DNA from: Phycisphaerae bacterium
Lineage (GTDB): Bacteria > Planctomycetota > Phycisphaerae > Phycisphaerales > SM1A02
Direction: 5' to 3'
DNA: 47,964 bases
Assembly: GCA_002689385.1 (NCBI GenBank)
Contig: NZFX01000058.1
Coordinates: 1-47,964 of the forward strand
Position 1 is the first letter of the stretch; each line of letters starts with the position of its first letter. The notes beneath the pieces are model-generated. The model made no database searches. It was not told the DNA's origin and saw only the letters and a program-made list of their open reading frames with translations. Positions 1 through 47,964 of this stretch are shown piece after piece. The position numbers and the translations under genes were made by a program.

Positions 1-686
1 ATGCTGTTTTTTGCATAACCAAGCAACTAGTTGACCAAATGCTTTCTTTTGGAATTCCAAAAGAAAAAATCTTTCATATTCCAAACATGGTTAGATTTTC
101 AGAAGATCCTAAACGTCCAGCTCTTAGGACACCACCAGTGATCGGTGCATTTGGCCGATTTGTCGACAAGAAGGGGTTTAGCATATACATCAATGCACTC
201 TCAATCTTAAAAAAAGAAGGCATACCATTCCATGCCATACTTGGCGGCGATGGTCCGACTAAAGAAATATTAAAATCTGAAATTGAAAAAGCTACTCTTA
301 CAGAAGAAATAACATTAACTGGCTGGGTAACTGATAAAGATGCATTTTTCACGAGTATCGATGTTTTTGTTCTACCTTCAAAACATGAGGCATTCGGCGT
401 CGTCTTAATTGAAGCAATGAACGAAGCAGTCCCCTGCATTTCAACAAGGAGCGAAGGCCCCATTGAAATTCTTACGCATGAAGTTAATGGGATACTTACA
501 CCAATTGATGACGCAAGAGAATTAGCCAAAGCAATAAAGAAAGTTACTACAAATGAAGTTCTTTGCAAACAATTGGGTAAATCCGGACACGATACTATAC
601 GCACTACATATAGTGTGTCAGTTGTGAGCACGCTGCTTGAATCATCTACCACTACTCTTCTATCTCAATTTGGCAATGCAAATTGA
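1..686 (+). CDS. Glycosyltransferase family 4 protein, 5' end cut by the window edge
   Basis: The reading frame is open from base 3, and the residues before the first ATG (position 39) continue the usual fold, so the gene starts outside the window. About 227 C-terminal residues are visible. They form the second Rossmann domain of a GT-B enzyme: a GxFGRxxxKKG-like sugar-nucleotide loop, a GGDGP turn, and the E-x7-E donor-binding motif in HEAFGVVLIE, followed by STRSEGP. The family transfers a sugar from a nucleotide-sugar to a growing glycan at the cytoplasmic face of the membrane. The next gene is an O-antigen ligase-like protein 24 bp downstream on the same strand, which fits surface polysaccharide synthesis. 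Acceptor and sugar cannot be told. Confidence 0.88.
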   Translation, partial: AVFCITKQLVDQMLSFGIPKEKIFHIPNMVRFSEDPKRPALRTPPVIGAFGRFVDKKGFSIYINALSILKKEGIPFHAILGGDGPTKEILKSEIEKATLTEEITLTGWVTDKDAFFTSIDVFVLPSKHEAFGVVLIEAMNEAVPCISTRSEGPIEILTHEVNGILTPIDDARELAKAIKKVTTNEVLCKQLGKSGHDTIRTTYSVSVVSTLLESSTTTLLSQFGNAN

Positions 687-710
687 CACACATAAAAAAG
701 TGCTCAGCCT

Positions 711-1994
711 ATGCCTTCGCTGATTTTAAAAAACTCACTTAAAAAATTAATTTTCTTAATGCCAGCCTTTTTTTTATTCTGGCCACCAGGAGCTAATGCC
801 TGCACAATCGTGATTGCAGTTTGGTTCATCGCACACAGTGGCAAAACAAAGAATTGGACTTGGGCAAAAAAACCGTGGATGATTGCTGCCCTTTCACTTT
901 GGGTGTATGCCATTGCAATTAGCTCTCCACTTGCCGTTTACCCAGTAGTGTCGCTAGAAATATTATCTCGATCTTTCCATTACATTGTCTTTGGCGCTGC
1001 ACTTGCATACTGGATATTGCAAGATAAAACTGCTAGAAAATGGTTTGAATATGGTGTAGTCGCAGTAACTGTTTTCATAGTCGCAGACTGTTTCTATCAA
1101 GCGCACTTTGGTAAGGATTTATTTGGATTCACAAAAGGTTCGAATAGGCTCACAGGGCCATTTGGCAAATCTAATTTTGTTCCAGGCATTTATGTAACAA
1201 AATTGATTTTCATAGCTCTAGCAAGTATTTTTTGCACCACTAAACTAAAATCAGTCCTAACTAGAACTACTTTGCTACTTTCATCAATGGTCATTGTGCT
1301 TGTGTTTTTATTACTCACAGGCGAGAGAACCGCACTATTAAACTTTCTACTTGGTTGTGCAATTGTACTTACGGGGATTTTTGTTATTTATCCTAGACTC
1401 AGAGTCTGGCTACTATCTGGTAGCATTGCAATGATTCTTAGCGGCGGAATAATTGCTGTTTCAAATCCAAATATTCGAGAACGCAGCTTTGATACGACCT
1501 ATCATACTATTGCTGATTTTCCAATTTCTCCGTATGGAAAAATTACAAGAACGGCTATTTACATTTGGGAAAATACGCCTGGAACAAACATTTTTACTGG
1601 CGTTGGGCTAGAAAATTACAGCAAAATTATTAATCATGAAGATAGCAATCACATAAAAGAAACATTTGATTGGATAAAACAAAAGACTGGTGAATTTTTC
1701 CCCATTTCGCATTCACACAATTTCTATACCGAATGGCTTGTTGGGGCAGGCATAATAGGATTAATAGGATTTATTACAATGGTCGTATTGCTCTTAAAAG
1801 ATTTAATTTGGCATAATATTTATTCAACTAAATTTACGCTTTCTTTATTTGCAACAGCGGTATTTATGACTTCTTTTTGGCCCTTGACTTTTAATATGAA
1901 TTATTTTGGAAGCAAACATGCGGTTATAGTTTGGATGACTGTTGGCTGGGCGCTTGCAGTAACTATGAAAAAGAAAAACAAGAATACTTCCTAG
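711..1994 (+). CDS. O-antigen ligase/polymerase family membrane protein (Wzy_C type)
   Basis: 427 residues, almost entirely hydrophobic, with about ten predicted membrane segments and a large periplasmic loop between residues roughly 260 and 335. That loop ends in SHSHNFYTEWLVGAG (about residue 335), the typical Wzy_C signature just before a membrane helix. The family includes WaaL ligases, which move polymer from lipid carrier to lipid A core, and Wzy polymerases; the sequence alone does not separate them. Lipid A synthesis genes (lpxB, a PagL-like protein) elsewhere in the window make a lipopolysaccharide role plausible. The gene is A+T rich like its upstream neighbour and probably co-transcribed with it. 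The next gene is convergent. Confidence 0.8.
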   Translation: MPSLILKNSLKKLIFLMPAFFLFWPPGANACTIVIAVWFIAHSGKTKNWTWAKKPWMIAALSLWVYAIAISSPLAVYPVVSLEILSRSFHYIVFGAALAYWILQDKTARKWFEYGVVAVTVFIVADCFYQAHFGKDLFGFTKGSNRLTGPFGKSNFVPGIYVTKLIFIALASIFCTTKLKSVLTRTTLLLSSMVIVLVFLLLTGERTALLNFLLGCAIVLTGIFVIYPRLRVWLLSGSIAMILSGGIIAVSNPNIRERSFDTTYHTIADFPISPYGKITRTAIYIWENTPGTNIFTGVGLENYSKIINHEDSNHIKETFDWIKQKTGEFFPISHSHNFYTEWLVGAGIIGLIGFITMVVLLLKDLIWHNIYSTKFTLSLFATAVFMTSFWPLTFNMNYFGSKHAVIVWMTVGWALAVTMKKKNKNTS

Positions 1995-2054
1995 TCATAT
2001 ATTAAAAGTAGAAAATGTAATATTCTATTTATTACAAATTATTGATTAAAATAA

Positions 2055-3161
2055 CTATTCGCCTTTATAAACAGCAAACACCCCTTTGCACATATTTTCT
2101 AAAGTGAACACGTTGTTAGTTTTTGGAGTTTGCTCATCCGCTAGAAATGCTTTAGTCTTTAGTGCTGCGTCTACAGTTGAACCGATTGGGATCAATCCCG
2201 CTGGGAACAATACATTTAACTGCTCCTCGACTCCGCCATGCGCGTAGCCAATGACCGGCGTTCCAATGCTCAGTGCTTCCAACGTGGTTCTGCCAAATGA
2301 TTCTGGGGTTTGTGATAGTGAGTAGACAATTGAAGAAATTGAAAAAATCTCTTTCATGTCATGTCGTTGACCTACAAAAGTAATATGAGACTGCAACTTT
2401 AAATCAGTTATTGATTTTATGAGTTCCGTTTCGTATTTCTTTTTCTTAGGATGCGTCCCACCGACAACTACGCCATGGACATTTTGTCCAGACTTTACTA
2501 ATTCGTTCAACATAGCGATAAAATCAGAATGACCTTTAAGGCGTGTTAGTCGACCAGGAAGTGTCAACAACTTTTTCCCAAGCATCTGAGGAAAGCTTCC
2601 GTACCATTCATTTTTCCAATCCGTATTTGGTTCATAGCCAAATATATATTTTGAAGTGTCTACCCCGCGACAAACTACTTGAATTTTTGAGGGTTCAGCA
2701 AAAGAGTAATTATCAATAATGTATTTTCGAATCATTTCGGAAACGGCAATAACTTTTTCTCCACGCATCATTATCGCACTGTATTTACTAACTGAATATC
2801 GCCCATGCACCGTTGTAATTAATGTTGGACGGTTGTTAAAGGGGATTTTTTTCCATGCAAGGTACCCAATCCAACCGGGGAATCTTGAACGAAGATGAAG
2901 TATATCTGGCTTTTCTTGAACTAATATTTTTTTTACTTTAGAAATATAACGCAATGTGCTCAATGATTTTTTACCAACAGGCAACAAGATATGTTCACTT
3001 CCTTCATCCTGAAGTTGAGGGACCATCGAACCACCTGCAGAAATTACAATCGAACGGTGTCCATGAGCGACTAGATATTTCCCCATCTCAAGTGTGCCTT
3101 GCTCAACTCCGCCACTCTCAAGTTCTGGAAGCATTTGCACAACAGTTAATTTCTTCGTCAT
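2055..3161 (-). CDS. Glycosyltransferase family 4 protein
   Basis: 368 residues, a full-length GT-B glycosyltransferase. The N-terminal acceptor domain begins with TVVQMLPELESGGVEQG, the glycine-rich loop common in this family. The C-terminal donor domain has GRLTRLKGH and the E-x7-E motif in ESFGRTTLE near residue 288, followed by GTPVIGYAHGG. It would transfer a sugar during cell-surface glycan assembly in the cytoplasm. The ATG overlaps the stop of the upstream ELM1-like gene by four bases (ATGA), so the two are translationally coupled. It converges on the O-antigen ligase gene across a 60-bp A+T-rich gap. Confidence 0.88.
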   Translation of the reverse strand: MTKKLTVVQMLPELESGGVEQGTLEMGKYLVAHGHRSIVISAGGSMVPQLQDEGSEHILLPVGKKSLSTLRYISKVKKILVQEKPDILHLRSRFPGWIGYLAWKKIPFNNRPTLITTVHGRYSVSKYSAIMMRGEKVIAVSEMIRKYIIDNYSFAEPSKIQVVCRGVDTSKYIFGYEPNTDWKNEWYGSFPQMLGKKLLTLPGRLTRLKGHSDFIAMLNELVKSGQNVHGVVVGGTHPKKKKYETELIKSITDLKLQSHITFVGQRHDMKEIFSISSIVYSLSQTPESFGRTTLEALSIGTPVIGYAHGGVEEQLNVLFPAGLIPIGSTVDAALKTKAFLADEQTPKTNNVFTLENMCKGVFAVYKGE

Positions 3162-4069
3162 GCGATGTCATCCAAAATAATGTTTGCAACACGTTCGGAT
3201 TCATTGAACTCGCTTGGCACTCGTTTATGCTCTGCATCTCGATCCCAACTATCAAAAGAGCAAACCGTTTTATTTACTATGAGTTGTTCAAGGCCACTGC
3301 GAACTCTAGATGTATTTTTGCTTGGTTCAAGAGAAAACACATTTGTAATTGCACCCGAGGACAATGATTCATAGACCATAGAAACACTATCGGGTGTTAC
3401 CCATATTTTCCCAGATGCCTTATAGAGTTTAAGTAACCAAGTTGCATCTGTTTCTTCGAAAGGTACTATCTCAATTTCAAGCCCTTCCAAAAGTTGCAGT
3501 AATGATTTTGGCGTTCTTCTTGAAGTGGTCAGTATCCACTTCACTTTTTTGTCTTGGCTAACTATTTTTTTAACTTGCGTGGCTATACGGCTGCCATCCC
3601 ATTCATAGTGTTTTGATTCCCCGCCTATCAACATGAGTCCCTTTTGCAAATCTTTCTCAAGAACAAATGGAACCGCGTTGAGCACGCCTTTCGTCTCGAT
3701 GACATTTACTCTTGGCTGAACATAATCGTGTTTAGGAACGACAACATAATCAAACCGCTTCAAAGGCAGCGAGGGCTTCATCAATACAACTGCTCTACCA
3801 CCGCAAATTGATCTTGCAAGCAGGATCCAACTGTGGGTTCTATGCCCTGCACCAATAATTAAATCTGGAGTGCCCGCTGGGAACACCGCTGGTCGCTTTC
3901 GAAACAACCAGTAAAAAAACATGGCACATGCACTTGGCGTCTCATTCGCATCAACCACCGATTCGACAACATCGTGCGATTTTCGAATTGCCGCAATCAA
4001 CCCATCAGATTGACTCATGTGTCCTTGCTTTCCATCGGTGAATTTCCAAATGTTTAGGGTTTGCTTCAT
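3158..4069 (-). CDS. ELM1-like (mitochondrial fission ELM1 family) protein
   Basis: 303 residues from the ATG at 4069. An in-frame ATG at 4171 exists, but it would translate through the whole tRNA-Pro gene, so the later start is chosen. The N-terminus WKFTDGKQGHMSQS, and SRRTP near residue 181, are hallmarks of the family named after plant ELM1. Bacterial members have a GT-B-like fold and often sit in lipopolysaccharide or capsule loci; their reaction is not well established. The C-terminal part (TPDSVSMVYESLSSG) looks like the donor-side loop of such a fold. It overlaps the next glycosyltransferase gene by four bases, which supports a role in the same glycan pathway. Confidence 0.8.
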   Translation of the reverse strand: MKQTLNIWKFTDGKQGHMSQSDGLIAAIRKSHDVVESVVDANETPSACAMFFYWLFRKRPAVFPAGTPDLIIGAGHRTHSWILLARSICGGRAVVLMKPSLPLKRFDYVVVPKHDYVQPRVNVIETKGVLNAVPFVLEKDLQKGLMLIGGESKHYEWDGSRIATQVKKIVSQDKKVKWILTTSRRTPKSLLQLLEGLEIEIVPFEETDATWLLKLYKASGKIWVTPDSVSMVYESLSSGAITNVFSLEPSKNTSRVRSGLEQLIVNKTVCSFDSWDRDAEHKRVPSEFNESERVANIILDDIA

Positions 4070-4086
4070 GTTTCTACAATTCGAAG

Positions 4087-4161
4087 TCGGGCTGAGAGGA
4101 TTTGAACCTCCGACCTCCTGACCCCCAGTCAGGCGCGCTAACCAAGCTGCGCTACAGCCCG
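4087..4161 (-). tRNA. tRNA-Pro (anticodon GGG)
   Basis: 75 nt on the minus strand. The acceptor arm CGGGCTG pairs with CAGCCCG followed by discriminator A. The anticodon stem CCTGA/TCAGG holds the loop CTGGGGG, giving anticodon GGG with G at position 37, as usual for proline tRNAs. The T arm contains GGTTCAAATC. No CCA is encoded. It lies 17 bp upstream of the ELM1-like start on the same strand and may share a transcript with it. It also marks the edge of the A+T-rich glycan locus. Confidence 0.96.
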
Positions 4162-4171
4162 TGAGTGGCAC

Positions 4172-4177
4172 ATGATA
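4172..4177 (-). promoter_or_regulatory. Candidate -10 element of the tRNA-Pro gene
   Basis: On the minus strand CGGTATCAT is followed 10 nt later by the first base of tRNA-Pro. The same nine bases, CGGTATCAT, precede tRNA-Glu (39820-39825) at a similar distance, which supports TATCAT as a real -10 hexamer. No good -35 is seen; the upstream DNA is the palindromic repeat at 4197-4241. Confidence 0.5.
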
Positions 4178-4196
4178 CCGCCATTCAAAAAGATTA

Positions 4197-4241
4197 ATTC
4201 CTCAGAGACGTTTTTTGGCCGAATAAACGCCTCTGAGGAAT
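4197..4241. repeat. Palindromic intergenic repeat, CCTCAGAG family (paired copy)
   Basis: ATTCCTCAGAGACGTTTTTT at 4197-4216 is followed by its near-perfect inverse at 4226-4241, giving a 16-bp stem with one mismatch and a 13-nt loop. Read on the minus strand, the hairpin lies just after the YkgJ-like gene and is followed by a T-rich stretch, so it could end that transcript. A further partial unit (TTTTTGAGGAA) lies at about 4246-4256. Related units occur at 31315, 37882 and 47061-47206. Confidence 0.75.
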
Positions 4242-4260
4242 GAATTTTTGAGGAACAAAT

Positions 4261-4686
4261 CTATTTTTGATCACGGATGATTCGGATCTCAGTGGCAGGA
4301 ATCAATTTGCCCGCATCCATGCCAGCGCATGGAGTATCTTTCTTTGCGCGGTCCCATGCTTGCTCTGAACGAAGATTTTCACTCCAGAACGGCCAAGTCC
4401 TGCACTGTAAAGGGCGTGCCTCGTAGAGTTTACAGCTTGGCTTCTTGGTATCTCGGTCAAGGAATACACAATCGTATTTCCCTGAAAGCACGTTCTCTGT
4501 CAATGACCAGCGTGTGCCAATCTTCCGCGTATACAAAGCATAAAAATCTTTAACACTAATGCAGAGTTTCCCTGCCATTGCCTTAGCCTCTTCGTCAGTA
4601 AACCAAACAGCCCCTGGAGGCCCAGTGCAACAATTACCGCACTGGGTACAAGAAAATCGAAGTCCATCTTCAAACCATTCACGCAT
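4261..4686 (-). CDS. YkgJ-type cysteine-cluster protein
   Basis: 141 residues. The N-terminus has C13-x2-C16-x2-C19-C20 (CTQCGNCC), followed by a second cysteine set: CVFLDRD..CKLY..RPLQCRTWPFW. This spacing is typical of the YkgJ/UPF0153 family, proposed to bind zinc or an iron-sulfur cluster; biochemical function is not settled. Length is normal. The ATG at 4686 has no Shine-Dalgarno sequence but follows TACGAT by 7 nt, suggesting a leaderless mRNA. It is transcribed divergently from the alanine symporter gene. Confidence 0.85.
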   Translation of the reverse strand: MREWFEDGLRFSCTQCGNCCTGPPGAVWFTDEEAKAMAGKLCISVKDFYALYTRKIGTRWSLTENVLSGKYDCVFLDRDTKKPSCKLYEARPLQCRTWPFWSENLRSEQAWDRAKKDTPCAGMDAGKLIPATEIRIIRDQK

Positions 4687-4754
4687 GCGCTGTATCGTAT
4701 ATCATCAGGCTTGTACTAAACAAGCCCAGCGCTTAAAACATGAGGAGTACATGC

Positions 4755-6542
4755 ATGGAATTCACCACAAACGACGTCATTCACACCATCAACGGTATTT
4801 TTTTTCATGATTACGTTGTATACGCCCTACTCGCTACTGGCGTGCTCTTTACACTCTGGACTGGCTTTGGACAATATCGTGCACTAACCCACGGCGTTGC
4901 TGTAACAAGAGGCAAGTTCGATAAAAAAGACGACCCCGGTGCAATCAGTCACTTCCAAGCTCTATCTGCCGCGCTATCTGCAACCATCGGTTTAGGAAAC
5001 ATTGCTGGAGTTGCACTCGCAATTGCACTCGGCGGCCCAGGTGCAGTCTTCTGGATGTGGGTTATCGGTCTCCTAGGCATGGCACTTAAAATGACGGAAG
5101 TCACACAGTCCATGATGAGCCGAGATCTTACTGACCCAGACAACCCGCACGGTGGTCCCATGTACGTCGTCGACAGCTTGTTCAAAAAAGCGGGTGGACG
5201 CTTCGGCGCCACCATCGGTGGTATCTTTTGTCTCACACTCATTCTTTCCGCAATAACTGGTGGCAACATGTTCCAAGCGTGGAACGTGGCAGCTGTGACA
5301 ACACAATACTTTGAAATACCTGTCGTTTCCGCAATGGAAAAAACCGACGGTTTTAATCCTGAGACATTTGCAATTGGCATTATCCTTGCCATCATCGTAG
5401 GCGGAGTTATCGTCGGTGGTATTAAACGAATTGGCTCAGTTGCGGGGAAGCTCGTGCCGTTCATGTGTGGCCTTTATCTTGTAGCAGGCGTCACAGTCTT
5501 ACTCATGAACGTGACTGCAATCCCTGAAATTATCATGGAAATTTTCAAGTACGGCCTTGGATTCGGCGACGCTTCAGCAAGCGGCGCTTTCCTTGGCGGC
5601 ACATTTGGCTATGCAATGATGTGGGGAATCAAACGTGCTCTCTTTAGTTCTGAGGCTGGCCAGGGGTCAGCCCCAGTTGCACATGCAGCAGCAAAATGTG
5701 AAGAACCCGTTCGAGAAGGTATCGTCGCTGGCCTTGGACCATTCGTAGACACTCTGGTTGTGTGCACAGTTACCGCTCTTATCATCCTCGCTACCGGCGC
5801 ATGGAACCGTGGCGCTGAAGCGTCCTACGCAGACAATGCGAACATTGCACTTACACTTGATGGTGAAACATGGACACTTCAAACTCCCGCACTTCCACAC
5901 AAAAACGAAGAAGCAAAAACAATTAACCGTGTCAGTGCTGATGAAACCGGCTGGTCGCTGAATGACTCAGTCTTCATGGTGGTCGCAGCAGCCGACAATG
6001 ATGATACAGGCAATAACAACCATCGTATTGAAGGGACCGTAGTCAACGCTGACGGTGGCCTAAGCGTCAAATGGAACACACTTGAAGCTGATGTACATAA
6101 AGATGGAACCATCACGCCTGTCACTTTGTTGAGTAACGGCATCTGGGAAAACTATCCAGGCGCAAGTTTGACAGCGCATGCATTTGACCGTTCTATTCCT
6201 GGGCTAGGGAAGTGGCTTGTTGTTATTGCGTGCTGGCTCTTTGCCATTTCTACCATGATTTCATGGAGTTACTATGGCGAGCAGGGCATGATTTACATCT
6301 TTGGTCGCGAAGGCACTGTTTCAACTTTTGCTGTCACGTTTTACCGCATGGCATACACGGTTCTCGTTGCTGTTTCGACCATCGGATTCATTACGACTGA
6401 CGCTGAACTTGATATGTGGACAACACTTGGACTAGGTGCAATGCTTGTTGCGAACATTCCAATCATGTGGATCTACGGTCCAAAAGCTATGCAGGCGTAT
6501 CATCAATACATCGGCAAGTTAAAACGCGGTGATTTTTCGTAA
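4755..6542 (+). CDS. Alanine/glycine:cation symporter (AGCS) family protein
   Basis: 595 residues. The start at 4755 is preferred over the in-frame ATG at 4740 because GAGGAG (4742-4747) lies 7 nt before it. The protein carries IGLGNIAGVALA and the AGCS signature GGPGAVFWMW, and ends with SYYGEQG and further helices. The family imports alanine or glycine with Na+ or H+ across the inner membrane. Usual members have about 450-550 residues. Here roughly 115 extra residues (about 350-465) follow TGAWNRG and precede the conserved LTAHAF helix. The insert is hydrophilic, rich in Asp, Asn and Thr, and probably faces the periplasm. A weak terminator follows the gene. Confidence 0.92.
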   Translation: MEFTTNDVIHTINGIFFHDYVVYALLATGVLFTLWTGFGQYRALTHGVAVTRGKFDKKDDPGAISHFQALSAALSATIGLGNIAGVALAIALGGPGAVFWMWVIGLLGMALKMTEVTQSMMSRDLTDPDNPHGGPMYVVDSLFKKAGGRFGATIGGIFCLTLILSAITGGNMFQAWNVAAVTTQYFEIPVVSAMEKTDGFNPETFAIGIILAIIVGGVIVGGIKRIGSVAGKLVPFMCGLYLVAGVTVLLMNVTAIPEIIMEIFKYGLGFGDASASGAFLGGTFGYAMMWGIKRALFSSEAGQGSAPVAHAAAKCEEPVREGIVAGLGPFVDTLVVCTVTALIILATGAWNRGAEASYADNANIALTLDGETWTLQTPALPHKNEEAKTINRVSADETGWSLNDSVFMVVAAADNDDTGNNNHRIEGTVVNADGGLSVKWNTLEADVHKDGTITPVTLLSNGIWENYPGASLTAHAFDRSIPGLGKWLVVIACWLFAISTMISWSYYGEQGMIYIFGREGTVSTFAVTFYRMAYTVLVAVSTIGFITTDAELDMWTTLGLGAMLVANIPIMWIYGPKAMQAYHQYIGKLKRGDFS

Positions 6543-6566
6543 TTCGATACAAAACGCACCGAAGAA

Positions 6567-6587
6567 AAACGACCCGCGGGGTGGTTT
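6567..6587 (+). terminator. Candidate intrinsic terminator after the AGCS symporter gene
   Basis: AAACGACCC and GGGTGGTTT form a 9-bp stem with one mismatch around a 3-nt loop (GCG), followed by GTTTATTT. It lies in the 47-bp gap between two convergent genes, about 25 bp after the symporter stop. The U-tract is imperfect, so strength is uncertain. Confidence 0.5.
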
Positions 6588-6589
6588 GT

Positions 6590-7696
6590 TTATTTGCTAG
6601 CGAACCGTAAGATGATTTCTGCTGACTCTTTACCTGGGTCATGCTCAAGGTATACAGCTGCTTCTTTTTGAAGGCGTGCACGCATTCGTGCAAGTGCCTC
6701 AGGATCATGAAGCAAATCGATCGACAAAGATGCAAGCTGCGAAACGATGTTCCCGCAAGGAATGCACTCTGGAACAATGCTCTGCCCTGCGATAAGGTTG
6801 GGCAAAAAACAAAACTTCGTGTTCAACATAATTTTTGCACCCAAAATTGAAATTGGATTCACTTTATACATACCAATCATTGGTACGCCGTAATTCATAA
6901 CATGCAGAGAAACCGTGCCTGAAACCGTCAATGCAAGTGTTCCCCACTCAAGCACACTTGGCAATTCATCTGCCACAATTTGCAAACCATTGGCGTATGG
7001 TTTCACTCGTTCGACATCTTCAGCACGAACCGCAATCACTGCTTCAGTCCCTGGAAACTCAGCGCAGATACGCTTCAAAATCTCCTGTTGCATCGGAAGA
7101 TTTTTTCGTATTTCACTTTTGCGAGAACCAGGAAGCAAAATAATGTTTGGTTCGCCAGCGGGCAAATCAATATGCTTTGATTCTGATTTTCTTAGTGCTG
7201 GATGACCAATAAAAGTCGCTGGCATATCTCTTTGTCCAAACCATTCTGGCTCAAACGGAAGCAAGCACATTAGATGGTCACTTAACCGTCGTAGTTTTTT
7301 TATTCGCCACGGGGCCCACGCCCAAAGTTTTGGTGCCGCAAGATGCACAACATTGCAACCGTGCGTCCTCGCAACTTTACAAACTGGCCAATTCGCCGCT
7401 GGAGAGTCAACTGCTACAACTACATCTGGTTTATTTTCTTCAATCCATTGACCGACCACTTCAATAAGTTTTTTGATGCGAGAAATTTCAGAAACTGCAC
7501 CGACACCCATCGCTGCTTCTTGCGTTGTTTTAGCGAGCAGTTCAACACCTGCAGATGCCATCAGATCACCCCCTAGCCCAACAACACGGCAATGCGGGTT
7601 CAATTCTTTGAGTCCATGCGTCGCCATAGCACCAAGTGCGTCACCGCTGGGCTCAAATGCAGTCATGAGAATTAATTTTGGTTTACGAGTTTCCAT
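6590..7696 (-). CDS. lpxB: Lipid-A-disaccharide synthase
   Basis: 368 residues from the ATG at 7696; the frame is open 35 codons further upstream, but those residues are not LpxB-like and would run across the aspS start. LpxB (GT19) joins UDP-2,3-diacylglucosamine and 2,3-diacylglucosamine-1-phosphate to make the lipid A disaccharide at the inner membrane. Family motifs seen are GEPSGD-like FEPSGDALGA near the start, a GVGAVSEI segment, AAPKLWAWAPWR, and LLPGSRKSEI. Length matches the family (about 380). It stands apart from other lpx genes here and is divergent from aspS, with only 43 bp between the two starts. Confidence 0.95.
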   Translation of the reverse strand: METRKPKLILMTAFEPSGDALGAMATHGLKELNPHCRVVGLGGDLMASAGVELLAKTTQEAAMGVGAVSEISRIKKLIEVVGQWIEENKPDVVVAVDSPAANWPVCKVARTHGCNVVHLAAPKLWAWAPWRIKKLRRLSDHLMCLLPFEPEWFGQRDMPATFIGHPALRKSESKHIDLPAGEPNIILLPGSRKSEIRKNLPMQQEILKRICAEFPGTEAVIAVRAEDVERVKPYANGLQIVADELPSVLEWGTLALTVSGTVSLHVMNYGVPMIGMYKVNPISILGAKIMLNTKFCFLPNLIAGQSIVPECIPCGNIVSQLASLSIDLLHDPEALARMRARLQKEAAVYLEHDPGKESAEIILRFASK

Positions 7697-7727
7697 TTGT
7701 ATCAATTGAGGAGGTTTGGAGGTCTGG

Positions 7728-7733
7728 TACAAT
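7728..7733 (+). promoter_or_regulatory. Candidate -10 element (TACAAT) for a leaderless aspS mRNA
   Basis: TACAAT lies exactly 6 nt before the aspS ATG, with TTGAGG 16 nt upstream as a possible -35. The longer string GGTCTGGTACAAT is nearly repeated (GGTCAGGTACAAT) before the NAD kinase start, at the same 6-nt distance. This spacing would start transcription at or next to the ATG. Confidence 0.5.
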
Positions 7734-7739
7734 ACCCGA

Positions 7740-9524
7740 ATGCTTAAAAGAACATGTACATGTGGCGACACCCGAAAGGAAAACGCCGGAGAAACAACCA
7801 CACTTAGTGGCTGGGTAAATACCTACCGAGACCAAGGTAAGGGGCTTGTGTTTATCGATTTACGAGACCGTTACGGCATGACGCAGGTCGTATTTGATGC
7901 AGAAGACACCCCCAAAGAGGTAATGGAGCTAGGAGGCACCTTACGGCGTGAAGACGTCATCAGTGTCACTGGCAAAATCCGCGATCGAGATGGCAAACCG
8001 AATGAAAAGCTCCCAACTGGGGAGATTGAGCTCGTCGCAAAAGAAATTGAAATTATCAACCGCACAGCGAAGTTGCCAATTTTGCCTGATGATCATGACG
8101 CAGATAAAATCGGCGAAGAACACCGATTAAAATATAGATACATCGATTTGCGCCGACCTAGAATGCAGAAAATTTTGCAACTGAGGCACAAGATTACGCA
8201 GTTCACACGAAACTTTTTCGCTGATCGCGAGTTTCTTGAAATCGAAACACCTCTACTCATCACACCAACACCAGAAGGCGCGCGAGACTTTATCGTGCCA
8301 TCAAGACACCAAGCGGGTCAATGGTATGCGCTACCTCAAAGTCCACAAATTTTTAAACAAATATTGATGGTCGCTGGATGTGATAAATATTTGCAAATTT
8401 GCAAATGCTTGCGCGATGAGGACCCTCGTGCTGATCGGCAAGCGGAGTTTACGCAGATAGACCTTGAGATGAGCTTCATCGAACAAGATGACATCCTTGC
8501 ACTCATGACTGAATTTGCAACATCGTTATACAAAGAGGTCGGCGGTGTTGACCTTGGCAATCTCCCGCAAATGTCGTGGAAGGATGCTATGGACAACTAC
8601 GGTTCAGACCGACCTGACATCCGTTTTGATCTGCAACTTGCAGACATAACTGAACTTGCAAAGAAGACTGACTTCAAGGTTTTCAATGAAGCGTGTGACG
8701 CGGGCGGAAGCGTCAAAGCAATGCGCGTCCCAGGCGGTGCAGAAAAACTCAGTCGAAAAAAGACCGATGCATACGCTGAAATTGCAAAAACCTATGGTGC
8801 AGGCGGATTGCCCGTAGTGAAATATCAAGACGGAGAATTCGTCACCGGCGTTGCAAAATTTGTTACTCCGATCAAGGAAGAACTCGTTGAAGCACTCAAA
8901 CTTGAAGATGGAGACATCGTTATGTTTGGCGTGGGCACGTACCGTGTTGCCTGCACCGCGCTTGGTGAAGTTCGATTAGCAGTAGCAAAAGAACTCGGAC
9001 TAATTCCAGAAGGCATGTTCCGAGGACTTTGGGTCATTGACTTTCCGATGTTCGATTGGAACGAAGACGCAGGCAGATGGGTAAGCGAACACCACCCCTT
9101 CACTGCACCATTAGCAACGCACCTAGACATTCTTGAATCAGACCCAGCGAATTGTCTTTCATCTGGTTACGACCTCGTCATCAATGGTGCTGAAGTGGGC
9201 GGAGGTTCCATTCGTATTCATAATCCTGAAGTCCAAGCAAAGGTCTTTGGATTGCTCGGCCTTTCGCAAGAAAAAGCCGAAGACAAATTCGGTTTCCTTC
9301 TAAATGCCCTTCGGTTCGGTGCACCGCCTCACGGTGGTATCGCCTTTGGCCTTGACCGCCTCGTCATGATGATGATTGGCACGACCAACATACGCGACGT
9401 TATTGCATTTCCAAAAACACAAACGGGTGCTGATCTTATGTGCGAAGCACCGGGCATTGCTGACCCTGCCCAACTCGATGAACTTGGCATCATCATGCGC
9501 CAGCCAGCCGAGTCGACAGAGTAA
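7740..9524 (+). CDS. aspS: Aspartyl-tRNA synthetase
   Basis: 594 residues, typical for the long bacterial enzyme. The start at 7740 gives the canonical N-terminus (MLKRTCTCG..LSGWVNTYRDQG), the OB-fold anticodon-binding domain. Motif 2 is seen as RDEDPRADRQAEFTQ, the GAD insertion domain lies between, and motif 3 is GGIAFGLDRLVMM near the C-terminus. The enzyme charges tRNA-Asp, or tRNA-Asn as well in organisms lacking AsnRS; this cannot be decided here. There is no Shine-Dalgarno sequence at a usual distance; a -10 hexamer lies 6 nt upstream. An intrinsic terminator follows. Confidence 0.97.
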   Translation: MLKRTCTCGDTRKENAGETTTLSGWVNTYRDQGKGLVFIDLRDRYGMTQVVFDAEDTPKEVMELGGTLRREDVISVTGKIRDRDGKPNEKLPTGEIELVAKEIEIINRTAKLPILPDDHDADKIGEEHRLKYRYIDLRRPRMQKILQLRHKITQFTRNFFADREFLEIETPLLITPTPEGARDFIVPSRHQAGQWYALPQSPQIFKQILMVAGCDKYLQICKCLRDEDPRADRQAEFTQIDLEMSFIEQDDILALMTEFATSLYKEVGGVDLGNLPQMSWKDAMDNYGSDRPDIRFDLQLADITELAKKTDFKVFNEACDAGGSVKAMRVPGGAEKLSRKKTDAYAEIAKTYGAGGLPVVKYQDGEFVTGVAKFVTPIKEELVEALKLEDGDIVMFGVGTYRVACTALGEVRLAVAKELGLIPEGMFRGLWVIDFPMFDWNEDAGRWVSEHHPFTAPLATHLDILESDPANCLSSGYDLVINGAEVGGGSIRIHNPEVQAKVFGLLGLSQEKAEDKFGFLLNALRFGAPPHGGIAFGLDRLVMMMIGTTNIRDVIAFPKTQTGADLMCEAPGIADPAQLDELGIIMRQPAESTE

Positions 9525-9552
9525 ACCCGTTCCTTCACCATAATCTACGACC

Positions 9553-9578
9553 GAAAAGCCCCAACAATGGGGCTTTTC
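9553..9578 (+). terminator. Intrinsic terminator of aspS
   Basis: GAAAAGCCCC and GGGGCTTTTC form a perfect 10-bp stem around a 6-nt loop (AACAAT), and the descending arm ends in a T-rich tract. It sits 28 bp after the aspS stop and just before the next symporter gene. Confidence 0.88.
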
Positions 9579-9595
9579 TCGTTAGGGTATGAAGC

Positions 9596-10882
9596 ATGAC
9601 ACATAGAAGTACAAACATATTGACCGTTCTTATACTGCTTGGCCTTGTTGCAGGTGCCCTTGTAGGCGAATTCGGGTTGCATGCAACCGGAGTACCAGTT
9701 GATGGCGACCACTGGCTTAAGGCCACCGGCGACCTTGTGCTTATTCGCCCTCTAAAACTACTCATTGTTCCGCTTATTTTCTTTAGTGTCATTTCGGGCA
9801 TCACCCGAATAGGTGACCCATCAAAACTTGGTATTGTCGGTGGTGCAACACTTATCTATTACCTCGCGACAATGTTTATGGCAGTCACGCTTGGAACCGT
9901 TCTTGTCACATGGATTTCGCCAGGAGTCTTGGCACCAGAAATACAAGAAACACTTCGCGAAACTGCTGGCAGTTTTTCCGCAGGAGAAACTGCAACACGA
10001 TCACTTGGCTCTGCATGGATGAACATTTTGTATCAACTTGTTCCAGTGAACATTTTTGAAGACATGGTCAAAGTACGGCCACTTGGCATCATTGTGTTTG
10101 CCATCGCATTTGGCTTAGCACTGGCCGCTGGAGGCGACAAAACAAAAGTCGCACGAGATCTTTGCAACGCTTGCTTTGAAGGGCTCATGATTTTAGTTCG
10201 TTGGGTAATTTGGCTCACGCCAATTGGCGTCTTCTTTCTTGTTGCATGGACGGTTGGAAAAATTGGTTTTGAATCTATTGTCGGGCCACTTGGCTGGTAC
10301 ATGACAACCGTTTTGATTGGGCTTGTGGTGCATGGCTTCATCGTATTGCCTCTTGTCCTCTGGCTATTCACTGGAAAAGACCCCTTCCAGTTTATGTGGC
10401 AAATGAAACGGGCATTGATGACTGCCATCGGCACTGACTCAAGTTCAGCAACGTTACCAGTAACAATCGACACAGCAGAGGGTGAAGGCGGTTGTTCAAA
10501 ACGCGCTGCTAATTTTGTGTTACCGCTAGGCGCGACTATCAATATGGATGGCACGGCATTGTACGAAGCGGTTGCAGTTGTCTTTTTGTTTCAACTCTTT
10601 GGTATTGAATTGGAGTTTGGGCAGTTACTGATTGTTGTTATCACAGCAACACTTGCGGCAATAGGCGCAGCGGGCATCCCTTCGGCAGGGTTAGTCACGA
10701 TGGTCATCGTTATCTCTGCAGTAAACATGAATCTAACGGGGTCTCCCAATGGACCACTTCCTATTGCAGCCATTGGTATCATCATAGGCGTTGACAGAAT
10801 CCTCGACATGTGCAGAACTGCTGTCAATGTCTGGGGTGACGCTGTTGGCGCAAAAATAATTACGCGCATTGCGCCTGATTAA
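9596..10882 (+). CDS. Dicarboxylate/amino acid:cation symporter (DAACS family)
   Basis: 428 residues with the features of the GltP/DctA family: a long hydrophobic N-terminal part, the serine-rich re-entrant loop TDSSSATLPVTI, the NMDGTALYEAVAVVF signature, and a final SPNGPLPIAAIGIIIGVDRILDM segment. These proteins import glutamate, aspartate or C4-dicarboxylates with Na+ or H+. The substrate is not settled by sequence alone. No Shine-Dalgarno sequence is seen; TAGGGT lies 7 nt before the ATG. It follows the aspS terminator, so it is probably its own unit. Confidence 0.93.
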   Translation: MTHRSTNILTVLILLGLVAGALVGEFGLHATGVPVDGDHWLKATGDLVLIRPLKLLIVPLIFFSVISGITRIGDPSKLGIVGGATLIYYLATMFMAVTLGTVLVTWISPGVLAPEIQETLRETAGSFSAGETATRSLGSAWMNILYQLVPVNIFEDMVKVRPLGIIVFAIAFGLALAAGGDKTKVARDLCNACFEGLMILVRWVIWLTPIGVFFLVAWTVGKIGFESIVGPLGWYMTTVLIGLVVHGFIVLPLVLWLFTGKDPFQFMWQMKRALMTAIGTDSSSATLPVTIDTAEGEGGCSKRAANFVLPLGATINMDGTALYEAVAVVFLFQLFGIELEFGQLLIVVITATLAAIGAAGIPSAGLVTMVIVISAVNMNLTGSPNGPLPIAAIGIIIGVDRILDMCRTAVNVWGDAVGAKIITRIAPD

Positions 10883-10903
10883 CTACCCAGCGGTTAGGTA
10901 TAT

Positions 10904-10930
10904 GCGCATTGGCAAATACGTCCAATGCGC
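10904..10930. terminator. Hairpin after the DAACS symporter gene, possible terminator
   Basis: GCGCATTGG and CCAATGCGC form a perfect 9-bp stem with a 9-nt loop, 22 bp after the symporter stop. It lacks a clear U-tract on either strand, so termination is only inferred. The rest of 10883-11054 holds no convincing gene; it lies between two convergent genes. Confidence 0.45.
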
Positions 10931-11054
10931 GCAAAAGAGGACACCCTTGGACTTGACGTGGCATTCATACCAAGTGCCCCCATGTGGGCGGAGCGGCTAT
11001 GCGTAAAACTACTGTGCCTGTCCCAACGAAAAGGAAGTTTTAGTGGCGGAGTGC

Positions 11055-12026
11055 TTATGTCGAAAGTGCGCTCAAATAATGCTCCGCGTCAATGGCTGCT
11101 TGGCAACCCATACCCGCTGCGCTGATTGCTTGGCGGTACACAGAGTCAGCAACATCGCCTGCAGCAAAGACTCCTTCGATGTTTGTTTTACTGCTTCTTG
11201 AGTCTAGATTGATGTACTTGGCATCGTCAAAAGCAATGCCAGAACCTTCAAGGAATTCAGTAGTTGGCGTATGTCCAATCGCGACAAAGAGACCACGCAA
11301 ATCTAACGTTGATTCCTCTCCCGTCACTGTATCTTTCAACAACACGCCAGTGATCACATCTTCACCGAGAACATCAATGACTGTTTTGTTCCAGAGCACT
11401 TCAGCATTTGGTGCATCAAATATTCGTTTTTGCATGGCTTTCGATGCACGGAATGCATCGCGTCTATGTATGACATACACCTTCGATGCAAACTTCGTCA
11501 AGTAACTCGCTTCTTCGAGTGCGCTGTCTCCGCCGCCAACCACTGCAAGTGGCTGATCGCGGAATGCTGGCAATGCGCCGTCGCAGACAGCGCAAGCACT
11601 CACACCACCACCAGAACGAGCGAGTCGCATTTCATTATCTAAGCCAATCCAATTCGCCATTGCACCAGTAGCAATAATGACTGCGTTAGCAAGAACAGTT
11701 TCGCCCTTGCTCGTTTCAAGCTTAAAAGGCTTTTCAGAAAAATCACAAGAAACAATATCTTCGCCACGAGTACGTGTACCGAATCGCTCCGCTTGTTTTT
11801 GAAAATTCGCCATCATGTCTGGGCCAGTAATTCCTTCAGGGAACCCTGGATAATTTTCAACTTCAGTTGTCAACATTAATTGACCGCCTGGAAGAACTAT
11901 CGAAGGCGTTGATTTCGGCACGCCAACAAAAACAAGCGGTTTTAGATCTGCTCGTGCAGCATAAATTGCTGCAGTCCAACCCGCCGGCCCACTTCCAATA
12001 ATTACAACATTTTCTATCTCAGACAT
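11055..12026 (-). CDS. trxB: Thioredoxin reductase
   Basis: 323 residues from the ATG at 12026, giving the normal N-terminus with the FAD-binding GSGPAGWTAA. The redox-active pair CAVC lies near residue 144, an NADPH-binding GGGDSALEEA follows, and the C-terminal FAD site is VFAAGDVADSVYRQAISAAG. It reduces thioredoxin with NADPH in the cytoplasm. It starts 4 bp after the stop of an unknown exported protein on the same strand, so the two are probably co-transcribed. Confidence 0.95.
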   Translation of the reverse strand: MSEIENVVIIGSGPAGWTAAIYAARADLKPLVFVGVPKSTPSIVLPGGQLMLTTEVENYPGFPEGITGPDMMANFQKQAERFGTRTRGEDIVSCDFSEKPFKLETSKGETVLANAVIIATGAMANWIGLDNEMRLARSGGGVSACAVCDGALPAFRDQPLAVVGGGDSALEEASYLTKFASKVYVIHRRDAFRASKAMQKRIFDAPNAEVLWNKTVIDVLGEDVITGVLLKDTVTGEESTLDLRGLFVAIGHTPTTEFLEGSGIAFDDAKYINLDSRSSKTNIEGVFAAGDVADSVYRQAISAAGMGCQAAIDAEHYLSALST

Positions 12027-12030
12027 TACG

Positions 12031-13494
12031 TTAATCCAACAATCCTGCATTTCGTTCGAGTGTTTTTAAGGGTGGCCACATGATCGCATCTTCACCCGCA
12101 TTTAAACCACGGTCATCTTCATTATTCTGTGAGACGCCGTACAACAAGCACTCATCTTTTTCCACTGTGACATCCCCTACGAGTGTTTGTATCTTCGTGT
12201 CTTTATCTATACGGCGATAATGGAAACCAGCAACGGGATAATCGTATAGCTCCCATGCTGCATCCGTTCGCAAATCCAGTGGGCGCAAGTAATCTAAATT
12301 TGAAGAACGATTCAGTAGTTGCGCATACATTTTCTTAATCGCAGATGGATATACGTCGTAGTGATTGATGTACCCGCAGAGTGCTGCTGAAACAGCAGTG
12401 CCATTAATTTGTGTGGTCAACAAATCACGCTCAGTGAATAGCGCCTGAATATCCCGAATAATCATATTTACTGCAGCGTACTTCACAGGATTAGAGCGTT
12501 GCAGCGCCGTATCCACTTTCAACTGCGGATGAAATGCGCGCATTTTCCAACGTCGCCACCAGTCGTCATAAATGAGGGTGAGACGCTTCATCGAGTCGTC
12601 ACGACCACGGTGAATCATTGAGATTGTCGCCCAGTACTTTGCTGCGCCAAATCTCGTCAACGGCTCCCTACTAGCTTGCACGTCAGTGAGCACTTCTCTA
12701 AACTTTGCAGGGTCAGGGTCGCCATTTACTTGGAACAAATCCATCACCAGCGCTTCACCTACAACGCGATCGCCTTCTGGCATCAGTAGACGATTTGGGC
12801 CTGTTTGCAAGTATGGAATCCACTCTTTAGCGAACGTTCTAAACTGAACAGACGACACTGTTTCTCGATAGTTGTAAAACATGTCTCTGGTGTTTTCTAA
12901 AGCAACACCAAGCATGGGCATAAACGTTAACTGTTCTTTGAGAAAATCGCGATCGCAAAATTTGCGCAAGACAATAAGCTCTGACATCAACAAACGAATT
13001 GCACGCTCTGTCTCACCTGCTTCGAACAAACGATATGTTTCAGCAGTTGACCAAAGGCATGCCTTCTGTACCATTTCAATGTAGGAAAAATCAAAATGTT
13101 GCAGTGAGCCATCCACTCCAATTTCAGCGACGATGCCAGCTTCAATATATGCATCTGGCACATTCTCGGAACCATACGGCAATCCTATGAGTGCTCGTTT
13201 TGCTGACTGCAAAAAAGCATGCTCCATGTGTTCGTTTTGCGATGCCCAGCCAGAAACGGTACTCCAGTTTTTCATGCCAGGCCAGACATTACCCATTACA
13301 AGTTTGCCGCCAGAAGGCACCGCAGTCATTTCCAAACAAGCATCAAAGAACATGCGCCAAGATTTTGTGTCTTCGCTCCCTTTTGTTGAAGCCCCAGCAT
13401 TCAGTTTTGTAAGAACATCCTCCCTAGTTCCTGCAAAAACGGTGGTCGAGCAGAGTAGTCCAATAAATAGTAGTTGTAATTGTCGATTAATCAT
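12031..13494 (-). CDS. Exported protein of unknown function
   Basis: 487 residues that I do not recognise. A Sec signal peptide is clear (MINRQ.., hydrophobic core to about residue 19, cleavage near VFA-G), so the mature protein is periplasmic or secreted. The body is mostly alpha-helical in character and rich in Trp, Tyr and Arg, with no metal or nucleophile motif that I can name and no lipobox. An AGAGGAA ribosome-binding site precedes the ATG. The gene lies directly upstream of trxB and diverges from alanine dehydrogenase. It may be a lineage-restricted planctomycete family. Confidence 0.8.
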   Translation of the reverse strand: MINRQLQLLFIGLLCSTTVFAGTREDVLTKLNAGASTKGSEDTKSWRMFFDACLEMTAVPSGGKLVMGNVWPGMKNWSTVSGWASQNEHMEHAFLQSAKRALIGLPYGSENVPDAYIEAGIVAEIGVDGSLQHFDFSYIEMVQKACLWSTAETYRLFEAGETERAIRLLMSELIVLRKFCDRDFLKEQLTFMPMLGVALENTRDMFYNYRETVSSVQFRTFAKEWIPYLQTGPNRLLMPEGDRVVGEALVMDLFQVNGDPDPAKFREVLTDVQASREPLTRFGAAKYWATISMIHRGRDDSMKRLTLIYDDWWRRWKMRAFHPQLKVDTALQRSNPVKYAAVNMIIRDIQALFTERDLLTTQINGTAVSAALCGYINHYDVYPSAIKKMYAQLLNRSSNLDYLRPLDLRTDAAWELYDYPVAGFHYRRIDKDTKIQTLVGDVTVEKDECLLYGVSQNNEDDRGLNAGEDAIMWPPLKTLERNAGLLD

Positions 13495-13618
13495 CGTTTG
13501 TTCCTCTTCTGAAAAAATGCTTTTTTAGAGTTGCGTGAGTGTACCAGATGCGTACTCCCTCTGGTCGAGGAGCTCGCTTGCGGATATCATGTCCAAACTA
13601 CACAAAAGGAGAGTCACT

Positions 13619-14728
13619 ATGACCATTGTTGGAGTCCCAACCGAAGTAAAAAAAGATGAGTATCGAGTCGGCTTACGCCCAGTCGGAGCAGAAATGCTTA
13701 TCAATAACGGCCACGCTGTCCTTATGCAAGCAGGCGCAGGCCTTGGAAGTGGTTATGAAGACTCGCTCTACGAAGCAATCGGTGCAAAGATCGTACCTAC
13801 CGCTGAAGAAGCATGGGGCGCGTCAGACATGATTGTCAAGGTAAAAGAGCCACAACCGCAAGAGGTCGCTCTCATCAGGGATGGTCAAACTGTATTCACC
13901 TACTTCCATTTTGCTGCTGATCGTGAACTTACCCTTGGCTGTCTTGAACGAGGATGTATATCTGTCGCGTACGAGACACTCACGGATGACCACGGTCATC
14001 TCCCCTTGCTCACACCCATGAGTGAAATTGCAGGAAAACTCTCTGTCCAAGAGGGTGCAAAATATCTAGAACGTCCACAAGGCGGCAGAGGTATTTTACT
14101 TGGAGGTGTTCCTGGGGTTGAAGTCGGCAAAGTGCTTGTGCTCGGAGGTGGCGTTGTAGGCACATGTGCCGCAACTGTTGCAACTGGAATGGGCGCCGAC
14201 GTTGTGATGATGGATATCAGCATTGACCGCATGCGACGGCTTGATGAATTCATGCCTTCAAACTGTAAAACGATTTACTCAGACCCAGAAGCGATTCGTG
14301 ACCACTTAGCGTGGGCAGATCTGGTTGTGGGTGCGGTGTTAATCCCAGGCGCAAAAGCTCCTAACTTAGTTTCTCATGAAGACCTTACGCATATGAAACC
14401 CGGCTCTGTCATTGTCGACGTTGCCATCGACCAAGGCGGTTGTGTGGAGACAGCAAAAGTAACAACGCACAGTGAACCGATTTATACCGTCGACGGAGTC
14501 GTGCATTACTGTGTTGGCAATATGCCCGGCGCGGTTGCCCGAACATCCACCCAAGCATTAACCAACGCAACTATGCCGTGGGTGTTAAAACTTGCTTCCT
14601 CTTCAGCTATCAAACTTGCAAAACATGATCATCACTTTGCAAATGCAATCAATACGCACCGTGGAACACTTACAAACCAACCTGTGGCAGAAGCACACGA
14701 CTTGCCGTTCGAAGCAATCGCAACGTAA
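13619..14728 (+). CDS. ald: Alanine dehydrogenase
   Basis: 369 residues from the ATG at 13619, which has AAAGGAGAG 6-14 nt upstream; an in-frame ATG at 13535 would add residues foreign to the family. It begins IVGVPTEVKKDEYRVGL, with the substrate-binding arginine and lysines, has FTYFHFAAD with the catalytic histidine, and the NAD-binding loop VLGGGVVGTCAA. The reaction is reversible NAD-dependent oxidative deamination of L-alanine to pyruvate and ammonia. The window also encodes an alanine/glycine symporter, but the two genes are not adjacent. Three bases separate it from the cysteine desulfurase-like gene. Confidence 0.95.
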   Translation: MTIVGVPTEVKKDEYRVGLRPVGAEMLINNGHAVLMQAGAGLGSGYEDSLYEAIGAKIVPTAEEAWGASDMIVKVKEPQPQEVALIRDGQTVFTYFHFAADRELTLGCLERGCISVAYETLTDDHGHLPLLTPMSEIAGKLSVQEGAKYLERPQGGRGILLGGVPGVEVGKVLVLGGGVVGTCAATVATGMGADVVMMDISIDRMRRLDEFMPSNCKTIYSDPEAIRDHLAWADLVVGAVLIPGAKAPNLVSHEDLTHMKPGSVIVDVAIDQGGCVETAKVTTHSEPIYTVDGVVHYCVGNMPGAVARTSTQALTNATMPWVLKLASSSAIKLAKHDHHFANAINTHRGTLTNQPVAEAHDLPFEAIAT

Positions 14729-14731
14729 TAT

Positions 14732-15904
14732 ATGCAACGATATTTTGATAATGCTGCGACTTCGTTTCCAAAACCAGATGTTGTCCTTGACGCCATTGTG
14801 CAATACACAACACAGTGCGGAGCGAGCCCTGGCCGAGGCGCCTATCCACAAGCTGTCGATGCAACTGAACTGCTCGATGCTTGCCGAACACAACTCTGCG
14901 AAATAGTCAATGCGCCCTCTGCCTCACATTGCGTGTTTACGCTTAACTGCACCGATGCACTAAACATTGCCATACTTGGTATCGCAAAACATTTTCTTTC
15001 CAAAAAAGAACCCGTACATATTGTCACAACAGCAATGGACCACAACTCTGTGCTTCGGCCATTGCATGAACTTGCATCGCAAGGTGTTACACACACCATC
15101 GTGCCGGCTGATCCAGAAACTGGCATTGTTTCTCCCGAAGCCATTCAACAATCCATTACAAATTCAACGCGACTCGTTGCCGTTGCGCATGGTTCAAATG
15201 TTTCAGGCACTGTGCAAGACCTTTCTAGAATTGGCGCTGTGTGCGGCGACGTTCCATTGCTTGTAGATGCTGCCCAAACAATGGGGCACACGCCTCTTGA
15301 TGTACAAGCCATGCACATTGATTTACTTGCCTTTCCCGGTCATAAAGGTTTACTCGGGCCACAAGGCACTGGCGGGCTTATTCTCAAGCCAGGCATTGAA
15401 CGCATTCTTGATTCCACTCGAACAGGTGGCACAGGTAGTCAAAGTGAACACCCAGTTCAACCTGAAACCATGCCAGATAAATATGAATCCGGCTCACACA
15501 ACATGGTTGGTATCGCTGGCCTTGTTGCATCGACTCGGTGGATTCTGAACAAAGGCGTGGAGGCAATACACAAACTTGAACGTCAACGCACAGGCCAATT
15601 TCTTGAAGAACTCGCGACCGTCGAAGGCGTACGCATCGCAGGTCCTTTGACAAATGAACATCGTTGCGGTGTTTTCTCGCTCGTTTCTGAAACATGCCCG
15701 CACGAGTTTGCAAAAGCGCTTGAATCCGAATTCGGCATCTGCGCACGCAGCGGCTTGCACTGTGCACCTTTTGCGCACAAAACTTTCGGTACTGATGTTC
15801 TCGGGGGAACACTCCGAGTTTCTATCGGGCCATTCCACACCGAAGAAGATGTTTCATTTCTTACACAAGCAATTGCTGCATGTGTACAGAAATGCCTTGT
15901 TTAA
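14732..15904 (+). CDS. Cysteine desulfurase family aminotransferase (class V)
   Basis: 390 residues. The N-terminus YFDNAATSFPKP, the PLP-binding lysine in FPGHKGLLGPQGTGG (about residue 205), and the active-site loop RSGLHCAP (cysteine near residue 345) match class-V aminotransferases of the cysteine desulfurase type. Such enzymes take sulfur from cysteine, giving alanine and an enzyme persulfide; the alanine product fits the adjacent ald gene, although that link is inference. It is not called IscS or SufS, because it resembles the smaller sub-family with less certain roles. The stop overlaps the convergent MscS stop by three bases. Confidence 0.88.
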   Translation: MQRYFDNAATSFPKPDVVLDAIVQYTTQCGASPGRGAYPQAVDATELLDACRTQLCEIVNAPSASHCVFTLNCTDALNIAILGIAKHFLSKKEPVHIVTTAMDHNSVLRPLHELASQGVTHTIVPADPETGIVSPEAIQQSITNSTRLVAVAHGSNVSGTVQDLSRIGAVCGDVPLLVDAAQTMGHTPLDVQAMHIDLLAFPGHKGLLGPQGTGGLILKPGIERILDSTRTGGTGSQSEHPVQPETMPDKYESGSHNMVGIAGLVASTRWILNKGVEAIHKLERQRTGQFLEELATVEGVRIAGPLTNEHRCGVFSLVSETCPHEFAKALESEFGICARSGLHCAPFAHKTFGTDVLGGTLRVSIGPFHTEEDVSFLTQAIAACVQKCLV

Positions 15905-17244
15905 CCTTCGCCGCCTTCACCGCCACCACTACCGCCATCTCGAGCGCCAGTGAATGCGTATGGCGGTGGTAAATGTTGCCGCCAATCATCTTCTGCTGTG
16001 AACTCTTCAACAAGATCACGCCCTTCGCTCTCGGCAGATTTCATCCACCCTTCTGGGCGCATCGCTGAAACTTTCTCTGGCCCCTTCTCCCAACTATCTT
16101 CCTTTCGGAGGTATAAAGTCCTCGTAGGAAATGCAAACTCAACGCCTAAGTCACCTGCAAGACGAATGATGTCAAGCATAAAACGGTGACGTTCTCGTAA
16201 CTCTGTTTGCCAATCAGGCGCCGTCCAAAAAACATACACCAATACATCCAAGCTCGAACCAGCAAATTCATTCAACCAAACTTGGTAGTAATCTTTACGC
16301 GTGTAAGGATGCACACGCAATAACTCACGAATGCCTTCACAAAACGCGGCGATTTTTTCTGGGGGAGTGGAATAACCAAGCGAAATCATCTGCTTCCATC
16401 TTCGGTACCTTCGCTTTGAATAATTGTTGCACTTCGTTGTGACCAAAATTGAGTTTGGTATCGTGACGACTGTGTCATAGAACGTGCGAATTCTTGTAGA
16501 GCGCATACCCACGGATTCGACTGTACCTTCAACACCGTCAATAATCACCCAATCTCCAATTTCAAACGGCTTGTCGAGAATAACGGTTATGGAACCAAAA
16601 AAGTTTTCAATCGTGTCCTTGGCAGCGAACGCAAACCCCAAGCCACCAATACCAAGCCCAGCAATAATAGGTGCAAGCTGAATCTTCATGCTTTCTGCAA
16701 GATAGACAATGCCATACACAACGACGACTGCTTTAAGCGTTTTACGTAATAGTGGCACAAGCAAATCGTCTAACTTGTTTTTTGACTTAGCGGCTTTTTG
16801 GCGTGCGACCCATGCGATAAGATCAGTACCACGAAATCCAAACCAGATACATGCAAGCGTAATGTAAATATGTAACGCTGGTTCAATAAAACCCAAGAGC
16901 CCTGATGGCAAATTTACCAACGGCAATAGCACAAGCCAAACACCACCCGCTGCAGCACCGCCGGCGGGGCGAGGCACACGTTTAATAATTTCAAGAAGTT
17001 CTGCGTCGTGCTTGTCTGTGTCAGTGATTGAACGAATAACTGAACGCAGTAGAAACCGAACAATAACATCCACCGTAAAACCAATGACCAGAATGAGAAT
17101 GATTCCAGCCCATCGCCAGTACTCCATCCCGATAAGTTCAGAGTTCAACCAAGGCGAAAGATTTTCGGCAACCCACGCATCAATTAACGGCGGAGTTGAC
17201 GTTGCAGAACACGGAAAGAAACGCATGAGCGAGAGATGTACCAT
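15901..17244 (-). CDS. MscS family mechanosensitive ion channel
   Basis: 447 residues from the ATG at 17244, which lies 7 nt after TACTAT; an in-frame ATG at 17253 is possible. There are about five N-terminal membrane segments; the last (AGLGIGGLGFAFAAKDTIENFFG) is the glycine/alanine-rich pore helix of MscS. It is followed by the beta domain (FEIGDWVIIDGVEGTVESVGMRSTRIR) and a C-terminal alpha/beta domain. The tail ends in a Gly/Glu-rich stretch. The family forms channels that open under membrane tension during osmotic downshock. It ends convergently on the cysteine desulfurase-like gene. Confidence 0.92.
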   Translation of the reverse strand: MVHLSLMRFFPCSATSTPPLIDAWVAENLSPWLNSELIGMEYWRWAGIILILVIGFTVDVIVRFLLRSVIRSITDTDKHDAELLEIIKRVPRPAGGAAAGGVWLVLLPLVNLPSGLLGFIEPALHIYITLACIWFGFRGTDLIAWVARQKAAKSKNKLDDLLVPLLRKTLKAVVVVYGIVYLAESMKIQLAPIIAGLGIGGLGFAFAAKDTIENFFGSITVILDKPFEIGDWVIIDGVEGTVESVGMRSTRIRTFYDTVVTIPNSILVTTKCNNYSKRRYRRWKQMISLGYSTPPEKIAAFCEGIRELLRVHPYTRKDYYQVWLNEFAGSSLDVLVYVFWTAPDWQTELRERHRFMLDIIRLAGDLGVEFAFPTRTLYLRKEDSWEKGPEKVSAMRPEGWMKSAESEGRDLVEEFTAEDDWRQHLPPPYAFTGARDGGSGGGEGGEG

Positions 17245-17266
17245 GCTGACCATAGTACGGTAGAAC

Positions 17267-17369
17267 AGGTTTGAAGTGGAAAAAACACCGCTATATCGCC
17301 TAACCTAACCCGCAACCCGCACAAACCGACCTTGATATTGATGTTTATTAAACTTTCTTGGAATTGGCG
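17267..17369. repeat. 103-bp direct repeat, copy A
   Basis: Starts AGGTTTGAAGTGG and ends GGAATTGGCG. It matches copy B (17519-17621) without gaps and with about 11 mismatches in 103 positions. It sits just upstream of the MscS start, in the divergent intergenic region. Confidence 0.85.
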
Positions 17370-17393
17370 TCAAAAAGGGTAAAATTTAAAAAT

Positions 17394-17412
17394 TTGAATG
17401 TTTTGGACGTTT
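17394..17412 (+). repeat. 19-bp direct repeat upstream of a candidate promoter
   Basis: TTGAATGTTTTGGACGTTT matches 16 of 19 positions of GTGAACGTTTTGAACGTTT at 17465-17483. The two copies bracket the promoter at 17428-17455, one upstream of the -35 and one at the expected transcription start. That is an operator-like layout, but no regulator is known. Confidence 0.5.
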
Positions 17413-17427
17413 TTTTTCTTTTATGGA

Positions 17428-17455
17428 TTGACGTGCTCTTTTTTGCATGTATTAT
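17428..17455 (+). promoter_or_regulatory. Candidate sigma70-type promoter upstream of the PEP-CTERM-like gene
   Basis: TTGACG at 17428-17433 and TATTAT at 17450-17455 are separated by 16 bp, one of the best -35/-10 pairs in the window. It points towards the exported protein gene at 17670, giving a leader of about 200 nt that would contain repeat copy B. The intergenic stretch 17245-17669 holds this promoter, the two 103-bp repeats and the 19-bp repeat pair; I see no gene in it. Confidence 0.55.
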
Positions 17456-17464
17456 GCTTAAGCT

Positions 17465-17483
17465 GTGAACGTTTTGAACGTTT
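17465..17483 (+). repeat. 19-bp direct repeat at the expected transcription start
   Basis: GTGAACGTTTTGAACGTTT is the second copy of the 19-bp repeat and itself contains two AACGTT palindromes 9 bp apart. It would lie at about +3 to +21 of the promoter at 17428-17455, a position where a bound repressor could block transcription. Confidence 0.5.
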
Positions 17484-17518
17484 AATTAGTTACTAACTGT
17501 TACGGAACTCGATTTGAA

Positions 17519-17621
17519 AGGTTTGAAGTCGAAAAAACAGCGCTATGTTTCCTAAATTAACCCGCAACCCGCACAGACCGACCTTGATATTGATGTTTAT
17601 TGATCTTTCTTGGAATTCGCG
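17519..17621. repeat. 103-bp direct repeat, copy B
   Basis: Second copy of the repeat at 17267-17369, in the same orientation and 252 bp away. The most conserved part is the central run from TTAACCCGCAACCCGCAC to the TTGATATTGATGTTTATT stretch. In the candidate transcript it forms most of the 5' leader of the PEP-CTERM-like gene. Confidence 0.85.
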
Positions 17622-17669
17622 GTGTTGGTTGACCGAAAAAGACTTTATAGGTGCCCAAACAAGCACTCT

Positions 17670-18395
17670 ATGTTAAATATGATGATTCGATTCACAACTC
17701 TATGCTCCACGATACTCGCTTGCCTCGTTGCTCTCCCAGCAACTGCAAGTATTATCGAAGTGAACACGGGTTCAGGTTCATTTGAGTTGCATGCAAACTC
17801 GATGAACATCATGGGTTCTACCTCACCCTTCCTCACATCTGCTGACCTTGCCGTTGCACACTCCATCTTGAACGATTGGGGAATCGACACCAACGGAAAA
17901 ATCACAATCTTACCCGTACATACCGATGCGGGACTCTCATTCTTAACCTTAATTGATGAAGAAACTGGTGGTGGTGATACGGGTTCAAATGCAACACTCG
18001 GCATAACGAGTACCGCTTCCTCATCACTTGGCATGTATATAAACGACGCAACACAAGACGCCTGGCAACTTATTCAACCTCCATTTGGTTCCCAAACACT
18101 CGGCGCAACGTTCGCTTGGGGAAGCGAAGGCAGCGGCGATGGATTTGCGTGGACAGATTTAGCGTACTGCGATAGTTTCTCCTACTCTTTCAATAACCTC
18201 GACGGCATGGATAACGCATTTGACGAGAACGCCTTCCAATTCGTCAGCTGGGGCGATGAGGGCTGGGAAGTTGTTTCTACCAATAGCTTCAACGCTGATG
18301 GAACGCACATCTTCACCGGAATAACAATTCCTGGGCCACCAGCAGCATTGATAATCGCTGCCTTAGCACTGAACCGTCGTCGCAGACGCCACTAA
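17670..18395 (+). CDS. Exported protein with PEP-CTERM-like C-terminal tail
   Basis: 241 residues from the ATG at 17670; nearby ATGs at 17679 and 17682 are equally possible, and an in-frame ATG at 17610 would add a non-signal stretch. A signal peptide ends near LPATA-S. The mature part is rich in Ser, Thr, Gly, Asp and Trp with few Lys, like an extracellular beta-rich protein. The end is IPGPPAALIIAALALNRRRRRH: a Pro-rich motif, a hydrophobic stretch and an arginine run, the pattern of exosortase-type sorting tails, though PGPP replaces the usual PEP. No function is recognised. Confidence 0.72.
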   Translation: MLNMMIRFTTLCSTILACLVALPATASIIEVNTGSGSFELHANSMNIMGSTSPFLTSADLAVAHSILNDWGIDTNGKITILPVHTDAGLSFLTLIDEETGGGDTGSNATLGITSTASSSLGMYINDATQDAWQLIQPPFGSQTLGATFAWGSEGSGDGFAWTDLAYCDSFSYSFNNLDGMDNAFDENAFQFVSWGDEGWEVVSTNSFNADGTHIFTGITIPGPPAALIIAALALNRRRRRH

Positions 18396-18411
18396 TCAGC
18401 CCACGATTCGC

Positions 18412-18417
18412 TAAAAT
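18412..18417 (+). promoter_or_regulatory. Candidate -10 element (TAAAAT) for the MauE-thioredoxin fusion gene
   Basis: TAAAAT lies 6 nt before the ATG at 18424 with no Shine-Dalgarno sequence between, the same geometry as at aspS and NAD kinase. It lies just after the stop of the PEP-CTERM-like gene. Confidence 0.42.
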
Positions 18418-18423
18418 TAAGCT

Positions 18424-19425
18424 ATGACTGAATCAAAACCACTTGCATCAAGGCAAGCTTTACTCGTTAGCTGGATTGGCACCATTCTTATTCGAATTGT
18501 TGTACCAGCATGGATTATCTTTGGGGCTCTTCAAAAGGCAGTTGGTGGCACACCAAAATCGCTACCTCGATCAGTGCTCGACGCTGGTAGCAAACTTGGC
18601 ATCGACGACCACTTCCTTTTACTAGCTTCGCTCGTTTCCATTGAGTTTTACTTCGTAGCTTTTATGCTCTTTTGCTCAAAGTTTGCCAAACGAGCTGGTG
18701 CCCTTATGCTCGCAACTTTTCTTTTAGTGCTTGCAGTCGAAATGTTCGGCTATGGAAATTTTGAAAGCTGCGGCTGCTTTGGAGAAAAATCTCTTTCGCC
18801 AATGGCAATGTTCGGGATTGACCTTGCACTACTTTTAGGAATTCTTTTGATCAAACCACGAACAAGTAAGTGCGGGCCGAATAAGGGCAATCGCACTCTA
18901 CTGCTAGTCTCTACATTCACCTTAATTTCTTGTCTCTACACATTCAATGCAGTAATGCAGCACCGCCCAGCAACTGCCATAGCCAACAACAATGACAACG
19001 GGCGTGAAATTGCTGAACCGCTACCGGCTTCGTGGTACCCGAAAGACATAAGCAGTTGGGTTGGAAAAAGCATTGACGATGTGCCACTTTTTGATTGGGT
19101 CGAAGATTTGCCAAGTACAATTCGCGAAGGTAAGCAGTACGTTATTTTTTACTCCCTCACTTGCGACCATTGCGAAGCACTGCTTTGGGAATATTTTGAA
19201 TTTCCAACTGTCCCAACTACGCTTGTTGCTATCCCACAATCAACCAATGGTTTTAACTACGATGGCGCTTTTGAAAACCCTTGCCACGATTGCGACAAAA
19301 CAGAACTACGCATAGGTGTTGATTGGATTGTTGGAGCACCGCTCGTCGTTGCACTAGACAATGGCGCAATTACTTGTGCCACTGAAAACGAAGATTACGA
19401 GGCACCTGCATGTCTAATTCATTAA
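18424..19425 (+). CDS. MauE/DoxX-like membrane domain fused to a thioredoxin-like domain
   Basis: 333 residues. The N-terminal half has about four membrane segments and the ESCGCFGEKS motif near residue 116, as in MauE-like proteins that help form disulfides in exported enzymes. After a fifth hydrophobic segment (about residues 160-178) comes a periplasmic part with SLTCDHCEALL near residue 247, a CxxC thioredoxin-like site, and further cysteine pairs (CHDC). The arrangement suggests a membrane-anchored thiol-disulfide exchanger. Its last 16 bases overlap the M20 peptidase start. MauE plus thioredoxin in one chain recalls VKOR-type fusions, but it is not VKOR. Confidence 0.72.
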   Translation: MTESKPLASRQALLVSWIGTILIRIVVPAWIIFGALQKAVGGTPKSLPRSVLDAGSKLGIDDHFLLLASLVSIEFYFVAFMLFCSKFAKRAGALMLATFLLVLAVEMFGYGNFESCGCFGEKSLSPMAMFGIDLALLLGILLIKPRTSKCGPNKGNRTLLLVSTFTLISCLYTFNAVMQHRPATAIANNNDNGREIAEPLPASWYPKDISSWVGKSIDDVPLFDWVEDLPSTIREGKQYVIFYSLTCDHCEALLWEYFEFPTVPTTLVAIPQSTNGFNYDGAFENPCHDCDKTELRIGVDWIVGAPLVVALDNGAITCATENEDYEAPACLIH

Positions 19426-20807
19426 AGCCCGTCCTAGAACATATTGAAAAAGAGTTTGATGGCGCAGTCTCCAGACTGCAAACATTTTTACAAATTCCAA
19501 GCATCAGCACAGACCCTGCGTTCAAAAGTGAAGTTCGCCGCTGTGCACAACACATTACCGACGATTTAGCATCTATCGGACTCGATGCCATTCTGCACGA
19601 CACCATTGGCCACCCCATGGTCGTAGCCACGGATGACAGTGCAGGCCCAGATGCCCCACGCGTTTTGTATTACGGGCATTACGACGTACAACCCGTTGAG
19701 CCCATTGATGAATGGACCGTGCCACCATTTGATGGCGCAGTCATTGATGGCTCACGAGGGAAACGCTTTGTTGCTCGAGGTGCTGCAGATGACAAAGGCC
19801 AGCTTATGACGTTTGTTGAAGCAATTCGTTCATGGAAAAAAGTGCACGGCTCACTGCCAGTAAGAGTCGTCATCCTTCTTGAAGGAGAAGAAGAAAGCGG
19901 AAGTGAATCCCTCGTCCCATTTTTAACTGAACATAAAGAAGCACTGCAAGCAGACACATGCATTGTCTGCGATACCGGCATGTGGGACGAAGACACACCT
20001 GCAATCACCAGCCGGTTGCGTGGCCTTGTCTATATCGAAGCAACTCTCCATGGACCTTCACACGATTTACACAGCGGAAGTTACGGCGGCGCAGTCGTCA
20101 ACCCAGCCAACGCGCTTGCAAAAATACTTGGTCAACTGCATGATGATGATGGGCGAATCCTGATTGACGGTTTTTACGATGATGTTACACAAGTCAGCGC
20201 AGAACAAGTCAAACAATGGAATTCACTCGGTGATGCGGATGCGCTTACGCTTGAAAGCTCCGGCGCGAAAGCAACCTTCGGTGAAACGGGCTTCTCTACA
20301 CTCGAACGCTTATGGTCACGCCCAACGTGTGATGTAAACGGACTCTTCGCTGGCTATACCGGCGAGGGAGCAAAAACGGTCATTGGTGCAAAAGCGACTG
20401 CAAAAATAAGTTGTCGCCTTGTTGCTCACCAAAAACCAGAACAAATCGAACAAGCGCTTTTTGCTTTTTTTAACGAACGAACACCTGAAGGTTGCCATTG
20501 GGATTTGAAAAGTTTTGGCACTGCCCCTGCTATTGCCGTCCCAACAGAATCGCCTTGGCTTTCTGCAGCAAGTGATGCGCTTACGAGTGTCTTTCCTAAT
20601 CCCGCAGTACTCATTGGCACTGGTGGCTCGATTCCGGTTGTTGGAGAATTTCAAGAAATACTTGGCGTCGACACCGTGATGGTTGGGTTTTCATTAGACG
20701 ACGATTTAATCCATGCACCAAATGAAAAGTTTGAAGTCTCCTGCTATCGCAGAGGCATTCTTGCCCAAGCCGCAATACTTGAAGCGTATGCAAACATTTC
20801 TTCGTAG
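19410..20807 (+). CDS. M20/M25/M40 family metallopeptidase (dipeptidase)
   Basis: 465 residues. The di-zinc peptidase residues are all visible: YYGHYDVQP (first metal histidine and catalytic aspartate), ARGAADDKGQ (bridging aspartate), LEGEEESGS (catalytic glutamate pair), CDTGMW (aspartate), and DDLIHAPNE near the C-terminus (histidine). The dimerisation-domain motif HDLHSGSYGG is also present. Such enzymes cleave dipeptides or remove acyl groups from amino acids in the cytoplasm. Its start lies inside the preceding gene (16-bp overlap) and its end overlaps the next gene by 20 bp, so it sits in a compact operon. Confidence 0.93.
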   Translation: MSNSLKPVLEHIEKEFDGAVSRLQTFLQIPSISTDPAFKSEVRRCAQHITDDLASIGLDAILHDTIGHPMVVATDDSAGPDAPRVLYYGHYDVQPVEPIDEWTVPPFDGAVIDGSRGKRFVARGAADDKGQLMTFVEAIRSWKKVHGSLPVRVVILLEGEEESGSESLVPFLTEHKEALQADTCIVCDTGMWDEDTPAITSRLRGLVYIEATLHGPSHDLHSGSYGGAVVNPANALAKILGQLHDDDGRILIDGFYDDVTQVSAEQVKQWNSLGDADALTLESSGAKATFGETGFSTLERLWSRPTCDVNGLFAGYTGEGAKTVIGAKATAKISCRLVAHQKPEQIEQALFAFFNERTPEGCHWDLKSFGTAPAIAVPTESPWLSAASDALTSVFPNPAVLIGTGGSIPVVGEFQEILGVDTVMVGFSLDDDLIHAPNEKFEVSCYRRGILAQAAILEAYANISS

Positions 20808-23031
20808 AATTCTTTTGCTCTTGGTCGTGACATGCGCAAGTCACGCTGGGGATTATTCCATCACTGTCAATTCAATTGGCATGGGGAACAACTGGCGTGC
20901 CGGCGATGTAACGCCAATTCATATAACTATACACTCAAATGTCGCCAAACCAATTTCGGCGTGGGTACAGTGGGAAGTCCCCGATGCAGACGGTGACACG
21001 GTTCTTTGGGGCAGAGCAATCACCACTGCCCCAATGTCCGACACTTCTGTTTGGCTGTATGCTCCAACTCGTGGGTGGGACAACAGCGATACTGTTTGGA
21101 CAATTCGGCTTCGCGAGTTTGTTGACAACAAGCCATCGGGCGAGCTTGAACGTATTCGTTTTTCACCAAAACTTGTTGGTGCTATACGGGTCAGTGATCG
21201 CGTCGGCCACATTGCTATTTTTGGGACAAGGCGACTTGGTCTCGCGAACTATTTACCAACAAGTACAAATGTAAAACACGAAAGCGTTATGCTTGTTTCT
21301 GGTCTTACAACAGCTGACCTTCCCGATGCTTGGCCCAGCTATGCATCGCTTGAAGCACTTGTCTGGGCGGACGCACCGCTGGTATTTTCTATTCGTCAAA
21401 CGGAAGCAATTGAAGAATGGGTGGCCCGCGGTGGACACTTTGTAATGACGTTGCCGAATATTGGCGATCCGTGGGCGCTGGGTACGCAAAACGCTCCGCT
21501 CAAAAGTTTGACTTCTGGTTTGCAACCTAAAAGAGTACAACTTCCACTAAGTACACTAAAAAACATTCTTGGCCGAGGTAATGACTGGAAACAAATGCTC
21601 ATTGCAGTTCAAGTGTTTGGAAACATACGTGACCAGTGGGATCAAAATGTAACTCCACTGCTCTGGCTTGAAGATGGAACTGTTCTAGCAGTCCAACGAA
21701 GGTACGGCTTTGGCACAGTCACAACTATTGGAATAGACCTAGCGAGTGGGCAACTTGCTTCATTGGGTTTGCCCGAAACAGATGTGTTTTGGAATCGAAT
21801 TTTTGGGAAACGCACAGATACCCCCTCTGCTGTGTCGCTTAACAACATGCGAGAAGCAAACACTCTTTCGAACACAATGTCAAAAGTGGCTATTCTTCAA
21901 GCGGGCAAAATGATTGCCCAAAAAATTGCAATGACAGCAAAAGCAAGCGGCAAACTTGGAACGGCATTTCTGCTTGTTGTTGCATACTGGCTAATCGGTG
22001 GGCCACTTGGCTATTACATTCTCCGCCTTCGAAAAAAACTGCAATGGACTTGGTTGCTCTTTGCAGGCACGGCATGTTTGTTTACGTTCGGAACATGGGT
22101 GCTTGCAATGAGTACTTCTGGAATCACTACTCCATTAAAACACGTCAGTGTGATTGATCATATATTCGGCGGTACTGGACAAAAAGTCACCGGATGGTTT
22201 TCTGTATTCCTACCTCAGTTTGGGAATACGAATGTTTCATTGCATGGAAACACAAGCAACTTGCTGCTCCCATGGACACCTCCTGATGCTTCGATGACAC
22301 CTGATTTTATAGACAATCGTGAAGTCTTTGTCAATCTTGACCAAGTTCCGCATTCGTTCAACCAACCGTCTCGTGCGACGACTGCAAACTTTGCGTACAA
22401 CTGGACCGGTGGAATTGAACACCACTTTTACAAAACACTCATTCGTGTAAACCCAGAGAACAAACCACGAGTTCGCAAAACACAGCTGAGTGGAGCAATA
22501 ACAAATAACGCATCTACTGCTTTGCATGAAGTCTCTATCATTTGGGTCACAGGTACGCCCTCGTCATCCCGGCCTAGTGGTGACGTGCTAAATAACATGT
22601 ACGCTTGGCGAATACCCACCTTAAACTCAGGGGAGAGCATCGACTTCTCAACTTTACGCGCCGAAAATATTTCTTCTTTTACAAACGCCGTGAACGGCAG
22701 GTACCAAATTGAAGACAAGTTTGGACAGGGTGCGAATTCGGCTGATTGGCGAAGAAAGCTGGAAATGCTCTCACTCTATTCTCATTTAACCCCACCAGTG
22801 TACATAAAGAACGCGCAAGCCAAAAACGGACCCGCAAGCCACCATGCTATTCGGACCGGCGGACGTGCTCTTGACTTGACCACATGGTTCAGCCGACCGT
22901 GCGTGATTGTTCTTGGCTTTTTTCCAGACTCACCCATACCAGTTACTATCAGCACCGATGGTATTGAAATTATAAAGAGCGAGGGCTCAACTCTTCTTCG
23001 TTGGGTGTATCCTTTGGAGCAAACGCCATGA
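20788..23031 (+). CDS. Large exported membrane protein next to an ABC ATPase
   Basis: 747 residues from the ATG at 20788, chosen because it begins a clean signal peptide (MQTFLRRILLLLVVTCASHA); an in-frame ATG at 20713 precedes it. A long N-terminal periplasmic part of beta character contains a stretch (ALVWADAPLVFSIRQTEAIEEWVARGGHFV) like the glutamine amidotransferase-like domain of GldG-type proteins. Two membrane helices lie at about 391-411 and 419-440, then a second periplasmic region and a weaker C-terminal hydrophobic stretch. Its stop overlaps the ABC ATPase start (ATGA). It is probably a partner of that transporter; the substrate is unknown. Confidence 0.72.
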   Translation: MQTFLRRILLLLVVTCASHAGDYSITVNSIGMGNNWRAGDVTPIHITIHSNVAKPISAWVQWEVPDADGDTVLWGRAITTAPMSDTSVWLYAPTRGWDNSDTVWTIRLREFVDNKPSGELERIRFSPKLVGAIRVSDRVGHIAIFGTRRLGLANYLPTSTNVKHESVMLVSGLTTADLPDAWPSYASLEALVWADAPLVFSIRQTEAIEEWVARGGHFVMTLPNIGDPWALGTQNAPLKSLTSGLQPKRVQLPLSTLKNILGRGNDWKQMLIAVQVFGNIRDQWDQNVTPLLWLEDGTVLAVQRRYGFGTVTTIGIDLASGQLASLGLPETDVFWNRIFGKRTDTPSAVSLNNMREANTLSNTMSKVAILQAGKMIAQKIAMTAKASGKLGTAFLLVVAYWLIGGPLGYYILRLRKKLQWTWLLFAGTACLFTFGTWVLAMSTSGITTPLKHVSVIDHIFGGTGQKVTGWFSVFLPQFGNTNVSLHGNTSNLLLPWTPPDASMTPDFIDNREVFVNLDQVPHSFNQPSRATTANFAYNWTGGIEHHFYKTLIRVNPENKPRVRKTQLSGAITNNASTALHEVSIIWVTGTPSSSRPSGDVLNNMYAWRIPTLNSGESIDFSTLRAENISSFTNAVNGRYQIEDKFGQGANSADWRRKLEMLSLYSHLTPPVYIKNAQAKNGPASHHAIRTGGRALDLTTWFSRPCVIVLGFFPDSPIPVTISTDGIEIIKSEGSTLLRWVYPLEQTP

Positions 23032-23969
23032 TCCAAACAACAAATTTGACTCGAAAATACGGCGACCTTGTTGCACTTGACAATCTCAATCTCGAGATTG
23101 CCCAAGGGGAATGCTACGGATTCATTGGACCAAATGGTGCAGGAAAAACAACGACTATAAAAATTCTATCCACCTTGCTAAAACCAACCTGGGGCGAAGC
23201 GCGTGTGGATGGAAAAGTTATTGGATATCAAAACCATGAAATTCGCCCAGTAATCGGCTACGTCCCCGACTTCATGGGTTCGTACGAAGACATGAACGTC
23301 AATGAATACCTTGATTTTTTTGCGACCTGCTATGGGCTTAGTGGCTCGCAACGTTTACGCGCTGTTGGAGACGTACTTGAACTTACAGACTTGCGCTACA
23401 AGGCTACTTCTCAAGTTGCAGGTTTAAGCAGAGGCATGAGCCAGCGCCTCTCCATTGCTCGTGTTTTATTGCACGACCCAAAAGTTCTTTTGCTTGACGA
23501 ACCCGCTTCTGGCTTGGACCCCCGTGCCCGAATTGAGATTCGTGAATTGTTAAAAGAGTTACACAAAATGGGCAAAACAATTCTAATCAGTTCTCATATC
23601 TTGCATGAACTTGCAGAACTTTGCACAAGCGTTGGTATTATTGAGCAAGGCAAATTACTCTTTTCAGGAAAAGTCGATGACATACTTGCAAAAGCCAAAG
23701 TTGGGCAAGTCATCCACATTGAGGTAACAGAACGCGAAAAGGATGCGGCAGCACTGTTGCGTTCTGTTGACGGAATACGATGTGTCAATATCGTGACTGA
23801 AAATGGGCAAGCTCGTATTGATGTCACGATAGATGCCGCGTCAACTCTTGACGTTTCAGAACTCCCAAACCGCCTCATAGCCCAGGGATTCCGCATCACC
23901 TCTATGCAGGCAGAGAAAGTGAACCTCGAAACTGCCTTTATGCGCCTCACCAAAGGTCTCGTCAGCTAA
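23028..23969 (+). CDS. ABC transporter ATP-binding protein
   Basis: 313 residues with Walker A GPNGAGKTT, Q-loop region GYVPDFMGSYEDMNVNEYL, signature LSRGMSQRLSIARVLL, Walker B VLLLDEP and the ISSHILHEL switch. The C-terminal extension of about 90 residues is typical of ABC-2 type export ATPases (CcmA/NatA-like). The start at 23028 overlaps the preceding stop by four bases. No permease gene follows; the next gene is NAD kinase. The only membrane partner at hand is the preceding 747-residue protein, so a permease may be encoded elsewhere. Confidence 0.93.
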   Translation: MIQTTNLTRKYGDLVALDNLNLEIAQGECYGFIGPNGAGKTTTIKILSTLLKPTWGEARVDGKVIGYQNHEIRPVIGYVPDFMGSYEDMNVNEYLDFFATCYGLSGSQRLRAVGDVLELTDLRYKATSQVAGLSRGMSQRLSIARVLLHDPKVLLLDEPASGLDPRARIEIRELLKELHKMGKTILISSHILHELAELCTSVGIIEQGKLLFSGKVDDILAKAKVGQVIHIEVTEREKDAAALLRSVDGIRCVNIVTENGQARIDVTIDAASTLDVSELPNRLIAQGFRITSMQAEKVNLETAFMRLTKGLVS

Positions 23970-23991
23970 ACCCCATTCTTTAGTGGTCAGG

Positions 23992-23997
23992 TACAAT
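23992..23997 (+). promoter_or_regulatory. Candidate -10 element (TACAAT) for a leaderless NAD kinase mRNA
   Basis: TACAAT ends 6 nt before the ATG at 24004. The extended string GGTCAGGTACAAT is shared, but for one base, with the aspS upstream region at the same distance from ATG. No convincing -35 is seen. Confidence 0.5.
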
Positions 23998-24003
23998 GGA
24001 GCA

Positions 24004-24828
24004 ATGGCTCTTAGAAGGATTACATTGCTTGCAGATCGGGCACAACATGGTGTCGATGCTATTGCGTGCGCTCTTGAAGAAGGCCTGCGTGACGTGGTTG
24101 AATTTTTACCAGAGCAAAGCGACGACGTTGAGGTTGCGATTGCGATAGGCGGAGACGGCACCCTTATCAAGCATGGTAGGACACTCGCAAAACAAGGCAT
24201 ACCGCTTGTAGGCGTCAACAATGGACGACTTGGTTTTCTTGCGCGATTTGATGTCACCTCACTCATCAAACACCAAAGGGAAGTTTTTTCAAAAACGCCC
24301 AATGTCCTCAACGCTATGCTTCTTGCAGTTACCGTTGACGACAATCCCCCAACCATCGCGATGAATGAAGCAATGGTCGCAGCGGGACCGCCATTTCGCA
24401 TTTTAGAACTGGGGCTCACAATTAACGGTGTCCCTGCTCCAGCGTTGCGCGGCGATGGCATTATTGTCTCTACGCCCACGGGTTCCACTGCGCACAATGT
24501 TTCGGTTGGCGGTCCACTCGTCGACCCATCAGCAAACGCTTTTATCATGACGCCTATTGCTGCGCATTCGCTCGCTGTGCGCCCAATCGTCCTTGATGGC
24601 AAAGCAACTATCGCTGTTACTGTTCAACAAGCGAACGCAGGGACCTCTCTGGTCATCGATGGCCAGGTACACTGCACAATGCAAAAAGGCATGAAAATGC
24701 ACGTTCAACAATCTCCACATTTCCTCCCCATAGTGCTAAATCCAGAGCGATCTTACTGGAACACTTTAGTAGACAAACTCCACTGGGCTGCACCGCCCGA
24801 GCTGCAAGAAAAGCTAACCGATCAATGA
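24004..24828 (+). CDS. nadK: NAD kinase
   Basis: 274 residues. GGDGTLI near residue 57 is the NAD kinase phosphate-binding motif, followed by GVNNGRLGFLA and the second glycine-rich segment TPTGSTAHNVSVGGP. The enzyme phosphorylates NAD to NADP in the cytoplasm. The ATG at 24004 is preferred over 23983 because it gives a normal N-terminus and lies 6 nt after a -10 hexamer. Its last bases overlap the serS start (ATGA), so nadK, serS and tilS form one unit. Confidence 0.94.
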   Translation: MALRRITLLADRAQHGVDAIACALEEGLRDVVEFLPEQSDDVEVAIAIGGDGTLIKHGRTLAKQGIPLVGVNNGRLGFLARFDVTSLIKHQREVFSKTPNVLNAMLLAVTVDDNPPTIAMNEAMVAAGPPFRILELGLTINGVPAPALRGDGIIVSTPTGSTAHNVSVGGPLVDPSANAFIMTPIAAHSLAVRPIVLDGKATIAVTVQQANAGTSLVIDGQVHCTMQKGMKMHVQQSPHFLPIVLNPERSYWNTLVDKLHWAAPPELQEKLTDQ

Positions 24829-26246
24829 TTGACATTAAACAACTTCGCGAAAACCCGCAACGATTCATCGATGGCGCAGCAGAAAAAAACATTTCTGTAG
24901 ACATCACTACGCTTATTGATCTTGATGAACAACGCCGTTTGTTCACCAGGCAGCGTGAAGAACACCGCGCGGAACAAAAAAAGATTTCAAAAGAAATCGG
25001 GCCTCAGATTGGCAAACTTAAAGGACTGCTTAAATCAGCTGGTGAAGAAGAACGTGCTGAGTTCGAAACGACACTCGCCGAACTTGAAGCGAAACCTGTT
25101 GCACTCAAAAATGAGATACAACGTCTAGATGACTCCGTAGCGCAGATAGAATCAAAATGGAAAGCGCTCTTGTTACAAATCCCGCAACCTGCAGACCCCG
25201 ATGTCCCACGCGGAACGAGTGCCGATGACAATGTGCAGTTGCGCACCTGGAACCCAAAAAGTTATGACCTTAATCAATCATTTGCAGAAAACCGTGGGTT
25301 TGAACCCAAAACGCACATTGAACTCCTGCATGCGTTAGAACTTGCAGACTTCGAACGTGGTGTAAAAATGTCCGGCACTCGACATTACATGATGACGGGC
25401 AATGGCATGCGGTTGCATCAGGCTATGTTGCGATTTGCTTTTGATCTAATCACAAATGAACACGGCTTTACGCCGATGTCTGTCCCCGTCATCTTGCGTG
25501 AAGAATGCATGGTCGGCACAGGGTTTTTCCCAACCGGTCGTGAACAAGCGTACCACATCGAAGAATCCCAACGAGGCGCTGGGCACGATTTGTTCCTCGC
25601 CGGAACAGGCGAAGTTGGCTTGATGGGAATGTACGCAGATGAAATTCTCCCAGGCAACAAATTGCCAATAAAAATGGCGACTGTGTCCACTTGCTTTAGA
25701 AGAGAAGCCGGCGCCGCTGGCCGTGACACTGCTGGTCTCTACCGAATCCATCAGTTTGACAAGGTCGAACAAGTTGTTATTTGCAAAGCAGACGAAGCAG
25801 AAAGTCGATCTTGGCACAAACGCATGCTTTCAATCGTTGAAGAACTCCTTCAAAAACTTGAACTGCCCTACCGCCTGTTGCAATGTTGCACGGCTGACCT
25901 AGGTTCCAAAAATGCAGACATGATAGATATTGAATGTTGGATGCCAGGGCGAGGCGAACTTGATGCGAACGAGAGACCGCAAGGAGACTGGGGTGAAACA
26001 CACTCCGCTTCACGACTTTATGATTACCAATGCCGCCGGTTGAACACACGCTATCGTGACGAAGAGGGCAACACCGTTTTTGCGCACTCGCTTAATAATA
26101 CCGTACTTGCAAGCCCAAGAATTTTAATTCCTTTGATAGAAATGCACCAACAAAAAGATGGGTCAGTTGCTGTTCCTGCCTGCTTACAACCATACATGAA
26201 TGGCTTGCAAGTCTTAGAAGCATGCACTGCAACCACAACCGCATGA
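24825..26246 (+). CDS. serS: Seryl-tRNA synthetase
   Basis: 473 residues. The N-terminal 110 residues form the charged helical hairpin that binds tRNA-Ser. The class II core shows motif 2 as CFRREAGAAGRDTAGLYRIHQF and motif 3 as SLNNTVLASPRILIPLIE, then PACLQPYMNG. It charges tRNA-Ser, and tRNA-Sec where selenocysteine is used. It is about 40 residues longer than the common bacterial enzyme, and motif 3 has ASPR instead of AVGR; variants of that kind occur in several lineages. Overlaps with nadK and tilS indicate a tight operon. Confidence 0.95.
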   Translation: MIDIKQLRENPQRFIDGAAEKNISVDITTLIDLDEQRRLFTRQREEHRAEQKKISKEIGPQIGKLKGLLKSAGEEERAEFETTLAELEAKPVALKNEIQRLDDSVAQIESKWKALLLQIPQPADPDVPRGTSADDNVQLRTWNPKSYDLNQSFAENRGFEPKTHIELLHALELADFERGVKMSGTRHYMMTGNGMRLHQAMLRFAFDLITNEHGFTPMSVPVILREECMVGTGFFPTGREQAYHIEESQRGAGHDLFLAGTGEVGLMGMYADEILPGNKLPIKMATVSTCFRREAGAAGRDTAGLYRIHQFDKVEQVVICKADEAESRSWHKRMLSIVEELLQKLELPYRLLQCCTADLGSKNADMIDIECWMPGRGELDANERPQGDWGETHSASRLYDYQCRRLNTRYRDEEGNTVFAHSLNNTVLASPRILIPLIEMHQQKDGSVAVPACLQPYMNGLQVLEACTATTTA

Positions 26247-27196
26247 ATAAAGAAGTTGTGCCACTTTCAGTTCGTCGGCACAAACTTGTTGCTTCTATTC
26301 GCAAGACCCTTGAAGACCAAGATGTCCTTGTAGGAGTAAGTGGCGGCTCAGATTCAATTGCACTTCTACTTCTTTGCTATGCCGGCTCTCTTCAAGAAAG
26401 CGCGAGTTTCAAAGTGACTGCTGCTCATATCCACCACGGACTGCGCGACGCTTCCGACAATGAGCAACTTCTTGTTGAAACGCTCTGCAAGAAACTAGCG
26501 ATTACGTGCATTACAAAACATGTTGATGTTTCACCTATAAAGGGCTCGCTCGCCGCGGGAGCACGGGAAGTGCGCTACGCGGCGCTGAAAACTATTGCAC
26601 AAGAAGCAGAATGCCCCGCAGTTGCAGTCGCACACCATGCACAGGACCAACTTGAAACAATGCTTATGGCGCTTTGCCGAGGCAGTGGGCTGCGTAAACT
26701 TTCTGGCATTGCATCAGTGCGGCCACTATCACCTGAAATCAATCTCTATCGACCACTGCTACAAGTATCAAAAATGGAACTCGAAGAAATTTGCATGCTG
26801 GCAGATGTAACCTGGTGCACCGACCCAACAAATATAGATGTTTCAACACCACGCGGTCGGCTTCGCAAAGACGTTGTACCAGTCCTACGCGACTTATGGA
26901 ATGGCGCTGACAGACATGCTTCGAATGCCTCTATGCTTTTGCACGCAGCGACGGATTCTTTTCATGCAAGTGTGCTTGATGGTTCAATATGGGATCGAAA
27001 ATTACTGGCTGAACTGCCACTCCCCGTGATTAACGCAACACTCCAACAAGCGATTGGCGAACGAGCGACATTCGAAACTATTAGTTTGATAAGCGAAGCT
27101 GTGATCGACACTAATAGCCATGCGCGAACGTTTCAGCTTCAAGATGGATGGGAAGCAACTATCACTTCAAAACAAGTTTCTATCACTCACTCGTAA
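26243..27196 (+). CDS. tilS: tRNA(Ile)-lysidine synthase, short form
   Basis: 317 residues from the ATG at 26243, which overlaps the serS stop by four bases. The P-loop is VGVSGGSDS, with AHIHHGLRDASD and VAHHAQDQLETMLMALCRGSG as expected for this family, and the substrate-site segment CTDPTNIDVSTPRGRLR. TilS modifies C34 of tRNA-Ile(CAU) to lysidine using ATP, so that it reads AUA. The protein lacks most of the C-terminal domains of the E. coli enzyme and is close to the short Aquifex type in length. Its last 10 bases overlap the end of the dapF-like gene on the other strand. Confidence 0.92.
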   Translation: MNKEVVPLSVRRHKLVASIRKTLEDQDVLVGVSGGSDSIALLLLCYAGSLQESASFKVTAAHIHHGLRDASDNEQLLVETLCKKLAITCITKHVDVSPIKGSLAAGAREVRYAALKTIAQEAECPAVAVAHHAQDQLETMLMALCRGSGLRKLSGIASVRPLSPEINLYRPLLQVSKMELEEICMLADVTWCTDPTNIDVSTPRGRLRKDVVPVLRDLWNGADRHASNASMLLHAATDSFHASVLDGSIWDRKLLAELPLPVINATLQQAIGERATFETISLISEAVIDTNSHARTFQLQDGWEATITSKQVSITHS

Positions 27197-27903
27197 CCAG
27201 CAGGGCCTGCCATAATAACCTCGCCGAGTTCGTTGTATCGATACGTCAACGTCCCCCCAAGACTTGAAACATAAAACGGACCCTGTGCACCGGAAGCAAC
27301 AAAAACAGCTGCTCCACCTGTGCCAGAAGCGTGTGTGTCTCCAACCCCGCGTTCATGCGAAGCACACGTTGCATATTGTTCTCCGTCTCTACGCGCAAAG
27401 TGTACGTTCATGCCTTCTTTGAATGTTACGTCTTTCGCAATTGTTTTCCCTAACTCCTCGCGCAAAGAAAGTGGCTCTTCATCTGTCCAATAGACAGCAT
27501 TCGGATTTCCCATGTTCACATACACCAGTTTAGGAAACGCAAGAGAAACGTTCTCTTCTATCTTTGGAATGCTTAATGTTACTTCGACTTCATTGCATGA
27601 TTCACGGACAACGCATTCGCTCACACCTACAAGTGTGCGAATCGTCAGCGTGTTCGACTGAACGAGTTTACTGCGCACTAAATGCAAGGCCACGCACCGT
27701 AAACCATTGCCGCATTGTTCCGCCTCTTGACCATCAGCGTTAAAGATACGCATACATGCATCTGTTTCTTGATCTTTAGTCACAAGGAGTAATCCATCCG
27801 CTTCGCCAATCTGACTAAGCAAAGTTTCTGGATTCGCTTCACCAAAGTGCACAAGAAATCGGTTACTCGCACCATGCATAAAAAATTGTTGTGTTTCAAT
27901 CAA
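27187..27903 (-). CDS. Diaminopimelate epimerase-like protein with a missing catalytic cysteine
   Basis: 238 residues, shorter than usual DapF (about 270). The first active-site block is intact: EQCGNGLRC. The second block reads ERGVGDTHASGTGG where DapF has ERGVGxTxACGTG: the second catalytic cysteine is serine (codon TCT). The N-terminal HGxGNDF motif is also changed, to HGASNRF. DapF interconverts LL- and meso-diaminopimelate with two cysteines as acid and base, so normal epimerisation is doubtful. The protein could be a divergent isomerase or an inactive form; the organism may use DapL instead. Its start overlaps the M48 protease stop by four bases. Confidence 0.8.
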   Translation of the reverse strand: MIETQQFFMHGASNRFLVHFGEANPETLLSQIGEADGLLLVTKDQETDACMRIFNADGQEAEQCGNGLRCVALHLVRSKLVQSNTLTIRTLVGVSECVVRESCNEVEVTLSIPKIEENVSLAFPKLVYVNMGNPNAVYWTDEEPLSLREELGKTIAKDVTFKEGMNVHFARRDGEQYATCASHERGVGDTHASGTGGAAVFVASGAQGPFYVSSLGGTLTYRYNELGEVIMAGPAGYE

Positions 27904-29114
27904 ATTAAGATCCCAACTACCAAACTTACACCTAAACCCATTTTTAACCAGAACACTCTTTTATTTATAGGCAACTCAATAAATGGGCAACCAATAAGCG
28001 CTTGCAACTTCGCTTGCCTTGAAGCAATGGAACCGTGCAAGAAATCGTTTCGCTCTACATGTATGTTTTGGGTATGAGCGATTACCCCTAATGCAGATTC
28101 CATACACATTGCACCTTCTTCAGAAACACAACAGTCCTCAAGTTCTCTCGAACTGTCCACTGCAGCGTATGCGTCTGCCTGTTCTTCAAACTGCCTTGAA
28201 ACGAGCATGAGTAGCATTACTGTGCCAACTAATTGCGCAATCATTACAAGTGCTCCACTCATATCAAATTCGAATAAGCGATACAACTTGTCTTGCAAAA
28301 GCATGGCAGAGATAGCCGTCAATAACAAAAATGGGATATGCCAATATTTATGATGCCCGAACTCATGCGCTGTGACTGCAAGTAACTCCCTCTTCGTGAG
28401 AGAAGAAATCAGTTTGTCTGTCAAAACAATTGTTTTGGTCTGGAACAAAATGCCGATTGCAAGCGCATTCATAATTCTTCCATGGGTATTCCATACATAT
28501 ATCCTTACTTTGCGTACGCGTGCACGAAGCCCAACTTCAATGATAGATTTCTGTAACTTGCAATCCTTCATTGGTTTCGCCGAAAGTATCCAAGTTATAA
28601 AAAAAGATGCGCAACTCAACATGATGAGAATGCTAACTAAATCTAAAACACTACCTAAATCTTGCGAAGCAAACGAACTTATGGCTTTATTCATGAGCAT
28701 GAACAACGCTATTGGCACAAACAAAAGCAACACATCGAGTCGAAGTCGGTGCAACACCCACGAAAACTTTTTATCCATCGGTGAAGTCACAAACCAAAGG
28801 ACACAAAGCCAGAAAAGCGCCGGCAATAAAAGAATAAAATTATCAACTAAAAACACACCGTGCGAAATGTTCTGCACGAAAGCACCCCACGAAAATACTA
28901 GCACAGAAGCTGACCAACTTAGCAGAATTGCACAGGTTGCAAGCAAAGGCGTAACGCTTCGTTTGCTTATACATGCAGTTGCAACAACACTCAAGCAAGG
29001 CACTATTGCCAAACTAATACACAGCGCCACACCATTGAATTGTTCTTCTGCGAGGTTCTCTCCTTTTGCGACCACGAGCACCACGAACAAGAATAATGAA
29101 ATGGGTCGAACCAT
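27900..29114 (-). CDS. M48 family membrane metalloprotease (HtpX/Ste24-like)
   Basis: 404 residues. The zinc motif HEFGHHKYWH lies near residue 248, and the third ligand is probably the glutamate in FEEQADAYAA further on. About six hydrophobic segments precede the motif and two or three follow, with the active site facing the cytoplasm as in HtpX. Related proteases degrade damaged membrane proteins or process peptides. It is longer at its N-terminus than HtpX. The ATG shares one base with the stop of the lipoprotein gene before it (TAATG), and its stop overlaps the dapF-like gene, so three genes form one operon. Confidence 0.85.
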   Translation of the reverse strand: MVRPISLFLFVVLVVAKGENLAEEQFNGVALCISLAIVPCLSVVATACISKRSVTPLLATCAILLSWSASVLVFSWGAFVQNISHGVFLVDNFILLLPALFWLCVLWFVTSPMDKKFSWVLHRLRLDVLLLFVPIALFMLMNKAISSFASQDLGSVLDLVSILIMLSCASFFITWILSAKPMKDCKLQKSIIEVGLRARVRKVRIYVWNTHGRIMNALAIGILFQTKTIVLTDKLISSLTKRELLAVTAHEFGHHKYWHIPFLLLTAISAMLLQDKLYRLFEFDMSGALVMIAQLVGTVMLLMLVSRQFEEQADAYAAVDSSRELEDCCVSEEGAMCMESALGVIAHTQNIHVERNDFLHGSIASRQAKLQALIGCPFIELPINKRVFWLKMGLGVSLVVGILI

Positions 29115-30529
29115 TATCTCGAAATGGTCCCAAGGTCTATGACAACATTTCCGTGTCGATAGAAGTCCACATTCATTGTGTTCTTATCAACGAAGGTGAA
29201 CACCAAGCAATTTGCTCGGGTATTTGTCGCGTAGTTTTTATCTCCTAAACCAGGCCCTGCATGGTCACCGTTTCGGAATTTTTGTGCGTGGAAATGAAAA
29301 TGAAACAACGCGGTATACGCCGCATCAAACATATCTTGCGAAGCATTAAATCGAAGGTCGTGGTGCCGTACTTTTGGCTCAAATTCAAGAATCTCAAAAC
29401 GGCCTTTGTTGTCTAAAGCAATGACGCCACCGTACTCCGTAGTCTCATCAACATGGTCTCGAGTAGCGTAATCAAAAAGGTGGGCACGGACTTGGGGTAC
29501 TTGTAAAGCAGCGAGCGCAATTTCAAGTGCGGCTGCATCGCCCCAAGTCAACTCGCCCAGATGCGAACGTAGCATTTCGCTTTGTGGATCATACGCTCCC
29601 CCGCCTTCTGTTTCGGTGTAATGTTTTTGGTTATCCGTAGCATCAGAAATACCACGCACCATTGTTGATAGACTTCTAGAAAAAGCAGTCGGCCCGCCAT
29701 GCCGTGCAAGGGAAACCGCAACAGGAATGTCGCGCATCTCTACACTGACGCGTCGGTCAGAATCGAGTTGGGCAAGTGCACTGATTGCCTCCTGCCAAAA
29801 TGAGTCGTACTCTGGTTTAGCTAACTCGCGTATCCATAATATTTCTTCCCTGCAAAGTGGAACAATGCCTAAATCTTCTTTTGCCCTTTGTAAATCAAGG
29901 AAGAACGCGTCGTCATCGGCAAACGTTGTTTCAGCAAGCAAAGCAATCAATCGGTCTCGTTGACCAAGGCGATGTAACAATTCCCAGCAACGCGTTCGAT
30001 AGCCCTGCTTCCAAGATTTTTTCTGGGCTAGCATTGAGTCGAAAATCAGGTCAGCAATAGCTTTATCGCTGTACATCTTCTTTAACGCAATGCATTCAGG
30101 GCGTTCGTTATCTGTTTTGACTAATAGAGTCGTACTTGCCCATGAACTTATCAGTGCCTCGTGCAATTCTTTGATGTCCTCATTTGCAATCCAAGCACAA
30201 AGTTCTATAAGCCAGGTCCAGTTGTTCAAGCGTGGAAGTCGTTGCCGGATTGTGCGAATAGTGCCTTCTCTGTCGACAGACCAAAGACGTATAAGCGCAG
30301 CCATCCTCGCATCGTTTGTGTACCCAGGGGTCCAGAGCATTCGTTGCATCAGCTCCTGGTAGGAACTATCGGAAAGCCCTACGCTCGAATCGAGCAAATC
30401 CATTGCCTCAAGGTGCACTCGAGGGGAGCGACCAATCTCTTGCAGCGCAGCGGCCGGATTATGTATTGTTGGACCACCGCAGTTCAAAATTGCTGTGGCG
30501 ACAAGAAGTGAGAGTAGTAATCGAATCAT
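29114..30529 (-). CDS. Exported protein or lipoprotein of unknown function, possible JAB-like C-terminus
   Basis: 471 residues from the ATG at 30529, 6 nt after TACACT. The N-terminus is a signal peptide ending AILNCGG; the cysteine suggests a lipoprotein, but asparagine before it is unusual in a lipobox. Residues about 30-250 are helical and repeat-like. The C-terminal part has EYGGVI, then HFHFHAQ, then AGPGLGDKNYA and NCLVFTF; the order glutamate, HxH, aspartate recalls JAB/MPN metallopeptidase-like domains such as DUF4329, but this is only a resemblance. It is the first gene of the operon with the M48 protease and the DapF-like protein. Confidence 0.7.
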   Translation of the reverse strand: MIRLLLSLLVATAILNCGGPTIHNPAAALQEIGRSPRVHLEAMDLLDSSVGLSDSSYQELMQRMLWTPGYTNDARMAALIRLWSVDREGTIRTIRQRLPRLNNWTWLIELCAWIANEDIKELHEALISSWASTTLLVKTDNERPECIALKKMYSDKAIADLIFDSMLAQKKSWKQGYRTRCWELLHRLGQRDRLIALLAETTFADDDAFFLDLQRAKEDLGIVPLCREEILWIRELAKPEYDSFWQEAISALAQLDSDRRVSVEMRDIPVAVSLARHGGPTAFSRSLSTMVRGISDATDNQKHYTETEGGGAYDPQSEMLRSHLGELTWGDAAALEIALAALQVPQVRAHLFDYATRDHVDETTEYGGVIALDNKGRFEILEFEPKVRHHDLRFNASQDMFDAAYTALFHFHFHAQKFRNGDHAGPGLGDKNYATNTRANCLVFTFVDKNTMNVDFYRHGNVVIDLGTISR

Positions 30530-30585
30530 ATTTACAGTGTACAACCGCTAGCGCAACAGACGACTTCCGCATACTATTTATCAAC

Positions 30586-30843
30586 ATGGTAAATGACAAA
30601 GCCAATTTAAACACAACACTCTTTAACGAAGTGCAAGCAGTTATTGAACTAATCCGCCCTTCAATTCAAGCTGATGACGGAGACATTGAATTAATTGACG
30701 TTGATAGTGCTGGCGTTGTCTCCATACGATTTCTTGGAGCGTGCATCGGTTGCCCCTCGCTTGATATGACCCTTCAAGCAACGATTGAGATGACGCTCAA
30801 GAGTCGAGTGGAAGCGGTCACTGCCGTCAAAGCCGTTGAATAA
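30586..30843 (+). CDS. NifU-like C-terminal domain protein
   Basis: 85 residues from the ATG at 30586. It consists of the NifU C-terminal domain only: IRPSIQADDGDIELIDVD, then FLGACIGCPSLDMTL with the CxxC that holds a transient iron-sulfur cluster in the family. Such small proteins carry Fe-S clusters to apo-enzymes in the cytoplasm. TACTAT ends 8 nt before the ATG and there is no Shine-Dalgarno sequence, so the mRNA may be leaderless. It diverges from the lipoprotein operon and precedes csrA. Confidence 0.9.
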   Translation: MVNDKANLNTTLFNEVQAVIELIRPSIQADDGDIELIDVDSAGVVSIRFLGACIGCPSLDMTLQATIEMTLKSRVEAVTAVKAVE

Positions 30844-30926
30844 CGTTTAAACGCAACTTGTTGCTATTTCAGGGGTTGTGGAAAATTTGTGGATAGTATT
30901 TACTCGCTTTTTTTCTGTGTACTTGC

Positions 30927-30992
30927 TACTATAGCTTTTGGTGGTTCGCGTAGGCTGCGCGATATTTCTCATAAGGAAGTGGCGACAGGAGG
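30927..30992 (+). promoter_or_regulatory. csrA promoter -10 and leader with GGA motifs over the ribosome-binding site
   Basis: TACTAT at 30927-30932 is a candidate -10, giving a leader of about 60 nt. The leader holds AAGGA at 30973-30977 and ACAGGAGG at 30985-30992. The second contains the AGGAGG ribosome-binding site 8 nt before the csrA ATG and fits the CsrA recognition core (A-N-GGA). Known CsrA proteins repress their own translation at such sites; that this happens here is inference. Confidence 0.55.
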
Positions 30993-31000
30993 TTCGCATT

Positions 31001-31225
31001 ATGCTTGTAATTACACGAAGAGAAGGCGAAGAGATTGTTATTGGTGATCCAAACAATCCAATTGGTACCGTACGTATAGCATCAATTAAAGGCGACAGAG
31101 TGCGAATTGCATTTGATTTCCCGCGCGAAGTTGCCGTTCATAGGCATGAGATTGCGGAAGAAATAATGCAAAATGGCCCTGCTATCGCAGGCAAAATTCT
31201 CCCAACTGGCTCTGAACCAAAATAA
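31001..31225 (+). CDS. csrA: Carbon storage regulator (CsrA/RsmA)
   Basis: 74 residues. The start MLVITRREGEEIVIG is the CsrA hallmark, with GDRVRIAFDFPREVAVHRHEI following, including the conserved RNA-contact residues near Leu4/Arg6 and Arg44. CsrA dimers bind GGA motifs in hairpin loops or near ribosome-binding sites and change mRNA translation or stability. No flagellar gene or fliW is adjacent, unlike in many bacteria. A strong AGGAGG precedes the ATG at 31001. A GGA-hairpin RNA is encoded on the opposite strand 115 bp downstream. Confidence 0.96.
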   Translation: MLVITRREGEEIVIGDPNNPIGTVRIASIKGDRVRIAFDFPREVAVHRHEIAEEIMQNGPAIAGKILPTGSEPK

Positions 31226-31283
31226 ATATAGCGGTTCATTTCTTAGAGGTTTTACACCATGACTAGAATCACTTTTAAATTTT

Positions 31284-31302
31284 CAAAGTGACAGTCACTT
31301 TG
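31284..31302. promoter_or_regulatory. Perfect palindrome CAAAGTGA-N3-TCACTTTG after csrA
   Basis: 8-bp arms around CAG, 58 bp after the csrA stop. Nearly the same palindrome (centre CTG) lies at 37838-37854. Both are followed by a CCTCAGAG-type repeat unit. It could be a protein-binding site or a hairpin that limits csrA read-through; there is no U-tract right after it. Confidence 0.5.
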
Positions 31303-31314
31303 CAATCGAGATTA

Positions 31315-31334
31315 ACTCCTCAGAGACGTTTTTT
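31315..31334 (+). repeat. Intergenic repeat unit, CCTCAGAG family
   Basis: ACTCCTCAGAGACGTTTTTT differs from the unit at 4197-4216 at one of 20 positions. It lies between the csrA-side palindrome and the terminator of the opposite-strand RNA. No inverse partner is found nearby. Confidence 0.7.
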
Positions 31335-31339
31335 GTGCT

Positions 31340-31385
31340 AAAAATAAAGAAGGCCCGCGGCATGTGGTGGGTCATGCCGAGGGCC
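31340..31385 (-). terminator. Intrinsic terminator of the small RNA
   Basis: On the minus strand GGCCC-T-CGGCATG pairs with CATGCCG-C-GGGCC around an 8-nt loop (12 pairs, one mismatch), directly followed by TTCTTTATTTTT. The plus strand has no U-tract after the stem, so the direction is clear. Confidence 0.88.
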
Positions 31386-31613
31386 AAAGGGAAGGTTGGC
31401 CGAGCATTTCGCTCAACCGACTTGAGGAATGGTTCTCGACCCGGGCAGGAGTCGAGAACCGATGTTGATCAGTACCTTGCGTCCGTGCAGGCACTTTCTC
31501 GCCTATGAGCCATCCTTGGCTCGCAAATTGCAGTTTGCACTGCGTATATTTCATGCAAGGTGGCAGCGTCGTCCCTGACGCAATTCCCCTTGCGAACGGA
31601 GCATCCGTGCTCT
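31340..31613 (-). ncRNA. Structured small RNA, candidate CsrA-sequestering (CsrB/RsmZ-like) RNA
   Basis: About 274 nt without an open reading frame, made of consecutive hairpins and closed by an intrinsic terminator (31352-31385 plus U-tract). In order: GAGCA-CGGA-TGCTC (31612-31599); CGCAA-GGGGAA-TTGCG (31594-31579), overlapping GCGTC-AGGGAC-GACGC (31581-31566); GCAGT-GCAA-ACTGC; GAGCCA-AGGA-TGGCTC (31522-31507); a TGC-ACGGAC-GCA hairpin extended by GTGCC/GGTAC (31494-31472); and a perfect 10-bp stem at 31431-31460. Five hairpins show GGA in the loop, two of them mutually exclusive. TATAAC at 31614-31619 is a possible -10, though it may lie a few bases too close; otherwise the RNA is the 3' end of the mraZ transcript. 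It fits no tmRNA, RNase P, SRP or 6S pattern that I know. Structure is seen; CsrA binding is inferred. Confidence 0.62.
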
Positions 31614-31641
31614 GTTATAGAAATCTGATTAAGTACAATCA

Positions 31642-32103
31642 TCATGGCCGCTGCGCTCTGCTTTTCCTGACTCGGTGCATGAGATCGCGTAGTTGTTGCG
31701 GCATTATCTCGTCTTCTGAAGCGCCTCTGTTGTTCGCATCCACAACTTCCAAATGTGTTTGCACACCTAAGAGCATCGCTTGCCGTTCTATCTGTGCAAA
31801 TTTGAGAAGTTTTTCTGGAAGGCGAATCCGACCTGCTTTGTCTATCTCGAGTCGACTCGTTTTCGAAAAAATCTCCCGCGCCAACTCCATCTCTACTTCC
31901 TCTTGAAGCCCTGATTGCTCGAGCATGCTCGCCCAAGCTTCGAACTTTAATTCTGGCCAGAGCCAAATCGAATCGTTGGGTCCCGGAGAAGCGTACACAA
32001 CTGCTGAACCATCTTCCGTGACAAATGCCTTGCGCATCTCTTTTGGTATAGAGATTCGCTGCTTTTCGTCGATAGAACGTTCTGTTTGACCTGTAAATAA
32101 CAT
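31642..32103 (-). CDS. mraZ: Transcriptional regulator MraZ
   Basis: 153 residues with two SpoVT/AbrB-like DNA-binding repeats: the first around LFTGQTERSIDEKQRISIPKEMR, the second around RLEIDKAGRIRLPEKLL, each with the DxKxR-type turn. MraZ forms rings that bind spaced TGGGN repeats and usually represses the division and cell-wall cluster that it heads. Here no rsmH, ftsL or mur gene follows; the next element on this strand is the structured RNA. Three MraZ boxes lie upstream, so autoregulation is likely. It has an unusually polar, Arg-rich C-terminal tail. Confidence 0.93.
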   Translation of the reverse strand: MLFTGQTERSIDEKQRISIPKEMRKAFVTEDGSAVVYASPGPNDSIWLWPELKFEAWASMLEQSGLQEEVEMELAREIFSKTSRLEIDKAGRIRLPEKLLKFAQIERQAMLLGVQTHLEVVDANNRGASEDEIMPQQLRDLMHRVRKSRAQRP

Positions 32104-32135
32104 TGTGTAGAGTTTGGTTCTTCATTACCAATTGC

Positions 32136-32160
32136 CCCCACAGTACCCCACCTTTCCCCA
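32136..32160 (-). promoter_or_regulatory. MraZ operator: three TGGGG boxes spaced by 5 bp
   Basis: On the minus strand TGGGG-N5-TGGGG-N5-TGGGG (boxes at 32156-32160, 32146-32150 and 32136-32140), 32 bp before the mraZ start. The 10-bp period is the layout known for MraZ binding, so this is very probably the autoregulatory operator. Confidence 0.85.
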
Positions 32161-32287
32161 TTTTGCAACACTTTATCAATAAAAGATGAAGTTGTTTGTT
32201 CTCGGACGTTGCAATCCGTCTACTCGATGGCATCTTAAGTACAGTTGGCGCAATAAGTTCCAACTTTTTTATGCGTGTAACAACATA

Positions 32288-32821
32288 ATGTCCCAACAAG
32301 AACCTAATCCACAACTCATCCACAACGCTTTACGGTTGTTGCCATCAGCAACCTTTGTGCTCACTTGTGCTCACGACAAGTTCCGTGATGGGATACTGAC
32401 GAATTGGGTGCAACAATGCAGTACAGAACCCCCAATGCTCATTGTGGCGATACCAAAAGGCCAACAAATCGAACCTCTTCTTAGAGATGCGCGTGCTTTT
32501 GCACTCTGCCTTGTACCCCCAAATGACCGCAGAGCAAAACGCCTATTCAGCAAAGTACATGAACGTGACGAAGACCCCTTTTTAGCAATTCCAACAATGG
32601 AAGCACGCACAGGCATGCCAATTCTTCCTGAATCAAGATTGTGGTTCGATTGTAAACTTGAAGGGCATCTCTCACCAGAAGCAGATTGCCGTTTGTACCT
32701 TGGTAGAGTTGTGGCAAGTTTCATCGCGCCAAAACTGCAACCAGCAGAACTCGTCGATAAACCCAGTGTTCACAAACGTGTTGTACGTGTCACCACGACC
32801 ACCGTTCAAGGACGAAAGTAA
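32288..32821 (+). CDS. Flavin reductase-like domain protein
   Basis: 177 residues from the ATG at 32288; the frame is open upstream to 32186, but those residues are not family-like and the DNA there lies next to the mraZ operator. LLPSATFVLTCAH, DGILTNWVQQCSTEPPMLIVAI and AFALCLVPPND match the FMN-binding split-barrel of flavin reductase-like proteins. They bind FMN and may pass electrons from NAD(P)H; the true partner is unknown. The C-terminus ends in an Arg/Lys-rich tail. TGTAAC lies 6 nt before the ATG and there is no Shine-Dalgarno sequence. Confidence 0.82.
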   Translation: MSQQEPNPQLIHNALRLLPSATFVLTCAHDKFRDGILTNWVQQCSTEPPMLIVAIPKGQQIEPLLRDARAFALCLVPPNDRRAKRLFSKVHERDEDPFLAIPTMEARTGMPILPESRLWFDCKLEGHLSPEADCRLYLGRVVASFIAPKLQPAELVDKPSVHKRVVRVTTTTVQGRK

Positions 32822-33475
32822 CTAGTGTCTTCGCTTTTCTACGTCCTCGCCTAAACGACCGGTGTAGTGTGAATAGAACAACTTCGCAACCGCATCACCC
32901 AGGTTAATTGCTAGTTCTTCTGACAATTTTCGGACTTCGCCAGAACCAACCAACCGACTTGGTGCAATGTTTGTAACCACTGCTTGCACTCGAAACGACT
33001 CTTCCACTAACGGGAAAATTCGCTCACGCTTACGCGCATTGATTACCTTTACGTTGCAGTTGGCAACAGGTTTTGCAGTATGGCCATCGCTTGTCAATGA
33101 AAAACCCGTCAACTCAACATAGATAAGATTTTCAGCATCAACTGAAGTAGCAAGTTGCGAAATTGGAATTGGCTCGCCATACCGATCGCCTGTTGAACTT
33201 ATTCGAAGAATATCTCTTGGCGAAACCATGGTTACAAGTGTGTCGTTTTGCAACAAGTCATCTGTAATTTTTTCTGCAACAATTCGGCGTAAACGAGTCG
33301 GGTGCATTACATTTCTACGATCGTCAACAAACACGACCGTTCGAACATTAGGCAAAACACAGACTGCATCTTGCGAGGGGTCGGGGGAACCTATGTAGGT
33401 CGCAACAGATGCGATATTGCAAGAGGACAATAATCCAAACGATACCACAGAACAAAGGAGAACAAAAAATTTCAT
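32822..33475 (-). CDS. Lipoprotein of unknown function (second of a tandem pair)
   Basis: 217 residues from the ATG at 33475, which overlaps the stop of the lipoprotein gene before it by four bases. The signal peptide ends GLLSSC, a fair lipobox. The mature part has VRTVVFVDDRRNVMHPTRLRRIVAEKI, then VDAENLIYVELTGFSL, an order shared with its neighbour, which suggests that both are related envelope proteins with an alpha/beta domain. I do not recognise the family. It is the last gene of the operon that starts with the DUF2752 protein. Confidence 0.75.
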   Translation of the reverse strand: MKFFVLLCSVVSFGLLSSCNIASVATYIGSPDPSQDAVCVLPNVRTVVFVDDRRNVMHPTRLRRIVAEKITDDLLQNDTLVTMVSPRDILRISSTGDRYGEPIPISQLATSVDAENLIYVELTGFSLTSDGHTAKPVANCNVKVINARKRERIFPLVEESFRVQAVVTNIAPSRLVGSGEVRKLSEELAINLGDAVAKLFYSHYTGRLGEDVEKRRH

Positions 33476-34146
33476 ATGTCTAGCTCCGGCCGGTATCGGT
33501 CTGGGTGCTTGGGCTCTTCGTGCATATAGAACAACCAAGCCGTCTGCTTAATAAACTCAGCGAGTAACCCTCGCTCAATAGTTGCCTCGCTCGCTTCTTC
33601 GCGAGTGAGGTTGCTTATTTTTTTTGGGAACGAAGCGCTAATATCATACATGTCAACAAAACCATCATCCTCATAACTTTTCGCTTCAATCACACCTATC
33701 GAAGCTGAACAGTATCCTTCCCACAACCACTGATTTCCAGGAGGCGTAAGTGAATAACTATGCAGGTCGATAAAAATAACAACATCAACTTGCAATGCTT
33801 TTGCAATATCAGTTGTAGGCATCGCAGACCATTGCGGAGTTTCAAACTGCCACTGCGCTACAACAGTTGGATGCAATACACTTGCACCAGCTGCGTACAT
33901 CGCGATTCTTCCAGCAACGCCCTCGGCAATCACGTTAGAAATGCCTGGATGATCGTAATGCACTGACAAATCGGTATCAATAACAACGGCAACTTTTTTT
34001 CCTTCAAGCGAATAGTCCGCCTCTTTTTCAATAAGCATCTGGTCTTCCATCACTTGCTTGCCAGCGCCAATGAACTCAAACACCGAACAACCGCTTACAA
34101 CAGCCGTTGAAACGATCGCTAGAACAATAATACTTATACGAATCAT
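33472..34146 (-). CDS. Lipoprotein of unknown function (first of a tandem pair)
   Basis: 224 residues with a clear lipobox VVSGC near residue 20. The segments GKKVAVVIDTDLSVHYDHPGISNVIAEGVAG and LQVDVVIFIDLHSYSLTP parallel VVFVDDRRNV..RRIVAEK and AENLIYVELTGFSL in the next gene, so the two are probably distant paralogues. The function is unknown; membrane attachment after export is likely. Its ATG overlaps the DUF2752 gene stop (ATGA), and its stop overlaps the next start, giving a three-gene operon. Confidence 0.78.
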   Translation of the reverse strand: MIRISIIVLAIVSTAVVSGCSVFEFIGAGKQVMEDQMLIEKEADYSLEGKKVAVVIDTDLSVHYDHPGISNVIAEGVAGRIAMYAAGASVLHPTVVAQWQFETPQWSAMPTTDIAKALQVDVVIFIDLHSYSLTPPGNQWLWEGYCSASIGVIEAKSYEDDGFVDMYDISASFPKKISNLTREEASEATIERGLLAEFIKQTAWLFYMHEEPKHPDRYRPELDI

Positions 34147-34610
34147 AAAACACCTCGATGCAATAAAATTTTAAATCCCCAAGAAACAAGTGCCAACAAG
34201 GCAACAATAAGAAAAAGTTTTGATGGTGGGAATCTATAGAGCAATCCATGAAAAGAATACCCAGTGCTTGCTGTAAACAATGCACACAGAGCAACTGCAA
34301 TTGTTACAAATGCCAATAGCATTCCCATGGGTTGCGACATGAAAGCCGAAGGCAGCTCGCCTCGGACTGTATGGCTCCAAGCTGTTGTCATCCCGCACGT
34401 CGGGCAAGGCACATCGGCGGCAAGAATCCAGCCACATGTCGGCAAACCAAGTTGCTGATGAGTACCAATTCCTTTTGCAGATGGCGTCAGGAAAAAAGCA
34501 ACACTCAAAAGAGCCATCGCAACAAGTGCAACGCCCAGGGCATGCAACCGCCGTGCGCGTTCCGTTTTCACGGGCATTGTGTGTTCCATTGTTGCCTCTT
34601 CGCACTCCAT
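34143..34610 (-). CDS. DUF2752 membrane protein
   Basis: 155 residues if started at 34610. LPTCGWILAADVPCPTCGMTTAWSHTVRGELPSAFMSQPMG is the DUF2752 signature, with paired cysteines, and three or four hydrophobic segments flank it. The role is unknown. The start is uncertain: 34610 lies 9 nt after TATCCT on the minus strand (leaderless type), while 34589 has AGAGG 5 nt upstream. The open frame to 34694 would run over the promoter of the M19 dipeptidase. It heads the lipoprotein operon. Confidence 0.82.
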   Translation of the reverse strand: MECEEATMEHTMPVKTERARRLHALGVALVAMALLSVAFFLTPSAKGIGTHQQLGLPTCGWILAADVPCPTCGMTTAWSHTVRGELPSAFMSQPMGMLLAFVTIAVALCALFTASTGYSFHGLLYRFPPSKLFLIVALLALVSWGFKILLHRGVL

Positions 34611-34618
34611 GAGTGACA

Positions 34619-34664
34619 CAGGATACCCGCAAACAAGTTCGCTTTGGTCTCTTGGTGTATCCTG
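34619..34664. promoter_or_regulatory. Divergent promoter region with inverted CAGGATAC/GTATCCTG
   Basis: CAGGATAC (34619-34626) and GTATCCTG (34657-34664) form an 8-bp inverted repeat separated by 30 bp. On each strand the arm contains TATCCT, lying 9 or 10 nt before the ATG of the DUF2752 gene or of the M19 dipeptidase. It may be a matched pair of -10 elements or a shared operator. Confidence 0.4.
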
Positions 34665-34673
34665 CCTGTACTT

Positions 34674-35639
34674 ATGCATTGGATAGATGGACATATTGAC
34701 CTCGCATACGTTGCCCTAAAAGACAGGAATATCATGCAACTATGTCAGGAAAGCGACAAAAAGTGCATTTCAATTCCAGACCTCGCGAATAGCCCCATCA
34801 GTACTTTTTTTGGGACTATCTACACCTCGCCTGCAAATGACACCGCTGGCTACGGCACCAGTGCGAACCGCGATGCTTCTTTTGAAGCCGGCACAAAACA
34901 ACTTGATGTATATAACGAACTTGTCAACTCTGGCGTGCTCACAATGCAACACAAGGGTTGTATGTGCACGGAACAACTTTCGATGTTGTTGTTAATGGAG
35001 GGTGCAGACCCTATTCGCTCTCCAGAAGATGTCTCATGGTGGAAAAACCAAGGCCTCCGTGCTGTTGGGCTCACTTGGTCAACCGGAACGCGTTACGCTG
35101 GCGGGAACAACTGCAAACATGGCATTACAGATGAAGGCAAGGAACTGGTCACTTCACTCGATGAATACAACATCATGCATGATGTTTCGCATCTTTCTGA
35201 TGCATCTTTTGATGATTTACTTTCAATCACTCAGGCTCCAATCATTGCTAGCCATTCAAATAGTCGATCTGTGTTACAGAGTGATTCGCAACGACATTTG
35301 CGTGATGAACAAGCAATAGAAATTTTCAAAAGAGGCGGTGTTATTGGATTAAATCTTTACACACAATTTTTGTCAAAATCTTTTGATAAAAACAACGCCG
35401 ATGCAACGATTAAAGATTGCGTTGAACACATCATGCACCTCTGCAATCTAGCCGGCAACAAAATGCAAGTAGCACTTGGAAGCGATTTTGATGGCGGTTT
35501 TCCTACAACTTATTTACCCATAGAGCTAAAGCACCCCAATCAGTTATGTAATTTAAGCAACGCTTTGCGCACCGCAGGCTTCAACGAAAAAGAGCTCGCT
35601 TCCTTTGCGCACGGCGCTTGGATGCGCGTGTTTAGTTAA
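34674..35639 (+). CDS. Membrane dipeptidase-like protein (peptidase M19)
   Basis: 321 residues from the ATG at 34674, giving the family start WIDGHIDLAY (H-x-D zinc ligands). Then follow LLMEGADPIRSPEDVSWW (bridging glutamate), GLRAVGLTW, the two histidines in HDVSHLSD and IIASHSNSR, and LGSDFDGGF. All metal ligands of renal-dipeptidase-type enzymes are thus present. Members cleave dipeptides or related amides. No signal peptide is seen, so a cytoplasmic location is likely. The last 8 bases overlap the end of the convergent gene. Confidence 0.9.
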   Translation: MHWIDGHIDLAYVALKDRNIMQLCQESDKKCISIPDLANSPISTFFGTIYTSPANDTAGYGTSANRDASFEAGTKQLDVYNELVNSGVLTMQHKGCMCTEQLSMLLLMEGADPIRSPEDVSWWKNQGLRAVGLTWSTGTRYAGGNNCKHGITDEGKELVTSLDEYNIMHDVSHLSDASFDDLLSITQAPIIASHSNSRSVLQSDSQRHLRDEQAIEIFKRGGVIGLNLYTQFLSKSFDKNNADATIKDCVEHIMHLCNLAGNKMQVALGSDFDGGFPTTYLPIELKHPNQLCNLSNALRTAGFNEKELASFAHGAWMRVFS

Positions 35640-36816
35640 GCGGAGTGCAATACATACCAGTGTTGCCTTCGACCTGCACTTGAGCAAGTAGATGCATGCG
35701 CACTTCTGTGCCATGCAAATCTGCAACTGCAACAGCGTCATCTGTAAAAATATGTTGCACCGGAGTTAAAGAAGCATCAATTTTCAAACCGCCACAAGCC
35801 ATTGCGACAAGTGAACGATGCCGAACAATCCATGCGGAAACAATTGCCGCATCACGTAAATCATTTGCATCAGCAAGTACATGCAAGCAACCATCTGTAT
35901 CTACTGCAAGTTCCACATGTTCGTTCTCTGGGCAACGGGGAGCTATTGAAAGCAACCCATCAACGTACGATGCATATTCTGCAGGCAACTTTTCAACTGC
36001 TTCTTCGGCAACTACCGTTTTCTCCACTTGAACATTAGTTACCGGGGCCGGTTGCTCTGGCTCAATGACTTCCGTTGGAGTGATTTTTGGCTGTTCCGAA
36101 ATCGGTGTTTCATGGCGCTCAGTAGTTGGCAGTTGATCTTCTTCGCCAACTGCATTTCGAATTCTACCGAGCAAATCAACAACGTTGCTTTCGCGAGAAA
36201 AACTGACTTGCGAAACAACATTGCTCGTACTGCCCATCGCTGGAAGTGCGGGGCCAACTTTAACAGATACACCTAGTTGTAAATCAGCAGTCTGCACTAT
36301 TCGATTTGCAGCGTCTGTAGAAGCACGCTCTTCAGCACCCACTACGACAAGTCGAATGGATGGAGCTTGCGTCTCTTCACCAGCGCTCGTAATGAGTCCT
36401 TTTAGCAAACGGTATGCTCCAACGACTGCTGCCTGATCTGCACCTGATAACAACGTTACTTGATCGGCGTCACAATGCAACAGAGAAGTAGGGTCAGCAT
36501 CTGCTGGTGGCTGGACAATCCAGTGCACGCCTTGCCCCGAGACTCTGCTAAGGACATCCTCCATTGAAGAGCAGCCTTGCAATTCAAAATCGCCCATTCC
36601 GATTGCCGCAACATCAACGGTGTCTTCATGCATTCGAACGAGCATAACCGTTCCGCCGGCTGCTTCTCGACCTGCGTAAGGAACAAGCCACAAGCCCCCC
36701 TGCACAGGCAAATGCGCTGGCAATAATAACTCAAGAGAGGGTTTTATTGGTCCGTCAGGTGCGGTAGTAAATAGCGCTGCAAGCTCTGCGTAATGTTCCG
36801 AACTTGGAGGCGTCAT
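35632..36816 (-). CDS. Unknown protein co-encoded with a ParA-like ATPase
   Basis: 394 residues that I do not recognise. The N-terminal 220 residues look like an alpha/beta domain (GGLWLVPYAGREAAGG.., SIRLVVVGAEERAS). A Pro/Glu-rich linker follows at about 240-285, then a C-terminal domain beginning AEYASYVDGLLSIAPRCPENEHVELAVDTDG. No membrane segment or signal peptide is seen, so it is cytoplasmic. Its ATG overlaps the ParA-like stop by four bases, so the two proteins probably act together, perhaps in positioning or regulation. Confidence 0.75.
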   Translation of the reverse strand: MTPPSSEHYAELAALFTTAPDGPIKPSLELLLPAHLPVQGGLWLVPYAGREAAGGTVMLVRMHEDTVDVAAIGMGDFELQGCSSMEDVLSRVSGQGVHWIVQPPADADPTSLLHCDADQVTLLSGADQAAVVGAYRLLKGLITSAGEETQAPSIRLVVVGAEERASTDAANRIVQTADLQLGVSVKVGPALPAMGSTSNVVSQVSFSRESNVVDLLGRIRNAVGEEDQLPTTERHETPISEQPKITPTEVIEPEQPAPVTNVQVEKTVVAEEAVEKLPAEYASYVDGLLSIAPRCPENEHVELAVDTDGCLHVLADANDLRDAAIVSAWIVRHRSLVAMACGGLKIDASLTPVQHIFTDDAVAVADLHGTEVRMHLLAQVQVEGNTGMYCTPLN

Positions 36817-37733
36817 CCGCGTACCTCATCGGGCATAATGCGACCAATGACTGATGGTGTTTCCTGTGATGGCGTGGCCGTTTCAAAGGTACCAACGCGC
36901 TGAGCAAGCTCGGCAGCTCGACCCCCAGCGCCCGCTTTTACTTCCACTATTGGGGTTGGAGGTGTGTAGATTTCTTCTAACCACGATAGTAAGGCTTCGA
37001 AATCACGATCTGCTTCGCTGTCTTTGGCGAACTCTATGACGGGTTGCCCAAAACTGGCTGCTTCTCGGATCGTTTCATGGTCTCGTATAACTGTAGGCGC
37101 TACTTCTGGCGCAAATGATTCTTGCAGAGAATGAAGTAACTTACGAGCAAGCGGTGATGCCCGATGAATCGATGGAATAATTCGACACGGCAACGGTTTG
37201 CCAATACGTGCGATCAGTGCGTCGATTGTTTTTCGCTGGCGGCGAGCCCCACGGATAGAGAAGTAACCAGTTTCAACAGGGATAAGCGCTTCGGTCGCTG
37301 CACGAAGTGAGTTGTATGTAAGAAGCCCGATGTTTGGCGGGCAATCTATAACGCAAACATCGAAATCTTTACCCCAATGTGCCAATAAACTTTCTAAACG
37401 CCGATCACGGTCCGGCATGGCCTGCAATGCCCCGCCTGGCGCTTCAAGCGCAGACAACATCATCGTGCTTGGAGCAAGGTGCAAGTTGCGAGTGATTTCC
37501 CACAAGTATGCATCCTTTTGCAAGGTTGCATCGTGCTTGGCAACCATCGCGTCACCTATATGGCACTCTATCTGGTCTTCAGGGACACCAAGACCAGCCG
37601 CACAATGCGACTGAGGGTCCATGTCGACAAGTAATGTTCTTTTGCCTCTACGGGCATATACGGCGGCTAGGTTGATCGATGTCGTCGTCTTCCCACATCC
37701 GCCTTTTTGATTCACAACTGAAAATGTACGCAC
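36813..37733 (-). CDS. ParA/MinD-like ATPase
   Basis: 306 residues from a GTG start at 37733, which has AGAGG 6 nt upstream; an in-frame TTG at 37754 lacks such a site. SVVNQKGGCGKTTTSINLA is the deviant Walker A of ParA, followed by LLVDMDPQSH and the CVIDCPPNIGLLTYNSL switch. Such ATPases dimerise with ATP on DNA or membrane and place plasmids, chromosomes or other cargo. No parB or parS site is seen nearby. The C-terminal 40 residues are a family-specific tail. The partner is probably the next gene. A palindrome and repeat unit lie upstream. Confidence 0.9.
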   Translation of the reverse strand: MRTFSVVNQKGGCGKTTTSINLAAVYARRGKRTLLVDMDPQSHCAAGLGVPEDQIECHIGDAMVAKHDATLQKDAYLWEITRNLHLAPSTMMLSALEAPGGALQAMPDRDRRLESLLAHWGKDFDVCVIDCPPNIGLLTYNSLRAATEALIPVETGYFSIRGARRQRKTIDALIARIGKPLPCRIIPSIHRASPLARKLLHSLQESFAPEVAPTVIRDHETIREAASFGQPVIEFAKDSEADRDFEALLSWLEEIYTPPTPIVEVKAGAGGRAAELAQRVGTFETATPSQETPSVIGRIMPDEVRG

Positions 37734-37837
37734 AAAAATCCTCTCTGGCTCCAAAAAAAGAGCGACCTTTCTTTATCGGAACTCATCATCGCTTTCCTTG
37801 AATGCTCAACTTTCCAACTCCGCACTTTTCAGCTTTG

Positions 37838-37854
37838 AAAGTGACTGTCACTTT
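37838..37854. promoter_or_regulatory. Palindrome AAAGTGA-N3-TCACTTT upstream of the ParA-like gene
   Basis: Perfect 7-bp arms around CTG, 105 bp before the ParA-like start. It matches the palindrome after csrA (31284-31302), whose centre is the reverse complement, CAG. It shares the core GTGA-N3-TCAC with the inverted repeat in the acpP leader. Confidence 0.5.
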
Positions 37855-37881
37855 GAAAAACTTTTCTCTGCCGAGAAATTA

Positions 37882-37900
37882 ATTCCTGAGAGGTTTTTTT
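37882..37900 (+). repeat. Intergenic repeat unit, CCTCAGAG family (variant)
   Basis: ATTCCTGAGAGGTTTTTTT, a diverged unit of the family at 4197 and 31315. As at 31284-31334, it follows a GTGA-N3-TCAC palindrome at about the same distance (roughly 30 bp). Confidence 0.6.
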
Positions 37901-37944
37901 GGAGTGCAAATCTCGAGTTGAGAGTAATAAAATCGAGCGGGTTT

Positions 37945-39060
37945 TTAAAGAATAGCGCCGACAGAGGTCCAAGCAAGGGCGATTGCTGAATCATCAACGT
38001 TTTCGACCACATCCGCCCCATTCTCAGTTGGGAGCACCAATCGAATACTAGAATCGATTGCTTTTTTATCCACGCGCATTACATCGAGCAAACGATCGAT
38101 ATGCACAGGCATGGGCAAGCGTGTTGGCAACCCAAGACTAACGAGCAGACTTCGCAATAAATCACCCCGAACACCATCGACGAGCCCACACGCTTCTGCG
38201 CAAGCAACAGCCGCGACTAATCCAATCGAAACAGCTTCGCCATGAAACAATCTAAGCTCAGGGATCGGCTCAATAGCATGCGCAAATGTGTGCCCAAGAT
38301 TTAATAGCGCCCTGCACCCCGCCTCGCGTTCATCAGCTGCAACCACATCTGCCTTGATCTGCGCGCTCATCGTGACAAGCTCAACCAACACTCCAGCGTC
38401 ACGAGCAAAAATAGCGTCTACTTGCTCTAGAAGAAGCTGCAACATCCCATCGTTTCCAAGCATTGCATGTTTCACGCATTCAGCAAGACCACATCGAAAT
38501 TGACGATTATCAAGTGTACCTAAAGTTGCAACATCTGCAACAACGACTTTTGGTTGCCAGAACGCCCCTGCTAAATTTTTACCAAGCACTGATCCGCCAT
38601 CCGCCGTTGGCAATGGTACGTTCACCCCTGTTTTACCCCCAATAGAAGCGTCAACCATTGCAAGTAGCGTTGTTGGCACCTGCACGAACGGCACCCCGCG
38701 CATAAACGATGCCGCCGCAAAGCCGCCTATATCCCCTGCAAGGCCACCGCCAATCGCTATACAATTGGTGCCGCGATCGCAACCGTCCCTAAGCATCGAA
38801 GACCAGATGGCTTCAACGGTTGGCATAACTTTGTTGGATTCAACAGCATCAATACCAAAGGGTTCAGCACAAGCTGAATCCTCTTCAAATGATTGCACCG
38901 CAATCTGCGCATGCGTTTCTTGCACTTTTTCATCCACGATAAAAAAATGCTTCTTCGAGGGTGATACGCCTTGAACAATGGAGCCAAGAGACGAAAGAAT
39001 TTCATACCCTACTAAAATCTCGTACGAACGACTTCCCAATGCAACTGCGACTGTATTCAT
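37945..39060 (-). CDS. aroB: 3-dehydroquinate synthase
   Basis: 371 residues. The conserved block GGGLAGDIGGFAAASFMRG..QVPTTLLAMVDASIGGKTGVN lies near residues 103-148, and the metal-binding residues are in AECVKH, LNLGHTFAHAIE and FHGEAVSIG. The enzyme turns DAHP into 3-dehydroquinate, the second step of the shikimate pathway, with NAD and zinc or cobalt, in the cytoplasm. Its ATG overlaps the stop of the unknown membrane protein gene (ATGA), so it is the second gene of a pair. No other aro gene is adjacent. Confidence 0.96.
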   Translation of the reverse strand: MNTVAVALGSRSYEILVGYEILSSLGSIVQGVSPSKKHFFIVDEKVQETHAQIAVQSFEEDSACAEPFGIDAVESNKVMPTVEAIWSSMLRDGCDRGTNCIAIGGGLAGDIGGFAAASFMRGVPFVQVPTTLLAMVDASIGGKTGVNVPLPTADGGSVLGKNLAGAFWQPKVVVADVATLGTLDNRQFRCGLAECVKHAMLGNDGMLQLLLEQVDAIFARDAGVLVELVTMSAQIKADVVAADEREAGCRALLNLGHTFAHAIEPIPELRLFHGEAVSIGLVAAVACAEACGLVDGVRGDLLRSLLVSLGLPTRLPMPVHIDRLLDVMRVDKKAIDSSIRLVLPTENGADVVENVDDSAIALAWTSVGAIL

Positions 39061-39779
39061 GTTTCGTCCTCAACTTGTTCGTACATCTGCGCAAGTGCTT
39101 GCGATGCATTATCGGGCAAGTCACTTGCATAATTTTCCATTGCATCAACAACATCGTCCGTCTGTATATGAACGCTTCGTCGTGTTTGTTTTTTTGGTTG
39201 CATCAATCGAGCACAAATATAAACGATTAATGAAACCACAAAAAGAACCGGCAGCAAAAAATAGAATGCGGGCACATTCGGACCCGTTGAAGTTGTTGCG
39301 ATTGCTAGGGCAGTGGTCACAAACGTAGGGTACACCCGAATCTGCGCATCACGGCCTTCCAATGAAACGGTTTTATAAAAACGAGCAATGCCTGAAACTT
39401 GTTCTCCCTTGTGCGCCTTGCACGAACCTGCAACAATCAAAATGACTAGCTGCCCATCTTCCATACGGACGAACCATTCCTGCACGTCAATCCATGGGCT
39501 TGCTTCTCTTGTAAGCTCAAGCTTACCACTCCACCGAATAAGATTCCCTCTGAATTGAGCAGGAGCGCTCATAAGTGATTCTCTGTCCATTTCTGTCCCA
39601 TTGGTACCAAATGGTTTGCTCCACTGTCGAACATCCTGCAGAAGCGCTTCGAGTGCTTCACCATGCGTTTCACGACCATCAACCGCTGTTTCAAGCCGAA
39701 TCTTGCCATTATCAGCCATTGGAGGTATTCCTGCCCCAAAACTGAACAAGACCGTAAAAAACAGTAAAAGAGTACGCAT
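39057..39779 (-). CDS. Exported protein with one C-terminal membrane helix, unknown function
   Basis: 240 residues. A signal peptide (MRTLLLFFTVLFSFGAG) is followed by a periplasmic domain of about 150 residues with GNLIRWSGKLELTRE and GEQVSGIARFYKTV, beta-like in character. A single helix (AFYFLLPVLFVVSLIVYICARL, about residues 171-192) then leads to a cytoplasmic tail with RRSVHIQTDDVV. I do not recognise the family. It is translationally coupled to aroB, but nothing in the sequence ties it to the shikimate pathway. The gene diverges from tRNA-Glu. Confidence 0.75.
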   Translation of the reverse strand: MRTLLLFFTVLFSFGAGIPPMADNGKIRLETAVDGRETHGEALEALLQDVRQWSKPFGTNGTEMDRESLMSAPAQFRGNLIRWSGKLELTREASPWIDVQEWFVRMEDGQLVILIVAGSCKAHKGEQVSGIARFYKTVSLEGRDAQIRVYPTFVTTALAIATTSTGPNVPAFYFLLPVLFVVSLIVYICARLMQPKKQTRRSVHIQTDDVVDAMENYASDLPDNASQALAQMYEQVEDET

Positions 39780-39819
39780 TTTCTACAGGATACACTCTGC
39801 AACAAAGTCGTGAGTACGG

Positions 39820-39825
39820 TATCAT
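39820..39825 (+). promoter_or_regulatory. Candidate -10 element of the tRNA-Glu gene
   Basis: CGGTATCAT, identical over nine bases to the element before tRNA-Pro, ends 12 nt before the first base of tRNA-Glu. No strong -35 is seen. Confidence 0.5.
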
Positions 39826-39837
39826 TCCTCGCCTGTA

Positions 39838-39911
39838 GGTCCCATCGTCTAGCCAGGTCAGGACACCAGGTTTTCATCCTGGGAACAGGGGTTCGAATCC
39901 CCTTGGGATCA
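39838..39911 (+). tRNA. tRNA-Glu (anticodon TTC)
   Basis: 74 nt. The acceptor arm GGTCCCA pairs with TGGGATC (one G-T pair) with discriminator A. The anticodon stem CCAGG/CCTGG holds the loop TTTTCAT, giving anticodon TTC. The T arm has GGGGTTCGAATCCCC. No CCA is encoded. The PagL-like gene starts 14 bp after it on the same strand, so both may be transcribed together. Confidence 0.96.
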
Positions 39912-39925
39912 TTAGGGAGCACTCT

Positions 39926-40564
39926 ATGATTCAAACACTTGCAATCGCACTCTGCGCCACGACAGCAGAATATCAACCCATTGATATCACTGCGCTTTCA
40001 TCGCTTTCCCTTGGAAACTCCAAGGAGATTGCACAACATCAACCAGAACAGCAAGTGCTTTTTACTGAAGAAATGGCACCGTTGCCAAATTCTTGGGGCA
40101 AAGCAGGCGCATGGCGATGGGGAGTAAACGGTGGTTGGGGGGAAGACATCAAAGACGCAAACAACACGTTGATCAATCTTGGTGTTGAGTTTGAATATTT
40201 TGTTGATGATGACCTTAGTATTGACCTTGGTCTGTATTACATGGACGTTGACCAAATTGGCGACAACGCAACTGGTGTTAACTTTACGCTGCAACTTCGC
40301 TGGCACTTCATTGCGAAAGAATCTTGGTCCATGTTCGTTGAGGGCGGCGCAGGGCTCCTGCGCACATCAAACGATGTTCCAAGCGATGGCTCTGCATTTA
40401 ACTTTACTCCACAGGCAGGTCTCGGTTTTACATTTGACATCGGCAACAACAATCGCTGGATGATCGGGACTCGTTGGCACCACATATCAAATGCTAACAC
40501 CTATTCCTCCAACCCCGGTCGTGACTCAATCATGATCTGGACCGGCATCTCTTTCCCCTATTAA
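39926..40564 (+). CDS. Acyloxyacyl hydrolase/PagL-like lipid A deacylase
   Basis: 212 residues with a GGGAG ribosome-binding site 7-11 nt before the ATG. The C-terminal half alternates polar and hydrophobic residues as in an outer-membrane beta-barrel, and ends in a phenylalanine-containing strand (ISFPY). WHHISNANTYSSNPGRDS matches the PagL active-site motif (His and Ser of the catalytic triad, then NPG). PagL removes the 3-O acyl chain of lipid A in the outer membrane. The N-terminal signal is short and the first 50 residues are polar. The gene follows tRNA-Glu by 14 bp. Confidence 0.82.
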   Translation: MIQTLAIALCATTAEYQPIDITALSSLSLGNSKEIAQHQPEQQVLFTEEMAPLPNSWGKAGAWRWGVNGGWGEDIKDANNTLINLGVEFEYFVDDDLSIDLGLYYMDVDQIGDNATGVNFTLQLRWHFIAKESWSMFVEGGAGLLRTSNDVPSDGSAFNFTPQAGLGFTFDIGNNNRWMIGTRWHHISNANTYSSNPGRDSIMIWTGISFPY

Positions 40565-40615
40565 TCTACCCGCGGCAAATAAAACCCACAAAAAAGCCGT
40601 TGTACTCTGGATTAA

Positions 40616-41872
40616 TTACCCGGTAAATTTTGCAATTGCAAGTGACACGTTGTGACCGCCGAAGCCAAACGAGTTATTGAGCGCAATCTTAATGTCACGT
40701 TCTTGCGGAGTGTTTGCAACAAAATTCAAATCAAATCCCTCGTCCGGATTATCGAGGTTGATCGTTGGTGGCATGACGCCCTCAGTAATCGCCTTCACAA
40801 CAGCGATGGATTCAAGACCACCTGCTGCGCCAAGCGTGTGCCCTGTACATGACTTCGTTGAACTGATCGCAAGATTGTATGCATGGCCACCAAAAAGTGA
40901 TTTGACTGCGTGCACTTCAGCGGCATCACCAAGAGGAGTCGATGTGCCGTGTGCGTTGATGTAGTCAACTTCGTCAGGGTTAACCTGTGCATTGCAAAGA
41001 GCTGAGGTCATCGCAGCTTGCGCGCCAGCACCCTGTGCATCTGGAGCTGCAATATGTCCAGCATCGCCTGTAATACCGAAACCAATAATTTCAGCAAGAA
41101 TGTTTGCCCCGCGCGCCTTTGCATGTTCGAGCTCTTCAACGGCAAGTACCGCTGCACCTTCTGAAAGAACAAAACCATCACGATCGCGGTCAAAAGGACG
41201 CGATGCAAGCGATGGCTCGTCATTACGGGTTGATAGTGCTTTCATGGCAGAAAAAGAGCTGACGCAAACTGGTGAAACTGCTCCCTCGGCACCGCCAGCA
41301 AGAATAAAGTCTGCTTGATCCATCGCAATAAACATGCACGCTTCTGCGAGCGCATGCCCGCCTGTCGCACACGCTGTAGCGGGCGAGGAGTTCACGCCAC
41401 GCAAATTGAACCGGATGGAAGTATTCCCAGCAGCGGCATTTACCATAAGTTTTGGCACAGTAAATGGACTTAAACGCCTTGGACCTTTTGCTGCCAAAAG
41501 ATTTGAAAAGTTTTCAATGGTTTGGATTCCGCCAACACCCGAACCGATTACAACGCCACGGCGATACGAATCACCTTGCTCCCAATCAAGCCCGCAGTGT
41601 TCCATTGCTTCTACAGCAGCCCAAATACCTAGTTGGGCAAAACGGTCTGTCTTCTTTATCTCCCCACGGTCAAGTTTCTCAGTCGGGTCCCAACCATGGA
41701 CCTCGCCTGCTATTCGAGCTGGCCATCGGTCGTCTTGTTCAAACGCAGTGATAGGCCCAATGCATGAGCGACCTTCGAGCATGCCAGACCACGTCGAAGC
41801 CACATCGTGACCAAGATTTGAAATGGCTCCTAAGCCAGTTATTACAACCCGACGTTGGGAAAAAACAGACAT
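40616..41872 (-). CDS. fabF: Beta-ketoacyl-ACP synthase II
   Basis: 418 residues. The Cys-His-His triad is visible: the cysteine in TACATGGHALAEA, the first histidine in NAHGTSTPLGD, and the second in STKSCTGHTLGAAGG; the C-terminal NSFGFGGHN loop is present. FabF extends acyl-ACP with malonyl-ACP in type II fatty acid synthesis. It lies 12 bp after acpP and is the last gene of the fab operon. A second FabF-like enzyme is not seen in the window. Confidence 0.96.
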   Translation of the reverse strand: MSVFSQRRVVITGLGAISNLGHDVASTWSGMLEGRSCIGPITAFEQDDRWPARIAGEVHGWDPTEKLDRGEIKKTDRFAQLGIWAAVEAMEHCGLDWEQGDSYRRGVVIGSGVGGIQTIENFSNLLAAKGPRRLSPFTVPKLMVNAAAGNTSIRFNLRGVNSSPATACATGGHALAEACMFIAMDQADFILAGGAEGAVSPVCVSSFSAMKALSTRNDEPSLASRPFDRDRDGFVLSEGAAVLAVEELEHAKARGANILAEIIGFGITGDAGHIAAPDAQGAGAQAAMTSALCNAQVNPDEVDYINAHGTSTPLGDAAEVHAVKSLFGGHAYNLAISSTKSCTGHTLGAAGGLESIAVVKAITEGVMPPTINLDNPDEGFDLNFVANTPQERDIKIALNNSFGFGGHNVSLAIAKFTG

Positions 41873-41884
41873 GGTGTACCTGTT

Positions 41885-42133
41885 TTACTCAGCGCCGGAT
41901 GCGTCTGCAATAAAATCAACTGCGCTTCCAACTGTTTGGATTTGCTCAGCTTTGTCATCTGGAATATCCGTTGAAAACGCATCTTCAAGTTCCATAACAA
42001 GCTCAACAGTGTCAAGACTGTCTGCATTAAGATCATTTGCGAAGCTTGACTCAAGCTTTACTTCTGCTTTATCAACGCCGAGTTGGGTTGAAACGATATC
42101 AATCACTTTAGCTTCAATTTCTGCACGTGTCAT
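41885..42133 (-). CDS. acpP: Acyl carrier protein
   Basis: 82 residues, acidic, with [20 protein letters not shown], whose serine carries the 4'-phosphopantetheine arm. It shuttles the growing acyl chain between Fab enzymes. GGAG precedes the ATG. A perfect TATAAT and a palindrome lie just upstream, so acpP and fabF can be transcribed apart from the rest of the operon. Confidence 0.97.
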
Positions 42134-42151
42134 CGTGTGACTCCTTTAATA

Positions 42152-42182
42152 ACCGTGACTATCACGGTAGGTCGACATTATA
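42152..42182 (-). promoter_or_regulatory. acpP internal promoter (TATAAT) with downstream inverted repeat
   Basis: On the minus strand TATAAT (42182-42177) is followed 8 nt later by ACCGTGA-N3-TCACGGT (42168-42152), a perfect 7-bp inverted repeat placed about where transcription would start. It lies 18 bp before the acpP ATG. It may be an operator or an mRNA hairpin. Its core GTGA-N3-TCAC recurs near csrA and the ParA-like gene. Confidence 0.65.
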
Positions 42183-42226
42183 TCAGGGAATAGTAAGAAA
42201 GTGCCATTCAGCAAAATGAGGCAGAT

Positions 42227-42982
42227 TCAGCAAGTTAAGCCACCATCGACGACAAGGACTTGACCAGTCATATAACCACCACCATCAGACGCTAAAAATG
42301 AAACTGCTGAGGCAATTTCGTCTGGTTGGCCATACCTGCGAAGTGGGACCGAGCTCTCCACACCCTTTCGAATTTCATCGCCAAGGACTGCCGTCATATC
42401 TGTTTCGATAAACCCCGGTGCAATCGCATTTGAGGTGATACCTTTGGAACCAAATTCTTTTGCGATAGTTTTTGTAAGTCCGACAAGCCCCGCCTTAGCA
42501 GCTGCATAGTTAGCTTGACCTGCGTTTCCACTTAATCCGGTTACCGAAGTTAGATTAATCATGCGTCCCCACCTACCACGCATCATCGGTCTCGCAGCCG
42601 TTTTACAGCCGATAAACGCTGCCTTGAGGTTCACATCAATAACAGCATCAAAATCATCTTCACTCATTCGAAGCATCAAGCCATCACGTGTCATACCTGC
42701 GTTATTCACGAGCACGTCGAGCCGGCCATACGATTCAACGATGGAGTCAATTGTCGCGGCAAAGGAGCTACCGTCTGCAAGGTCACACACATGCACACTT
42801 GCTCGGCCTCCATTTTGCTCAATTTCCGTTTTCACTTCTGCAAGTGCTTCTTCATTACGAGCAACGAGCGCAAGGACAAAACCGTCGCTCGCAAGCCGTG
42901 TTGCAATTGCTTTACCAATTCCGCGGGATGCTCCTGTTACAATAGCAACGCGGTGTTCACAAGTTGTTTTTGAGTCAGAAAT
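42227..42982 (-). CDS. fabG: 3-oxoacyl-ACP reductase, probable ATT start
   Basis: 251 residues if begun at ATT (42982). The in-frame GTG at 42835 would remove the Rossmann NADPH motif TGASRGIG, which is clearly encoded upstream (HRVAIVTGASRGIGKAIA). Between the upstream TAA and that motif no ATG, GTG or TTG occurs in frame; ATT is 8 nt after GGAG and is the best candidate. Catalytic residues are in NLTSVTGLSG (Ser) and YAAAKAG (Tyr, Lys). It reduces 3-ketoacyl-ACP with NADPH. The gene lies 55 bp after the lipoprotein gene and 93 bp before acpP. Confidence 0.9.
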   Translation of the reverse strand: MSDSKTTCEHRVAIVTGASRGIGKAIATRLASDGFVLALVARNEEALAEVKTEIEQNGGRASVHVCDLADGSSFAATIDSIVESYGRLDVLVNNAGMTRDGLMLRMSEDDFDAVIDVNLKAAFIGCKTAARPMMRGRWGRMINLTSVTGLSGNAGQANYAAAKAGLVGLTKTIAKEFGSKGITSNAIAPGFIETDMTAVLGDEIRKGVESSVPLRRYGQPDEIASAVSFLASDGGGYMTGQVLVVDGGLTC

Positions 42983-43037
42983 AGCTACTACTCCGATTCT
43001 GTTTTAGTATTAAGGTTTAAGTTCAACAACAAAAGCA

Positions 43038-43760
43038 TTAATGACCTGGCGCAGCAGGTCCACCGGGCCGCTTGGGTGGTCCGCTTGGACCGCCACCATC
43101 ATCATCTGATTGTGCGGCCCTATCCGTTTCACCTGCGAGAACATAGGACGCGCCTGCGTCCGGTTGCAAGGCAATTTCTGCTTGCTTTGCCTGTAGTGCA
43201 AAATAATTCTCGATCCAATCACCGCTTAATGTACTGACGAGATTTGGTGGAATACTTAATGAAGAAAATGTTATGTTTTTGCCTTTTCCTGAAAAGTTCC
43301 AAAGTTGCACTTGGTACTCCATGCCGATTTCAAAGATACCCATGACACAACTTCCGCCCGCAGGGTCGAGCCCAACCTTTAAGTCTACGCGCGACACTGC
43401 ATCCATATACTCCGCGAGGCCAGCGGAGACCATTGCATCGAGCTCAAGCTTGTCGCTAAAAGAAAGGGCATTTTGCAATGCCGCTTCATCAACAGAAAGC
43501 AATGCATTGAAGAACTCAAGCAATGCAACACGGGATGGCTCATCTCGGGGTGCTTCAAGTTCATCAAAATAAATTCTGTCATCAATTGTTAATTCGTCTT
43601 TCAACGCATCAACCGTTTTGATTTTTGGCTTTGGTTTTGCTACGACAGTTCTTGCTTTGGGCTTTGGCGCTTCAACAACTTCTTCGCCACCACAACCAAA
43701 ACCAAAAAATGTTACGCTCGAAATGAGTGCTAAAACGGTAAATTTTTTACTTAGGTTCAT
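43038..43760 (-). CDS. Lipoprotein of unknown function inside the fab operon
   Basis: 240 residues. A signal peptide ends FFGFGCGG, giving a plausible lipid-modified cysteine near residue 23. A Lys/Pro-rich linker (EAPKPKARTVVAKPKPK) follows, then a domain with PRDEPSRVALLEFFNALLSVDEAAL, and a C-terminal Gly/Pro-rich tail. I do not recognise a family. Its ATG lies inside the end of fabD (14-bp overlap), so it is translated with the fatty-acid genes, although it must act outside the cytoplasm. Confidence 0.78.
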   Translation of the reverse strand: MNLSKKFTVLALISSVTFFGFGCGGEEVVEAPKPKARTVVAKPKPKIKTVDALKDELTIDDRIYFDELEAPRDEPSRVALLEFFNALLSVDEAALQNALSFSDKLELDAMVSAGLAEYMDAVSRVDLKVGLDPAGGSCVMGIFEIGMEYQVQLWNFSGKGKNITFSSLSIPPNLVSTLSGDWIENYFALQAKQAEIALQPDAGASYVLAGETDRAAQSDDDGGGPSGPPKRPGGPAAPGH

Positions 43761-44661
43761 TATTTGCTTCTACTTTCACGTCTCGAGTAATTCTTCGCAT
43801 GAGCCCACGAAGTACACCACTGGGTGCAAGTTCATGCCAACTACACCCATCATACATCGATGTCATCGCACTGCAAGATTGTGCCCAGCGAACTGACCCT
43901 GTTATTTGTTGTGTAAGTAATTCAGCAAGGCTGTCTGAAGTATGCACTTCTGCTGTCACGTTTGACCAAACGTCTATTTTAGGTGCGTGAAGCGTTGCTT
44001 CAGCAAGCGCTAACCGCATTCCATCAGCTGCAGAGGTCATAAATGGTGAATGAAAGGCGCCTGCTACAGAAAGAGGTATCGCGCGTACACCTTTCTCTTC
44101 TGCAAGCATTGCTACGCGTTCACACGCTGCGACTGAACCACTTAGGACTGTTTGCCCAGGAGCGTTAAAGTTCGCCGGAACAAGAATGTCGTCCCCCCTT
44201 GCCGCTTCACACACTGCAAGTGCCGCATCATCATCACCCATAACGGCAATCATCGTACTGATCTGTGTTTCAGCGGCGGCTTGCATAAGTTCGCCCCGCT
44301 TTGCAACAAGGCGCAATCCATCTGCAAAAGAAAATACACCCGCAAGATGCAACGCTGTGTATTCGCCAAGCGAAAGACCTGCTGTTGCGACCATGTCGCC
44401 TTCAAGCCCTTGTTCTACTAGGCCGTGCCACGATGCAACCGAACATGTATAAATTGCTGGTTGGCTAATATTTGTTTTGTTAATTTCGCCATTTGGGTCA
44501 TTAAAACAAATCTCACTCAACGGTAACCCTAGCGAGTCCCCAAGAATCGCATCAGCTTCCTCAAAAATTGCTTTTGCGGGAAGTGAATCGTCAAACCACG
44601 CTTTGCCCATACCTGCTTTTTGCGCGCCCTGCCCCGGACACAACACTACGAGTTTTGCCAT
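43747..44661 (-). CDS. fabD: Malonyl CoA-acyl carrier protein transacylase
   Basis: 304 residues from the ATG at 44661 (an in-frame TTG at 44676 overlaps fabH). LCPGQGAQKAGMG is the N-terminal signature, GLSLGEYTAL carries the active serine, and the histidine is in AGAFHSPFM. FabD loads malonyl groups onto ACP. It starts 2 bp after the fabH stop. The lipoprotein gene begins within its last codons. Confidence 0.96.
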   Translation of the reverse strand: MAKLVVLCPGQGAQKAGMGKAWFDDSLPAKAIFEEADAILGDSLGLPLSEICFNDPNGEINKTNISQPAIYTCSVASWHGLVEQGLEGDMVATAGLSLGEYTALHLAGVFSFADGLRLVAKRGELMQAAAETQISTMIAVMGDDDAALAVCEAARGDDILVPANFNAPGQTVLSGSVAACERVAMLAEEKGVRAIPLSVAGAFHSPFMTSAADGMRLALAEATLHAPKIDVWSNVTAEVHTSDSLAELLTQQITGSVRWAQSCSAMTSMYDGCSWHELAPSGVLRGLMRRITRDVKVEANNEPK

Positions 44662-44663
44662 GA

Positions 44664-45659
44664 TCAAATTCTCCAAGCACTACTGGCCCATGTAAGCCCA
44701 CCGCCAAAAGCGAGTAGGACTATCACATCACCGCGATTTATTTTTTTATCTTGCCAAAGTTGATCAAAGCAAAGCGCAGCTGCACCTGCAGAACTGTTCC
44801 CGAAATGGCTTATGTTTTTGTACACCTTGTCTTCATCGAGTCCAAGTTTTTTCTGAGCCGATTCGATAATACGCATATTTGATTGATGGCAAATAAATTG
44901 ACTAACGTCGTCTGGAGTTAAGCCAGTTTCTTTAAGCAATGTTTCTGCAATTTCTTGAAATGTCGTCACCGCAAATTTATACACTTCTTTGCCACGCATT
45001 CGCAAGTTACCGTAAGTTATAGTCGCGGTATCGCCTTCTATGACTTCTTCTTCACACGAAGGAATGTACAACGCAGGCCATGGTTCGCCATTGGCGTTCA
45101 TTGTTTGGTAAAAACAACCAATTTCCGGGTCATCGCACTTTTGCAAAATCACTGCGCCGGCAGCATCGCCAAACAGAATAGAAGTTCCGCGATCGAGAGG
45201 GTCGGTAAGTTTACTCATCGCATCGCAGCCAACTACAGCAATAGTGTGCTGCGTTCCGCTGCGGATCAGACTGTCTGCCAAGTTCATCGCGTAGACAAAA
45301 CCCGAGCAGGCCGCAACAATGTCAAACGCCCCGGCAGGAGCCGCATCGACTTCTGCCGACAATCGACACGCGTTCGAAGGGCACGTCATTTCTGAAGTTA
45401 CCGAAGCGCAAATTATTAACGAAAGGTCCGAGCCCTTCATCCCAGCGTCATCAAGTGCTTTTTTCAATGCACGGGTCTGTAACTCAAACGTGCCTTCGTC
45501 CTCATCACAAAAACGACGTTCAATAATTCCAGTGCGTTGTTCAATCCAGTCAACGTCAACGTCGAACCGTTTGGCCAATTCTTCATTGCCAAGAATATTT
45601 TCTGGCACGTAGGAACCAGTACCAACAACGCGAACACCGCACGGCACAAAGGCTGTCAT
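44664..45659 (-). CDS. fabH: Beta-ketoacyl-ACP synthase III
   Basis: 331 residues. The Cys-His-Asn triad is in AACSGFVYAM, FICHQSNMRI and HFGNSSAGA. FabH starts each fatty acid by condensing acetyl- or branched acyl-CoA with malonyl-ACP. The ATG overlaps the plsX stop by four bases. The order plsX-fabH-fabD is the common one in bacteria. Confidence 0.97.
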   Translation of the reverse strand: MTAFVPCGVRVVGTGSYVPENILGNEELAKRFDVDVDWIEQRTGIIERRFCDEDEGTFELQTRALKKALDDAGMKGSDLSLIICASVTSEMTCPSNACRLSAEVDAAPAGAFDIVAACSGFVYAMNLADSLIRSGTQHTIAVVGCDAMSKLTDPLDRGTSILFGDAAGAVILQKCDDPEIGCFYQTMNANGEPWPALYIPSCEEEVIEGDTATITYGNLRMRGKEVYKFAVTTFQEIAETLLKETGLTPDDVSQFICHQSNMRIIESAQKKLGLDEDKVYKNISHFGNSSAGAAALCFDQLWQDKKINRGDVIVLLAFGGGLTWASSAWRI

Positions 45660-46675
45660 GCAAAACTCACTTCTTCAATCGTCGCGAGTTGCTCAGTGAT
45701 GTGTTGGTTGACCCCCGCGGTTGAGAACTGTTTTACCCGAACAATCGCATTTGTAATTGTTCGCGCTTCAGAACTACCATGGCAAATCATGCTGATTCCA
45801 TTTACACCTAAAAGAGGAGCGCCGCCGTACTCATGGTAATCGTAATCGGAATAAAACTTTTTAATAATTGGCTTGAAAGCCTCGGCGAGATTTGGATCTG
45901 CTTCTGCTACATCGCGTGCGATTTTTGTGAGTAAACCTGTTGCAAGACCTTCTGCAAGTTTAATACTCACGTTGCCAACAATGCCATCTGTAATCACTAC
46001 ATCTGCACCGCCATCAAAAAGCGAACGGCCTTCAATATACCCCACAAAATTTATATCAGGAGCCGCACGAAGCATATCGCGAACTTGCTTCAGTGTATTT
46101 GTGCCTTTTTGTTCTTCCCCGCCAACATTCATCAACGCAACGCGCGGATTATCGATGCCGAGAATTCTCTTCGCATAGACTTTGCCCATTACGCCATACT
46201 GCGCAAGATGGGTTGGTTTTGGTTCAATGTTTGCGCCGACATCAATGAACGCAACGGTTCCAGCAAAAGTTGGAACAGCGGCAGCGATGCCTGGGCGGTG
46301 TACGCCTGCTAGTCGGCGTAGATACATTTGGCTACCAGCAACAAATGCACCGGTGTTGCCTGCAGAGATAACTGCATCAAGCGGATTCTCTGCTTTTCGA
46401 GAGCCGTCTTTACACATGACAACAAGAGAACTGTCTTGTTTACCACGGACAGCATCGACTGGACTTTCATCCATTGTAATTGTTTCGGTTGTGCCAACAA
46501 CTTCCACCTTGGCAGGCCCAAGTGTTGTGCTGGCTATCCCCTCGCGAATAATTTGTTCGTCCCCATACAAAACGACAACATCGTCACTAGTTAATTGTGA
46601 TGTTGAAGCAAGCGCTCCCTCTAAAATAGGGTACGGAGCGAGATCGCCCCCCATCACATCAACGCCGATTCGCAT
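45656..46675 (-). CDS. plsX: Phosphate acyltransferase PlsX
   Basis: 339 residues starting MRIGVDVMGGDLAP, with ISAGNTGAFVAGS and AFIDVGANIEPKP as in the family. PlsX makes acyl-phosphate from acyl-ACP for phospholipid synthesis at the membrane surface. It starts 6 bp after rpmF and overlaps fabH, so it links the ribosomal protein gene and the fatty-acid genes in one operon. Confidence 0.97.
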   Translation of the reverse strand: MRIGVDVMGGDLAPYPILEGALASTSQLTSDDVVVLYGDEQIIREGIASTTLGPAKVEVVGTTETITMDESPVDAVRGKQDSSLVVMCKDGSRKAENPLDAVISAGNTGAFVAGSQMYLRRLAGVHRPGIAAAVPTFAGTVAFIDVGANIEPKPTHLAQYGVMGKVYAKRILGIDNPRVALMNVGGEEQKGTNTLKQVRDMLRAAPDINFVGYIEGRSLFDGGADVVITDGIVGNVSIKLAEGLATGLLTKIARDVAEADPNLAEAFKPIIKKFYSDYDYHEYGGAPLLGVNGISMICHGSSEARTITNAIVRVKQFSTAGVNQHITEQLATIEEVSFA

Positions 46676-46681
46676 TGAGTG

Positions 46682-46861
46682 TTAACCCTTCGTAGCTTTT
46701 ACTTGAAGACCTGGTCGCACGTATCCACAACTTGGGCAGGAGCGATGAGGCAAACGATTGTTGCCGCAGTTTGGGCACACAGCTAGATTTGTGCTGTTAA
46801 GTGCGTGGTGCGAGCGACGTTTACGCTTTCGAGATGGGGATGTTCGTAGTTTTGGGAGCAT
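46682..46861 (-). CDS. rpmF: 50S ribosomal protein L32
   Basis: 59 residues. The basic N-terminus (SPSRKRKRRSHHA) and the zinc ribbon CPNCG..CPSCG match L32 with four cysteines. It is part of the large ribosomal subunit. The usual upstream neighbour, the DUF177/YceD gene, is absent. AAGAAGG lies 9 nt before the ATG. The next genes, plsX and fabH, follow without a gap, the classic rpmF-plsX-fab arrangement. Confidence 0.95.
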   Translation of the reverse strand: MLPKLRTSPSRKRKRRSHHALNSTNLAVCPNCGNNRLPHRSCPSCGYVRPGLQVKATKG

Positions 46862-47220
46862 CGTTCTGTACCTTCTTCAAAAAATGAGCCAATCGTAACC
46901 ATACGTGAGCTCTCTGGATTGAACTCGGAATTGTAGCAAAAATGGTAATTCACCGCCACCTCACCACACACATCCCCATTTATTTACTCCTTTTAGCGCA
47001 ATGTAGTTATTTCACCCACTAAACACATCTATTCGCTCTAAATCAACGCACCAGAAATACATTCCTCAGTGACATCTTGTTTTTATCGAGATGAATTCCT
47101 CAGAGGTATGTTTAATGCCTTTTGGGCATAACCTTTTTTTGCGCAACTATTTACGCGCACAAATTACGAAAAAAATCTCTGAGGAATACATGTTACTCGG
47201 AGGAATACATTTTGCTAAAA
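46862..47220. other. Intergenic region with rpmF promoter signals and a repeat cluster
   Basis: No convincing gene. On the minus strand TACAAT at 46930-46935 is a possible -10 for the rpmF operon, about 70 bp before the ATG. The stretch 47061-47206 holds four units of the CCTCAGAG repeat. In between lie small hairpins, one of them (ATGCC-N5-GGCAT, near 47115-47129) followed by a T-run on the plus strand although no plus-strand gene leads into it. Confidence 0.5.
47061..47206. repeat. Cluster of CCTCAGAG-family repeat units
   Basis: Direct units ATTCCTCAGTGACATCTT (47061-47078) and ATTCCTCAGAGGTATGTTT (47095-47113) face inverted units CTCTGAGGAAT (47177-47187) and CTCGGAGGAAT (47196-47206). 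The two central ones form perfect 11-bp inverted arms about 70 bp apart. The layout resembles a small palindromic element, larger than the one at 4197-4241. Confidence 0.65.
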
Positions 47221-47249
47221 AGAAAGCACGGCAAAGCCGTGCTTTCTTG
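47221..47249 (-). terminator. Intrinsic terminator of the right-edge membrane protein gene
   Basis: A perfect 13-bp stem (AAGAAAGCACGGC with its inverse) around a 3-nt loop, followed on the minus strand by TTTTTAG. It lies 22 bp after the stop of the membrane protein gene. Confidence 0.9.
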
Positions 47250-47270
47250 AAAATAGAAATGAAATTGAGA

Positions 47271-47964
47271 TCAACTACTCGGAATAAAATGCAGCCAATC
47301 GCCAAACAAGAACTCAAGTCGAGCGGCAAGGAGTGCAATACGACCCATCACGGTGTAGCCAAAAGAAGCGCCGAATGTAATCATAAGAAACCAAATGCCA
47401 AGACGTGCCGTCTTACCAACAAGGCCCTTGTGTTCGATTGAAAAGAAGAAGTACACCATGGCTGACAACGTCGCTATCGTAAGTAGGCAAGCATTAAACG
47501 TAGGCCAGAAAGCAAATGAACCACCCTCTGTAATCCAAAGCGGAACAATGCCAGCCTTAATTTGCGCAACAAGGTCTGCTTCAACGTAGCCAATCATTCG
47601 ATAACCAGCAGTAATACCAATAAAAAATGCGATTGGCCAGCGGCTAATCCAACCTCCAGAAGGCATCAATTGGAACAAGAGCATAATGATGAGAATTGCT
47701 GGAATGATGTAGAGGAATTGCATTCCACCAGATGCGTCCATGCCTGGCAGGAATGCCGATTGAACGAAACCTGGCGCAAGTTTCCCAAGAAGAAGCGGGA
47801 CAAAAACATCCCACAGCCCGATGACCATCACGTAGCCCGCCGAAGTGCCAACAACCATCGCTTCTGCAAATTTGTACGCGGGGTTATCACCAACAAGGAA
47901 CGAGAGAATAAACAAGGTAAAGATCGCGGAAAGCCACAATCCAATAGTCCGCGACCAACTTAAT
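47271..47964 (-). CDS. Multi-pass membrane protein of unknown function, 5' end cut by the window edge
   Basis: About 230 residues visible; the frame is open to the window edge, so the true start lies outside (a TTG at 47939 is only an internal possibility). About six hydrophobic segments are seen, with RTIGLWLSAIFTLFILSFLVGDNPAYKFAEAMVVGTSAGY at the N-terminal side, and polar loops containing PSGGWISRWP and EHKGLVGKTARLG. I do not recognise a functional family. A strong terminator follows. The gene points towards the rpmF operon but is separated from it by the repeat cluster. Confidence 0.75.
   Translation of the reverse strand, partial: LSWSRTIGLWLSAIFTLFILSFLVGDNPAYKFAEAMVVGTSAGYVMVIGLWDVFVPLLLGKLAPGFVQSAFLPGMDASGGMQFLYIIPAILIIMLLFQLMPSGGWISRWPIAFFIGITAGYRMIGYVEADLVAQIKAGIVPLWITEGGSFAFWPTFNACLLTIATLSAMVYFFFSIEHKGLVGKTARLGIWFLMITFGASFGYTVMGRIALLAARLEFLFGDWLHFIPSS

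Follow-up and report, generated by a model that had tools for sequence, protein, structure and literature searches.

RsmX, RsmY, RsmZ, CsrB and CsrC, small RNAs of Gammaproteobacteria, carry several GGA sites in hairpin loops and end in an intrinsic terminator, as does the element described here. Dedicated CsrA-sequestering RNAs are reported from Gammaproteobacteria (PMC4333381, PMC7652899). The high-affinity site of CsrA/RsmE was described as an ANGGAX hexaloop sitting directly on a stem, N being free and the described stem being closed by a C-G pair (Duss et al. 2014, PMC4005645); the SELEX consensus RUACARGGAUGU (PMC7652899) agrees with it. For other phyla, with Planctomycetes named, the protein FliW was proposed as the alternative, and the same paper left open the use of inhibitory RNAs by FliW-encoding species (Zere et al. 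2015, PMC4682653). Among the open-access literature matches listed, none reports a CsrA-binding RNA in Planctomycetota by its title and the start of its abstract.

Several other RNAs share single features with the locus. TwoAYGGAY (RF01731, Clostridia) and Bacillaceae-1 (RF01690, Bacillales/Lactobacillales) were proposed as CsrA-binding candidates from their CsrA-type loops, without validation in that text (the RMfam paper, PMC4333381). The Campylobacter jejuni flaA mRNA leader is a CsrA antagonist with two CANGGANG-like hexaloops and probably binds one CsrA dimer (PMC4894983). UpsM of Rhodobacter sphaeroides is an sRNA made from the mraZ 5' leader and tied to Hfq (PMC5089854), and stable RNA pieces come from within mraZ and its operon in E. 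coli (PMC6156199).

The window analyzed here, the whole stretch of 47,964 nucleotides, comes from a Phycisphaerae bacterium whose genome assembly consists of 1.94 Mb in 87 contigs. It contains a structured element on the minus strand between mraZ, on the same strand, and a convergent csrA on the plus strand (Table 1). The element is probably a CsrA sponge, as judged from the high-affinity CsrA sites in its hairpin loops, and in Phycisphaerales such an element is usually found 3' of mraZ. We place a probability of about 0.75 on a CsrA-sequestering RNA of the Csr/Rsm type, encoded on the mraZ strand, most likely either as the 3' UTR of the mraZ mRNA or as a short processing product of that mRNA. 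Like the RsmX/RsmY/RsmZ and CsrB/CsrC RNAs, it presents several GGA sites in hairpin loops, here in the ANGGAN form that RsmE binds best (PMC4005645). Unlike them, it lies 3' of mraZ in another phylum, in a group where FliW was found in 39 of 41 genomes searched, and it has a conserved C-rich 3' module. TwoAYGGAY and Bacillaceae-1 have two motifs each, whereas the window RNA has four. It shares hexaloops and a likely mRNA origin with the flaA leader, which is however the 5' leader of a flagellin gene. With UpsM it shares a probable tie to mraZ transcription, but UpsM is a 5' leader connected with Hfq rather than CsrA.

Table 1. Features of the locus in window coordinates, listed along the minus strand from the upstream side of mraZ to csrA.
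Feature	Position	Strand	Remarks
Three TGGG repeats	32137-32160	minus	10-nt spacing, MraZ-box-like; upstream of mraZ
mraZ	31642-32103	minus	PF02381, 64.8 bits
Small open reading frame	31469-31645	minus	58 codons; overlaps mraZ stop, spans all four ANGGA loops
Structured RNA	31340-31624	minus	covariance-model match 31342-31630; both ends approximate
Closing helix of 5' domain	31496-31622	minus	UUCU (31619-31622) with AGAA (31496-31499); RNAalifold columns 16-19 with 145-148
Hairpin 1	31596-31615	minus	hexaloop ACGGAU (31603-31608); 96.7% of cells paired; both-side changes in 3/7 pairs
Hairpin 2 with outer helix GCAAGG/CCUUGC	31555-31593	minus	hairpin 31566-31581 inside the outer helix, hexaloop AGGGAC (31571-31576); 92.3% and 93.6% of cells paired
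Hairpin 3	31530-31543	minus	without GGA; helices 4 and 5, 92.3% and 76.9% of cells paired
Hairpin 4	31507-31522	minus	hexaloop AAGGAU (31512-31517); 100% of cells paired; both-side changes in 3/5 pairs
Hairpin 5	31471-31495	minus	hexaloop ACGGAC (31481-31486); 97.1% of cells paired; both-side changes in 4/8 pairs
Hairpin 6	31431-31460	minus	12-bp stem; 97.8% of cells paired
Unpaired UUCCUCAAG	31421-31429	minus	invariant across the 11 genus sequences of one alignment (columns T200-G208)
Hairpin 7	31398-31418	minus	weakest multi-pair helix, 77.3% of cells paired; not predicted by RNAalifold
ACCUUCCC and intrinsic terminator	31340-31396	minus	terminator 31352-31385, C-rich loop GACCCACCAC, U tract
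csrA	31001-31225	plus	PF02599, 60 bits; convergent to the RNA; the genome's second, more divergent CsrA

The minus strand at 31336-31640 has a folding energy of -123.6 kcal/mol (z -6.05), and none of 100 shuffles folded as well. The chain of hairpins noticed in the preliminary description is thus borne out, and with homologs in the genus and the order it is larger than was claimed. The single 10-bp stem drawn before the terminator turned out to be two stems of 12 bp and 8 bp. The extent given, 31340-31613, falls short at the 5' end, since a conserved closing helix reaches to about 31622. The plus strand of the region has a good fold too (z -4.73), but a plus-strand RNA was rejected because ANGGAN loops are nearly absent from that strand: the opposite strand holds 1 such hairpin among the csrA loci (L034), 0 opposite mraZ in 138 loci, and 2 in total in the 39 csrA loci that hold mraZ.

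The element is conserved. When 61 genomes were searched at the DNA level, each of the 12 other genomes from the window's genus proved to have a homolog; at E 0.01 the DNA matches extend to 7 of 42 genera, with short matches only beyond the genus. In the 11 complete sequences from the genus, successive ANGGA motifs are spaced by 32, 59 and 31 nt (eight sequences) or by 32, 65 and 31 nt (three sequences). For covariation, 13 loci, two of them partial, were aligned by sequence alone and scored against the window's own fold, with 500 shuffles as the control. Over 68 pairs, 93.9% of the cells are paired as against 85.8% in shuffles, both-side changes are found in 33 pairs (shuffles 17.3), and 91 cells show both-side changes (shuffles 27.1); no shuffle was as high in any of the three. 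Altogether four of five measures lie above all 500 shuffles, and the fifth, further pair types, does not (67 vs 66.9). Slid control structures pair 32-42% of the cells, a comparison that by itself favors the real structure because the reference came from one of the aligned sequences. Within the genus the loops are conserved while the stems covary.

RNAalifold, run unaided, gave nearly the same fold, missing hairpin 7 and adding the closing helix UUCU/AGAA, whose window coordinates were counted from the RNAalifold columns. Taken pair by pair over 13 sequences, this helix has both sides changed with the pair kept in 5, 0, 2 and 1 sequences and is broken in 0, 1, 3 and 1.

Beyond the genus, 72 loci (71 csrA neighborhoods and one other) were scanned with a covariance model, which found the RNA at E <=0.01 in 31, of which 3 are from the model's own genus. 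At E 0.1 it matches 65 of the 181 family genomes, in 20 of 45 genera, some of the matches being to the terminator only. A scan that uses no model (ANGGAN hexaloop, stem of at least 4 bp) found 2-5 hairpins in many of the 500-nt minus-strand stretches 3' of csrA, whereas the plus strand gave a single hairpin overall and base shuffles gave 0.01-0.07 per stretch. In genera g13, g48 and g50, incomplete matches to the model were considered as a paralogous RNA; the two loci read, L280 and L282, are ordinary mraZ loci and the idea was dropped. Genome G024 (4% contamination) is alone in having two places; the second, L278 (contig C17, 108-234), carries the 3' module at the contig start and is a duplicate, a paralog or contamination.

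At the curated (gathering) threshold no Rfam model matches within 31340-31624 or in the loci of eight relatives, and the rest of the window yields two tRNAs only, which is also all that ARAGORN finds in the whole window. The CsrB, CsrC, RsmX, RsmY and RsmZ models give no match up to E 10 in 31200-31700, and TwoAYGGAY and Bacillaceae-1 none at gathering in the window or the eight relatives' loci. Weaker matches, below that threshold, concerned sX13, a plant snoRNA and a CRISPR repeat and were judged to be chance or shape only; the best of them, sX13 (RF02232; 17.6 bits vs gathering 50, E 0.5), probably reflects shape only. The covariation, the GGA loops kept in relatives and the lack of an Rfam match to a known, unrelated family together support the earlier reading of the element as a putative CsrA-sequestering RNA.

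All five GGA sites listed earlier are present and, as had been stated, four of them are A-N-GGA. These four are hexaloops closed by a C-G pair, which is the form of the CsrA/RsmE high-affinity site. The remaining site, GGGGA at 31585-31589, lacks the A-N-GGA form and shares positions with the covarying helix GCAAGG/CCUUGC. ANGGA is enriched in the window RNA (4 vs 1.1; 1.1% of 2000 shuffles reach 4). A strict scan of both strands of the whole window (stem of at least 4 bp) found four ANGGAN hairpins, three of them within the RNA, whose fourth site has a 2-bp inner stem and was missed. Total GGA is not enriched (5 vs 4.5 in base shuffles), as would be expected from chance or from an ordinary terminator region next to csrA. 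Such an origin is contradicted already by the conservation over the order, and also by the fold z-score, the covariation, the order-wide hairpins and the specificity of the loops, and its likelihood is negligible.

The loop specificity extends over the order. The 108 Phycisphaerales loci contain 1098 hexaloop hairpins 3' of mraZ. Of these, 178 show the pattern A.GGA., and the next pattern is tenfold less frequent (17). The closing pair is C-G in 148 of the 178 and in 458 of all 1098, and the N base is A in 68, C in 50, U in 36 and G in 24. The pattern accounts for 0 of 1196 on the opposite strand and 2 of 300 in other Planctomycetota (30 best-scoring mraZ loci of 128 genomes). These hairpins fit the consensus given by Duss et al. 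(2014, PMC4005645). E. coli CsrB, the control, has no strict hexaloop hairpins, unlike the window RNA family. The scan is thus specific to the SELEX/RsmE hexaloop, and the likeness is to that site and not to the CsrB repeats. Loops that act as decoys for the ribosome, being Shine-Dalgarno mimics, or for another GGA-binding protein would also show GGA, and a decoy role would accord with the pyrimidine-rich stretches conserved in the 3' module. A free N and a preferred C-G closing pair, as for RsmE (PMC4005645), would however be needless in a Shine-Dalgarno mimic, and CsrA itself is encoded in all 30 Phycisphaerales genomes examined, so that decoys of this sort are extremely improbable.

The preliminary description gave csrA as the neighbor. 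The two are adjacent in the window, but among relatives the RNA tracks mraZ. Of 80 csrA neighborhoods 39 hold mraZ, nine of them from the window's genus (L025, L026, L029-L032, L054, L056 and L063). Every one of the 39 carries at least one hairpin on the mraZ strand within 480 nt beyond the 3' end of the gene, and 37 carry two or more. A cluster (two within 300 nt) occurs in none of the 36 csrA loci that lack mraZ and have contig room (Fisher p 2e-19, kinship ignored). Five loci whose contig ends within 570 nt of csrA (L027, L028, L033, L049 and L052) were left out of the mraZ-less set; three of them (L028, L049 and L052) do carry a cluster. The cluster stays with mraZ both where mraZ is inverted (L091) and where it lies upstream of csrA (L103). 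Wherever RNA and mraZ share a contig, the RNA is 3' of mraZ on the same strand. The gene beyond it varies: csrA on either strand, GreA, triose-phosphate isomerase, RNase D and others, as read from translations. Because the 36 mraZ-less csrA loci have no cluster and the downstream gene differs between families, csrA was rejected as the reason for the RNA's location. Of the two origins proposed before, a gene of its own or the 3' end of the mraZ mRNA, the second is favored, since the RNA follows mraZ while its other neighbor changes.

The order-wide sample comprised 110 mraZ loci from 235 mraZ genomes, 80 chosen for genus spread and 30 by score; L205 and L243 were too short and were dropped, leaving 108. 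Hairpins overlapping the last 20 nt of mraZ were counted in the mraZ-locus scans. In the 480 nt 3' of the stop, 90 loci have one to six strict hairpins (six in L226), 52 have at least two and 56 fewer than two, and the opposite strand has none. Thirteen of the 18 loci without a strict hairpin have one with a 3-bp stem. By family, loci with at least one and at least two hairpins number 29 and 23 of 29 (f1), 27 and 13 of 35 (f2), 1 and 1 of 1 (f3), 2 and 0 of 6 (f4), 6 and 4 of 8 (f5), and 25 and 11 of 29 (f6). In the 30 best-scoring mraZ loci of the 128 other Planctomycetota genomes, two have a single hairpin and the rest none; one of these two is the one locus of the 30 that comes from another order of the same class. 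The three genomes of the class from outside the order are without a clear cluster. An rsmH-like gene follows mraZ in two of the three extra-order loci read.

The RNA ends in a C-rich module. Among 29 model matches, the final 70 nt include CUUCCC ahead of the terminator in 25 and CCCACC, in the terminator loop, in 27. Such conservation exceeds what a terminator or the structure needs. Our guess is that the module may base-pair with purine-rich mRNA sites as an antisense seed. The module also bears on a cis effect, in which CsrA binds the hairpins and stabilizes or destabilizes the mraZ transcript through its 3' end, with no meaningful titration. The invariable same-strand position 3' of mraZ would suit this, as would the many loci outside the home family that have one strict hairpin only, rather little for a sponge. 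On the other hand, the window RNA offers four sites and other loci as many as six, several high-affinity hexaloops followed by a terminator amount to a sponge design, and a simple target site would not need a 3' module with conserved unpaired motifs of its own in most listed family members. A purely cis-acting role is therefore unlikely.

The preliminary description had the region free of open reading frames. This was wrong; a 58-codon frame covers the 5' half of the RNA and is open in 12 of 13 genus sequences, with a stop codon just after the fourth loop in 11 of 13. Its start codon is at -4 or -1 relative to the mraZ stop in 11 of 12 and at -8 in one, and in 11 of 12 loop 1 lies a whole number of triplets beyond the mraZ stop. 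Such features would be expected if the 5' half were a small protein, translated by coupling from mraZ, with the hairpins serving that gene. The pN/pS of 0.76, as against 0.94 and 1.01 in the other two frames, is in the same direction. However, the 3' region of the RNA, without such a frame, has 0.43-0.82. The codon positions diverge evenly (0.367/0.330/0.364; permutation p 0.36) with no third-position excess, unlike csrA (0.166/0.049/0.519). Moreover, the frame is not kept in other genera: an ATG-started frame of at least 30 codons at the mraZ stop is found in 8 of 29 loci in f1, 5 of 35 in f2, 2 of 6 in f4 and 0 of 29 in f6. As the explanation of the hairpins, a protein-coding role is very unlikely; the 5' half leans non-coding, and if the frame is translated, its peptide is without visible codon-level selection.

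The distance from the mraZ stop to the first loop is 20-45 nt, and by eye the stretch upstream of the RNA has no obvious conserved promoter. Co-transcription with mraZ would be the simpler reading. A consensus promoter scan found none on the minus strand near 31630-32000 and none upstream of mraZ either, which makes the scan uninformative about a promoter of the RNA's own. The best reading of the arrangement is that the RNA would be produced as the 3' part of the mraZ transcript or from a gene just after mraZ.

Upstream of mraZ are TGGG repeats with a 10-nt period, which we take to be MraZ-box-like. Transcription of Csr/Rsm RNAs is typically activated by a GacA/UvrY-type regulator; the feature seen upstream here is this MraZ-box-like array. 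The repeats are present in 38 of 39 loci in the csrA set, 21 of 34 in the order and 11 of 27 elsewhere, as against 0, 0 and 3 for the reverse complement and 1, 2 and 1 for the reversed motif in the same three sets; loci with <150 nt upstream of mraZ or without a tblastn match were dropped to give these totals. The MraZ of E. coli represses its own gene (PMC8475190, citing Eraso 2014).

The window's genome encodes two CsrA proteins, one in a fliW-csrA pair (118 + 89 bits) and the divergent one beside the RNA (59 bits). The pair is on contig C33 of G000 (loci L022 and L023). A NifU-like gene (30586-30843, plus strand) lies just upstream of the divergent csrA, as in 73 of the 80 csrA loci. With the fliW-csrA pair in the genome, CsrA in this lineage may be antagonized by a protein and by an RNA in parallel. 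The divergent CsrA aligns with CsrA proteins of known structure, with four residues inserted; it keeps the VHR.EI stretch, which presumably has a role in RNA contact.

The divergent type is the only CsrA in 15 of 15 genus g44 genomes examined (among G065-G080) and in G013 and G017, in which two FliW was not found. All 11 g44 mraZ loci scanned have 2-4 hairpins, so that the partner in g44, if there is one, would have to be the divergent CsrA. Hairpins are still present in genomes with FliW-type CsrA only (G040, G044 and G060 of f5 with 3, 2 and 1; G266 of f6 with 1). Four f4 genomes with both types have 0, 0, 0 and 1, the six f4 mraZ loci L215-L220 are almost without strict hairpins, and the f5 genome G056 has CsrA and no hairpins. 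By these exceptions in f4, f5 and f6, the divergent CsrA does not appear to be an exclusive partner.

With four ANGGAN sites, each sponge RNA could hold about two CsrA dimers, and holding CsrA would free its mRNAs from CsrA repression. Since the loops carry the high-affinity site, the RNA probably soaks up CsrA in this way. The MraZ-box-like repeats suggest that MraZ may control its own gene and the sponge together, which would tie CsrA activity to a division regulator. A broader scheme is conceivable but doubtful. In it, MraZ of Phycisphaerales would have left the division cluster and joined a CsrA sponge in one MraZ-controlled transcription unit, through which a regulator of division would govern CsrA activity globally; the RNA would be bifunctional, with CsrA hexaloops in its 5' half and a C-rich base-pairing 3' half, and the mraZ-coupled frame of the genus would let ribosomes gate the sponge.

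The RNA would represent a new family, in a lineage for which the protein FliW is the presumed CsrA antagonist. Across the order the family carries the best CsrA site known, and if the predicted binding is true, the question of inhibitory RNAs in FliW-encoding species gets a concrete candidate. RNA antagonism of CsrA would then have arisen more than once, or would be older than thought. To our knowledge, the role of mraZ is poorly understood outside a few model bacteria; if the reading is true, CsrA would be linked to it.
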